Positions 1 to 64,000 of a DNA stretch of 64,000 nt are shown one piece after another. The stretch lies in NCBI GenBank assembly GCA_027579435.1, contig JANBPK010000863.1, positions 1 to 64,000 on the forward strand, in the 5' to 3' direction. Below the pieces are notes generated by a model. That model saw nothing but the letters and a program-made list of their open reading frames with translations. It was not told the origin of the DNA and searched no databases. The position numbers and the translations under genes were made by a program. This DNA is from Candolleomyces eurysporus (Eukaryota > Basidiomycota > Agaricomycetes > Agaricales > Psathyrellaceae). The first letter of the stretch is position 1. Each line of letters opens with the position of its first letter.

Positions 1-626
1 TCATTATGGCCGCCGCCGAGGCAATCTCTCGCAAGCTAGACGTGCTTTTCGAGAGCGCGTGCCGACATCTAGACGACTTTCGGGAGCTGATGCGCATGCT
101 CGGCCAAGCGGAGTACCGCGTCGAGGTCGTCGTGATGGCTGTGCCCGCGGCGCTGAGCAGGTTGGGCATTTTGCACCGCTTTCACGAGAAGCTGCGGGAG
201 GCTGCGAGCAGGAATATGCCTAAACGGCTCAAGCCGGTGAAGATTCATGACGATTCTTACCAGGGGCTTATGAGCGTGGCGGAGTGGATTGACGAGGTGG
301 ACTTTGTTGACCGGGTTTTGGTCGTGAGGAGGGGTAATATGGTTGCTTTTTCGGATGAGAAGGTTGAAGGGGGCCAGTTGCAGGGTAAGGTCGCCGAGGC
401 GATTATTAAAGAGAGGGAGAGGCCATTGACCGCTGAGGAGAGGAGTTGTGCGCTGAGAGATTTGGAGAAGCTGGAGGCGCGGGATGCGGAGGCGGCAGGG
501 GAGATCATGGTGCTGCTCGAACCGTTGCTGGGAGACGAAGTCGGGTATCCGGAGTTGTCCCTTGTACGATGGGATTTCCCGCCGTTGGATCCGTCGGAGG
601 CATTCAAGGTTGAACCTCTAGCTTAA
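1..626 (+). CDS. Zeta-toxin-domain protein, C-terminal part (5' end outside window)
   Basis: Open frame that runs to TAA at 624-626; the true start lies upstream of the window, so the ATG at 6 is probably internal. The segment YRVEVVVMAVP, then SRLGILHRFHE, the IHDDSYQGL stretch and VDRVLVVRRG match the C-terminal half of zeta-toxin/UDP-N-acetylglucosamine-kinase-like P-loop ATPases. The P-loop itself would be upstream and cannot be seen. In bacteria the family phosphorylates UDP-GlcNAc in toxin-antitoxin modules; fungal genomes also carry stand-alone members of unknown role. No antitoxin-like partner is visible next to it. It reads as an ordinary nuclear gene with no intron in the visible part. 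The family call is by motif recall, not a database search. Confidence 0.6.
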   Translation, partial: IMAAAEAISRKLDVLFESACRHLDDFRELMRMLGQAEYRVEVVVMAVPAALSRLGILHRFHEKLREAASRNMPKRLKPVKIHDDSYQGLMSVAEWIDEVDFVDRVLVVRRGNMVAFSDEKVEGGQLQGKVAEAIIKERERPLTAEERSCALRDLEKLEARDAEAAGEIMVLLEPLLGDEVGYPELSLVRWDFPPLDPSEAFKVEPLA

Positions 627-919
627 AATAGTCAATGAGGCCTAGCTACAGCGACAGAAATTGTATGGAAAACATACCAAGTGTTGTGTCTTCTTGTGCT
701 GGTCGGCGGGAATCTGCCTTAGTCTGACATTATTGACTTACGATTTGCCATTTCACAACCGAAAGTTACATAGTGGATCAATCTCTGATATTTGGGATTA
801 TTAGGTTGAGAGGGCGTTGGCTTTGGACGCGTGAGGCGCGGCTTGAATCAGACTTCGTTCCAAGCTTCGTTCAGACCGCAACATACCGTCCACTCGAGAG
901 TCGAAGCGAGGTCAACAAC

Positions 920-2924
920 ATGGACGACGAACCCATAGAATTTCTTGTGTCGCGTCGCTCGAAGCGAAGCACAGCGGGCAACAGGTAACATTTCTCATGA
1001 CTTTGATTGGAATATACTAACCTTTGCGTAGGATGCAAGCTGCTCTCGCAGAAATGGCCGCTGAAGACTTGAACAAGGACGTCGAGGATGACAATGACTT
1101 CACAGTCGAGAACGGTATGTCTATTCCCTTGTCTTCTTTCAAGGACGATTGCTGAGAAGCGGACAGATGAACAGGACGTATTTGAATCAGATTTCGAGAG
1201 TACAGACGAAGAAGAAGAGGCAGAGAAGGATGGAGAGGAAGCTGGTGAACAGATGGTGCACGAAGAGGAACGAAAGGAGCGCAAGGTGTGCTACCTTTTA
1301 TTTTATCTAGAGGTTCGCGAGCTCATTTGAGCGCCCAGGCAGCCCGGTCAAGGCTAGAGAAAGCAACAGCCGCTGCTCATGCCCGTAACAAGGCAACCTT
1401 CAACCCCCAAGCGCAACCAGCCCCCCCCTAAAGCTTCGTCAAAACCTAAAGTTCAGCCTCGTATTGAGGATATCTCTGATGATTTGCCTGTGGCGTCTAC
1501 CTCAGCGGCGGTTGGCGACAGTTCGTTGAAACGAAAGCGAAAGAGTCTTCGAACGCAGACAGTTCTGAATACCACTGCGACAGTGAAACGTCTCAAAGAG
1601 ATTGAGAACAATAGAGTAAGTAGCTTGACCTCTTCCTTGAATAGCTGAAGCTGAAATCGCAATCCATTTGTGTAGGCACTTGCGCCCAAGAAAGCGAAGA
1701 CTGAGGCGAAGACGTACACCCAAGCCGAGCTGATTGCACGGGCTTTGGATAACGAAGAAGGGAACATCAGGGAACATAGAGATTATCTCAAGAATGAGGA
1801 GGAGAAACGCAAGCAGGCCCGTGTCGTACGCGCGACTGTTAAAGGTCCTTTGCTAAGATGGGTCAGTAAAGTTGAGGAGGTCAAGGTCGTGGTTGAACCG
1901 CCGCCCCCGCCTCCACCTCCACCTCCTCGGCCGAAGCCGATTCCGGCTCCAGCACCAGCTTCAACTCCGTATACGCTGGCGCTACCAAGAAGCATTGCGT
2001 ATCCTGCTGGGAGTTTCCCTGTCTCGACGTCTTACTTTCCTCCGCAGCAACAGTCGTATACGCAAGTTCAGCCGTATAATTCGACTTTTATTTTTCAGTC
2101 TTGGCCGTCGCCTACTTCTGCTTCGAGCTCGACGTCTGTCTCGTATCCTGTGTTTCCACAGAACTACGCTATGCCCAGCCCACCCCCGCCGCCACCCCCT
2201 GGTTCTGCTCACTTTCCTTCTCCGCCTCCTATACCTGACCCTGAACCTGAACCAGTCCTACGACTTCCGACACCGCCACCACCACCCGAACCAGAGATCA
2301 GGTTCGAAAAGGTGGGCAAGAATTATGTGATTCATGATTCTGGAAAACCGAGTGGGAGTGGGACGAAGAAGCCGACGTGGAATGAGACGATGCAGGCGAT
2401 GTTTGGGAAGGAGGTGAAGTGGGATGAGATCAAGGTTTATACGAGTAAGAATAGGCCGATGGGTACGTGTTCATTCATTCATTCATTCATTCTCCTTTGT
2501 CGTTTCATCTACACACCTACATACATTCTGGGCTATCGCTTCCATCTGTCTACCCATTCCGGAATCGTGTGGAATTTAATGCTGATGGCTTCCGTTCCCG
2601 GATCCTTATCTAGCTCGACCTGTCCAGACCTGTCCTATCACAGGGAAGACTCCAGCTCCGTACAAAGAACCAACGTCGGATGTACCGTTTGGAGATGTGA
2701 CGGCTTATAAGGTGTTGATGGAGCTTCTGGACCATGGGTATGTGTGGAGTCCGAGGCTGGGATGCTATGTTGGAAAGGATGAGAAGGGCTCAGAAGGGAG
2801 TAGTAGTTGGCCGCAGAGAGAAGAGGAGGAAGAGGAGGAAGAGGGGGAAGAGGGGGAGGAAGGAGAAAAAGAGGTGGAGGTGGTGCGGAGGGAGAGACTC
2901 GGAGGAAGGTTGCGAGCGCTGTGA
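920..2924 (+). CDS. SWC2: SWR1 complex subunit Swc2/Vps72 (YL1 family)
   Basis: Six exons fit: 920-984, 1032-1114, 1167-1285, 1338-1615, 1676-2462, 2614-2924. The N-terminus (EFLVSRRSKRSTAGNR) and acidic run (FESDFESTDEEEE) are the YL1 nuclear-protein signature, which in yeast Swc2 binds H2A.Z-H2B. The last exon carries the YL1-C domain, CPITGKTPAPYKEPTSDVPF, followed by AYKVL...YVWSPRLGCYV. Between them are proline-rich tracts (residues from about codon 1900 to 2280 of the DNA) that are probably disordered. The protein would act in the nucleus exchanging H2A for H2A.Z. The C-terminus is a long Glu-rich run encoded by GAG/GAA repeats. Intron 5 contains a TTCA microsatellite near 2470-2493. 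The intron acceptor at 2612-2613 was chosen because it alone keeps the frame into the YL1-C domain. Confidence 0.9.
2470..2493 (+). repeat. TTCA microsatellite in SWC2 intron 5
   Basis: About six TTCA/ATTC units directly after the donor GTACGT of intron 5 of SWC2. It is a simple tandem repeat with no coding role. Confidence 0.8.
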
Positions 2925-3703
2925 GAGAACTGTGAGAGAAGAAGGTGTGGATGATACCCGTTTGTTATGTGTTCATACCCCGATTCTTGCTGTGAGTTAT
3001 TTTCTGTGCATTTTGCGGTCAGCTCAGCTTACATTCGTTGCAGACTCCTATCATGCATGCTTTAGGTTGGTGGGGCGAGTTTGAGGCGAACAACGGCCTT
3101 CATTATGATGTACCCGGGTTTTGNCCCCCCCACCGTGGGCGGACTCATTTAGCGTGCCCATCCATTCTTCAGACGCCCGAGGGTTTTTCTTTGGAGATCC
3201 TTGCATTGTGAGTGCCATTCCAACTTTGGTGCACCAAAGCGTTACTCATGCTCTAGCAGAATCTACTCCAGTTGCTTTTCATACCAGGCTTTCTGATATC
3301 CGAATGTAACTTGGATTGCATACTTCCCAATTGTGCTTCCATGCAAGTGTCACTAGAAATTCGGCTTCCAATTCACCGTCTCCGAGTACTATTAACGAAG
3401 ACTCCTTTCCCTCTTCCCGTTTCTTCTACAGGAGATAGATAGCCCTCTCGCTCTAGCTCTCAGCTGAAGTTAGATCCGTGGTTCTGATTCTATATTCTCC
3501 CTTCTTGCAATTTATATCAGGCGGAGGTTAAGTGGCGAAGCGAGCAGTCTCTTCCTCCTTTCCTCTTCTCTTCCTCTATCGTTGACTATCGTCCTTGCCA
3601 TTTTCTCTCGCCATCTCAGTCTTCATCCTCATCCTTGAACATCCTAGCTCTGGCTTCCGGTCGCTCTTCTCCCAGCATCACCGCTGCGTCCACATCGTCC
3701 GCG
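2925..3703. other. Intergenic, SWC2 3' flank and transporter promoter
   Basis: No convincing gene. A single N at 3124 sits beside a run of seven C. Pyrimidine-rich stretches at 3400-3640 (CTTCCTCC, TCTTCCTC) are typical of a fungal 5' leader and precede the transporter ATG at 3704. Confidence 0.6.
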
Positions 3704-5881
3704 ATGTCTGCCGACGATTCACTGCAGCTTCGAAGGATGTCGGCTCATGTGCACGACATTCCCAGAGTAGATCATAATACCGACGAGAAGAATGGTGTGC
3801 AAGTCGTTTCCGTTGAGTGTGCCCCGTCTTTGAGCAATGAACAGGAGGAGTCTGCTGCTGGGTTTNGGGGGGTGGGTGACGATTGCTGGAGCGTAAGTCC
3901 GGATCTCCTCGTGCTGCGGTTTCCCGTTGTTCGGTATTCGCGGGCTGATAGACGGAATGGATAGGGTTCTGATCCAGTTTTGTGGATGTGGATACGGGTC
4001 GGCGTATGGAGTCTTTCAAGGTTAGTCGAACCGAAACCGATTTGGAAGGTGAATGAGAATTGAGTTTGAACGTTTTGCAGATTATTATGTTCGTTATTAT
4101 CACCCGGAAGCTTCGCCCTCAGTCATTTCGTGAGCTTCCCTCTCGATCTTGAAGGTGATGTTCGTCTGAACGCGCCAACTAGGTGGATTGGGAGTGTCAA
4201 TGCGTTCATGTCGATTGCGACGAGCTTGGTTGTCGGCGTGATTTATGATAAAGGGTATTTGTGAGTGCCTACAGTATTCCATTTCTTTGCTTTGTTCGGC
4301 TCGCTGATGAGTCGTACATGAATGAAGTTATCATTTGCTGTATGGCGGTGCCTTCATGAGCGTACTTTCGCTCTTCATGCTATCCTTGGCAAAACCGGGT
4401 CAAGTGTGGCAGGTATGTGATTTCGCTCGTCTCTCTCCTATGCATTTCAATCAAAAAGCCTGACTGTCGGGTCGATTTGGTCCTACATTCCAGTGTTTCT
4501 TAGCTCAAGGTATCGGACTCGGACTCGGAACAGGGTTGGCCTACATCCCCAGCGTCGCCATCGCTTCACAATACTTTCCTCGACGCGAGTCATCCGCTGT
4601 AGCGATGATCATCGTCACACTCGGCACACCACTAGGTGCTGTCGTTCACCCGATTATGTTGAACAAGCTATTTAGCAATCCTGATCTGACGTTTGGAACC
4701 GCCATGAGGATCAGTGCAGGGTTTGTGACGACGTTACTCTTTCTTGCGTGTTTGGTGATGCGGAAGAGGAATCCGCCGCCTGACAACCCGCCGAGTGTGG
4801 TGAAGGTGTTTGGGAAGGCGGTGAGGGATAAGGCGTTTGTGTGTATGTGTGTTTCGTGAGTCTTCTGCTGCCCGTATCCGTTCGCTTTGCGTCGGGATGA
4901 CCGGTAACTGAACGTGTTCGAATAGCCTTCTGCTGTTTTGCATGGCGCTTTATTATCCGCTGTTCTACCTCCAGCTTGATTCTGTCAAGCATGGTGTTAG
5001 TGAAGGAATCGCGTTTTACTTTGTGAGCTCCTTGTCTCCGTCCTCCTCCCTACAAGAACCTCCTGGAGCTAACGCCGAACAAACCATCGATTTCAGGTGG
5101 CGATAATGAATGTAGGCAGCTTCATCAGCGGCCTGCTTCCAACCCTCTTTGTGGAATCGGTCGGGGTCGTGAATATGATGGTGTTCTCGGCGGCGTCGAC
5201 TACTGTTATCATATTCTCGATGGTTGCTTTGAAGGATTTGGCTAGTGCGTTAGTCATTACAATTTTGTTTGGGCTTTGTGTTGGGATATGTGAGTCATCC
5301 CAGTTCTATGAGGACGTTTTTCATTCTCTACGGCTAAATACACGCTGATCGAGAAATAGTTTATAGCCTTCAGGCTCCTCTGACTGTTGTCCTGACTGAA
5401 GACGATGCTGAAATTGGGTGGGCTGTTTCGGTTCCACGCAAGGTACATCTCTGATGGCTATTTATGGACTTGAAGAGCGAGATTGGGGATCTCGTTGACT
5501 TTTTGTGGTACGCTCACACCCCCTCACCTACGGTTGCACTAAAGTTGACGAACGGATCGCGTCTAGGCATTGGTGCCCTGATAGGTCCGTCTGCCCGGCA
5601 CAGCTCGAAGAGGTTGGAAACTAAATCCATTTCATTAGGCCCTCCAATTCATGGTGCCCTTCTATCCAACGACTACATCTGGTGGAGGCCGGCCGTGTTC
5701 AGTGGTGTAAGTTAAATACGTTTGTGATATCAGCTTAATGACGAATTTCCATGCCCAGATTTGTGGAGCCCTTTCAGCGGTCGGTTTTGCTTTGATACAT
5801 AAACTTCAAGTGAAGTATTCAGGAAGGCACGAGCCTGACATGGAGGACAGAGCGCCGTCCCCTGTTGGCGAGAAGCCCTAG
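3704..5881 (+). CDS. MFS transporter, monocarboxylate-permease-like
   Basis: Thirteen exons can be chained: 3704-3892, 3965-4020, 4081-4129, 4183-4260, 4328-4412, 4494-4855, 4926-5032, 5097-5289, 5360-5417, 5476-5507, 5567-5584, 5639-5706, 5759-5881. The product begins with a hydrophilic N-terminus, then FGGWVTIAGA and VLIQFCGCGYGSAYGVFQ (TM1), DYYVRYY, SWIGSVNAF, and GLGLGTGLAYIPS (TM4). After a central loop follow the second six helices, ending in IGALIGPPIHGAL and ICGALSAVGFALIHK. This order is that of fungal monocarboxylate-type permeases (MCT/Mch family), which carry small organic acids with protons across membranes; the substrate is not predictable. An N at 3866 next to six G shifts the frame by one base; with one base fewer the family motif GGWVTIAGA is in frame. 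The next gene downstream on the same strand is a P450. Confidence 0.85.
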
Positions 5882-7194
5882 ATAGACGTGCATGGAACAG
5901 ACCTGTACAGAATATTCAAAGACACGGTGACAGACTACATTTTGGTTCGAAAAGTTGCCAACCTGGGAGAGTCTGAGACGGCGTGTGCGATCGCTTGGAA
6001 TTCGGCGGATGTCTGCGAATGACGACTCGCGTGCTTTTTGCTTTCAGCATTCATCCTTGAAGAGGAGAGCTCAACCTGTCATATAAGATTCGTCGTCGGT
6101 CAGTATAACCATTGGCAGTGGAGCTGAATGTGGAATTCATGCAAGCAATCTTGATGGTGTGGAAGTACCGACTGGAATAGACGATGTTCAGCTTCAGGAT
6201 TGGGTCTGGAGACACTGTGTTGAGCTATGAAATAGAATTCCTCCTCCAATCCGCGATAGTGAAGGAGATATTCAACCAGCTAAAGCGTCACTTGCGAAAT
6301 TTCAATAGTCTTCGATCGGATTCCGGATAAACGAAATGCCACCCGTCATACCGCTGAATATTCAGGGACTGCAAGCTGGCGAAGTCAAGTACTTTACGTC
6401 AGTAGGCGAAGGGAATAGAGCAACATTTCGAAGGCGAAGGCCTGCTAGTGATGGGTGGAAGACCCACTTGGTAGATATCAAACCTCTGAACCAGTAGCTC
6501 TTGGCAGATTCAAAAGCCTTGGCTTTGCGTGAGTTTGCACCGAGAAGCTCCACCGTGTGCCCATTGCCCCACTTAGGCGCCTACGTTGCACAGCCTCAGC
6601 AAGCACTCGACATTGCATTTGATCCGCTGCTTCAGGATCATCCCGGCTGGAGTTTATTTGCATTCGCAAGTTCGTCTGACGCACAATGCAATGTTTCGAG
6701 TGGATGTGGAGAGGCATTGTCACAGGTCAGTTAATATTTCTTTTTCTAACCCCTGACGCATAAAAATCGACCTGTTGAAAATCGCCATTTATCCTACATC
6801 CGATCCATTGGATTTTGGGTGCGGCAACGGCGGTGCTCACTCCTCAAACATCTTCGTGTTTGACGGAATCCGGTGCGTAGCTTCTTTGAATTCACAGGAA
6901 TCCTACCTTGCAGCGACCCCTTAGCTCCGAGTTTGTATATTCATGCCCTCGTTCTATCGGTCGTGGTGTTACTCCAGAACGAGACACCCGAGCAGCATCC
7001 TTGGCGCTCCATTGGATCCTCAGCGCTCAGCGCCCGAAGCTGCGGATTTCGGAATGGCCATCAAAGGGTCTCAATTTCTGGGCTTCGTGCGGCCCTGCTT
7101 GGGTGGAACGATACCTGAGGCCCGGCACTGGTTGGAGCCGAGATGACAATATAAACCAAGAAGGTTGCGACTTACCGCCTTCTCGTGACATACG
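5882..7194. other. Intergenic region between transporter and P450
   Basis: No gene recognised. Short open frames on both strands (for example around 6478-6734 and 6873-7225) overlap one another in conflicting frames and show no family motif. The P450 promoter should lie in the last few hundred bases. Confidence 0.5.
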
Positions 7195-9763
7195 ATGCTC
7201 CCTGAACTTCTGCGCATCATCTTAGTCTTTGGAGGCACCTGGCTGACCTGGCGACTCCTGAGGCGTTTCTCGTATAAGAATCCACTCGACAACCTTTCCG
7301 GGCCTGTTGGGGAGTCTTGGTGGGCGGGTAAGGAAGCTTCATCGGAGAAATCCTGGGCCAAGCTGAAGTCAATTCATCAGGCGACTTTATGAAGCTGGTC
7401 GGAAACGATGGGAGAGAATATCACGACAGCATCGCACAGAAGTGTGAGTGCCGCTTGCCGTTTTGTCAAACGATCTCAAGCATCTGACATTTGGTCCTTT
7501 GCAGATGGTAGAATCATGAGGTTTCCGGGATTTTTCAGAGTAAAAGCGAACCTTTAAACTCACTGCCACATTCACTAATCATCTCCAAAGAGCGCTATGC
7601 TATATGTGTATGATCCAAAGGCACTGCATCATATTCTTGTCAAGGTAGGCAAGCGAATCGTGCCTTCTTCGATAAGGCTGACTTGTCAACTCAGGATCAA
7701 TACATTTACGAAGAATCGGAGGATTTCATTCAGTGGGTCTACCACCGTGCTCGCTTCGCCCAGTTCTGAGCTTGACTCTCATCCAGAACGAATGATCTGA
7801 TGTTTGGAAAAGGATTGCTTGCAACCTTGGGTAGGAGATCTATTTCGGGATGCCAACAAAATCGGGTACTAACGTTTAGTAGGAGAACACCATCGCAAGC
7901 AAAGAAAGCTTTTGAACCCCGTATTTTCGACCGCTCATCTTCGAGAAATGAGTGAGTAGCTCTAGATCGTCAAATGTCCAACTGAGTGCGATGTGTCCCC
8001 AGCACCAATCTTCTATGAAGTCGCTCACAAGGTTCGTCTATACCCGATCCCGGTGCACGTTGACACTGACGTCCGGTTAATAGCTACGGAAAACATTGAC
8101 GGAGCAAGTCTCGCAAGGAGAAAGAGAGGTGAACTTCCGGTTTCAACCAATCTATCCGCCGCACATATCCTGACAAAGTTCAAAGATCGACATGCTTTCA
8201 TGGATGGGTCGCACTGCCTTGGAACTCATCGGTCAGAGCGGCTACGGGTACTCTTTTGATTCATTGGAAGAAGGCGCCCCTGAACACCCATTTGCCACTG
8301 GTATCAAGAACTTGCTGTACGTGACCTCCAGGCTCTCATGTTTCGGCAAAGTAGGATAACTGATGTTTGAGAATCTATACAGTGGAAATATAAATGATGG
8401 TGGAATTTTGGTTGCTCGGATGATCGTCCTGCCGCTTGTTTATGGAGTCGGAACACCCAAATTCCAGCGAGCTGTCGTGAACATCTTGCCCTGGAAGGCA
8501 TTGCACGACCTCAGGGACATGATAGACACCATACACAATACCTCGGTCGAAATCGTCAACAAGACCAAGCAGGCTCTGACAGAAGGAAAGGCTGGCTCCG
8601 AGCGGAGAATTGGTAGAGGGAAAGATATTATGAGCATCTTGAGTGCGTATATCCTACTTCAACCCCTCTTTGTTGAACTCACATGGCACTCTAGTCAAGG
8701 CTAATATGGAAGCTTCGGAGGAGGACAGGCTTCCTGAAAGCGAGATCATCGCCCAGATTTCGTACGTATTTGATCATACATATCGCACGCTATCGGAAAC
8801 TCATTAATCATTGCCTACGGTCACTCACGCATAGGACCCTCACGTTTGCGGCTATGGATACTACGTCTAACGCATTGTCCCGGATTCTTCATATTCTAAG
8901 CCTTCACCCAGAGGTTCAAGACCGGCTCCGTCAAGAAATACGTGAGGCTCGCAGCAAAGCAGGTGGTGACCTGGACTATGAGACTTTGTCCTCGTTGCCG
9001 TACATGGATGCTGTCTGCAGAGAAACACTCAGGGTGTGAGTCAATCATTCCATCAGCCTCTTGGAATTTTTTTTTTCTGACAGATATTTCGTTGCCCAGC
9101 TACACCCCTTTACCGTTCATGGGTCGGGAGTGAGTGCTCAATTTTCATGATAGGGGTTGATTGCGAATTGGCTAACCCCCTTCGACAGGGCAAAGAGGGA
9201 CATGATTCTCCCTGTCTCGACACCTGTTACTACCCTGGATGGTAAGACGGTGGACGAAATTTTTGTTCCGAAAGGCACGAAAATGTTTGTGTCTCTTCTT
9301 CACTGCAACACCGACCCAGAAATTTGGGGACCTGATGCTTCTGAATGGAAACCTGAGAGGTGGTTATCGCCCCTCCCCGATAGGGTCGCAGAGGCCCGGG
9401 TGCCTGGGATATACTCCCATATGTCAGTCAACATATCAGCTTTCCGATCTCCTGTTCTTGTGACTTATGCGTCGTTTGTGTCTAGGATGACGTTCCTGGG
9501 AGGTGGACGGGCATGTATCGGCTTCAAGTTCTCTCAGCTGGAAATGAGTGAGTCGTGATGAATCTTCGTGGGTGCTGTGATATTAATTGGATCCCTTCGC
9601 AGAGGTCGTGCTGTCTCTCCTGCTGGATAACTTCAAATTCGCACCCTCAGAACATAAGATCATCTGGCGATGGAATGGTATCGTGCAGCCTACAACGGAG
9701 CAAGCTCAATCGCCAAACGGGGACAAGAAACTCCTGATGCCACTCAAAGTGAGTTTGGCCTGA
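7195..9763 (+). CDS. Cytochrome P450 monooxygenase, full length
   Basis: Seventeen exons chain without a break: 7195-7327, 7381-7443, 7505-7539, 7591-7644, 7695-7732, 7787-7830, 7883-7951, 8003-8031, 8084-8128, 8186-8320, 8372-8642, 8695-8761, 8835-9035, 9100-9129, 9189-9422, 9486-9547, 9603-9763. The N-terminus is a hydrophobic ER anchor followed by the hinge NPLDNLSGPVGESWW. The I-helix segment is FAAMDTTSNA, the K-helix ExxR is ETLR, the PERF-type region is EWKPERW, and the heme loop is FLGGGRACIGFKF with the axial Cys. Basidiomycete class II P450s hydroxylate lipophilic substrates with electrons from NADPH-P450 reductase. The I-helix lacks the usual Gly (AAMDTT rather than AGxDTT). The exon 10/11 junction is the least certain. 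CYP family not assigned. Confidence 0.92.
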
Positions 9764-10917
9764 TTGCGAGTCGATGGCGGCGGACAAGGAATTAGAATAT
9801 CTTCGGCGACGGCGATGAGTACATTCTGCTCCGATTTGAATGGGCTCGAGTATTTAAACCCCCAGATTCGTTCGATAATTTGAATAATAATCGTTTCCAA
9901 CGATGTTTGGATATGACGGACACTTGTAATCTTGTACGTACCGAGTAGCATGACGGGGTTTAATTGAAACACACATTCCAAACACGTGCCTACAACGGTG
10001 GTTCTGACTGTGTCTTCCTGTGTCCGCTCCTGAGGCGAACGTCAAAATCGATTAATTTCACGCCGAGGTCAAATGGTTTCAGGAACGACGACACCATTGA
10101 ACAAGACGGTTCTGATGGTGGGACGCAGACCTCAACGTCAGCGTAGACATATACCTGGCCATGTTGAAGCTTTCGGGGTGGGTGCACAAATTCTCCCGAA
10201 GTGCGCACTGTTTTTGAATACGCTGTATCTTTCCCCACTGTACCGGCCTATACTAGTAGTGCTCTGGGATATTCATAACGAAAGGCCTGGACTGTACGTT
10301 AAACACCGCCAGTGTCCACCTAGCAGTCCCCATGTACCTGTAGTCTTTTTCCGAGCGTTGAGGGCACCCACTGGCACGCTTATATGGTGCATTCCCAATT
10401 TTGTAGGCGCCAGGAACCGCCCCAGACAACTGAAAGCCTTGCTTTCCTTCCTCTGGCCCCCAATCAGTGGGTAAGAAACCAATTTTCGAATTATAAAATT
10501 AGGTGTACAATTGTTAAACTAATAATTGTGCTATAGAAGAGTCTCTGAATGGGTTAAATAGCCAGGCAACGGGAGGAATTATTACGACAATAAAGAAGGA
10601 AGCGAAAGTGCCTGGGTTTGCAATTGCGAGTGCATGCACGAGGTACTACTCTGGAGAGAGAGATAAAGAGCGGACAGGTTAGCATATTAGACAATAAACG
10701 ACGATAGCAGCAGCGAGACCCAGAAAGGTGAATAGAGTTAGAAGACTAGAAAGGAGTATTGTCCAGCATATGAGTGAGAAGAGAGGAAGGGATAGTACAG
10801 ACTAGTGTTATCAACGCAAACACATTCTAAAAGTACACACCGAAAAGGTGATTTATGGGACCAAAACTTTCCCCAGCGTGAACGAGATCTGAAAACGACA
10901 GATACTGTGAAAGGCCT
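9764..10917. other. Intergenic between P450 and a minus-strand gene
   Basis: Nothing recognisable as a gene. An open frame at 10073-10474 has no motif and is contradicted by an opposite-strand frame at 10273-10482. The last 200 bases, before 10918, are probably the 3' untranslated region of the minus-strand Ser-rich gene. Confidence 0.5.
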
Positions 10918-13900
10918 TTAGCCATCAAGGCTATTCCTGGCGCTATAAAACACCCCAGAAAGCATTGAGACAGCGTCCTCATAGTCTTCATCCGACATCC
11001 CAAACGTAGACCTCGCATCTTCATACTCTGTCTCCGTACCGCTAGAGTCTGAAGTATCCGAAATGTATTCCTCTTCCACTTCTTCCTCCTCCTCGTCCTC
11101 ATCCTCATCGTCCATCCACAGAGAGACGGACGTATCGACGACCCCAAAAATGTAGGGACTGGGTGTAGAACGGGGCGGTGACCTGTGAGGTGAGCTCGTT
11201 CCAATGGGTGTAGGAGGCGGGATTTCAATGTCTTCGTCAGCACCCGGGAAACGCGTCAATGGAGAAGCCTCGCCTGCTCTCTGAATCAGGTTCAGGGTTG
11301 TCACAACCGGCTTCCTGGGGGAAGACTCAGGCGTTGACTCGGCAGGTACGACGCCGTTCAGAGGCAAGGATGCAGGCGGGAGAGGGAAATCCTCCAGGAG
11401 GAATGGCGATCGCGGCGACAGGGCCTGCTCAGAGTCGCTAGTATTCACGGACAGGTTCTCGGAGCTACGGTTCTTCCCACTCGGCACGACGGTCTCTATA
11501 CTCGATGCAGACGAGACAGATCGAATGGATTCCATCGACGGCGAAGATAACAGCAAGTGAGATGGTGTGATCTCCACATTGTCATCATCTCCTTGTCGCA
11601 TGCCATTCGGAATTTTGATGACCAATGGAGGGGTCTGACGTGCGACAGCTTCTGATGTTGTTGGACGAGATCGCTCAGCAGCGAAAGAGCTTCGACTCAT
11701 CACAAGAGGAGTGGTAGAGTTGATCGAACCCGAAGGCCTAGCCTGGGAGTCAAGAGAAGGCCGGTTGGCCTCCTTGATAGAAGGGATAGGATTGGGACCA
11801 TATTGAGAGAACGAGAGGCCGAACAGGGAGCTTCGAGAAACTACCTTTGGAGGGTGAGCGGTAAGACTTTGGGAGCGGGAGGCGGTGGCCCGTGGAGCCG
11901 AAGTAGACGCGGGTGGAGGTGGTGGAAGCGACATAGTACTGGTGGGTTTCGATCCTATTGGGTATAGCGGTCTGTTCGATTTTGGCTTTAGAGATGGGAA
12001 GGGGAAGAAGGTAGGCTTTGGAGCTGTCTTGAGAGGTGATGGAATGTCGATTGGAGAGGGTGGAAGGCTAGTTGAGAGCGGCTGGCTGGTTTGTTCCAGC
12101 GAAGGGTCGGACTAGGGAATAAGTTTCAATATAGGGAGTGAGATAGGGAGTGAGGGTAGCGACCGACCTCAGCCACTGCTTCGTCTTTTTCTGTCGGTTG
12201 CGAAGAATGTTGACTTTCAGCCAAATCTTCTACTGAAGGTCCTGCACCGAACTCTTGTCGATCCATCAACTCGCACAGCCGCTCTTCAAATTTTGCGAAG
12301 GAGGGTGAAGGGGATACGGAGCGATCTTCATCGTTCTCTTTCTCACCGAGAGCAGATTTCGGTGACAGAGAGGAATCCCTCGTGCGAGGCTGAGACCCGC
12401 CCGACGACGGGGTCGAATTGCCGGACAGCATGTCCAGAGCCTTTTGCCTGTGGTCCTCGCGATCAAGCTGACCCCCAGCAGAGGCATTGCCCGGCTTCCC
12501 CTCTCCGAACTTCGACGCATCATCCCCATCGTTCAAGTCAAGGATGACGGCCAACATCTCCTCAGCGCTGAGCTCCTTTTTATGTTGAAGTTGCTGCTGC
12601 GGTTCCTCCATCTCCACCCTCTTCTGTTGCTGCTGCTGCGCGAAGGCAAAATTATTGCCAGACAACATCGGAGATGACACCTTCCTCTTCCTCACATGCA
12701 ACACTACGGTCGACGTCAAATCCACACTTGAGCGTGCCTTATGAATAATCCTCGTCTTTTTCTCATCGGCTTGTGGTCGGGTCGACGCAGCTGCACTTTT
12801 CTTGAGCTGCCTGGGGAATGGCAGGGGAAGCATGAGAGTCCAATCATCCGGCGTGCCGCTGGTGGGCGATCGTGGTTTCTTCCCTCCGTCAAGAACGGGA
12901 CGCGCGCTCCCGCTCCGTCGCAGACCTGGTCCAGGGTCGCTCCCGGCTGTCTTCAAATCGACCTCCGCATCACTCGTCTCCTGTCCATCAAGCTCCGTCC
13001 TACCCGAACCCTCCATGTCGAGCAAAGATTTCACTCGGAGCAATGGCTTCTGCACATGGGGCTCAGCAGCAAATGGCATCGATACCGACCGCTTGGTAGG
13101 CGACACCGCCGCACCAGCGCCCACGTCCCCTGTTTCCGTCGCCTTCACGGTTACTGAAATCCCGCTTTTCTTCCTTGACCTCTCCTGTCCACTTGCTGGT
13201 CCAGTGCTCCTCTTCCTACCCCCAGCGGCATTATTCTGGCTCTGGCTCGCCTTGCGTGCACGCGCAAAGCTAGTCTCTTTCTCCTCGCCCAGAAGCAAAG
13301 TCCACTCTCCGGGTTCGCTACCGGCTCGCGGATCGACAGTCTGCCTGCCAAACCCAATTTGGTAGTGGGGTTTCTGGGGAGCCTTAGGGGGGGCTAGGGG
13401 GAAGAAGGCCGTTCGGATTGGAGTGAAAATGATCCGCTGCAGTGGGAGTGGGGGGATCGGCAGTTAATATCGAGGCGGCCTCGACTCGGATGTCGGGTGG
13501 GGATGTGTAGACTATAGGGGCTGAAGAGCGAGACCGCTCATCTTCCAGAGGGGTCGTTGTCTTCGTGGACTTGAGCATGTCGACGTCATCGCTGAAGGAG
13601 GAATGCCGTAGAGTGTTGAACTTGGGATTAGGGAGGACTAATGACTCCATACGACTTCGACGATACATTTCTGAAGGGGCTTCGTACGAGTCGTCTGAGT
13701 AGCAAGATTCAGAAGTTGTTGCCATCGTTCTCCTGTCGTCTTCGATTTGACTTGAATGACCTTGAGAGAAGACATCGTCCGCGAAGGGTCGCTCGGGTTT
13801 CACAGATGAAAGTTTGGGTCGATCCTGCTAGTAAGGTGGGAAGTTCCTCAGTAATTAATTTCTGGAGAGTAAGGCGATAGACGTTTACCTGGACGTTTGG

Positions 13901-15331
13901 GGGATACTCGAACTCGTCCCCTGGAGCGAAGGACGACGTAATCGAAAACAAGTCTTCGTTATCATCCTCTTCTAACTCCTCCGAGTTAATCGAAACAGAT
14001 GGGGTGGATTCTGAATAGAACACAGGGGTCCTTGGTGTATCAGGGGACTCCGTAGAGACAGATTCCACGGTTGAGAAGGATGGAGTAGGAGAAGGAGTGG
14101 ATCGAGCACGAATTTCAGCTTGTACCGTTCGCCTCCCTGTAGCAGGAATGGTATTCATCATTGAAGATGTCGCTACGCCCTCTGAAGACGCTCCTGCCAT
14201 TCGCTGCATTTTGGCGAGCTTTCGTTCGTGCTCCAGCCGCAAGACTAATGGAATATACGGGATATAGTCCCCTGACTCTGTAGAAAGGCCCCCGTCCGTT
14301 TCAATGGTGTTTGAGGTTTCCACTGTATCGAGAGTCGCCATCGACCGCGCATCGTCTTGGCTAGCGTTCATGTCCGACTGCGAGTCCAAGTGAGCGTTGC
14401 GGTTTTGGAAAAGAGTAAGGGCGGGCACTGTCTTGTCCTGCTTTGCCTTCCTCCTGGCCGAGAAAGATGCCGTAAACGAGCGGCGCGGACGGTCTTCATC
14501 CGAGTCTCCACAATCCAAGAAAGAGGAGTCGGCATCGCTTCTTGCAGACGAAGAGGATGGCCGACTGAGGGCAATCGACGAGGACGTGGGGAAAGTGGAT
14601 ATAGATGGAACGGGAGTCGGAGCAAACGATACGGTAGGGAACCGAGTTGTGGCAACCGCCGTATCCTCCCAACCAGAAGACGGAAATGTGGTACCGACGG
14701 GGCTCGCTGGCGTGGATTTCACGAGCGCGGATGCCTGCCTCTTGAGCTTGGACAACAAAGCAAGAGGCTTGCGGGCGCTCGATGGGGAGTCTTGTTCCAT
14801 AACGAGCGCACTGACGTGCGGTGAATCGAGCGCATTGAAGGAGGACGGCGAGCTTGAAGAGATTCTTGAAGGCATTATATTCTTTGGCGGCGATCGTATG
14901 CCTCGAGAGATAGCGTTTTTATTTGTGGTCTTGGTGCCAGAGTTCGTGCTAGAGTCGTGTCGTTCCCCCTCTATGGCGAGCAAATGGTTTCCATGAACGA
15001 GGGACTGTGTCGTCGGCTTGGGAGTAGGGGTCTTCGCAGAAGAGATATCAAGTGAAAAGAAGGAAGCAGAAGATAGCCTGGAGGCCAAACTGGAAAACGA
15101 GCGTGATGAGGATGATGAAGGAGTGAGACAAGCAACAGATGAGCTGGGGGCTGTTCCTGATACTGATTTTGGGTGAACCGTTTCAGCAGTTCCAAACGCG
15201 GTTTGATATGTTCCTGATGACATGTCAGGATACAGCAGCCGATCCGCGTCGCTTGGGGTCACCAAAACCGCCGAAACGAGGTCGCTGAATTCGCCAACGG
15301 TCATGCACGCCCTGGGTGAGCTCGAGGACAT
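10918..15331 (-). CDS. Large Ser/Pro-rich disordered protein of unknown function
   Basis: Three exons make one gene: 15331-13889, 13824-12168 and 12111-10918, with 64- and 56-nt introns. Exon 1 ends ...EYPPNVQ and continues DRPKLSSVKPERP; exon 2 ends DEAVAE and continues SDPSLEQTSQPL. The product is about 1,430 residues, dominated by Ser, Pro and Thr, with a poly-Gln stretch (near 12630), many SP/SPxR sites and an acidic segment (DEDEDEEEEEVEEEY) near the C-terminus. I recognise no folded domain; it could be a regulatory or scaffold protein. The frame breaks once inside exon 2 at a G7 run (plus strand, 13387-13393). Removing one base makes exon 2 exactly 552 codons between phase-0 introns, so a sequencing indel is the likely cause. 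Start chosen at the first ATG (15331); an upstream exon cannot be excluded. Confidence 0.65.
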
Positions 15332-16384
15332 GGTTGAAGGAAAGCCTAGCAAGTATGTGAAAATTTCAGCGCAGATGAAGGGCACTAGAGGAGCTGGGAC
15401 GTACGTCTAGGCGGGCGTTCTGCTACCATGCCTAAAATGGCTATTACATACTGTAGTCCTTTTAGTTGATTTCATTTCATCTGTATTTGGACCCAGCGTG
15501 CTTTCATCTTCTCGTCCTTGTCCACGCTTTCGGAACCTCCAAAAGTGCAGCCTAATCAAAGGACAAAGGCCTAGAGGACAGTTCAACAGAGTTCAACGCA
15601 TGTTGCTCGTTGCTCCCCTTTCCTCCCCCTCATGATTTTCGTCGGGTTTTTGATGCGATTATGCACCCGATCGTACGGACTGGTTCGTCGGCAGTCAGGG
15701 CGGGCCTGATTAAATTGAAATAATTTTCTGACCATGGCCAAGGCCAGTGCAACGGCATCGGAAGGAATGCTTGAAATTTGCTTCCACGAACCCTTGACGA
15801 GGGGTGTATTACGGCATGCTACTTCTGATCTTCATCTCAGGATACAGCTTGGGAGCCTGTCCTTCGATAGCTTGGAAGCGTCGAAGAGGACGTGAAGCAA
15901 GCGTGAAGGTCTGAGAGCAATCAATCTTTCTTCCCGAACGTCAGTGGCGCCCAACAGCAGATCCAGGGCAGGTGGTCTGCCTCGAGGCCAACAGATTTCT
16001 GCTACCGGCGATTGGTGTTACAGCCGTTCNTTTTTTACGATATTCCTTACCATTCAGGTCTCTGCCAGGCCAGGGCTTCCAATGAGAAACAGTGCATCGT
16101 GGTGATGGAATTGTCATGCATCCGTTCTATGGTTCGTCAATGAATTGGAAATCCACATTCTCTATAGAAAACACCTTCTCATATGATTCTTACCAAGTTT
16201 ACTCTGATCCAGGGTTGGCATAGGGTGACAGAGGTCTTATTTCAGGTGTCAGGAAAACCTGTGGGGACCCAGGCGAATGGAAAGGACAGAACTCGACACC
16301 AATTCGAACAAAGTCACCAAAACTTGATTTATACGTTGTGCCTGCCATCTATATACGTATACAAAAAGTTGCTATACTTCCGTC
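15332..16384. other. Intergenic, upstream of tRNA-Gly
   Basis: No gene seen. It contains the 5' flank of the Ser-rich minus-strand gene and a single N at 16030 before a T6 run. Confidence 0.5.
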
Positions 16385-16456
16385 ACACCGATGGTGAAGT
16401 GGTTATCATGCTTGCCTTCCAAGCAAGCGGCACGGGTTCGATTCCCGTTCGGTGTA
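16385..16456 (+). tRNA. tRNA-Gly (anticodon TCC)
   Basis: Acceptor stem ACACCGA pairs with TCGGTGT (16449-16455), with A at the discriminator. The anticodon arm is CTTGC-CTTCCAA-GCAAG, giving anticodon TCC, and the T arm is ACGGG-TTCGATT-CCCGT. The D arm contains the conserved AGTGGTTA. There is no intron. T-rich runs just downstream (TTATTTTGCTCTATTTTT) would serve as a Pol III terminator. Confidence 0.95.
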
Positions 16457-16617
16457 GTTATTTTGCTCTATTTTTCTTGAATTTGATGGCCGGTTTCCGT
16501 CGCTCATTATCGTTCTGGCCAATCTTGCATTGTTGCTAGTCGCTATTCCATGAACCCTCAAAAGGTTGGAACTTTGAGGTTCTTTCCCCTATATTACTCA
16601 CTACAAGCTACTTTAGG

Positions 16618-18475
16618 ATGCTCAGACGCGCAGTACGACCTAAATTGCTTCTAGGATCCCAGACACGTCGAGTGGATGGTCATCGCGGCAGAGGTCTCAG
16701 TCTCGAGCAACGGCGTTGCCTGTCTTCCCAATCCAAGGGAGACAGCAAACGTCCAAGGAATCCGTTGATGAAATTCGTATTGGTCCTTTCCTTTGGCTAT
16801 GCAGGGTACTCTCTTTTCTCAGTCTGGCAGACCGAGAAATCCCGGTCAAACCAAAAGCACGGGCTCCTCACTTCCCGTCATTACTCATTTCTTTACAATC
16901 GCTGTGTGGTCTCTGATATAGGACCTCCAGGTATCGCACGATACGATGCCTCACAGACACCATCCCCAGAGGTTGTCCTCGAAGGACCGTTATGGCCTAC
17001 GACCAATTTGCTCACCTTTGGTGTCCTCGACATGCCACGGATCGCTAGTGAATTCGAGGAACCTCTTTTCTTGCTACATTCCGTACTGGCTCCTTTTGTG
17101 CGCAGCCTGACTGGTAGTTCAAATCCAAGCACAGATGGCGCCAATGGGGTAGGTGTATTGTGACACAATGTTTTCCAAATCGCTAATTCTTACGCGCTCT
17201 AATTAGGTCCAGGAGATCATACATCTCAAGCGTGCTTTTCTCCAAGCTGACCAAGTGGTGCATGAGCTTGGGGAAGCATATTTCGATGATTTCGGCTCGC
17301 GTTCTTCACGTCTCGCTCCAGGGCGGACCCCTCCCGCTCCCTACGGCGCTACCGGAGCGAGCGCATTGGTCGGATTGTATAACAGTGACACGCGTACCTT
17401 CAATGTCGCGCTCACAGGGGATGCTCGTGCCGTTTTGGGACGGCCCTTGCATAATCCCTTTTCTTCCTCCAACACCCCTTCCTCTGCAATCCATGACCCC
17501 GCAGCTGGTACTGCAACCTCTCCCCTCTCACCACGGAAACGATCCGAGTACGACACCATTTATCGTCCCATCACTCTCACTGCCGATCAGACTCCCTCTA
17601 ATGCAGAAGAAAAAGAGCGTTTGGAGGCGCTCCATCCAGGCAAGAAGCTCTTTTTCGATTCCGCCGACGACAGTACCCGGAAGACATACCTCAGCATACC
17701 TACCACACGAGCTTTAGGGTATGGCTGCCTTAAGTGATCCTTGGGACTCCAGCGCCGGATACACGAAGACTGCTTAGGCGACGATATACCCACCTTCTTC
17801 AAATACGGGGAGCTTCCTGGACCACCGGGTGCCAAACTCGATTCGTCTCTAAACCAGTCCCCTCCTTCCTCTTCTCCCTCCAATACTCCAGACAGTCGAC
17901 GACAACCAACGGCGGAGGGTGCGAAGGATTCAGGGATGGCAAAACTGCGCAAACCAGTTGGCTTGACAGAAGACGTCTGGAAATCCGCCGTCGACATCGA
18001 CGTCCCCGAGCTAGACGTTACATTATCACCGTCTTCTACCCCGGGCTTGACGCCTCCAGCTCGAAACCCGTATCTTACCGCGGAGCCCGAAGTCACCACG
18101 ATCCATGTCAAGCCAGGCGATTTCATTGTTCTAGGGACCAAAGGCCTCTTCGAGTGCTTAAGCGACGAAGAGATCGTTGGTCTCGTCGGCGTGTGGGTCG
18201 AGGAGCGCAGACGATATCCCGAACTACGACAATACACCAAATCTGCAATGGAGGCCCAGTCGGAAACACACAAGCAGAGACCCGCTTCCCTGAAGGGAGA
18301 ATTTGCCCTCTACGAGACCGAATCTCAAGAGATGGGGCAGCTGGCAACGAGAATGAAAGAAATTGAAGACGCTTCTGGATCATCTTTCGAGGCAAAGTCT
18401 TTGGCGCTCGTCGGCGTTCTCAAAGCGTACATGAAGCTAAGAGCAGGCTCTGATTTTTCAAAGGGTTCCAGTTGA
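16618..18475 (+). pseudogene. PP2C / pyruvate-dehydrogenase-phosphatase-like gene, degenerate
   Basis: Exon 1 is 16618-17148 and exon 2 starts at 17207. The N-terminus is Arg-rich with no early acidic residues (MLRRAVRPKLLLGSQ), followed by a membrane helix (LMKFVLVLSFGYAGYSLF), as in mitochondrial PP2C proteins. PDP-like signatures remain: GIARYDASQ, ALTGDARAVLGR, TTRALGYGCLK, PYLTAEPEVT and DFIVLGTKGLFECLS. The metal-binding residues do not. DGHGG is replaced by LDMPRI, SDGLW by TKGLF, and the final DDITV segment is absent. The frame is interrupted by TGA at 17735-17737, where relatives have Trp (LKW); reading resumes in the same frame with SLGLQRRIHED. It is either a pseudogene or a pseudophosphatase with a miscalled base. 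A LINE remnant starts right after the stop. Confidence 0.7.
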
Positions 18476-18579
18476 TCCTTGAGCAGGTAGAGTCCGCTTC
18501 GAGGGCTTATATCGCAGAGAAGGCTGCTTCCCGTCGAAAACCTGACCGCTGTTATAATTTATTTCCTTATTGATTTCCA

Positions 18580-19130
18580 TGGGGGGATCATGCACATAAA
18601 TTGGTCTAGGCAACATCTGGGGAGCGTGAAGAATGTCACCAAACCATGACGACTTGATTGCCAGGAGTAAGTCCATTGACTCGTCAATGAGTGCACGCTT
18701 AGCATAGCTAGAATTTGGGAGAGCTAGCCGATAGGTCAAGTAGCCAAGCGCGAGAAGTACTCGGCGAACCAGAAGTGGGATAATCGCCGTTTCAGAGAAC
18801 AGGAGCGTAAGTATTGACCGTGCGTGTAGTCCTATTGCGAGGACCCTTCTGATGAAACACTTCTGTTTATCCTCTAGTGGCTTCAGCAGCTTTCGTATGT
18901 GGACTGTGTCAACAATAATCTCGCACCCATGTGTTAGGTGAGGATCAATTAAGGCCATGTATAGATTTAGGGATTCAAAGATCCCGCCATTTCGTGGAGT
19001 ATTGCTGCGGAAGGAGGGAGGTACCACGCTTGTTTGTTAAGTGTAAACCAACATACACTGGATCCTCTACAGCCGTTACCAGGATATCCCCAAATTTAAA
19101 ATTGGGAACAAGACTGGAGGTGGACCGAAA
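18580..19130 (-). mobile_element. LINE-type reverse-transcriptase fragment, decayed
   Basis: The minus-strand frame encodes NLYMALIDPHLTHGCEI, then RRVLAIGLHARSILTLLFSET and LLALGYLTYRLALP, which match the C-terminal part of basidiomycete non-LTR retrotransposon polymerases. Upstream (about 19030-19130) another frame holds GDILVTAVEDPVYVGLHL, the segment expected just before it, so the element is frameshifted as well as truncated. No intact ORF, poly-A tail or target-site duplication was identified. It lies directly behind the degenerate PP2C gene. Confidence 0.7.
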
Positions 19131-19322
19131 AGCATGGCTGACAATTTAAAAGCATTGTTGCTGAGTAGACTGCACGTTCCCGCAAAATCTGGCCATATGC
19201 ATACCAAGGCTCATCGGGTACTTTCTATTCCCAGCGCCGATGTATTGAAAGTTCACAATATGACAATATACAGGGGTCAAGCGCACAACGTAAGCCTACA
19301 CGAGCGGCATACCGGCGAGTAA

Positions 19323-20614
19323 TCAGGCAGTGTCCTCCGGATGTATAACGAGCTTGATCCCCGAAACTTGGCCATTAAAAATTCTATCTAGACCTTCTGG
19401 AATGGCCGAAAGGCCACCAGGGAGGACTTCAATCCTAGCCGGCTGTAATAAAGACAAGCTTTAGCCACACATCAACTGTTGAAGGTGGAGCGAGGCGAAA
19501 AATACCTGAATAGACTTTTCTTCCAAGAGTCCTGGTATCCTCACAGCAAACTTGCGAAGCGGCTCCACATTGTGCGGAATCGTAGCAGTGGCGTTTTCTC
19601 GTGACAAGGCTTTGCCGTCCTGGGGCTCGAATACTACAACTGGGTTGGTTGTAGTGACCCTACCTCCCGGAACAATGGCTGCCATGGCTTGCGCAAGCGA
19701 AGTATCGGCGATGCCGATCGCGTCATAGGCCAATTCGATTTCCAGCGAGCCAACGATGTTCTTGACCGCTGCTGGTATTTCTGCAACGGGGATATCACGG
19801 TCGACAATGTGCGTTGCTCCTAAAGACTTGAGGTATTCCGTATGCTTTGCCGATGCAGTCGTAATGATGTAGGCAAATCCGGAGAGTTTGGCGAATTGAA
19901 TCACTAAGGTTGGTGAGGTGTGAGCGTATGCTTCCGGGATATCCAGCTCCACAGAAAATGTCTCACCTGTTTGGCCAACAGAGCTGGAACCTCCGCTGAT
20001 GAAAATGGCTTTGCCTTCGTAGGCGCCCATCCCACCATCGTCTAAGATGGACTTGAGAGCAAGACCATAAGGTATGATGTTATACAGGCCCAGATATGCC
20101 GTCCATAATGCTACGGGGAGTGTGGCAGCTTCGTCATATGACAAGTTTGATGGAATCTAAGGATGGGATGGGCGGTCAGCTCAATACATTCGATATCAAA
20201 GTTGTGCACGGACAAGCATCGTCGTGTTTTGGTCAGCTAGAGCATATTCCTGAAACCCGCAGTACTCATTCACAAAGTTGCCACCGAAAAATCTGTGATT
20301 ATCACAAGAAAAACTTGGTAAATGGAGAACAATAGAGAGTTCGGGGCTTACACCCGGTCGCCGACATTGAACCTGGTGGCGCCTTCACCGAGGTCGATCA
20401 CTTCGCCTGTGATATCGAAGCCAAGGATGCCAGGATAATCCCCATAAATCAGGCCGAACTTTCGCAGTTTAGCATCAGCGGGAGTCAAAGCCACTGACTT
20501 AATCTTGACGAGGATTTCCTCCTTTCCTGGCTTGGGGACGGGTATCGCAGTGTCGAGCACGAAGTCGGCACCCTTCTGGGGCAGAACGAGTGCCCTCTGC
20601 TGGGTGATTGGCAT
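19323..20614 (-). CDS. MDR-family oxidoreductase (zinc-independent, quinone/enoyl reductase-like), copy A
   Basis: Exon 1 (20614-20352) encodes the GroES-like domain: ALVLPQKGADFVLDTAIPVP, KEEILVKIKSVALTPADAK, GFDITGEVIDLGEG and NVGDRV. Later exons give FFGGNFVNEYCGFQEYA, IPSNLSYDEAATLPVALW, the NADPH-binding turn SGGSSSVGQ, VIQFAKLSGFAYIITTAS, LKSLGATHIVDR and the C-terminus ARIEVLPGGLSAIPEGL...KLVIHPEDTA. All splice sites are GT-AG and the frame is intact to TGA at 19323-19325. Zinc ligands are absent. The nearest type is the ToxD/enoyl-reductase-like MDR group; substrate unknown. It is the most diverged of four MDR genes here, and it and copy B are transcribed divergently. Confidence 0.88.
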
Positions 20615-21914
20615 GGTTGGTCACTAGGGGTGTAATGGATTAGGAGGAGCGGAATCACGAGGGCAGTCCGCAATTTATAGTCCAACTCAGGTTCTCCAAG
20701 GTCGGAGTACCAACTTCAGAGTAACCGCAGCAGTTCTAAATTTATGAGGGAGCAGAGATCTCAACTCTTACGCAATGTGATTACATGAATAAATTCACTT
20801 GAGGCCTATTCACAAGTGGTGGAAAACTCGTTTTGAGGGATCTAATCTGTCTGCCCTCGGTTAGCTATCCGATGATATCCGAGACGATGGTGCTTGAGCA
20901 GTGTCAGAACAAGGATTCGGGCCTTCACAGGTCAAGTTGAGGATAAAATTAGAAGGTCTATCCGTAACCGAACGCTGTCTATCTACATCGCATCGGTGGA
21001 CTGAGTGTGTGTAACACTGGCACGCCATAGTCAAAGGCCTCTGCAGCACAAAATATTTAAGTTCCGTCAGATGATCAACTTTCCAGTTCAATTCATTTGA
21101 GCCAAGGCTCCGCGCTACCCCCTCTGGCATGGAACTCTATGTCCACGCAGGTATTACTACCAACTTGACCGGCGTGGTCGTCCGGAATTTCATAAAGATA
21201 TAGGAACCGCTGCACGAAGATTGGACGAGGAAGCGAAGGAAGCTAGACATGTAAAAAAGGATGCAGAAGTGTGCCTCGCAAAATTAGAACCTCGAGAGCT
21301 GTAGAGAGCAGAGGCTACGAAGAACTCAGAAAGTTGTACTGACGGCGAAGTTCGCTGAACCACGTTTTCGAGACGAATTGATGTCGTTGGCGGCTTTGTC
21401 ATCTCGTCCGGATGACTGGTGATAGGGATTGTAAGGGCTGGGGAGGCGAGGGTTTGAACGTGCAGAATTTGGCCAGCTGTCCGATGACAGAGAAGCCTCG
21501 AAGACCCAATGGCTTTTCGAACGCATGAAGAGATCCGGGCCAGCGATGATACTTGCACAATTGAACTTGGTATGCTCACTGACGGGATGCGATGGAAGTT
21601 TCGACAAGCACTATCGAGTAAGTTTTGAGCTGTACAGGCATGGTGGTGTTCAGGAAGTAAGACCTGCGTTCGAGGCCTGGATCCGAGCCTAAGATCGGTA
21701 GGTCCAGTTCAAAGTCCGACGCTGTCACCGCCCCGCCCGAGCCTTTGCGGAGCCCAAAGCGACCCTTATTAGCTGCGCAACTCAAGCTCCACTGACACAC
21801 CGTCGGACAGACCCTTGATAAATTACATAGCATTAGACAAAATGTCCCCAAGAACATTGATTCCGAAAAGCCGTTGAATTAGTCGAGTCAGCAACATTCT
21901 GAGTAAGCCATCCA

Positions 21915-21929
21915 TCGCGGACTACGCGA
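21915..21929 (+). promoter_or_regulatory. Conserved dyad TCGCG-N5-CGCGA upstream of MDR copy B
   Basis: Inverted repeat TCGCG-gacta-CGCGA about 135 bases before the ATG. The same element occurs at the matching place before copies C and D. It is a candidate transcription-factor site; function inferred only from conservation and symmetry. Confidence 0.45.
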
Positions 21930-21975
21930 ATCGAGTCGCGCAATTCAGACAAATGTTCTCGATAGGTTTTCCAGA

Positions 21976-21983
21976 TATATAAA
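21976..21983 (+). promoter_or_regulatory. TATA box of MDR copy B
   Basis: TATATAAA 88 bases before the ATG at 22064, matching the TATA positions of copies C and D. Confidence 0.6.
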
Positions 21984-22063
21984 GGCCTCTCACTCAAGAA
22001 TCAGCCCCATACCATACCTGTTCATCATCCACCTCCACAAAGTACACCTCCCCATCTTGAATC

Positions 22064-23365
22064 ATGTCCACCTCCACTTCCTCCGCTTCGCAGAAAGCTC
22101 TCTTTCTCACAAAGGCATCCGGGGATTTCATAGTGTCTACCGCACCAATCTACAAACCCGGGAAGGATGAAGTCCTGGTCAAGATTCATGCGGCTGCTTT
22201 GAATCCAGCTGATTGGAAGGTCGTAACTCAATATAGCTACTTCCTCAGTAATTACCCCACTGTTTTGGGCACTGATATCGCTGGAGAAGTCGTGGAATTG
22301 GGCGAAGGGGCTACAGGCTTTGCGATAGGTGATAGAGTGTGAGCCTTCGTCTTGTTTCATTGATCAGCGCTAGCTGCTGAACGAGGACTTTCAGCCTCTT
22401 CCAAGGCATGTACAACGACAATAGTCATGCCGGATTTCAGCAATATACGACCGTCGATGTAAATACTATAGCAAAGGTGCGGACGATCTGAATAACTTGT
22501 CCTTTATGTGCTCGTTTAGAACATGCCATCAATGGGCAGATTCCATCTGGCATCTCGTACGACGAGGCAGCGTCGGTTCCACTCGCCCTCACCACTGCCT
22601 GGGTTGGATTCTACAATGCCAATCCAAATGGGCTAGGTTTCGACGCACCCACCACTGCCGCTGCACGAGGAAAATATAGCGACACGCCAATCATCGTCGT
22701 CGGCGGAGCCAGCTCTGTCGGACAACTCAGTGAGTAAAACAGCTGCCGATCAAGAGGTGCACTCCTGATTTTTGTTTTCCTTTAGCTCTCCAAACCGCCA
22801 AGCTCTCTGGCTTCAACCCGATTATCACGACCGCCTCTACCAAGCACGAAGAGTTTCTGAAGTCCCTTGGGGCGACTCATGTCTTGGATCGCAATGCATC
22901 GCTTGCGAGCTTGAAAGAGAGTATCCAAAACATCACTGAAAAGCCGGTGAAAGTTGTCGTTGACACGATTTCGAGTGAGGAAACTCAGACGTTGGGCTTC
23001 ACCCTCTTAGCCCCAGGTGGCCAGATCGCCCTCAACCAACCAGCCATAGACTTGATCAAAGAAGCAGCCCCGAAAGAGAACAAGTCACTCATCGGTATTT
23101 TGGCGCTAAAGCAAGGGTATTCTGGATTGGTGCAAGAGATGTGGACCCATGTCACCAGGTTCCTTGAAGATCAAGACATTAAGGTGCGTTGATGTTTGAC
23201 GTGTCATAGTCTTTCTGAAGTTGATGTTTCTGAATGCACTCCCAGCCGAATCGTGTTGAGGTATTGCCTAAGGGACTGGATGGTGTAGTCGAAGGGCTGA
23301 AGAGTCTTGAGGAAAATAGAGTTTCTGGGGTCAAGCTCGTCGTTCGTCCACAAGAAACTGCGTAA
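22064..23365 (+). CDS. MDR-family oxidoreductase, copy B
   Basis: Begins MSTSTSSASQKALFLTK and carries the GroES-like domain (GKDEVLVKIHAAALNPADWK, VLGTDIAGEVVELGEG, IGDRV), then LFQGMYNDNSHAGFQQYTT, IPSGISYDEAASVPLALTT, the nucleotide-binding turn VVGGASSVGQ, TAKLSGFNPIITTAS, GATHVLDR, and LLAPGGQIALNQPAID. The last exon encodes PNRVEVLPKGLDGVVEGL and ends at TAA 23363-23365. Exon 3 should start at the CAG before ATCCCATCTGGC; only that acceptor keeps the phase. Zinc-binding residues are absent. Probably a cytosolic NAD(P)H-dependent reductase of quinones or enones. Closely similar to copies C and D, with a shared promoter. Confidence 0.9.
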
Positions 23366-23704
23366 CGACTCGCAGACGTCATATGTGTAATTTTTGCCTA
23401 ACATTTTGAAGAATTAATCGGGATTTGCCTGCTCTTGTATCGCCTCAATGGCCTCGGCCTGTTCATCGAATCCCCCGCGGCGGGCGACAACCACACTCTT
23501 CGTTCCTCGTCGTGCACTCGTGGACCTGTGTTCGCGTTCGAAGAATGGGAAGTTTCAATCAGCTTTGCAAAAGCGTTCTCTCGCTCTTCAGAAGCCATTT
23601 GAGCGGCTTGTTGGGAAGCGCAGCCGCGATATTCAAAGCAAAGTTGTCGAAGGGGTACTATCGTCAATCGGTGATTCGGTAGGGCCCATGGTTCGGTCGG
23701 TCAC

Positions 23705-23925
23705 ACAATGTCACGTTTTTTAGGCAGTGAAGGGTGCGACGGTCGACCGAAATTCGTTTCGTTCGAAAATTGGGCATTCTTCTCCGGGNAAAAAAACATA
23801 TTTGAAGTGCCATAGGTCAATGAATGCAAAGATGATAGAATGAGGCTTGGATTTTGACGAAGGTAGCATGAAATGAGAAAGTTACCGAATGGGGGCCTGA
23901 GCGAATCAGTGGTTGACAATAGTAG
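23705..23925. repeat. Dispersed repeat, inverted relative to 32275-32485
   Basis: The reverse complement of this stretch matches 32275-32485. Shared blocks include GTCAACCACTGATT, GGCCCCCATT, GGTAACTTTCT, GACATTGTGT and CGGTCGACC-like sequence. An N at 23789 precedes an A-run. No terminal repeats or coding capacity were recognised; it may be the edge of a transposon. Confidence 0.55.
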
Positions 23926-24549
23926 TTGAATACGACAGGTGTCGGTGCAGAGATGAGATCGGATGAGGACGTGGAGGTCGGTGCGAGGATAAGACGGGGT
24001 GACGGGTACCCCTGGTGTCCACTTTGACATGAAGTCTTGGGGTCGACCTGGGGGCGACTACGCTGGGCCATCTAACCCCTACTTATCCCCGTGGACAAAT
24101 GAGAAACGAGGCAGCGTTCTCACGAAAGTTTGAGTCTCAGGAGCTAGAGGCTACGAAAAATTCGGAAAAGTCATGTCGTTGCCTCGTTCCTCTAAACAAA
24201 CTCTTCTTCCGACCTTCCTATACCTCGACGAAGACTTCCCGAGTGCTCGCTGCGCCGTGTGCATCTTTCCTCAGATCTTGTAGTACAGCCACCACTTATT
24301 CAAGAAATCTAGTATCTTGATCTCTCTGATGCGGTATAGTATTTGTATTTCTCCGCCAGCGGGCACGTGTTGGAAGACCTTAGTCAATGTCCAACGTCGT
24401 TACCAGCTCTGCGGCGGCAAGGCGACAGCACTGATCTATCGACGAGTTTCACGCCCAAACCTCCATCTGCTGTGATACCATTCAATCAATTCAACCTGAT
24501 TCGGCTGAAGAGCGAGCCCGTCAGCTATACATGAGAGGACGAGTTACAC

Positions 24550-25190
24550 GACTTTGCCGCACCGAAACGTTATCACTCTCCAATAGCGTCGTGGCACGAA
24601 GCCAAAAATATCTTCCGTCATCTTGACATTAGACTGAAGCTTCTTACCTGCAGTAATGAGGTGCTCTATCATGCCTTTCGCTTTGCGACAAAGGGTGCGA
24701 GTGAAGCACAGCAGCTAGATCTCTCGGGCTGAGATTGAACCCTGCTTTTCGGCTCCCTGTAGAGATGGAGTTACCCGATTCCGCCTGGTTCCTTCAATGC
24801 ACTGATCGGATGACAGATAGGAAAATCCCTCGGTTGGGAGAAAAGTGGTGCTGTGTTATATAGACGTCGTGATTTACTGAAGCCGGACAGCTTGGCAAGT
24901 TGGATAGCTACGAGGCAAATACAAGGAAGTGTTTTGCGCCATCAGCAATCGCTCTCATGCACCGAATCGACCGCCGAGGGAACGATCCGCCGATGATGAC
25001 GATGGGCGTATCCGCGTACTTTCCGGGATTCACAGAAGCGTCGAAGCATGTATGCGTCCAGTCAGCCAGCGGGATCCAAGTGGCTCTATCGTACCGAAAT
25101 GAGGGTTTAAGAGAGACTTCACCATTTCTAGAGTTTGAACCTTCATGGGAGCGTACTGCTCAGCCGCCGGCTTTCGTGTCATAGACCTTC
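24550..25190 (-). pseudogene. MDR oxidoreductase pseudogene
   Basis: On the minus strand, 25060-24990 reads CFDASVNPGKYADTPIVIIGGS, the counterpart of FDAPTTAAARGKYSDTPIIVVGGAS in the intact copies. Further along, near 24890, VAIQLAKLSGFS matches the next MDR exon (TLQTAKLSGF). The sequence between and beyond is out of frame and lacks usable exons. It is a broken MDR copy, oriented opposite to copy B. Boundaries are approximate. Confidence 0.55.
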
Positions 25191-28100
25191 AGCATTGAAT
25201 CATCAGATCAGCTCTGAATCCTTGAATCCTTCTACAAGCTCGGGTATAGAAGCGGCAAATCTCAGGGTTTTTTCATTGAGGATTATCCGTTGCCAAAGCC
25301 TGAGAATTTGATACGGAGTGAGAAGGCAGTAGAGAGTTCAGCTTTGCTTTTGACGACGAACAAAAAACGCAGAGGAGGAATGTGGCGGAGTGGCTGTGCA
25401 AATCAGGAACTCTAGCATCGGATTCATTCAATCATTGTAAATTGTTCCGCGCTCCGCTTTTGATGTGGAGCCGTGGCGCAGCAGCCAAACAATCACAATC
25501 AATGCTGGAATCATTGTGGCTTGTTGGGTCATTGGAAAGGAGGGAGGCCTAGGGTAGCCCAGTTTGGGATGATGTGTGGGATTAGTTTGTATTGCTCCAC
25601 CTCTAACCTGGTTTATCGATCCCCTGCCGTTAGCTGTAAGTTTTACCCAAATCCATCAGCTAAAGCCTCGAGGCCCTTGGCGCCACCTAGGGTCCTCCTC
25701 TCCCTCAAACTCTCACACTACCACCTACACCGCCCCAAAGTGTAGTATGTCCCTCTATCTTTCTGAAGATTCACCTAATCCAGCGTACTGTCTCCAGGAC
25801 AACCCCTACGGATGGAATCGACAGCCAATCGTAGAAGAAGTATACAGCACCTTCGACGACCACCCAGCGGGCGTGCTCCAGTAATTTCCAGCCGTTTTAA
25901 CGTCGTACCATTGCGCTCGAGAACAGGAAATACTCAAAGAGCTGCGAAACAACCCCCGGCCTGAAGTCAGGGTCCCCGATTCCACCGACAGCCCGGGAAA
26001 CGATGACACGAGACTTGGAACTGATAATTGGGACATGGGCAATCGCCGGTCGATTCGTCACCACCTACCTATCCTATGCCTGCTATACCTCTTCGCCATG
26101 CGAGTGACGTGGAGGGATATGAGGCTCCCCTACATTCACCATCGTTCAGGCCGCATCATACCTTTCCCGAGTTGTCGCAAGCACTACCTCGGCCCCCGCC
26201 CCGTTAGCCGTGACCTCAGATCGGCGACAGAACCCTAAACCGTTGCCCTACCAGTCCACATACACCCTCTCTCCCGTAACGGCAGCACAATCCCCTCAGT
26301 CTGATTCCATACCCCTGGTTCCGTGAAGGAATATCGCCAGCATACGATGCTTCAGACAGAACGACGCTTATACTCCATGATCCAGGACCGCGCATACTAT
26401 TCCACCGGTTGATCAAGGTCTGCGCAAGGCTTCCGCTTCCAAAGCGGGAGCTCTTTCGGTCGTGGTGCAGATGGTGGTGCTCCGACCATCCCCCTTCCAA
26501 AGCACCCTCAACCCTCAACGTCCTGGTCGGATTGTAGGGATGTCCTTTGCAGGTACTATTGACCCATGCTAGGAACTTCGTGCTCAATAAGCGACCATCC
26601 GTCTGCCCTGGAGGGTGTCTGATATGATACAGAAGTGTAAGTGAGCTGTGACTTTAGATCTCAATGTTTCATGCTCATCACCTATCTTTGCTTCTTTACT
26701 TCAAAAGCTGACCGCTGGGCCATGCTTCACCAAGAAACGACGAACTACACTTGATTATGTTTCGAGTTCTTTCCGTTCATTTATACACTTCTTTTGAAAG
26801 CCAGCTAGGGAGTGTCTCGAGGATAGTCGCGGGCCAACGTTGCGTTGCTTGTGTACCTCCGGGACTTCTCCCAGAGCCAAAAATCGCTCGGTCTCCGGTG
26901 GTTGTTACGATCCCATCTTCTCCGTATCTGTAAGGCGTATGTAGCGTCTACAAATCAACTGATTTATACTGCTCCTAGGCTGCATTCAAGTTTACGGTGA
27001 GCTTAGCTCCCTGTCGTATGCCCTCCAGCGCGTTGACATGATTTGACTAAACTTTAGGATCTCGGCATCCAGCTAGAGGGAACACCGACAAGCAAAAATG
27101 TCAATAGATCGCGGGCTCGTCGTCTCGAAACAACCCGGAAGGGATCAGGAGCGCGATCGGGAGGGCTCGAGTTATGGTGCTGATCCACGTATTTGGCGTT
27201 GCCATCCAATCTGTTGAGCCTGGATATTATGCTATTACTGCCCATACCAGTGGATATAGATACAGTCAAAGGCCGAAGATAATAGTAAAACTAGGAGAAT
27301 ATTACAGTAAAGCGAAGAGAAGACATGGAAATACCAATGCACCTACATACACCTCGCGAGAAAACAGAATAAAGGTAGAAGTATGGAAATCGTCGCATAA
27401 GAGTGGGTCTTTTGATTGTCATATTCTACACAAACTGTTCGATTAACTTGGGAGCACTGCCCTCTTAGTCTCGTCCTGTCGACGGCGGCTTGCAAACCAC
27501 AGGCATAAACATTTGTCCGTTATCTCTGAAGTATAACGCCCTCGCAATTCTCCAATAACCTTTGTTCAAACGCCCTCATCCTACCTCGGTAAACCGTTGT
27601 TGAGAGGGGAGGTCCCTGTGGGCTTTCTAAACAGGGTCACTAGCCACCGAACAAAACGTGCCCACACGCCGGTTGGTGGTACCGGTGGCACATGGTGCGA
27701 GATACTTCGGTCAACATTGTGATCATATGCACCCATTTGATGATCCAGGGAGTTCGGGGGCTCATTGCCTAGGCCATCGGTTAACTATGCATACGATCCG
27801 AAAACGATGGCTACTACTAACATAGTTGCGAAGTACGATATCCAGATTCCCCCGGGTCTAGTGATAACTTTAGGCTTTGAAAAAGTAGAGGTGATGTGGC
27901 CGGAACCTACATGTTGGATGACCGGGCCGTTGTGGTAATCGAATGGTGTCTTCAAGCCGTGGACCCTGACTTGCGTTCCCAGTTAAGGACAGTGATGTGC
28001 CTACTGAGAGCCGAGGTTCCAGACTGGACGTCGCTGGATACTCTGCGCGCTCACTGGCTGGGGAATAATATCGCGTAGATGCTGTAGGGTGAGGTCGTCG

Positions 28101-30430
28101 ACTGACGGTCACCTCAACCTGCTCGGTGCCTAGTAGAAACGCTTGCAATGAGCGGCTGCCTCGGACGTGGATCGCGACAGTGCTATGCGGGGCAATGATG
28201 CGGGAAGATAACTTACGGAACATCCCCCGGCCGTCACTACTGGCGGTGGAATTGCGGGTTTGCGTTGAATTGTCGAATCTGTTGTTTGAGTGAACATGCT
28301 CAGTATGGGTTCGGTTATGAGAGTTGTGATAGTTGTAGGTAAACGTGCGAGAATTGTCAACGACTCGGATGAGGATCCGAGGAGTCACTCGAATTGTGTC
28401 CTGGAAACGATCTGGGGACGTTTCCTGATAAAGAGGTCGGGCCATGTGATGTTGAGAAGACAATGAAGTGGAGAAGTCGATGACACTAGAAGCTGGGGCG
28501 GGCCGGTCCCAGTTTTAACGTAGCTGCCAAGATCATGTGCATGCGGTTTTAATGCCAAAGCGACGTGAGATTCGCTGTGACTTTCAGGGTGGGCGTCCAA
28601 GAGGCCGTCAATCCTAGTATATCGATGATCTCGTACATGTTTGATGTCTGCGGTTGGAGTCCGCTCCAGGATGCATTCGTAGTCTTTCATAGCACTGCGA
28701 TCTCAGCTATATGAATTGGAACGATCTGATCGTGTTCAGAGTTAGACATAGGGCATAACTACCCTTGGGACCCTCGTCTGAAGACAGGGCAAACTCAATG
28801 CAATGCCGACCAATTTCGAGGGTTGGAATGCGATCTCGTCGGTCATACGAGAGAGGAAAACAAAAAGGATAGTTCCGGTGTATGGTTGTTGCGCTTTGCC
28901 TGACGGCCAAACCAGCCGGCGCCTGAGAGGCAAGCCTATCCATGGGAAGGCAATGGCGTGCGGCTGTAGTGCGTCGAAAACACAGATTCATCGGCGAGAC
29001 AATGGGCGTAATGATTGCTAATCTTGTTGTCGCTTGTGGCGTCTTTGCCCATGTGCAGAGCATACGCAGGCAATTTCTTGCCTCCATTAATCGTCTGTTC
29101 GCGGAACTAGACGTAATGAAGCCACGTTGGAAATGTGCCCTTGAAATTAAATCCCCCCTCGGTTGGACTCAAAATTGGCTTAATCCCTTATGTTGTAAAT
29201 GGAATGAATAACTCAAAGATCATCAATCATAATCTCACAAACCGATATAGGTAACTCGCAAGGCAACAGTCGAAATACCTTGTATGGAACTATGAGAGTA
29301 ACAGAATTCTCGGGCCAAGGAACACAACTCCATCTTGTGAAATTTCTTACAGCCTCAACGTTTAGTTATGTAAAATTTTTGAAAAGCTCCAAGTGTTTGA
29401 TGTCGGTACCATTGGTGGCTTTCACCTCATTATGAAGCCGCAACTCGTGGCCGTGAAGTAAATTCGTCCCAAAGTTTCAGTGGAGACTTTGATGGACCGA
29501 TTATCCTGATAGCCAGCAAAGCTTTTTCTTAGCCCAAGAGGCCCTAAGACCTACTACTTTACGGTAGCAGGCATACTCTGAAAAGCAGGAGAAAAGTCTG
29601 GGTATCAACAGTTGATCACGATTGGCATTCGATTTTGCAGCTCGCCTTGGGCATTTTTTGCATCTCGCCACTAACTACGTTGTACCCTTTGAAAGAAGTA
29701 TATCAGATGCTCTGCCAACTTCTGGAAGACACAGGTTCGTAGGTAGCGAGNAAAAAATATTGCATAAACAAAAGGTTTCCAACAAATGCAGGTCAATTAC
29801 GTCATTTCAGCGCCCATAGGACTCTCCAACCGGCGAGTCTCAAGTCAGTGCAAGGGTTGAAACTTGAGAACGTGGATGTAGCCAAAAAAGTATCGGTTTT
29901 GAACCCAAAGCTACATCTGTGCACCCTTCAAAAAGAATGATTTCTGCGACATAGCGAACTGCCAAACTGCCTGTACCCTCAAGCGCCTAATACCGGGTAT
30001 GCCTGGTCGTGGGAAAATGCTAAGTATATCGGTGGTATTCATTATTTGCAACTTGACACACACACTGGCTGCTGCGCATCGACGCGGCCCATCGCAGATT
30101 ATACAAAGCTGGACCTCCCCAAAACGTGGTACGCCGCAAGGTAAGTTATAAGCAAGGGGATGCACACCGTGCCCGTTGGAGTGGCTATAAGGCGGTCGCA
30201 AAATTGACTGTTTGTCTTGGCCGTTGGTCGGTGCCATAGACAAAAGTAGACGATGATTCATGTTACTGAAACTGGGATAAGAAATTTTACGGTTCCTGAA
30301 GGCGAAAGATAAGGTTTGCTCCGCAAACCTTATCCTCCTACATCCGGCTTCGATGCTTCGGCCATAGCCTTCAGAATACTTATTTTTGGATCTTGATATC
30401 GCTACTCTCCGGCAACCCTGTGGCATGCAA
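25191..30430. other. Gene-poor decayed region
   Basis: No gene I can support. Several open frames of 60-200 codons exist (for example minus 27870-28463 and minus 28707-29087) but have no family motif, no conserved start context and compete with other frames. A single N lies at 29751 beside an A6 run. The composition and scattered frames suggest old duplicated or transposon-derived DNA. Confidence 0.45.
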
Positions 30431-31060
30431 TTGAGGCTAGCAATTTTCCTTTGCCTCAATGTTTAAACGAGGGCGCCTCCCTGAGATCACATCAGATGCC
30501 ACTTTGCCCTCCTCCGTCGCTGGTTCTGCAGTAAAAGAAGTGCAACGACCAAGCGACCTCCAGGTGATCGAGCCTGTTGTTCGAGTCTCCTCAGAGGACA
30601 TAGTGTTGTATAAGGTTTTGATTAATTTCCTCAAGTGAATCAGGGATTGGACGGTTTCATTGGTGAGAAATTTGCCTTGTGTAAGGCGCGTGATACACGG
30701 GGAAATTTGAGAGGATCCACATTTGTAGAGCGAGGATAGGGCTGTTGTGAGATCGAAGCTCGACAGCTCGGCGAATTGTATTGCTACCCCTTAAGGCGTG
30801 TTAGCGGCTTGACTAACACGATCGTGACAACGATGCTCACCGAACCAACCAACGGAAGATGATTGACCAATTATTATAGGCTTACTACTGTATTTTCGTA
30901 CTACGCTAATCAGGCAGCTTTATGGGAGACCCGTAATTTGTCAATGGGAAGACAGTCAAACTTGCCGCCAGAGCTATCGTTGAGTTTATCACCATTGATG
31001 GGCTGGGCTCCCGTGAATGTCCTGCTGATGGATAGCATGACAATAGTCGCCCGATGACAA
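30431..31060 (-). pseudogene. MDR oxidoreductase pseudogene, 3' half
   Basis: Minus-strand pieces follow MDR order: STIALAASLTVFPLTNYGSP (about 31030-30930) resembles the segment before the nucleotide-binding turn, QFAELSSFDL (about 30780) the following helix, and YNTMSSEETRTTG (about 30610) corresponds to DAISSEETQTLG in copies C and D. The glycine-rich turn is missing and the frames do not join. Limits are approximate. Confidence 0.5.
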
Positions 31061-31339
31061 AGGAAGGCTGCTCAACCGTAACAGGGCTAACCCGAGACTC
31101 TGGACTCTGGAGGGGCCCAACCCACGTTGCCGATTCGGGCATTCGTCATTGGGGCAGCTCCCAGGAAGCCCCCCTCAAAACTGGAAGCTATGGAGACATA
31201 TGAAGCTTCCGCCGTTATTGACTCGGACAATCGCAAATGACACGCACCTGGATAGAACGTTGCCATAAGGTCAGGTTTATGCCACACAGCCTTTGAAGGA
31301 GCTACACGTTTACTGAAAGTCTCTCCGCAACTGCAACCT

Positions 31340-32270
31340 TACACAAGAGCTGGGGCTGGGTGGACCATATTCCGATTCCCAGTGACTGGGGATGGAATTT
31401 TGTGGCTCCCAGGGTTTTTAGAGTCCTGCGCGCAATGCTCTGGGGGATGAGTTATGATTGGTCCACCGGGTTTCAGGGAACCGACATAATACTGTGGTTG
31501 CTGAGTGGATAACTGAGGACCAGTAGTAACGGTGTAGATAGCAGGTTTAAGGATAGCTTTTCCGTGTCCGTGCTGACTCCCTCCCACTCCCAAACCAGAA
31601 CAGACGTGATAACAATGCAGCTTGGTGGTGTCGTACATGCCCAAGTCAGAGGTGGAGACTGTAGCAGGGATCATCCTGAATTCATCATAGGAGAGTTTGC
31701 GAGGAATACAGGATGCATGATAGGGTTAGCGATTCTCACAGAACTGCTGTACGCACGTATTCCAGTTGTAGAGTCCCCGGCAGGATCCATATCCGCAAAC
31801 CTTCTAGCAAGGAAACTGGAAACAGGATGATGACGAGGATATCGAAATAATAATCAGGGAGAATGCTCACACTGGTCACCACACTTCAACCTTCCTAGCG
31901 CCAGGTCCCATATCGACAACTTGCCCAAGAAACCCACGTCAAGAATCGCAGGAAATTTCACCGTGGCGATGATCCCAGCTTATGAACCTTTGTGTCACCA
32001 GGGTTCAGCACGGCTGCTTCGAACTGGGGAGAAGTTGATGTGCGCTCTGGGATTGGGTTTGACGGGCAACTTCTTGAAGAGAATCAATCTTTTTCTTCCT
32101 TGGGACTGATTATGTTAAGGATTGTGGGATGCTCTAAATGCAAAAATGGTACGTACATCATATCGCCCCTGGCTTGCTTCGGTATCCCCAATGCCAAACC
32201 ACTCAGTGCCTATAACTTGTGAAGGGTTGCTCTGCCTCGTGCAACAAACATGGAAGTGGGCTACTATTGT
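31340..32270. repeat. Left arm of a large inverted duplication
   Basis: The reverse complement matches 63060-63990 over most of its length. Examples are the minus-strand protein segments QHGHGKAILKPAIYT here and QHGHGKATLKPTIYT in the other arm, and FEAAVLNPGDTKVHKLG against FEAAALSSGDTKVHKLG. The last segment and GQVVDMGPGARKV resemble an MDR N-terminal domain, so a broken MDR copy is probably included. Intact MDR copies C and D lie inside the two arms in mirror orientation. Confidence 0.65.
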
Positions 32271-32274
32271 ATTA

Positions 32275-32485
32275 ATATTGTCAACCACTGATTGGGTCAG
32301 GCCCCCATTTGGTAACTTTCTGATTTCAAGCTACGCTCACGCTATGATCTTTGCATTCATTAACCTATGGCACCTCAAATTCCTTTTTTTCCTGGGAAGA
32401 ATGCCCGAATCTTGAATGAAAAAAAAATTTCGGTCAACCGTCGCAGTCGTCGCGCTCTCCTGCCAAAGAGCGTGACATTGTGTCT
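32275..32485. repeat. Dispersed repeat, inverted relative to 23705-23925
   Basis: Reverse-complement partner of the repeat downstream of MDR copy B. It lies between the inverted-duplication arm and the promoter of copy C. Confidence 0.55.
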
Positions 32486-33145
32486 GACCGGACCAAGGGC
32501 CCTACCGAATCACCGGCTGACGATAGTACCCCTTTGAGAACTTTTTTCGTTGGCTGGAAGCGAGAGTGGTACGGATCTCAACTCTTGCAGAACCCCCTGG
32601 CAAACTCAGTCGATCCGATTACCAGATTAGTAGATTAGTCGGTGAAATCACTATATCGGATGTTTTACTGGCGTCGTACCGACCAGCCGCTACCGTCAAA
32701 CCGGTGATCAAACTTATCAAACTTAAAAACTTCAGCACCAGCTGAATTTTGCAGTCTTGGCCCAATTCGTTCAGCCGTCACCCAATCTTGTCATCTTTTG
32801 TTTTTGGCTAGCAATGGTAAGCTTCGGGTTTACAGCTGTCTGTCGAACTTTGAATTCGCCTGGGCCTTTTCATTCCAAGGCAGGCTCCTTACATGGTCTG
32901 TCAACCTTTTGAGCTTTTAAGTCATGAAACAAGACTTTGACCAGTTCCACCTTTACGACGTATGAGCCCGAGGTGACCCTTCTTTCCGATTAGCCGTAGC
33001 GCAACAAAGGACGCAAGATGCTCAAATGACACAATATCGGACAAATTCTCGATTGCCCGTATGGCATTGAACAGAATTTCGCCGAGAGCATCGATTCCGA
33101 AAATCCGTTGAATTGATCCCAGCAACATTCTGAGTAAGCCATCCA

Positions 33146-33160
33146 TCGCGTACAACGCGA
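33146..33160 (+). promoter_or_regulatory. Conserved dyad TCGCGT-N3-ACGCGA upstream of MDR copy C
   Basis: Perfect inverted repeat TCGCGT-aca-ACGCGA 135 bases before the ATG of copy C. It is the most symmetrical of the three copies of this element. Confidence 0.5.
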
Positions 33161-33208
33161 ATCGAGTCGTGCAATTTAGACAGACGTTTTCGATAGGTTC
33201 TCCAGACA

Positions 33209-33214
33209 TATAAA
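33209..33214 (+). promoter_or_regulatory. TATA box of MDR copy C
   Basis: TATAAA 86 bases upstream of the ATG at 33295, in the same context (AGGTTCTCCAGACA-TATAAA) as copies B and D. Confidence 0.6.
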
Positions 33215-33294
33215 GGGCTGCCATTTGGGATGGAGCCCCATACTATACCAACCCATCGTTCACCTCAGAAAAGTATACCTCAATCTCCTGTATT

Positions 33295-34597
33295 ATGTCC
33301 ACCCCCACTTCCTCCGCTACGCAGAAAGCTCTCTTCCTCTCAAAGGCATCCGGTGATTTCATAGTGTCTACCGCACCAATCTACAAGCCCGGCAAGGATG
33401 AAGTCCTGGTTAAGATTCATGCGGCCGCTTTGAATCCCGCTGATTGGAAGGTTGTAACTCGATTCAGCTACTTCCTCACTGACTTTCCCACTGTTTTGGG
33501 CACCGATATCGCTGGAGAAGTCGTGGAATTAGGCGAAGGGGTTAAGGGTTTCACGATAGGTGACAGAGTGTGAGTCCCCGTCTCGTTTCATAATCAGTGC
33601 TGGTTGAACGAGGAATTTCAGCCTCTTCCAAGGCTTGTACAACGACAATAGTCATGCCGGATTTCAGCAATATACGACCGCAGATGTCAAGACTCTGGCA
33701 AAGGTGCGGATGATCTGAATTCCTTGTCCTGTACGCGCTCATATAGAACATGCCATCAATGGGCAGATCCCATCTGGCATCTCGTACGACGAAGCAGCGT
33801 CGGTTCCACTTGCCCTCACCACTGCCTGGGTTGGATTCTACAACGAAAATCCAAATGGGCTAGGTTTCGACGCACCCACCAATGCCGCTGCGCGAGGAAA
33901 GTATAGCGACACGCCAATTATCGTCATCGGCGGAGCCAGCTCTGTCGGACAACTCAGTGAATAAAACAGCTGTCGATCAAGAGATACACTTCTGACTTTT
34001 TTTTCTCCTTTAGCCATCCAAACCGCCAAGCTCTCTGGCTTCAACCCGATTATCACGACTGCCTCTACCAAGCACGGAGAATTTCTGAAGTTCCTTGGCG
34101 CAACTCACGTCTTGGATCGCAATGCATCGCTCGCGGGCTTGAAAGAGAGTATCCAAAGCATCACTGAAAAGCCGGTGAAAGTCGTCGTTGACGCGATCTC
34201 GAGTGAGGAGACTCAGACGTTGGGCTTCACCCTCTTGGCTCCGGGTGGCCAGATTGCCGTCAACCTACCAGCGATCGACCTGATAAAAGAAGAGGGCCCG
34301 AAAGAGAACAAGTCGCTCGTTTATGTCTTGGCGACGAAGCAGGGATACGCCGAATTGGTGCAAGAGATGTGGACTCACGTCACCACATTCCTCCAAGGCG
34401 GCGATATCAAGGTGTGTTGATTCTTGCGCGGTTATTGTCTTTCTGAAGTTGACTCCGTATCTGTACGTGTATCCTAGCCGAATCGTATCGAGGTGTTGCC
34501 TAAGGGGTTGAATGGGGTAGTCGAAGGGTTGAAGCGGCTTGAGGAGAACAGAGTCTCTGGAGTCAAGCTTGTCGTTCGCCCTCAGGAGACAGCGTAA
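33295..34597 (+). CDS. MDR-family oxidoreductase, copy C
   Basis: Begins MSTPTSSATQKALFLSK and matches copy B exon for exon: GroES-like domain to IGDRV, LFQGLYNDNSHAGFQQYTT, IPSGISYDEAASVPLALTT, nucleotide-binding turn VIGGASSVGQ, TAKLSGFNPIITTAS, GATHVLDRNASLAGLKES, SSEETQTLGFTLLAPGG, and PNRIEVLPKGLNGVVEGL to TAA at 34595-34597. Introns are 50-65 nt. The frame is intact. In the large C-terminal exon it differs from copy D at only one residue (WTHVTTFLQ against WTHVTKFLQ), which argues for recent duplication or gene conversion. Role as for copy B: an NAD(P)H-dependent reductase with unknown substrate. Confidence 0.9.
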
Positions 34598-34689
34598 TTG
34601 CAGGGAAGGAGTTTGAACTCTGGACAATACCAATTACACTGCCGTGGAAGATGTTATTGGAGAAGTCAGTAGGATGTACCAACGATACA

Positions 34690-34950
34690 GTGCTATAATA
34701 TACTCACACTCTGTCCGACGTTGAACTTGGTGACACCTTCACTTAGTTCGATAGCTTCTCCTGCCATTCCCAAACCAAGAATACCAGTCCAGTCCCCAGG
34801 AAAGGCAAACTTTCGCATCTTGCCGTCATCAGGTTTTAACGCCGCTGATTCAATCGTGGCGAGAACTTCCTCCTTTCATGGCTTAAGGATAGGCATCGTC
34901 GTCGATAGCAAGGTCGGCACCAACACGTTGGTTCATCAGATAGTGGGCTA
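34690..34950 (-). pseudogene. MDR oxidoreductase exon-1 remnant
   Basis: The minus strand reads KEEVLATIESAALKPDDGK, then MRKFAFPGDWTGILGLG, GEAIELSEGVTKFNVGQSV and a GTGAGT donor. This is the first exon of a copy-A-like MDR gene. The expected in-frame Gly/Pro segment before KEEVL is broken by a stop and no later exons follow. It lies tail-to-tail with copy C; a trace of the same remnant (FNVGHSV-GTGAGT) sits at about 59520-59550 beside copy D. Confidence 0.65.
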
Positions 34951-36519
34951 ATTTCTGGTTGAGAGAGCCGCAAGTTCGCTAAGACTTCTCATGGGCTGCT
35001 AGCCCTTCTCGTAGCGACGAATTCCTTAGTTCCTGAGTCCCCCCAGCAGGGATCATATCTGAGAAGAGCGGGGATACCTCAGCTTTCTATCGGTCACCGT
35101 AATGCACTCACTAGAACGCAGTCAGGATTTGGAATCCTATCGGAAAGTGACGACCGATATCACATTTTCCTAATGCGTTGGTTTAATACTAGATAGCCCA
35201 TACACGACACGAGAGAGTTGACTTGGGGCTGAGTTAATGGACACCAATAGGCGGGCTTAAGCTTTAAGGCTAGAGCCTTTGCCACACAGAACCAAACATC
35301 CAGCATCCCATCGATTCGCGTGTTCAATTCTCTCCGGCGCAAACCCTTTCCGACTTGCAGCTCTATAAGCAGGAACTGGCTTTAAGCAACTAGCCGGCGC
35401 CCTGCAGGGCTGCTCCAAACCCGTAGAGCATCCATTTCAACCGATTGGGATCGCTCGTCTACGAGTAGACGCCGACTTCATATGCAAGCCTACGAACTAG
35501 CCCACAAAGGCAACCGATATCCCTTCCTGCGTGATAGGTTTGACTTCGAAACCGGATCCTCACTCAGAAATTCTTGTACGGGTACCTGACTATCCAAGAG
35601 CCTCACTACCTCATGGCCACTGGAAGCGGTCCTGGCTAAGCCCGAGCTGGAGCTGGGACTATTGTCTTCTCTTGTAGTATTCTCCGAGTCCAATTCCAAT
35701 TTTAAATTCATCTAGACTTGTTTCAAGTTGACTGTCAACCTAGCAACGACTGTATCATGCGTTAGGCATCCACTAGGTTACTTGATTCTTGAAGCGTTCG
35801 ATCTCGACTCTTCAGTGGATGNCCCCCCACCGCTCTAGTCCGACGATCACTTCGCGCAGCCGTAATGGGTGACGGAATTACCTCCGGGGTTGGCTTGGAT
35901 CAGCAGTAGGTCGGACCCAAATGTAGCATGGAAGACTACCTGCCCTTCGACCGGCGAGTCTATCACCGCCGAAGCCCAGATTGCTCGCACCTAGTGGGTC
36001 GGTATCCTAGTCGTATTTTCGTTTCTGTACATCTGGGCTGGCAACTGCGTACTCTTCGAAGCGGAGCCGCTAACGGCATGTACATCGTGCCCTCCATTCT
36101 TGGATATCCATTCACCGCACACCAGAACCAAAGATTGCCTTGACACAATCTCGGCTAACCGGGTGGCAGTTGGCGTAAAGCCAGAAACCTAAACCTGGAC
36201 CAGATCTGGAGACGAATTGCGGGACGAGTACTCGATAGTTGGGGAGCTAGAGGTAATAACTGGAACGGGAACGAAGGTATATATATTATGGGCCCTGCGT
36301 CAACTCCTTTCTCTTAGATCAACCTCCTGCTGCGAGCAGTGTACCTCGGGCGAAACCTCCCTTGTAACTCGGCGTTTAGCAACTCGCTCTTAAACCCGAG
36401 GATATAACCAACACAGTGTGTTGGTGACCAATCGACAACCTCCGCACCGTCCCTCCAACACATCTGTGTCTGGCGTGCTATCTCAAAGCCCGAGGAAACG
36501 TCCACAGTAACGATCAACG
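34951..36519. other. Intergenic, boundary of the accessory region
   Basis: No gene recognised. A single N at 35822 precedes a C7 run. Near 36280 the sequence GTATATATATTATG could serve as the TATA region of the next small gene. Confidence 0.4.
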
Positions 36520-36990
36520 ATGCCGAACAAGCTCACCCGTCGGTTGAAGTCCATCTTCTCTCGGAGCGGGTCAAGAAACTCCTCCCGATCCAACAGCGCC
36601 TCCTCTAGCCCAGCTTCCACCCCCTCCTCCTCCCCGCCCTCTAGCCAACGAAACTCAGCCGCCTCGTGCGACATCTACGCTTCAGATCTTGCAAGCCTCT
36701 TATGCGCATCACCCACCGCGACGCTCACAGAGAACGATTGGGAAGCATTGGAGGCAAATGAGGCCAGAGCTAACGGTGGCGCCACCGATTTCCCCGACCC
36801 CGAGTCAAGGAGGCGCCGTCGACCCGTCTCTATGTTCGCTTCGCTATCACCGCAAGCCCAAGAGCGCGCGCACCTTGCGTCCGTTAGACGTAACTCGTCA
36901 GTGTTCGCTGGCCAATTCATTATGATACCCAGGATCCCTGGGGTGCGTATGCTTAGTGCACAATCACGCCAATTACCCTTTGCTGATTAG
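36520..36990 (+). CDS. Small Ser/Arg-rich hypothetical protein
   Basis: Intronless frame of 156 codons from ATG 36520 to TAG. The first third is basic and Ser-rich (KLTRRLKSIFSRSGSRNSSR), the middle has an acidic helix-like part (TENDWEALEANEARA), and the last third contains SMFASLSPQAQERAHLASVRR. No known domain. A leader rich in pyrimidines and a TATA-like run lie 240 bases upstream. It may be a real, mostly disordered small protein; the opposite strand also has an open frame, so confidence is moderate. Confidence 0.45.
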   Translation: MPNKLTRRLKSIFSRSGSRNSSRSNSASSSPASTPSSSPPSSQRNSAASCDIYASDLASLLCASPTATLTENDWEALEANEARANGGATDFPDPESRRRRRPVSMFASLSPQAQERAHLASVRRNSSVFAGQFIMIPRIPGVRMLSAQSRQLPFAD

Positions 36991-37493
36991 TTGGCTCCCT
37001 TTTTAGTACTGCTTCTGATCACCCCGTTACGTGGTGGAGATGAGACTTTTGCCTTTTTGTGACGATCGTGAGTGGTTTCATCTATGCGGTGCATCGATGC
37101 TAGGTTTCTGACCTGTGTTTGTTCAGTTACGACCCATTTGACTTCATGATCAGTTCGGATATACGCTACCCCGCCCTTCTTTGACCTTGTCCGTTTCTTA
37201 CGACCTTTGATGCCCCCACATTTAGAGCACGTCTTTGTTTGACTTGTCCTGTAAAACTATAAAATTGTAAAACTGTAAAATAGTTGTTGTACTAAAATCG
37301 AAAATGGTTCTGTGGATAACCTAGACATCGTTGAAAACCTACTACGTCACACCAATGGTCTCACTTCAGTGTCTGAGGGGGCGGGAGGAGAAAACCGCCC
37401 TCTCAGCGCAACCAGCAAGCCTTCACCGCAATCACCCACTTCGTTTTGTTGCTGCGCTTTCAAATCCACAAATCCACAAACAAAGGGCTCAAT
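36991..37493. other. Intergenic between two small genes
   Basis: No gene seen. AT-rich direct repeats of GTAAAACT occur around 37250-37280, probably part of a 3' flank. Confidence 0.5.
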
Positions 37494-38027
37494 ATGCTCG
37501 CGATTAACACACCTCACCTCGTTCGAGCCATAAAACAAGCTGGCACGAAACTTCATCCATACAATCAGCTCACACCAACCTCGAGGGTCATCACGACCTC
37601 TCAATTCAACAGCCCTCACAGGCTCCTCTCTTTCACTTCCAAATTTCGAAACAATTTCGGTGGCAGCAGCGACCTCCCCACCTCCTCCCATCCTGGCAAG
37701 ATAGTCGAAGAATCCTCCGACGAAACCACTTCCAACGTCTACCTCATCAACGCTTTCACTCAGGGTCACGTCACCGACTCCTCGCATAACGAGAACAAAG
37801 CGGACCCACAGTACCAGTCCGCCATCAGGGGAAGGCATACGAGGCTTCATGGGTCAGGATCGCCCTTGGATGCGGCGAGCGCGGAGAATGGTGTTAAGCA
37901 AGCGAAGCCGAAGCAGATGGGGATGGGGAATAAAGAGCAGGTGGGATTCGTGGAGCAGGTTGGTAGTGCTTCGGCGAGTGCCATCAAGTTCGAGGACGAG
38001 GAAGAGGAGAGAAATAGGAAATTATGA
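37494..38027 (+). CDS. Conserved fungal hypothetical with mitochondrial-type presequence
   Basis: Intronless frame from ATG 37494. The N-terminus is basic and amphipathic (MLAINTPHLVRAIKQAGTK), consistent with mitochondrial import. The body contains GKIVEESSDETTSNVYLINA, GRHTRLHGSGSPLDAA and MGNKEQVGFVEQVGSASASA, a pattern I associate with small uncharacterised basidiomycete proteins. No catalytic motif. The upstream in-frame start at 37446 is not GTG/ATG-preferred in context, so the internal ATG, preceded by AAT, was taken. Confidence 0.65.
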   Translation: MLAINTPHLVRAIKQAGTKLHPYNQLTPTSRVITTSQFNSPHRLLSFTSKFRNNFGGSSDLPTSSHPGKIVEESSDETTSNVYLINAFTQGHVTDSSHNENKADPQYQSAIRGRHTRLHGSGSPLDAASAENGVKQAKPKQMGMGNKEQVGFVEQVGSASASAIKFEDEEEERNRKL

Positions 38028-38247
38028 GAAGCGGAAGCAAGGAGACGAAATTTGTATCGGTATCAATCGAATTGTGCAATTAGTGTATTCTAGGTTGTAT
38101 TGTATCCTGTTATCAAAATGATGAGCGCAGAAAGCATGCGAAGGTTGAGAGGACGTACCACAAGAAGCACCTCTACACCGAAAGCGCAAGATGACTTTAA
38201 GAAAGTAATGACAGCACAGGAATAATGATAGCATCGAACAACCTGCT

Positions 38248-39761
38248 CTACCCCGAGATACCATGGTATATCTCAATTCCCAGCTCATCGAGCGCCGTTC
38301 TCCCTCGCTTGACCCAATATTGGAATGCGTCCGGATGTTCGAACCACAGGCTATGAGGTGGGGGNAGACTTGTCTTCAAGAGGGACGCCCGTCTGTTCTT
38401 CAAGTTGCTCTACATCTGACGACGGGTATGGCAACGACGACGGTGGAGGCTGGAGGGGCAAAGACGACGCGTCCGAGCCAGTAACTGGTGGTGAAACCAC
38501 CTCGTCAGAAGGCCTCCCACGTTTCCTCGACGGACCAGGCGTCTCTGACCGCGAGCGGCCGTACGCCCCATCGACATCCACAAGCCCACCGCTCCTCATC
38601 CACCCAGCGATGTTGTCTTCGTGTTTGACGGCATCGAGTACCCCCACGATAGCGAGGAGCGTCTGGTCGTATTCGAGAGGCTTGCCATCGTCGCCTACAG
38701 CGTCAGCAGTGGCTTTGGCGATCCGCTCTGCGAGTTGCTTCACCTTTTTCTCTGAGCGTTTGCGTTTGGTCGTCGAGGAGTCCTCTTCGTGCAACCTGTC
38801 CTGCAGTTCTTGGACCGACTCGCCTTCCTTGACTTTGAGATCGTGTTTGCGCATTTCCGATACGTATTCTTTAATGCAGAGGTGGTTCCATGGCTGGAGG
38901 TGGGCTTTCAACGGGGAGTCGTCCAGTAGCAGAGTGGATTTGGCGGAATGGTCGAGGTGGGATAGTGCTTTCCAGGGTTTAGCTAGATCTTTCGTCGTCT
39001 GGGTTTTCCGATCTTCAATAAATGTCAGTATACTCTCTACCACAGAGCGATTATAACGCACTATATGCTGCTTGGCTCAACCCAAGCGTATCTCTCGCCC
39101 AAATCGCAACCAACTCCCCCTTCCTCCCCTCGAAGGAATGGTTCACCATATCGTCCACGCTATGAGGTTGCGCAGAGCTCCAAACCATCGTATCCAGCCA
39201 TTCTCGAGTCTTTGGATCGAGGAGATAGTCCACGAACGTGAAGAGGTACGGTCTTCTGTGAACTGGACGTAGCGGTCTGTTGGCCCCCTGGAGTTGGTAT
39301 GCATTTCTTCGGGTATGTGGGCTGCGCAGAACGAGGGTGCCGTTGAGGTCGAGAATGAGGAGCTTTCGTTGGGATTTGCTGTCGGTCACTTCGGTACTGG
39401 GTTGGAGGGATATCGAGAGGTATTCTGGTGATGGTTCGGTCTGCATCGGAGGAGTTGGGCTGCGAGTACGCGATCTTTCCCGATTCCAGTCTTTTGGGGG
39501 TTGAGGAGCATTGTTGAGTGGTCGATCTTCGTGGTTTGGGTGCTCGTCAGCAACGTAGTCGTCTGCGTATGGGTCCTGTTTGACCTCCGAGGTGCCCTCT
39601 GGGTCGTAATTGTAGTCGTAGTCGAATTTACGCGTCATTATTGAGGATTTTGGGGGTCCGAAGTGGTGAGAGTGCTTTGCGAGGCCAGAACTCTTCCTGG
39701 AAGGTTGAAGAAACCTGCGGATAAAAGGAAACGACGTCAATGGGCGTAATCCCGCGCTCAT
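38248..39761 (-). CDS. NIF/FCP1-homology HAD phosphatase-like protein
   Basis: The first exon encodes a disordered N-terminus, then LLILDLNGTLVLR, RPYLFTFVDYLLDP, EWLDTMVWSSAQPHSVDDMV and ARDTLGLSQ: the NLI-interacting-factor/FCP1 fold, which dephosphorylates protein Ser/Thr. After an intron near 39009-39054 come TTKDLAKPWKALSHL and LLLDDSPLKA, the second half of the HAD core. The catalytic motif is DLNGT; the usual second Asp of DxDGT is Asn, a variant seen in a fungal subfamily. The frame breaks at the N at 38365 beside four G. In the alternative frame the C-terminus continues HSLWFEHPDAFQYWVKRGR to TAG at 38248-38250. Start could instead be the ATG at 39638. Confidence 0.82.
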
Positions 39762-39986
39762 AGCGTGTCGAACTTGGATTAAACACCAAAAGAATACGCT
39801 TCTATGTTTATTCGAAAGCTAAGCAACCGCGAAGAGGGAGAGTCGGAGAAATAGCCGATGACAAAATGGACGGAGACGGGCGGGAGGAAGGAGATTGATG
39901 GCTCTTGACCTTGATCATTTCGCCGGTAGTCAGGCACAATCACACATATTTGTAGGCGCTTGTGTAGGCTAGAAACTGGAACTAAT

Positions 39987-40874
39987 TTACACAGACGAAA
40001 CGACGTTTGCATCCTGAGCAGCATTTGTAAGTGGTCCTACAACTCTAGTCTCCTTTCCAAATAATATTTCCCAATCGTGGTCCAGGTTAGAAATCTTTTT
40101 CCTGGCCATAATGATCTTGGGCTTCTCGATGACATACATCTTCCCCTCTTCCAGGAATGAGTACATATGCTCTACATCCTCAATCATCACGTTGGCTTTA
40201 ATATCCCCCGAGCTGTCACTGAGTATCAGAGAAAACAGCTTCCCTTCCGCGGACAATCGCCAATCGAAGCGTGTCGTCAGTTGTGATCTTTGCTTGACGA
40301 ACGCTTGAATCGTCCAGCTTGTTCTTGAAGGACAAAGGAACCTGATAGGCGAAATGATACCTTTGGATGAGGGTTCCGACAGCTGATGCTCTACAGAACA
40401 GGCGGGGACGGAAGTCGGGATAGATAACTCCCCAGCGCTTGGTGATGCCAGCGGCGTGGGGTCCCCGATCCTGTGTGGTACTTGGCACACAGCTTCAACC
40501 TCTAGCACAATGACAAGGCTGGAAATTCAATATTTTGAGCGAAAACAAACTACGGATGGAACGTTAGATAGAGCGCACCACCTATGTATGACTGTGGGAT
40601 TGTTGTACAAAGTTGCCAGACCTACAGTGACAATTGAATGCTTTCTTAAAACTCCAGCCTCCGCAAGTGGATTGAACCGAGTTGCCAACACGGATGTGAT
40701 CCAGCGAACTCCGTCCGAGAGGACCAGTCTGTACCGTGAGCCGCTCCCACTAGTGGTACCTATAGCCTTGATGTCGAGAACCTGGAGAGTATGGGGTGCA
40801 CGAAAAAGGGGAGAATCGGAGGGCATTGTCAGTTGCAGTTGTTCGCAGCTGCCAGAGGTGAGCTGAAATGTCAT
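39987..40874 (-). CDS. Short RPA1/RFA1-like protein (two OB folds only)
   Basis: Exons 40874-40582 and 40518-39987 give about 274 residues. The first 110 resemble the RPA70 N-terminal OB fold: TLQVLDIKAIG, RYRLVLSDGVRWITSVLAT and HSLVIVLEVEAV across the intron. The second half is DNA-binding domain A: WTIQAFVKQRS, EGKLFSLILSDSSGDIKA, EEGKMYVIEKPKI and ARKKISNLDHDWEI. DBD-B, DBD-C and the zinc ribbon of full-length RPA1 (about 600 residues) are absent, and no further exons are visible downstream. It is thus a truncated paralog or specialised two-domain ssDNA-binding protein rather than the essential subunit. The donor at 40581 was chosen because it preserves the frame. Confidence 0.78.
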
Positions 40875-41174
40875 GGCTTGTTTCGGACCCTACGAGAAGC
40901 TGCTCTCAGTCTCCAACTTCAACACGGAGGAAATTATAGCTAATTTGACTCACGTCAGCAGCCTTGGGTATAAGTGACGTGCAACTGAAGGCTCATCATG
41001 AAAGTCGGGCGCTTACAATTTGGCAGTCTAGGATCCGCCGTGGCTGTGCACAAGAAGCCGAAAGCAACTAAACCACAACAGCTGTCAGCCTGACTGTAGA
41101 CCTCTGCTGCTTGAACTTGAACTCTTCCCCTACAGGATACGCCTTTCCTCCATTATCGCAAACGGTTTCCGAAG
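40875..41174. other. Divergent promoter between the RPA1-like gene and CWC2
   Basis: About 300 bases between two divergent starts. Nothing else recognised. Confidence 0.6.
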
Positions 41175-42529
41175 ATGAGCGAAATAGCCACGAAAGCACT
41201 CCCACCACAGCCAAAGAAGAAGGTTAAAAAGCTCAAACCAGCACGTAAACAGGTCAAACCAGGCGATGTGGTGAAAACAGAGGCAGTTCAAACTGGAAAG
41301 GAATACAGTGCGTATTCCTATTCTTCGTTCAAAATTATCGGAATAGAGACCTCATCTGCCTTTAGATATCTGGTACAACAAGTGGGCTGGTGGAGACCGA
41401 GAAGACAGCTATTCCAAGTACGCATTATCATCTTCACGGATTGTTCATCCGCTTCAGCTAGCTAACCAACCAACCTTCTTACTTGCCCTCTTACAGCAAA
41501 ACAAAATCTCAGACACGATGCAGCATCAAACAAGACGCAGGCCTCACCCGAGCCAACACCACCGGCAACAAATACATCTGCCTCTTCTTTGCCCGGGGGT
41601 GCTGTCCGTACGGCTGGGAGTGCGAATACCGACACACCCTCCCTGACCCGGATGACTCGATGCCCGATTCGTCCAAAGACTGTTTCGCAAGAGACAAGTT
41701 TGCTGATTACCGCGACGATATGGGTGGTGTGGGTAGCTTCAACAGGCAGAATAGGACTTTGTATATTGGGAGAATTAGGGAGTGCGCAACAGCCGGTGAG
41801 ACGGAGGAAGTTATCATCAGGCATTTCAAGGAGTGGGGGAATCTCGAGGCGAGTACGTGTCTTCGTCCTACCTCCCTTCTATCTATCTATATCTCCTATT
41901 TTCTTTGAACTCTGGACTAATTACACTCCGCTTTTTTACAACTCTTGACAGTCCGTATCCTCCAATACAGAGGCGTGGCCTTCGTAACCTACACCCACGA
42001 ACTGAACGCCCAGTTCGCCAAAGAATCCATGGCCTGCCAGTCTCTTGATAACGACGAAATCCTCAACGTCCGTTGGGCAACCGAAGACCCCAACCCCGAA
42101 TCCAAAAAGGCTGAAAAACGTCGACTGGAAGAGCTCGGCCAGGAAGCCATCAAAGACCGTATGGACCCTCGTGTCATCGAAGCCATGCGCGCCGTGCGTG
42201 CTCTCGAAGAGGGCGACACTTTGGACGATGCTGGGTATCTGGTCGAGGAGGCAGACGATGACGACGAGGACGACGATGAGAGGGGCGCAAAGAGACGGAG
42301 GTTGGCGATTGAGGACGCTGCTTCTCTACCACCGCCGCAACAACAGGAAGCCCAACCCCCACAACCAGTCGGCCTTCTTACCACCGATACTTTGGAGAGT
42401 CTCAAGTATTTTGCTGAAATTCGGCAGAAGAATGGGTCTCTTCCCCCAGCACAGCCCAAGAAGGCGCCAGTCGCGCCTTCGGCCCCTGGTCTTGGTCTTG
42501 CAGATTATGGTAGCGATGACGAGGACTGA
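41175..42529 (+). CDS. CWC2: Pre-mRNA splicing factor Cwc2 (Torus-CCCH-RRM)
   Basis: Exon 1 ends at GGAAAGGAATACA; exon 2 is NIWYNKWAGGDREDSYS; exon 3 continues KTKSQTRCSIKQDAG and GLTRANTTG. This is the Torus part. The CCCH finger is CLFFARGCCPYGWECEYRH (C-x7-C-x5-C-x3-H). The RRM has RNP2 LYIGRI and RNP1 RGVAFVTY and ends NVRWATEDPNP. The C-terminus is acidic then Pro/Gln-rich, ending YGSDDED. Cwc2 belongs to the Prp19-associated NineTeen complex and contacts U6 snRNA to shape the spliceosome active site. Frame intact across four exons. Transcribed toward TMA46 with a 320-base gap. Confidence 0.93.
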
Positions 42530-42851
42530 ATATCATAGATAGATGATTCATTGGGCGACGTTTCGTCGTAAATAGTTCTGGTTGTATGATACAGCGCTCC
42601 GTCTCCTATTTGAAGACGAAACGTTCGGCGAAACAGATATAATATGCGGGATGGATGATGTAGTGGGAGGTAGGAGCCTGCTAAAATGTGTGCAAACTCG
42701 AATGGAGTCGGAGTAAAAGAGATGAAGGTAAAAAATCCATATGGATCATAGCAAGGAAACCAGTAATGGGATGAGTATATAAAATTGAAGTAGTATGCAG
42801 GAGTGACGACGACAGCGATAATGGGATTTGGACCAGCGGTGAACGATGCGA

Positions 42852-44317
42852 TTATTCCAAAGAAAGGGCAGCAATACGAGCCTCTTCCGCAGCAAAATCT
42901 TCTTCCTCCTGCTCTCTCCTGTATTTGGCCAAATCCCAATCCTCTTCCTCCTCGTCCGAGTCTTCGAACCACTCTGGGTTGTATTGGAACTGGCGGGCGC
43001 AACATAACATATCAGCATCATCACACAACCAGTGTAGATGGAATAGATGATACATACGAGATCTCGTCCGCTCATGCCACTGTTCTTGCCTGCAGCGTTT
43101 TGAGCATCCTTGGCCTTGGACATAGCCTCTTCCTCTGCCTTCTTCTTATCCATACGCGTCTTCTTCCATTGGGCGAATGATTCGGGCGTTACGGGTGTGA
43201 GATTTGTACCCAATTTGTGTCGCTAATTACGAGAATGACAACCAGCATAAGACCCGTTAGCATATCACAGAAGCAGACAGAACGAGGGTCGGACGGAATG
43301 GGGTGTGGATGAAGGGTTCTTGGAATTGCTGTACCCACCTCAACCTCCAAGAATTCTTCCAAGCTGATCACATTGGCCTTGGCAGCCTCCTCAGCAGCTT
43401 TCTTCTGAGATTTGAGCACGAAGCCTGGTGGGAGGGCGTGGCGGTACTGGCATGAGTCGCCGTTTGGACATTCCCAGAACCAGCCGAATTTCTGGCTTTC
43501 GATGGCTTCGATGAAGAATTTGCAGACGATCTGAGGGAGGGTAAGGAGATATTAGTAACCTCGGAACAGATGGACAGTGTGTGTAGTGAAACGTACATCG
43601 GTTGTTGTACGTGGGTTACCTTGCTTGGAGAGGACGACGGATCGCAATTTATCCTCGTCCCATTGGTCCATCGTATCTGCACCATCATACACAGTCAGCC
43701 TTTCTCCTTTTCCCCCAAAACGAGAAATAAACAGCACAACTTACCCGCAAGCTTGTCCTCCCGGCTATCCGCGTACAAATTCTTCTTCTCGACCTTCCTG
43801 CCCACATCCAGATCATGGCTAAACTTGCACTTGTTTCCCTTATCACAGCTCCCCGCCTTGAAAAAGGCGCACAGCACGGTTTTGGGGTCAACGCCGAAAG
43901 GAACCTTTTGGACTTGGACAGGACGGAGCAAGGCAGCTTCCTCTTTCGCCCGTTTGGCTTCTTCGGCTTTGGCTTTTTCGCGCAGGGCTTTTTCCTTCTC
44001 CTTGTCGAGGGTATCGCGAGATTTGCCAGCCAAGGCTTGTTGCTTTTGGATCGTGGCGACCTGGGCTTTGACTTTGGCTGACTTGTTTTTCTGTGTAAAT
44101 AATTTAGGGTGCAAAGTGAATAGGTGGGTTGAGATGAGCGCGTTGAGGAGTTGAGGAACCTTACATTTTTCATGCCAAAGGTCTGTTAATGGGCTCATGT
44201 TAGCCTCGTATTTCCTCGAACTCGGAATTAACAGCAGGTAACACCTCACTGGCAACGTACCTTGTCATCCTTGACCTTGCTGCTCGACCCTTGGGCCTGC
44301 TTTCCCTTTGGTGGCAT
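42852..44317 (-). CDS. TMA46: Translation machinery-associated protein Tma46 / ZC3H15 family (DRG partner)
   Basis: Start [18 protein letters not shown] at 44317. After a Lys/Ala/Glu coiled-coil come two CCCH fingers: [19 protein letters not shown] and, after an intron, CKFFIEA...[11 protein letters not shown]. The DFRP domain follows ([33 protein letters not shown]) with an acidic C-terminus ([18 protein letters not shown]). The family binds and stabilises the translational GTPase Rbg1/DRG1 on ribosomes. At least five exons with short GT-AG introns; the frame is complete. CACGTG at 44506 lies in its upstream region. Confidence 0.9.
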
Positions 44318-47300
44318 CTTGGTCTATCTCAGTAGGTTTGCAATGTTCAAGTGGATTCTAGTGTTGTAGTACTATGAGCCTTGGGCAATGAATGAAGAGG
44401 CAGTGGAGATCGACGTCAAGATTACGGGCCAGTGGGCGGTGGTCGCAGTCGAGGGCGATGTCAGTCAGAGTCATGCGGGACCTTTGAGACGTCCCGCTTG
44501 GGATCACGTGAAGGTCCACAGATGTATCCTTCGGTGCCTGAGCCGAGTTCGGCTCGCTTCAAGCTTGCCTCCACCATCTGCGTCTCTTAGCCACTGCTTG
44601 AGAGCGGTTGGGAAGGAGAGTAAAATAGACTATGCAGTGCATGAAAAAGTCCGCAACTCGACTAAAAATATCTATCTTCCTTGGCCGTATCGAGCGCTAT
44701 ATGATCACCCTCACTTCCGCTTCCAAGTTGCTCCACTGGCTTCCAACCTTCGAACTCCTTCTGACAATAACCCGTACCGCCTCGCTCAGTATAGCCTGAG
44801 GATATCGTTATCAAAACCTATCTCTCTCTGTCACCCCTCCCGAGTCTTCGACTTCTCCGTCTTGATGGCCACCTAATGTTCATCACTCGGGGAGTCCCAA
44901 TAGGCGTGTGTACGTCAAGACACAGCCCACGCTTCATTGACAGAAGTCAATAGCAGTGTCTGACACACAATAAGCCTTTGCACCACCTGCTTCCTGCTTC
45001 GTTGAAACACTTCGGCCACCCTGATCATTGGCGCTGACACTCATTCAAGTCGTTTGAAAATACGGGATCGGTGTACTGACGATGATTATGGAAAGGGAGG
45101 AAACTTCTGAGGGTGTCGATATCACTTGGTACCTCGTGCCATACTGATCAAGAGCCCAGGTTTAAGGATGTTTGCAATCACAGAATGCAGGCAGACCAGG
45201 TATCAGAAAGAGGATTTTCTGACTTGGTGGGTGCCCGGCGCGCTATCTGCGAACGAGGCATCCTGAATGACCAGCCGCATATCTGTCAATCGAGTAGGAC
45301 TTGGTAGAACTGGGTATCACGGATATCTACTTGATTCCCTTTGAATGACTGCGATCAATGAGTACCAATGTTCTCCTGATTCCATGAATCTACGGGGATT
45401 CAAGTTCCCTGGAGGGTGGTTACAGTACGGCTTAGATGTGCTTTTTTTTCTGCTCCTTCAGTTGCGGATGATAATAGATTGGCAATCCAGGGCCTTGTCA
45501 GAGGTTGATCCGTCTCCTTCAAGCCCTCCTTCAACTTTAACTCTAAGATCAAGCCTCGGAGACAGATTATCGGTCTGCAAGCTGTTTAGTTTCGATGCGC
45601 CTAGCAAGGAGGGACCTCTCCGAGTCATCGGGAGTGGCTGCAGTACGGCTTAGTTTTTTTTTTCTCCTGTAGCTACGGCTAATGATAGATTGGCAATGCA
45701 AATTGTACCTTGTCAGAGGTTGATCCGGCTGCTTCACGTTCTTTTCACCTCTAACTTTAGGCTCGAGCTTCGTGACAAGAGATGCTTCGATTTCGTCTAT
45801 TCTCGAAGCTTGCTGCTCGGAACCACGGAATGGATAGTGACCTGTACGTACGTATTTTGCGGTACATGGCAATTCGGAATGCAGCTATGCGTATTACCGG
45901 CCTGAGGATATCCGAGATTGATAACACACTGCTCGTTTTCCGTGGCACGAGGTCCGGTTGGCAAAGATAAACTCAAGCGGGGCTACGATAAGCAAACTTA
46001 CACTCGCCTCGGAACGCGGTTGCAGCGTGTGTACCCTGCCTGCTTAAATTAATCTCCTCTCGACTAAAACAAACTATTAGGTGAACAGGCAGGCGGTGCA
46101 TCTTTAGACCCTGGCCCTGATCGCTCGGTAACCACGACAATCGATAAATCGATAAGCGCCCAGCATAGCTTGCCCGGGTGTAGTCAGGTTTTTTCCGATA
46201 ATGATGGTGGTGGTGATGATGATCAGAGTTATTGGCCTTCAACAAGGTAAGTAGGTAGTGTCCACTGACAACTCATGATATTTCATCGATCGTCAACCTA
46301 ATACAACGCAGAACTTTGAGATAAAATAGGCCTAGTAACTCCGACTAGGATGTCAATGGTGACCGCGTCAGACGTCAGACGAAAGTGGTGCATTTCTGAT
46401 CTCGGCGAGTCCGTCTCCGACGATGTTGGAGTTCAGGCCTCAGGTTCAATCAGCAGTTGAGAGGAGATGGCTCGGATTTAGCACTTGAAGTCCTATCTTG
46501 CCGCGGGAGTACTTCAGTTAATTATGCAGGGCAGGGTTATAGATAAGAGGGGACTCCCCAGGGTTCTTGTTCTGACACTCTCCCGTCTATATTTGTTGTC
46601 GATTGTCTTGGTAGGAAAGGTGAGTATATTGAGTATCATGTTGCGACCTGTAGCCCACAGGTGTCAAGAGGCTTCCATGAGGGGACAAAAATTTTCAGTT
46701 GAATTTCACTTATTCTGTCAGTGGGCATTTCGGAGTGTACACCCACAGAATCTTCGAGTGCGACCGACCGTTACTGCCAACAACTCCAGGTGAAACGAGT
46801 ATTCCATTAAGTACCAAACGACTCGAAACTCCGTCGTATTTCCGCATAAAAGTTAAATTTTCTTCATTCCACAAATTCGTCCTGCCTAGGCCTGTTCGCC
46901 GTGGACCTGGATGGTTAAATTGTTCTCATGCGGACATAGAGGTTGCCATAAGACTCATGAAACCAAACGCAAAGATTACCCAGTAGTTAGACAATCCCCC
47001 GGACGACAGAAGGCAATTCACTGAGCAATTGCAAGGAGAAAACATCAGCGCCCGCGGTGAGCATCATGATATGGTTTTGCTCCCGCTGATGGCTCAATAG
47101 ACGCCAGGCCGATCCGTCGTAACTTGGTGATGCCTCAACTGATGCACCGGGAGGGAGTCGACTGAAATGGCCGGGTTGGCCTGGCTAGGAGTGCTGACCC
47201 TTGGAGAGGGAAGTGGGGCTTGTTGGTTTTGTTCCTTTGTTGGGGAGATTGATATTTCATCGGCATTGACTCGGGCCTTTCCTGGTTCTTCGACGAGATC

Positions 47301-48677
47301 AGACAACAATTCATGACTCCATAGATTAGAACTAGGCAAATATCATCAACTCGTCAACCCGACAACCTTGGGCGAAGATAAAGTCGCACTCTGAGGTCTT
47401 TTCTGGGTGTCGAGGCCCGGTGAGAGTGATCCCAGTGGCACAAAGGCCCGCCCAGCTCAACAGATCGATCAAAACAAACAAACGAAGATCGACTCGGATA
47501 TCACTGCGGGGAGCTGCAGATTAGAGCACACGGTTCGGTTAGCCCAGTAAACCAATCTAGTGTAGGGAAAGTGGCGAACACTTCTATGAGTGTTTTCATC
47601 ATGGGCGTGATCCTCTGTACTTGGATTGCGTGAGTCGAGTAGGTCATGGGGCTGCGAGTGAGGGTGGATCGAAAACTCCAGTGAAACTTGAAATGCCAAG
47701 CTCTTCGGGAGGGGTCGTTCACCGGGATAGTTCGAAGCGGTTGCCATGATGAAGATATACCTTCTTTCTTCGTTTATTCTTCCAAAATCAAACACATCTC
47801 CTTCTTTCATGGTTTATTCTCCCAAAATCAAATACGGTTCATCGCGTAAACCTGCAAGTACATCAGCAACAAAGTCCAGGAAATCACCTGGAACTGCACA
47901 ATCAATCAACAGGGGAGATGAGTCGATTTGTGGTGCTCCGGCGAAGGGGAGGAATAGTATAGATTTTCTCAAAGGAATTATCATAGTTGTGATATTCTGG
48001 CGGGTGAACAAGATGGGACGTGCTGAAGTCCATCAGAACATTCGTGGGGAGATTGGAGTTCTTCAGAACTTGAGACTGCCGACGAGCTATTGTGCACGAG
48101 GTGGGGAAAACAGAGAAACGTCTGATGAAGAAGATCGATAGATGGAGTGTTTGCTGACTACTTTGCAAAAATTTTAGCTTGAAGAGACGGGGCAGGGTGG
48201 AGGTGGTTTTCCATCAGGGTGCGGATCAACGAGATGTACCTTTTGTTATCGCGTATTTACCAGAGGCACAGATGACAAATAGACGTCGACCCTTCCGAAA
48301 CTCGGCTGGAGAAAGACGCCGCGACCTGTGCAGGGGCGGTGTCATCTCGTCTGTCCGTTGCAAAAAATGAGAGGGCATTGCGGGTCTGTCGTCCGCAAGA
48401 AAGACTCGCCGACGTCCCTCTCCGCCCCCAGAGCGAGCGGAGTGGGTGGCGTCGCAGGGCAGAAAAACATAACGACAACAAATAGTCACTCGTGTCGGAG
48501 AATGAAATGATCCCCTAACCACTGCCCTTGTTACCTGTTCCCATCTTTCGTCTCTTCGCGTCACTGCCCGTCGTTTGGTACAGCCTTCTGGGACCTCGAG
48601 ATCTAACTCGTCCGAAGCCTTTGGCAAACAAACCGTAATCTTCATCTCAGAACCTATCAGGCAAAACCCACGACATC
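44318..48677. other. Gene-poor region upstream of the CRZ1-like gene
   Basis: No gene supported. The frame 44388-44876 starts inside the TMA46 promoter and has no motif. There is a diverged direct duplication near 45414-45745 (separate entry), a GGTGATGAT microsatellite near 46200, and pyrimidine-rich leader sequence before 48678. Confidence 0.45.
45414..45745 (+). repeat. Diverged direct duplication
   Basis: Unit 1 (about 45414-45535) and unit 2 (about 45632-45745) share GCAGTACGGCTTAG, a T-run followed by CTCC, GATAGATTGGCAAT, CCTTGTCAGAGGTTGATCCG and TTCAACTTTAACTCTA/CACCTCTAACTTTAG-like tails. No coding content. Confidence 0.6.
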
Positions 48678-51464
48678 ATGGATCTCCACCACCAGGAGGA
48701 GGGCTCGCCCTTTATAAGGGACATCGGGCTTGTCCCGCCATCTCCTGAGCTCTCCTCGTCTGCCCGCTTCGACTCCGTCCTCGAATTCCCCACCAACCAG
48801 CTGGGGTCCCCGCAGTTCATAGACAACAGCGGCTCCTACCACAACTCCCCGTACTCGGGCCACTCTGAGCTCTCCTTTGTCACCGCCGAGAACGATCTCA
48901 GCTTCGAGCTCTTCTCCGGCGACGAAGCCGGCCCAGGCCTCTTCGACCCCATCCATTCCGCAGGCATTGCGGCAGCGAACGAGTTTGATTACGATCCTGC
49001 CGAATACGACGGTCCCCACTCCGGATCCTCTCTCATGATGTACCCCGATAACGACTACATGTCCCCGCCGCCCGCCTTCGACGGCGTCATGGGCAGCGCA
49101 TCCCCGGACCACCAGCAGCAGTTCCACCACCGGTCGGGGAGTGTGCCGTACGACTACAGTTCGCCCTCCTCTAACAACGGCGAGGACAACAACGATCGTC
49201 GGTCCCGCGCCTCCTCCGTCTCCTCCGCCCAAAACAAGAATCAGTATTACCAATCCCCCCCGTTTGGAGGTGGCCCAGTCCTTTGAGAACATGACAGTGC
49301 GTTCTCCCAGTTGGGCCGCCCAGCAGCTCCCACAAGCGCAGCAGCCAAAGGCGCCGTCGCCTCCCAGGCTCGTCATGCCCAACGAGTATCAGCTAGACGG
49401 CCAAGATCCACCCCCGACCATCAATGCCCCCGAGGGAGATGACTTGGACGGTGGGCCCCAGCTTCACATCGTCCCTGCGACTCCCATTGGTATGGTGGGG
49501 GGTTCTGCCGCCGGCGCTCCATTCCAGAACCCAATGGATACCCTAAACCAAGGTGAGCCATCACGATTGCTTTGTTGCCTTGTTGCAACACGGGATTTGC
49601 TTACAATCAGCAATTATAGGTCCTAATCAATCATCATGGGGGATGGGTGTGACCGAGCAATCCGACGCCTCCGGACCTTCAACTTCTCGACAATCCTCGC
49701 CATTCCGATTCCCAGCTCGTGGCCCCAACGATAACACCGTCAATCAAGGGCTCGGCTTCAACACCATCCCTGCTGCGAATAATTCCAACGCAAACGCACC
49801 ATTCCTGTTTCCCCAACAACAACGTGTCCGAAGCAAGTCAGATAATGCTTTAGAGCCTCCTTCATGGAACACAACTCTTGCTCAGCAACAGCTGCGACAG
49901 CAGGGAGACAACAGCGTATTGGGCCTTGACCTAGCTGCCTCATCCAACAGTGCTGTTGACGATACAGCTCTGGGTACAGGGTCATCCACGACTTCCACCC
50001 ACGGCAACCCAAGCACTTCGGCTGGGTACCAAATGCACGGGTTCTCCTTCGGTGGTTCCGGTGGCAATACCGACTACCTTTCCCCAGATTTCAGCATGCG
50101 TCGCTCCAAGTCGGAAAACGGGAATGCACGCCAGTTTGGTCATAGGCAAAGTCGCTCGGAAGATATTCGAGGTTTACAGCCCTCACTCCAGCTCCCTCAA
50201 CAGCATCACCAGCAACAGACTTTCATTCAGCACAGCAATCCAAGCAACAGCTTCCACCACGGGCATTCATTAAGCCTCTCGGCTTCGCAAGGACAACTCT
50301 TATTCCCTCCTGACTTGATGCCTTCCCAACAAAACCCTCATCTTCTCTCGACCCTCCCATCCTCTGTCCTTCGATCAAGCTCCCCAGCACGCGGCCATAT
50401 TAGACGGGCGTCTTCTGGTTCACGTGCCGGACGTGGCATTGGCGCCGAATCGTGGGCGGCAGACTTTGGTACCGCTGGAGGTAGCGCCCGGGCCAGTCCT
50501 TATCCTTCTCCCAACGCCAGCCCTATGCCAAGGTACTCTGAGCTCGAGCTCGACTTGAACCAAGAAACCAAGTACGAGATACCCGAGGCCGCTCCCAGTG
50601 CTGGGTTCGAAAACGACGTTGCGCTTAGTGGGCGTTTGACCCTCAGTGCGAATGCCAAGCAACAGCAGGCGCAAAATATGTTGGATGTGAAGGGCTTTAT
50701 TAATACGGCGTCGAATTTGTCGACGATTGCGACGGAGGTTACCGCGGTGCAGCAGGTGTCGAAGCCGAATGTTACGACGCTGAGGACTGCGAATGCTAGC
50801 CATAAACGGCGGAAGCAGGAGGCTTCGTTTGTTTGTCCGTTCCCTGGGTGTGGGAGTACGTTCACTCGAAGCTTTAATCTTAAAGGTGGGTCTCTGTCTT
50901 TCAAGTTCTGTTCGAGGAGCTCGTATACTGACATCGACACGTTAACCCTGCCAGGTCATATACGATCGCATAACGAAGAGAAACCGTTCGTTTGTCATTG
51001 GCCAGGATGCGGGAAGGGTTTCGCACGACAGCACGATTGCAAGCGGCACGAACAACTTCATACGAACTATCGACCGTTCACCTGTGAAGGGTGTAACCGA
51101 CAGTTTGCGCGTATGGATGCTCTCAATCGACACTGTCAGTACCCTCTTCCTTTTCTTTTCCTTCCACATTTGGCTAATGATGGGATCCTCTCTTCTTCTC
51201 TGTCTTCTTACCTTTGTCCTTTGTTGTCGGTCTTTAGTGCGCTCCGAGGGTGGAGCAGAATGTGCCAAGACGCAAGCGCAAGCGACGAGCTCGGCTAGCA
51301 ATGCTTCGACGCCGTCAGCCGCCCACAGCCCGCCATCTGAAGCGCAGTCCCCGCCGATGCACTATAGCAGCTCGAATACCGGGTCGCCGAATCCGGATGC
51401 TGGGGGGTTCAATACGGCTTGGGCGATGCAGGCTGGACATAATGCTGTGGGGGTGAGCCTATGA
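48678..51464 (+). CDS. CRZ1: C2H2 zinc-finger transcription factor, Crz1-like
   Basis: Exons 48678-49552, 49620-50885, 50955-51133 and 51238-51464. A long Ser/Gln-rich N-terminal region precedes three fingers: FVCPFPGCGSTFTRSFNLKG-HIRSH (split by an intron), FVCHWPGCGKGFARQHDCKRH, and FTCEGCNRQFARMDALNRH followed by LRSEGGAEC. This matches basidiomycete Crz1, the calcineurin-activated factor for calcium, cell-wall and ion stress that moves to the nucleus when dephosphorylated. Ser-rich tracts such as RSKSEN and RSRSED could be the phosphorylated region. The frame slips at a C7 run (49255-49261): one extra C gives QSPPRLEVAQSFENM, so I treat it as one gene with a likely base error. Orthology to Crz1 rather than a sister factor is by finger sequence only. 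Confidence 0.85.
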
Positions 51465-52476
51465 TCCTGGGTGTTCCCCGCCTGGTTTCATAGGATCATT
51501 GTATCACCGTCATCATCAAATCCCTTCACTTAGAATACCTGTGGGCTGGTCCCTATAGGTGCTTGATACCTCTCCTTACTCAAGTCAATGAAGCATGCAC
51601 GCCGCCACACTATGCCGAACCCCAGCGGACCCTACGAATCTAACGTTATCGCTATCGCAATCTTCACGACGTATGAATCTAGTCGAGACTGTTCTTGTGT
51701 TTTCGCTCCTCTTGTAATGCTTTGCCGTCCTTCTTTTCTCCTTTGCTGTTGTAACGTCGTTATCTCCGTCTACCGTCACCACTACGACTACTTCCCTACG
51801 TTCCTTGCCGTTCACTTATCTTCTTTCCGTATATATGGTTCTGCTTCTGCTCGCTTATCTTTTTTGTTTGCTTTTTTCAGTTTCTTTTCTCTCGCTCTTG
51901 GCTCTTTAAACATATGCATGGACTGTGTGAATGAATTGCATCGTTTGATTATGATTTGGCGTACAACGGACTTTCTTGTTTCTATTCTCTTTCTGAATCT
52001 ATGTAATATTATCAACGACGAATTTCATACGGATACATGGCTTAGACTGGTGTCTTTTTGGTTGGCTTCTAATGCGGCGTCCTTCTGGTTCTGGTGTGAT
52101 TGGTCTCGGGTCACACGGAGGTACGGGAAGAGATTAAGGAGAAGGCCTTCTGTGGGATTCGGATCCACGACAACCTGATGATAAGGTAATAGGTATGCAG
52201 GCGCAGGCGTGATATATGACGATAAGATGAGATGGACTGGAGAACTTGGTTATGGATCGCTATCACTACAACAGTCAGAAATTACAAAAGAGTGCGAGAT
52301 ACAGAGTCCATATGAATGAATCTATTATAGTCTAATATGAGTATCGACGCCCATCGCTTAGCGTCTCAGGGTGTGGGGGCATGCATTGTGTACCGGGGAA
52401 AGCGACTCTCCGTTTCCCGGAATTAGATTTTTACCAATTGGCCTCGAGGATCCTAGGGAGAGGCGGAAAAACCCGA
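51465..52476. other. CRZ1-like 3' flank and intergenic
   Basis: Pyrimidine-rich, AT-richer sequence, probably a long 3' untranslated region. An open frame at 51588-52178 is rich in Phe, Leu, Ser and Cys simply from the T/C bias and is not called. Confidence 0.5.
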
Positions 52477-53891
52477 TCAACCCAACAACCGCTCTCTCTC
52501 ACTGTTCGTGTCATCGGAATACATCCTTACGCTCAGTCTAGACCTCACCGATCCTACAACCCACTTGACACCGCCTCCGACGCCTTGCACGCCCTTTTTA
52601 ACAGCACCTGCGCCTGCGCCGATCAGCCTACCGGCCTTGTTACGAGAGGTGTCTTGGATACGGTCAGAGCGTATACGGTGTTCACGGTCGACGGAGACGA
52701 GGATGGAGGAGAAGGTGGTGAAGATGGAGGCGAGGGTGGTGCTGGCGGTGATCATGAACATGATGATCATTTGGAGTTTGGCGGCTTGGTGTACGGAAGA
52801 ACCGCCCAGGATGGCGCCGGTCATCATTCCTGGGATCGCGATGATTCCTAGGACGCTGGGTATTTTCGAAAGTAGGGTTGTAGTTAGCTTGGGAAGGGGT
52901 TTCAACGCTTAGGAAATGGAATGCGAAAACATGCTGGGTGATGCGGATGGTATATGGGGAAAAGGGTGGGGATAAGCAAATGACGGCTATGACGTACCTC
53001 ATGTTGTTGATGGGGTGGGTGAGGGCGAGGCGAAGAGCGTCGACAGCTATTGGGCGGCAGGCTTCCATGCGTGTCGCCCCAAATGCGAGGTAAATTTCGA
53101 TTTTATCTCGGTTTTCTCTGAATGTACAACGTCGTCAGAGCTGATGCAACCGGGTGGAGGATTGAGGAAAGAGTACGCACACCAGTTCTTTGAGAACGTA
53201 GCTCACTGAGACTACTACTGCGGATATAGTTGCTCCGCAGAGCATACCGACGATAGGAACTGTGAAAATGTGAACATGAGGCTTGCTTCTAGCTTCTGAG
53301 GGTAGAAAAACATACTATATTGGATTGGGGTCCAAAATGGTTCGACAGACATTGCGTAACGCGTTCCGATGATGGAAACTGGGATGGTAGAGCCTAGCAT
53401 TCCGATGAGGACGGCGGGGAACTAGACCGAAGTAAGACTATGAAGAGTGAAGGAAAATTGCTAATAGTACCATGTACTGGAAGCGACGTTTAGATTTGTT
53501 TATTACTGTTCAAATAGCATCAGTAAAATTTCTAGAGGAAAGGATGAAAAATGTGCATACCTGTTTCGAATGTACCAAGAAAATTGAGAACGACTAAGAG
53601 ACATGCGTAGGTTAGCATTTTCCGAGGAGATAAGGGGGATCNTTGAGACTTACAAGCTATCAGAGACACAATCCAAGGGTTCTTCGTTTCGAATACTTTT
53701 TGTAAAAGAGTGGCAACGACAGCCAGCTGGCCCGTACATCGTACTGTAGCGATGAAGAGGGAGGTGGACAGTCCCAGACGAAAGACGGAGGAGACCCCAA
53801 TGTCAAAGAGGATGAAGGACAATGCGATAGCGACATTGACCCATTGCAGTTCGGTATCGTTGGGTATCTGTGACAATATCCCATAGTCCAT
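52477..53891 (-). CDS. UPF0014 / FetB-like multi-pass membrane protein
   Basis: Start MDYGILSQIPNDTELQW at 53891. Hydrophobic segments follow: VNVAIALSFILFDIGVSSVF, GLSTSLFIATVRCTGQLAVV, the exon with VVLNFLGTFET, FPAVLIGMLGSTIPVSIIG, IVGMLCGATISAVVVSVSYV, and IIAIPGMMTGAILGG...MIIMFMITASTTLASIF. The GTRYAM and FGATRMEACRPIA motifs are typical of the UPF0014 family, whose bacterial member FetB (YbbM) pairs with an ABC ATPase in iron export. Fungal copies lack a fixed ATPase partner and their role is unknown. The C-terminal 70 residues are cytosolic and basic, ending SERERLLG. The N at 53642 falls in an intron. At least six exons; all joins keep frame. Confidence 0.85.
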
Positions 53892-54702
53892 GTTGGCTGA
53901 GACTACTCCCAAGGACACCTGGCGCTGTGAGGATAGGATAGTAGGATGGGTAGGCCCCGGTGGCGTAGAAAAGGAGTCCGAGACACTCGCAACGTCAGGG
54001 GGGGGATGGGTGGAGTGTGGAGCAATGACGGCGATAGGTTCTAGTTGGGCTCTAGTGTTTAAGAGATGCCAGATTTTGCTTTCACAGAACCATGGTCAAC
54101 GGTAGATGAAAGCAAGGAGGCTCAAGAACCCTGCCAGAACCGTGCGGAGCTCAATTGCATCCTCTTCTTTGTTTCCCACACCACCTTAGCCGACAGGAAT
54201 TAGAAAATGGACTGTCCTCATTGGACAGAGCCCGGCCTCGTGCGTATAGTCTGTTCATGTTTCAATTGATTTTCAAGAGGAAGCTTTAGAGAATGCCGGC
54301 AGATCGTGGTGGGCTGACGCAAAACGTGGCCCGACGAACAACAGGAGGTGCGCTTGTTCAAGCCTCGAGGTCTATTACGACCTGCGGAGAAAGGAAAGCT
54401 TGATCCGGGAGTCAAAAGCGCTGCTTGTTCGTGTGTGGCAAAGAGCTCGTGACACGTCAAATTAAATGCCGGTGAAGGCTGGTGACCACAGCCTGAGATA
54501 ACCCTCGATGCTCAATGTTTCCTACCACAACGTACCCGTACCCATGGATTTTTCCCGCCTGAAAAATCTCGTCCGCCATTTGACACTGCCTCGTTCCGGG
54601 CTTTGGGATGTACTTGTCTCAGTTCATACCCGTTACTGTAGAAGGAGGAGCACTGGCCTCGGCAGCACCTCATAATTCGGAATCGAGGGTACACGATCAG
54701 AA
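53892..54702. other. Intergenic between UPF0014 gene and DUF3328 gene
   Basis: No gene seen on either strand. It contains the UPF0014 promoter and the 3' flank of the DUF3328 gene. Confidence 0.5.
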
Positions 54703-55386
54703 CTACCACTGGCGCTCATGGTACATCTTTTCAGTTGCCTCCCGGATCCTAGTCCAATCTCTACACACGTGCACAACATCTGTCCCGGTGGCGCCCCTAT
54801 CGATCAACTTTCCTTCTTCATCCCGAATATCGACCACTGGCTCGAGGGATGTATCACCGCCGCATAATAGGGCCTGGCGCAGCATATTCATACAACGATG
54901 GACTTGTTTGTCTCTGCAAGTGTCCGCCTGCCACCCGGGGCTCGACCAGATCTTGCGCAGATTGTTCAAGCACCAGAGTTGGTTGTAGACGGAAGGCACG
55001 CTCTCAAGTGCCTTCTCTCGCAGTAGGGTGCGGTTGGTAATCGGGTCGATTGGATATCCCTGCGGGAACAAGGACTTCCAATCTGCCTCTGCGTCCGGAC
55101 GATAGTGTTTGTGCTGAATGGTTCGGTAACCGACTGGGTCGAGCTCAATCGGGAGTTCGCCGGGATATGGAATGCGACGGTCTAAATAGGGAGTAAGCAA
55201 ACTTCATTGGCGAACATCCTTGGGGGACGCCTCAGGATGGCCTATAAAATCAGCCTACGTACACCCAGAGGGCAGAGACTCTAGGATATTGAGGAAGTTG
55301 GAATCGAGGAACAGGAAGGCGACATTGATGGCCAAGCACACCCCGAGTACGAACGCAGTGGACGCCGATCTGAAAGAAGGGGACAT
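54703..55386 (-). CDS. UstYa-like oxidase-family protein (DUF3328), membrane anchored
   Basis: Exon 1 starts MSPSFRSASTAFVLGVCLA at 55386 and encodes one N-terminal membrane helix (FVLGVCLAINVAFLFL). An intron of roughly 80 nt joins SLPSG to YRRIPYPGELPIELDPVGY. The rest follows the DUF3328 plan: DAEADWKSLFP, the first signature SVYNQLWCLNNLRK, the second DKQVHRCMNMLRQALLC with GGDTSLEPV, and the C-terminal HVCRDWTRIREATEKMYHE. In ascomycetes UstYa-type proteins carry two HxxHC motifs and oxidatively cyclise ribosomal peptides such as ustiloxin. Here the motifs read NQLWC and QVHRC, so one or both first His are replaced. It sits on the same strand as, and 470 bases downstream of, two tandem secreted-peptide genes. 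Confidence 0.78.
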
Positions 55387-55859
55387 AATTTCAAGGATAC
55401 GGGGTACTGAGACTACGGCGAAGGAGGAGGAAGGTGAGAAAGAATCACATTTGCGCAGCCTACTTTTATATCAACGATTGATATACAACTTCCCCCATCT
55501 GTTTGATTGTTCAGAGATATCTATCAAGCGTTGAAGATGCCACACTTCTCCTCACCCGCTCTTCTCACACTGGACGGGAGAAGACAAGCGGCCTGTATAC
55601 AACCTTAGGCAAGTTTGGGTATCATTCCATCCATCTTACTACAAACTTGAAGCTCTGACGGCGGTACAAAGGAGCATTCATCAGGTAGAAATATTTGGGC
55701 AGGGCGTTTGGGTGGGATTCGAGAACGCATGGAATAGTGATGGCGAGCGCGTTGCCATCTCGAATCTTCACAAGTACCTGACAGAGATCATCACTAAACA
55801 TCTCATTCAAGGCCAGTCTAACTCTCGTACTTACCAAGTACGCTCAGCGTGGCGTCTTA
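55387..55859. other. DUF3328 promoter and peptide-1 3' flank
   Basis: No gene recognised. Near 55460-55480 the plus strand has TTTTATAT (minus ATATAAAA), a plausible TATA element about 85 bases before the DUF3328 ATG. Confidence 0.5.
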
Positions 55860-56151
55860 CTACTCGATGTTGGCCGAGTCCGGAGCCGGGTTCTTCCAGC
55901 GGAACGGTCGGTTTGCCCCTGATGCGAGCAAGAGTTAGAAGGGAGGTAGTTCTGTGGAATTGAAGCTCCTTACTAGCGTTGAGCTCTTCACATATCGGTG
56001 ATGGTCACAATGGTAAGCATGAAGAATCGTGCCCGTTTACAATCGGCTTTTGGCGCGTACCTGCATTTGGAGTCGCAGCGACACCTTGGAGGCATTGAGC
56101 GAGAACGAAAGCGAGAGTGATCGCGAGGGCAGTGGTGGATTTTCCAAACAT
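55860..56151 (-). CDS. Small secreted peptide precursor, copy 1
   Basis: Two exons, 56151-56061 and 55918-55860, with a 142-nt GT-AG intron. Exon 1 is 30 codons plus one base and encodes a signal peptide (MFGKSTTALAITLAFVLAQ, then CLQGVAATPNA). Exon 2 adds GANRPFRWKNPAPDSANIE and TAG. The total is 49 residues, with a predicted mature part of about 20. The core PFRWKNPAPDS recurs in copy 2 as PFRYSNPAPDS. Exon structure, phase (1) and total gene length (292 bp) are identical to copy 2. A TATA-like GTATATGAGG lies about 55 bases before the ATG. There is no dibasic Kex2 site, CaaX box or cysteine pair in the tail. Function unknown; possibly a ribosomal-peptide precursor for the adjacent DUF3328 protein, or a secreted signalling peptide. 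Confidence 0.72.
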
Positions 56152-56593
56152 CTTGCTAGTGGAAAGAGGAGGTTGGGATTGCCGTCGATGTGGGTAGAAT
56201 GACACCTCATATACCTTTCGCGCTGTCGTCTGACACACCCTTTGAAGCGCTTCTCTGCTTGAAGATTGATACGATAGACATGAGAAAGTCAAGGCCCACC
56301 TTCTGCGCGAGCTTTGATACCAGAGGAGTTAGCGGGGACCGGGACAAAAGATCTGAGATGATTGCAAGGATGCCCGGTGATCATTCTCACTACAGATTCT
56401 GATTGTACAAGAAATTCATCCAATAAATACAGATACAAGTCCCTTCTTTGTATTTACTAGGAAGTAGGGCCTAATACATATGGTGATGATCATAGACTCG
56501 AATGGACGACGTCTAGCCGCCAACCGTTCAGCTTTGGTCTATTCTCTTACTGAACAGAATATCGCAGCTCACCTGCTGTTCGAGTCGGTGTGT

Positions 56594-56885
56594 TTACGGA
56601 GTGGTGGTGGTGGGCTTGGGCGAGTCCGGCGCTGGGTTGCTATAGCGGAATGGGGCGGCCTCTGGAGAACGGTGCGTCAAAAAACCAACGGCGGTTCAGG
56701 AAGATGAGCATCGCTTACTCGCGCGCGCGTTCAACTCTTCGCAATTCAATGAGCTACAAGCTCCTGCCGGATATCATAAGGGTACAAAACTTACCGGGAG
56801 CGGCATTAACGGCTACTCCTTGGAAGCCTTGGATCAGAAGGAAGGCGAGAGTGATTGCCAAAGCACTGGAAGTCTTGTATAGCAT
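56594..56885 (-). CDS. Small secreted peptide precursor, copy 2
   Basis: Two exons, 56885-56795 and 56661-56594, with a 133-nt intron. Exon 1 (again 91 bases) encodes MLYKTSSALAITLAFLLIQ and GFQGVAVNAAP, a clear signal peptide. Exon 2 adds EAAPFRYSNPAPDSPKP, then four Thr and Pro before TAA, giving 52 residues. SALAITLAF and QGVA are shared with copy 1 in the signal region and PFRxxNPAPDS in the tail, while intron sequence is far more diverged. That pattern indicates selection on the peptide. It lies 443 bases upstream of copy 1 (734 bases ATG to ATG). Too small for normal gene finders. Confidence 0.72.
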
Positions 56886-57834
56886 CTCGAGAAGAGAGGT
56901 TGGTGGTGTGATATCGTCATAGTGAACGAACTAGCACTTCAAATACTTTTCCAACCCCCAGCCACAAGTCTTGATATTAATCCTCATGAGAGGCAAATGA
57001 ACCCTGCGTCTCAGTTGAGTTATGGCAGTGATTCGCGAGAGCACAACCAGGGAACGGAAAAATGGCGGCGAGTTTCAGTTGCGAGGCTCCACTGCAACCC
57101 ATTGTCGCTGTTGCTGGCTTGCACAACGTGCACTTCGATGAGTATCAAGAAGAGTTGACTTCTATCATAACTCTGACATCCCAAAGACATGGGAGGTTGA
57201 TGCAGTGTCTCATGTTACTGGCACAGATAATGCCACTCGGCTCTCCTGCTCCCCCTCTCATCATGATCTTATCACCGCTTGGTATCACTGATCTTTAGCA
57301 CGACCACATTTGCGTAGGTCATTTCCAAAAATATCATGGGCGCTATGACGAGTGATAGTCGAATGAAGACAGTATCATGCGAACAGAGATCGACAAAAGA
57401 GGTGTGCCTGATAGTCATACGCCGCACAGTGGAAGTGCGCGGACCCTTTGTACTGCCTCTTGACATGTCAAAGGACGCCAGGCACAAATATGGGTGGAGC
57501 TCTCGAGAGGATGGACTGGACGAACATCGGATGATTACGAGTGACAAAGCTCTACTCGTTGCTAGAAACAATAGTAAAAGATGTCTATCTCACCTCATGC
57601 CTCAAGACTTTCGCGCTCATAATGCGCCGCTGCTTACCTTCAAGTGAGGTGCCATCGCCCAGTTTTTAGCTTGTCCAGACCATTCCTCGATAGGTGAGGA
57701 TACGGGTTTAGGAATGGCAAAGGATTTAAACCGGGGATCATCATTGCAAGAAGGCAGCCACGCAAGGTCAGGTCTCTCCATACGCCCCATCTCTCAATCA
57801 ACCCCCAGCGCGTGAGCTCCTCCTTACTCTCAAC
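56886..57834. other. Intergenic between peptide copy 2 and the seven-TM gene
   Basis: Divergent promoter region. Overlapping open frames at 57272-57647 on both strands have no motif. I searched the minus strand by eye for a third PFRxxNPAPDS exon and found none. Confidence 0.5.
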
Positions 57835-59124
57835 ATGGCGTCCCGCCCAGAACTCCTGCCCGAATACGCCCCTCCAGGAGAGACGCCTGCCGATCTGTGG
57901 ATCGAGCGTTCCAACCTCGCGGGAATAGTCATTGCGGGTGTTGCATATGGTAAATAACCCTCGCCGCCTTTTGCTGCTGTCAACTCGATCCGCGGCTAAC
58001 CGATCGATTAGGGATCCTCTTTACCATTTTTGTGCAATGCATACTCTCATTGCGCACGAGCAACCCTCAAAAGAAGCGCCAAGCGAGATGGCTTGCAGCT
58101 TACTCTTGTGTTATCTTCATCTTGGCGACATGTGGATTTGCTGCGAACGTTAAATTCATTCAGATGACCTTCATTGATTACAGGAATTATCCTGGAGGTC
58201 CGAATGGGTTTACGTTCGACTTTTACACCGACCCCGTCAACATGTTCTCGCTTATGTGCTATGTGATTATGAATTGGTTTGCTGACGGCTTGATGGTTTG
58301 TTCTTCTCTTTCCGTCTTGATGGTTTCGTTTATGTGTTGACACGAGCCTTCTAGCTATACCGCTTTACCGTCTTTTACAACGGTAAATCATGGTTAATTC
58401 TAGTGTTCCCTTGCATGCTTTATCTCGCGATAATCGGTGAGTCGGATTGGCCTTATTTTTCAGCGACGTCTCACCCGACCCCAGGTTTGTCGCTTGCAAT
58501 GGCGATCTATACCATGAATCCTTCCATTGGTTTCTGGGCACCTATTACGATCGATATCGGCACTGCCTACTGGTCTCTATCCATCGGTATGAATGTCATA
58601 GTCACAGTCGCTATCGCTGGACGACTGCTAAAGATGCGAGCAAATATTCGGAAGATCCTGGGCCCTAAACACTCGTCTCCATACACCTCTGTACTTGCGA
58701 TGATTATTGAGTCGGCAGCCTTGTACACAAGTTGGGCACTTGTGTTCATGGTCGCGTACGCAAAGGGTGACACATTCCAAAACATTGTCTTGTCTTCCCT
58801 GGGGCAGGTGCAGGTATGCAGCATCGAATAATTCTTTCAAATTGTCGTTTGCTAACTTTGATCGCAACGGAACAGGGTATCGCGCCTCTTCTTATCATCT
58901 TCCGGGTCGCCCAAGGAAAAGCGTGGACGACTACAACAGGGACAAACTCGATGACTCTGCCAAGCGGAGGTTCTCGTCCTACACATCCAAGCAATATCAC
59001 AGGGTCAACGAACACCGGTGCAACTCGGTCGTTCCCTCTTACTAATGTCACCGATTCCACGGTGCACCTTGATATCAGGGTGGAGAAGTCGACTGTGAAT
59101 AGCCAGGATTCTAAGTGGGTTTGA
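57835..59124 (+). CDS. Seven-transmembrane protein of a basidiomycete-expanded family
   Basis: Start MASRPELLPEYAPPGETPADLW, then TM1 LAGIVIAGVAYGILFTIFVQC (joined across an intron), TM2 WLAAYSCVIFILATCGFAA, TM3 MFSLMCYVIMNWFADGLM, TM4 WLILVFPCMLYLAIIG, TM5 AYWSLSIGMNVIVTVAIAG, TM6 VLAMIIESAALYTSWALVFMV and TM7 from IAPLLIIFRVAQG. This order and the CYVIMNWFADGLMLYR segment match a large uncharacterised Agaricomycete seven-TM family with an outside N-terminus. The C-tail is Ser/Thr-rich, as in receptors. Five short introns fit GT-AG. Transcribed away from the secreted-peptide genes, so a receptor-ligand relation is conceivable but unsupported. Confidence 0.85.
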
Positions 59125-59656
59125 AGAACGGATGGATGATTTGAGGGTGTTCGAGTAGGGGGATCCGCTCCGAGAGTACTAAGGATGTATTACTATATTT
59201 ATATTGGGAAATAGAGGTTTGATATAACTTGAGGACGATAATCGGCGCTGGACGGCAGAGCTTAAAGGGAAGCCTGAGGAGCCACTATCTCTTGAGGGTG
59301 AGCGACAAGCTTGACTCTGGAGACTTTGTCCTCCTAGAGGAGCTGCAGCCCACCGACTATCCCATCTAATCCGTTCGGCAAGATTTGCACTTGGTTCGGC
59401 GAAGAGTGTCAATGTGTGTGTGTGTGAAAATGTCATTGACAGCAGACTGCAACGACAACGTCAAGTTGAAAGAAGGGTAATATCACCTTGAGATCGCCGC
59501 CTTCGAGCCGCCTCGCTATATGAGTTCAACGTCGGACACAGTGTGAGTATATTATGACACTGTATCGTTGGTACATTGCACTGACTTGATTCTCCAATAA
59601 CATAAACCGCGGCAGTGTACTTGGTATCGTCCAGAGTTCAAACTCCTTCCCTGTAA
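59125..59656. other. Intergenic, with trace of MDR exon 1
   Basis: About 59520-59550 reads FNVGHSV-GTGAGT on the plus strand, the end of an MDR exon 1, matching the longer remnant at 34690-34950 beside copy C. A CGTATCGTTGGTACATT block near 59560 is shared with 34670-34695, marking the extent of the inverted duplication. Confidence 0.55.
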
Positions 59657-60958
59657 TTACGCTGTCTCCTGAGGACGAACGACAAGCTTGACTCCAGAGA
59701 CTCTGTTCTCCTCGAGCCGCTTCAACCCTTCGACTACCCCATTCAATCCCTTAGGCAACACCTCGATACGATTCGGCTAGGGTACACGTACAGATACGGA
59801 GTCAACTTCAGAAAGACAATAACCGCGCAAGAACCAACACACCTTGATATCGCCGCCTTGAAGGAATTTGGTGACATGAGTCCACATCTCTTGCACCAAT
59901 TCGGCGTATCCCTGCTTCGTCGCCAAGACATAAACGAGCGACTTGTTCTCTTTTGGGCCCTCTTCTTTTATTAGGTCGATCGCTGGTAGGTTGACGGCGA
60001 TCTGGCCACCCGGGGCCAAGAGGGTGAAGCCCAGCGTCTGAGTCTCCTCACTCGAGATCGCGTCAACGACAACTTTCACCGGCTTTTCAGTGATGCTTTG
60101 GATACTCTCTTTCAAGCCCGCGAGCGATGCATTGCGATCCAAGACATGAGTTGCGCCAAGGGACTTCAGAAAGTCTCCGTGCTTGATGGAGGCGGTTGTG
60201 ATAATCGGGTTGAAGCCAGAGAGCTTGGCGGTTTGGATGGCTAAAGGAGAGAAAAAGTCAGAAGTGTACCTCTTGATCGACAGCTGTTTGATTCACTGAG
60301 TTGTCCGACAGAGCTCGCTCCGCCGATTACGATAATTGGCGTGTCGCTATACTTTCCTCGCGCAGCGGCATTGGTGGGTGCGTCGAAACCTAGCCCATTT
60401 GGATTTTCATTGTAGAATCCGACCCAGGCAGTGGTGAGGGCAAGTGGAACCGACGCTGCTTCGTCGTACGAGATGCCAGATGGAATCTGCCCATTGATGG
60501 CATGTTCTAAATGAGCGCGTACAGGACAAGGAATTCAGATCATCCGCACCTTTGCCAGAGTCTTTACATCCGCGGTCGTATATTGCTGAAATCCGGCATG
60601 ACTATTGTCGTTGTACAAGCCTTGGAAGAGGCTGAAATTCCTCGTTCAACCAGCACTGATTCTGAAACAAGATGAGGACTCACACTCTGTCACCTATCGC
60701 AAAACCCGTAACCCCTTCGCCTAATTCCACGACTTCTCCAGCGATATCGGTGCCCAAAACAGTGGGAAAGTCAGTGAGGAAGTGGCTGAATCGAGTTACA
60801 ACCTTCCAATCAGCGGGATTCAAAGCGGCCGCATGAATCTTGACCAGGACTTCATCCTTGCCGGGCTTGTAGATCGGTGCGTTAGACACTATGAAATCTC
60901 CGGATGCCTTTGTGAGAAAGAGAGCTTTCTGCGTAGCGGTGGAAGTGGGGGTGGACAT
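59657..60958 (-). CDS. MDR-family oxidoreductase, copy D
   Basis: Begins MSTPTSTATQKALFLTK at 60958 and ends at TAA 59657-59659. The domain series equals copy C: GKDEVLVKIHAAALNPADWK, FLTDFPTVLGTDIAGEVVELG, IGDRV, GASSVGQL around 60300, SIKHGDFLKSLGATHVLDR, SSEETQTLGFTLLAPGGQIAVN and ENRVSGVKLVVRPQETA. Introns fall at the same sites and the frame is intact. It is nearly identical to copy C in the large C-terminal exon and lies in mirror orientation to it, 25 kb away. Promoter with TATA at 61039-61044 and the conserved dyad. Confidence 0.9.
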
Positions 60959-61038
60959 GATACAGGAGAGTAAGGCACACTTTGCTGAGGTGAACGACGG
61001 GTTGGTGTGGTATGGGGCTCCATCCCAAGTGGCAGCCC

Positions 61039-61044
61039 TTTATA
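61039..61044 (-). promoter_or_regulatory. TATA box of MDR copy D
   Basis: TATAAA on the minus strand 81-86 bases before the ATG at 60958, in the same sequence context as copies B and C. Confidence 0.6.
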
Positions 61045-61092
61045 GGTCTGGGGAACCTATCGAAAACGTCTGTCTAAATTGTACGACTCGAT

Positions 61093-61107
61093 TCGCGTTG
61101 TACGCGA
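61093..61107 (-). promoter_or_regulatory. Conserved dyad TCGCGT-N3-ACGCGA upstream of MDR copy D
   Basis: Inverted repeat TCGCG-ttgta-CGCGA at the matching promoter position to copies B and C (135 bases from the ATG). Confidence 0.5.
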
Positions 61108-61329
61108 TGGATGGCTTACTCAGAATGTTGCTGGGACCAATTCAACGGATTTTCGGAATCGGTGCTCTTGGCGAAATTCTGTTCAATGTCATACGGTTTA
61201 TCGAGAATTTGTCCGATAGTGTGTCATTCGAGCGTATTCCGTCCTTTGTTGGGCTACGGCAAATCGGAAAGAAGGGTCGCCTTGGGCTCATACGTCGTAA
61301 AGGTGGAACTGCGAGGTGCCCTTCTGCGG

Positions 61330-63055
61330 GCGAGACGTTTAAACTGGACCCCTAACCTCGGATCAATTAATCAAGCCCTAACCCTACCAGGTCGCTGTGA
61401 TTCAGGCCGAACGTAGGCGTGTTCCCCGATCCTTCCTGCTTCCCGAACACCACCATACCTCTACACCTCGAACCTTCCTCAACAATGCTTGTCGAAAACT
61501 TTATCATATCCCATCGGTGATCATGCTAAGTAATTATGCAAACATTCTCACTGGACTGGATCTCTTGATGCATTCGAAAGAGCCATCGGGTCGGCGACTC
61601 TACGAGGGCATCGTCAAACAGCTGTCCAAATTGTGTGAATTCAGATCGATCCTACCCTTGCCTCCCAGCCCTTCAAATCTTGATCACTGCTTGTCCAGAC
61701 GAGATGACAAAGCGGACAAGATCACTTCGTCACAATCTAATGCACAGGTGGGGATTTACTGGAAATGGAGGTGTCGATGGCGCGGGGGCCAGTCAATTCC
61801 CTTATTTTATGACGTGGCTGGGCACAACTAATAATATACAGGGTAGATTAAGGAATGTAGCGACAATACTACAAGATTCTGACGCTGCCAAAGCTTCCAA
61901 GATATAAGGGAGACTACATGTGCACTACCAAGCTTCGATGGTGCGTGTAGCGCATGTGCAACCACCGCATTTGCTGTGCGGGCTGAAAGGTTGGGTTTCT
62001 CCATGATCCCTAACCCACCTTGAGCATTAATAAACAGCAAATGCCTGTTAAATCGTTGTTGAATTGGCGTAGGGACCGTTTGTTCACCCCTAATATATCA
62101 TTCCATCACGCCATCCCCTCTTCTCAATCTTCCATTGGGCCACGATAGATTTTCCTGCACGCAAGTGTTAAAAAATCTTGCTACAACCCAACTAATGATA
62201 CAGGTTGTAGCTCAAGGAGGGAGATGGCCATTCGATAGGGCCCCTCATTCCGTCACTTACAGATTCTGATGTTTTCCCTCCTCAGGCTCCCAGTATTTTT
62301 GAAGATTCAGACCTCTAGTATCTAGTAAAGTTGTTTTTTNCACCGTAAACGGCCCACATCTGAGCAGGATGGAATTCGGTCATTCGTCACCCTTGTCAAG
62401 CACTGCCGCACTGGCCGAGATGGAGTTTGAGTTGTGGGAACGTGGGTCGCAATCAATAGACTGAACGTCAGCCGGGCTCAGGGATGCATCTAGGACCCCC
62501 GCGAAGACTCAATTACTAGAAGGGGGTTTCCTTTCCCTCGTGTATGGTACAAGGCTCATTGGATGGGTTGCGGTGAAGCGGAGGAAACATGGGAACCGAG
62601 TAACAATTTGCGGGACTACGCAGCTGTGGACCAGCGGGAACAAGCGCAGAAAGTGGTACGCACCGTCTACAACTCTATTAGATCTGGAAATGTAATGAAG
62701 AATCCAGCCGATTACTGTCGAGTTCGTTGGCAAGGAGCACTAAGTTTGACGACTAGTGCCGGAGCTCTCAGTCAAGGCGGATAAATGATTAACTAGATGT
62801 GTAACTTTGTATAACCATAGGGAACTAGAACAAAGCGGTCGGTAACTGGCCTGTGCCCTGTTGGCCGGTCCAGAACCTATCACCGGTTGACGTATTCGCG
62901 TCGGGCGGGTCGGCACGACGCCTGTCAAACATCCAAAATAGTAATGTCACCCACTAATCTAGTAATCGGATTAATGGGGTTGGACTGAGCCCGCCATTGA
63001 CAGTTCAGATCCGTATCAGTCTCGCTTCCAGCAAGCCTTCTGAAGATGCTGAAGC
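61330..63055. other. Upstream flank of copy D, decayed duplicated DNA
   Basis: The part 61430-61740 is a diverged inverted match of 21380-21650, upstream of copy B. The rest has no gene recognised. A single N at 62340 follows a T6 run. Confidence 0.45.
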
Positions 63056-63059
63056 ACCG

Positions 63060-63990
63060 GCCACTTCTGCGTCCGCTGCACGACTTGCAAGCCAGAGCAA
63101 CACTTCACCAATATGGGCACTGAGTGCTTTGGCTGCAGCGCTCTGGCATTGGGGATATCGAAGCAAGCCAGGGCAATATGATGTACGTACTGTTTGCATT
63201 TAGAACATCCCACGCCCAGGAGGAATTGAAAGATTGATTCTCTCCAACAAGTTTCTATCCTTGATTTCGATGGCCAGGTGCCCGTCAAACAATGCACACC
63301 AACTTCTCCCCAGTTCGAGGCAGCCGCGCTGAGCTCTGGCGACACGAAGGTTCATAAGCTGGGATCATCACGGCGAAATATCCTGTGATTCAATGGAGTG
63401 GGTTTCTCGGATGAGTTGTCGATATGAGACTCGGAGTTGGGAAGGTTAAAGTGCTGACCTGTGTGAGCATGCTCTCTGATTATTTTTTCGATATCCTAGT
63501 CATTATCCTGTTTTCAGTTTCCTTGCTGGAAGGTTTGTGGATATGGATCTTGCCGGGAGCTTTACGACTGAAACGGTGCGTGTACAGCAGTTTTGTAAGA
63601 ATGGCTGACCCTATCATGCTTCCTAGATTCATTGCAAACTCTGCTACGGTGAATTCTGGACGATTCCTGCTACAGTCTCCATCTCCGGCTCGGGCATGCA
63701 CGACACCACCAAGCTGTGTTTTTATCAAGTCTGCTCTGGCTTGGGAGTGGAGTGGAGTCAGCACGGACACGGAAAAGCTACCCTTAAACCCACTATCTAC
63801 ACCGCTACTCCTGGTCTTCAATTAGACTCAGCAACCACGGGATTACGCCGATTCCCCGAAAACCAGTGGACCAATCATAACTTATCCCCCAGAGAATTGC
63901 GCGCAGTACTCGAAAAGCCCTGGGACCCACGGTTTCGGAATCACATTCAACACTATCGGAGAACTCCTCTCATGGGAGCGATCGCTCGCA
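63060..63990. repeat. Right arm of a large inverted duplication
   Basis: Reverse-complement match of 31340-32270, with many substitutions and small indels. Frames differ from the left arm, so neither copy looks functional now. The FEAAALSSGDTKVHKLG segment is MDR-like; the QHGHGKATLKPTIYT segment is unidentified. Confidence 0.65.
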
Positions 63991-64000
63991 GAGGTTGAGT

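Follow-up and report, generated by a model that had tools for sequence, protein, structure and literature searches.

The window analysed here covers the initial 64 kb of contig C1151 (116,743 bp) in the 65.85-Mb assembly of Candolleomyces eurysporus; coordinates given below with a C-number denote contig and position in this same assembly. Two small peptide genes of 292 bp each lie on its minus strand, A at 56594-56885 and B at 55860-56151, both with a 91-nt first exon (56795-56885 and 56061-56151, respectively), phase-1 introns and a product with a hydrophobic, signal-like N-terminus, and the string PFR[YW]xNPAPDS is common to the two peptides. The initial annotation had described these features, and all are confirmed here, the signal peptides by hydropathy only. 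It had also drawn a single intron in each gene; its first exon and phase stand, but that intron is probably, judging by the sequence, two introns flanking a phase-1 microexon that codes for ELNAR, of 18 nt in A (56719-56736, with exon 3 at 56594-56661) and 12 nt in B (55974-55985, with exon 3 at 55860-55918). The modelled products are ...NAAP-ELNAR-AKAAPFRYSNPAPDSPKPTTTTP (A, 58 aa) and ...TPNA-ELNAR-ANRPFRWKNPAPDSANIE (B, 53 aa). Both ELNAR models were obtained with a gene-model score that favoured L-x-x-R sites, and in B the microexon model shares the top score with one other model. Support independent of the scoring comes from separately annotated relatives, which share this arrangement: L-x-x-R precedes the core in all four annotated Candolleomyces core proteins (LYSR, LSRR, LTAR and LFGR in P0006-P0009). 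Of two sister peptide genes on the same contig, C1151:79.6k has ELSAR at the predicted processing site; for C1151:89.7k two models tie, and one of them yields ELNAR. One of the L-x-x-R sites of the core peptides contains RR, and X-P or X-A dipeptides come next in several, for example EP in P0007-P0009. Before further trimming, the predicted mature peptides are AKAAPFRYSNPAPDSPKPTTTTP (A) and ANRPFRWKNPAPDSANIE (B). A, B and the family gene models each hold one core per gene, with no repeated cores separated by Kex2 sites.

Downstream of the peptide genes, on the same strand, lies a UstYa/DUF3328 variant gene (54703-55386) encoding 200 aa in two exons, the first (55263-55386) carrying the membrane anchor and the second spanning 54703-55181. 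Its earlier assignment as a membrane-anchored DUF3328 protein holds, with 51.7 bits to Pfam PF11807 (cut-off 25) and an N-terminal hydrophobic anchor. NQLWC and QVHRC are found where the two HxxHC motifs should be. Pfam detects UstYa at 16 places in the genome, exons of one gene being counted together, and four of these (window, C1151:78.5k, C1151:88.5k and C993) form a subclade scoring 209-393 bits to the window copy, the next score being 47 bits. Five relatives of the subclade lie outside this genome, one of them in Ephemerocybe angulata. Throughout, the motifs read N[QE]LWC and [QK][VA]HRC, so that none of the four histidines is present in any of the nine sequences, four own and five outside; among seven other UstYa proteins of this genome taken for comparison, five have 4/4 histidines and two have 2/4. 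The HxxHC motifs of CctR are reported to hold two copper ions in a binuclear copper site, and alanine mutants of its conserved His and Cys to lose activity (PMC12435403). Because the histidines needed in CctR are absent, the subclade is unlikely, on its motifs, to perform the family's usual chemistry alone. A decaying pseudogene was considered for the window gene and is ruled out, since the altered motifs are common to all nine sequences; the comparison with the C1151:88.5k copy (dN 0.34, dS 1.8; dS of the other two pairs saturated or not computed) was also counted against it. The predicted structure of the variant reached a pLDDT of 38 from a six-sequence alignment.

The initial annotation had the peptide and UstYa genes right but overlooked a seven-transmembrane (7TM) receptor-like gene on the plus strand (57835-59124), divergent from peptide gene A, with 950 bp between the two ATG codons. 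It encodes 352 aa in five exons (57835-57949, 58012-58295, 58355-58436, 58485-58813 and 58876-59124), and the annotated C. eurysporus protein P0015 is 100% identical to it over 77% of the query. Comparison of the ORFs across peptide loci revealed that a 7TM gene is common to the window, C1151:80.6k, C1151:90.8k and C210:54.2k, divergent from the peptide gene in each case. A whole-genome search added one further close paralogue, on C1179, after which scores drop from 157 to 49 bits; the cassette paralogues are 55-73% identical. The predicted structure adopts a seven-helix GPCR fold whose best match is Ste2 (7ad3). At the sequence level, hhalign against one yeast Ste2 sequence gave a probability of 0.8%, and Pfam and PDB sequence searches yielded no family name. 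From 189 related proteins, 120 were listed and 74 of those entered alignment A4; STE2 was not among the Pfam matches of these 74 at E ≤ 0.1, and a genome profile search with PF02116 gave no match, in the genome or in its controls. Membership in DUF6534 was considered and rejected, since PF20152 matches 72 places in the genome and none of the five cassette 7TMs; among the 74 relatives it matches one, weakly (E 0.001). Conservation by segment places the first extracellular loop of the 7TM with the most conserved parts and not with the variable ones, which speaks neither for nor against a part in ligand choice.

Peptides A and B belong to a larger family. A degenerate core pattern with up to two mismatches hit 18 places genome-wide, against six for a reversed control; 12 were kept as genes and six (on C160, C333, C490, C628, C987 and C1146) were dropped because the core was broken or a gene model was lacking. 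A relaxed scan of the retrieved loci added a 13th gene, on C993. The 13 core genes are distributed over C1151 and C210 (four each), C1008 (two), and C1212, C196 and C993 (one each), the models of C210:90.4k, C210:91.5k and C196 being provisional; a chance pair of ORFs is thereby ruled out for A and B. The residue after F-R is Tyr in eight cores, Phe in three, Trp in one and Leu in one, the last being the C993 core, which also has Ile in place of Arg. A peptide search of annotated proteins with two-exon query models scored 7990 candidates and returned six proteins, two of them (P0010 and P0011) without the core and one (P0007) the C210:89.2k gene itself; the only core carriers that it returned outside this genome are in C. 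aberdarensis and C. efflorescens. Core and tail (EPAGFRYNNPTPDSIL) are identical in C. efflorescens P0008 and C1151:89.7k, and the signal and pro-regions differ. Tandem core genes at C1008:290.1k and 291.4k and at C210:89.2k-91.5k have neither a UstYa nor a close 7TM neighbour, and the C1008 pair has Thr/Ser-rich spacers ahead of the core. In all, eight core-peptide genes have no close 7TM neighbour; they would work in trans or do something else.

Linkage within the cassette is strong, and the cassettes on C1151 are not independent of one another. A core peptide lies within ~1.5 kb of all four subclade UstYa genes and of none of the 12 other UstYa genes, an association expected by random placement in 1 of 1820 cases if duplication is ignored. 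The five peptides beside subclade genes have Tyr, Trp, Phe, Tyr and Leu at the aromatic position. A peptide gene opposite the C1179 7TM was predicted beforehand, and the stretch there holds MFNKTISALFLALVAFILQLYEG in divergent orientation, 0.72 kb off, close to the signal exon of C1151:79.6k (MLNKTSSALFLALIVFILQLYEG); no core follows this signal exon in that stretch, and the C1179 peptide gene looks truncated. The genome Pfam search gave no UstYa match on C210 or C1179, both of which are peptide/7TM loci. Full cassettes of peptide, 7TM and UstYa genes thus occur three times on C1151, and partial ones consist of peptide and UstYa on C993 and of peptide and 7TM on C210 and C1179. The sole partner common to all three kinds is the peptide, which fits a peptide that the 7TM reads and whose production the UstYa variant assists at times. 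In other species, C. efflorescens appears to carry a peptide (MD484_g3055) and a 7TM (MD484_g3060) on one contig and E. angulata a UstYa variant and a 7TM on one contig; the annotated peptides and 7TMs of C. aberdarensis are on different contigs. Receptor/core pairs for co-variation numbered six cassette pairs.

Canonical UstYa genes with 4/4 histidines lie inside both sister cassettes, beyond the 7TM gene (C1151:82103-82531 in L049 and 93277-93576 in L050). They combine HRLHC with HANHC or HENHC and are 63% identical to each other, and the genome Pfam search found none nearer to the window cassette than the copy at C1151:82103, ~27 kb off. Given their position, a heterodimer of the UstYa variant and the canonical UstYa of the sister cassettes is possible. 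Elsewhere in the genome, C64:36039-38378 and C202:120797-123287 are homologous loci at which two UstYa genes surround a conserved ORF on the other strand; in each pair one gene has just 2/4 HxxHC histidines, and no core peptide was found at either locus. A distant 7TM match of 49 bits lies ~2 kb past the C202 pair. A weak match to the UstYa variant at C1210:292894-293157 (25.9 bits, with stops inside) is perhaps a relic copy. Around the cassettes themselves, ORFs at window 59660-61039 (-) and L049:754-2025 (+), both of which we take to be zinc-binding alcohol-dehydrogenase-like, suggest segmental duplication, and a membrane-protein ORF adjoining the window cassette (53535-54095, -) resembles a UPF0014/FetB-type permease.

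Several known systems resemble the locus in part. Yeast alpha-factor/Ste2 likewise involves a short secreted peptide from a signal-peptide precursor, and the 7TM model fits Ste2 best; however, the 7TM has neither a Pfam STE2 match nor Ste2 profile similarity, and the cassette peptide has a single core behind L-x-x-R whereas alpha-factor has repeated KR sites. Class 1 (Ste2) receptors are reported absent from Basidiomycota, the Ste2 type being known from Ascomycota only (PMC12842992, PMC13308352), and receptors for alpha-like peptides in Basidiomycota have been the subject of speculation (Marquer et al., 2019). As in the basidiomycete mating B locus, which comprises several paralogous sub-loci with ligand and 7TM receptor genes side by side (PMC13308352), the peptide gene stands beside a 7TM gene, but the cassette peptides end without CaaX and the 7TM is not STE3. 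STE3 matches in the genome are confined to C215, C63, C912, C1217, C372 and C1141; with STE3 on these six other contigs and peptides without CaaX, the cassette is ruled out as a mating B locus. Dikaritin loci (ustiloxin, asperipin-2a, phomopsin) share a signal-peptide precursor beside a membrane-anchored UstYa-family gene. Unlike them, the subclade lacks the HxxHC histidines and each gene has one core without KR-separated repeats; a criterion quoted for dikaritin pathways is that a DUF3328 enzyme carrying both HxxHC motifs adjoins the precursor (PMC12048977), and the neighbouring DUF3328 protein in the window has neither motif. The DUF6534 orphan receptors proposed as GPCRs in Agaricomycotina are also mushroom orphan 7TM families (Liu et al., 2025, PMC12842992), although PF20152 does not match the cassette 7TMs. 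Ustilago maydis Um.Gpe1 is, by the title of the preprint, another non-mating basidiomycete peptide-GPCR system (Mendoza-Rojas et al., 2025, cited in PMC13308352). By title and start of abstract, none of the matches listed in the literature on DUF3328/UstYa with GPCRs or on Ste2-like receptors of Agaricomycetes concerned such a cassette. The core strings retrieved no article on such peptides from the literature searched (the sole match was an unrelated physics article), in agreement with the initial view that no pathway with this peptide has been described.

A model to which we assign a probability of about one half sees the locus as one of several copies of a cassette that pairs a peptide ligand with a 7TM receptor and includes a helper derived from UstYa. 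The two small genes would encode secreted precursors that are cut after L-x-x-R, freeing a short peptide in which the core F-R-[YFW]-x-N-P-[AT]-P-D lies close to the C-terminus, and the divergent gene would encode the seven-helix GPCR-fold receptor for the freed peptide, a pairing that we hold at about even odds. The UstYa-related membrane protein, having lost the copper site of its family, would serve as a partner in maturation or as a chaperone; its action on the peptide may involve no oxidation, or it may team up with a canonical UstYa, for example one of those in the two sister cassettes. The 7TM gene recurs in divergent position, and a signalling role is therefore likelier than a toxin or secondary-metabolite role. 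Going further, the cassettes could constitute a Psathyrellaceae peptide-hormone system of the alpha-factor/Ste2 type, Ste2-like in structure and unrecognised by sequence, with parallel ligand-receptor channels and a copper-less UstYa-derived maturation partner, which we regard as a tentative proposal.

The initial annotation read the locus as RiPP-like. The part of this reading that stands is a one-core-per-gene secreted family linked to a UstYa subclade; a toxin or metabolite role is less likely than signalling. In its full form, the peptide would be crosslinked or hydroxylated into a secreted bioactive metabolite and the 7TM would be a bystander, self-sensor or immunity protein. The tight 4/4 linkage to a UstYa-family gene and the Tyr, Trp or Phe at the aromatic position of 12/13 cores speak for it, and the canonical UstYa of the two sister cassettes could supply the chemistry as heterodimers. 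However, the window UstYa has 0/4 ligand histidines with the nearest canonical copy ~27 kb away, Leu occupies the target position in the C993 core, the contig of the C210:52.8k cassette is devoid of UstYa matches, and Kex2-separated repeats are absent, so that we consider this explanation unlikely. The oxidative cyclisation at Trp/Tyr proposed earlier is weakened by the histidine loss in 9/9 sequences, the Leu target and the two 7TM loci without UstYa. Those two loci also count against a modified signalling peptide, in which the ligand would be oxidised by the UstYa variant, by itself or together with a canonical partner, and the 7TM would read the modified form; such a scheme agrees with the joint presence of all three parts in three cassettes and with reports that UstYa proteins work on membranes of the secretory pathway (PMC12435403), and we find it less likely still. 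Coincidental co-duplication, that is, unrelated peptide, 7TM and UstYa genes on a segment duplicated in the genus with no functional pairing, would account for the 3/5 cassettes on one contig and the recurrence there of the alcohol-dehydrogenase-like gene. Yet three contigs preserve the divergent arrangement while the 7TM paralogues have fallen to 55-73% identity, and the peptide is kept in every partial cassette, with UstYa on C993 and with the 7TM on C210 and C1179; this explanation appears improbable.

For most fungal GPCRs no ligand is known (PMC13308352, PMC12842992). A peptide gene beside a receptor-like 7TM gene, repeated in paralogous cassettes, offers concrete ligand-receptor pairs that are testable in yeast. 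The UstYa subclade, which has lost the copper site and kept its gene partner, bears on how this family works and on the further roles that its members may have. Taken as a whole, the locus resembles a peptide-signalling system that has escaped recognition more than it does a toxin pathway.
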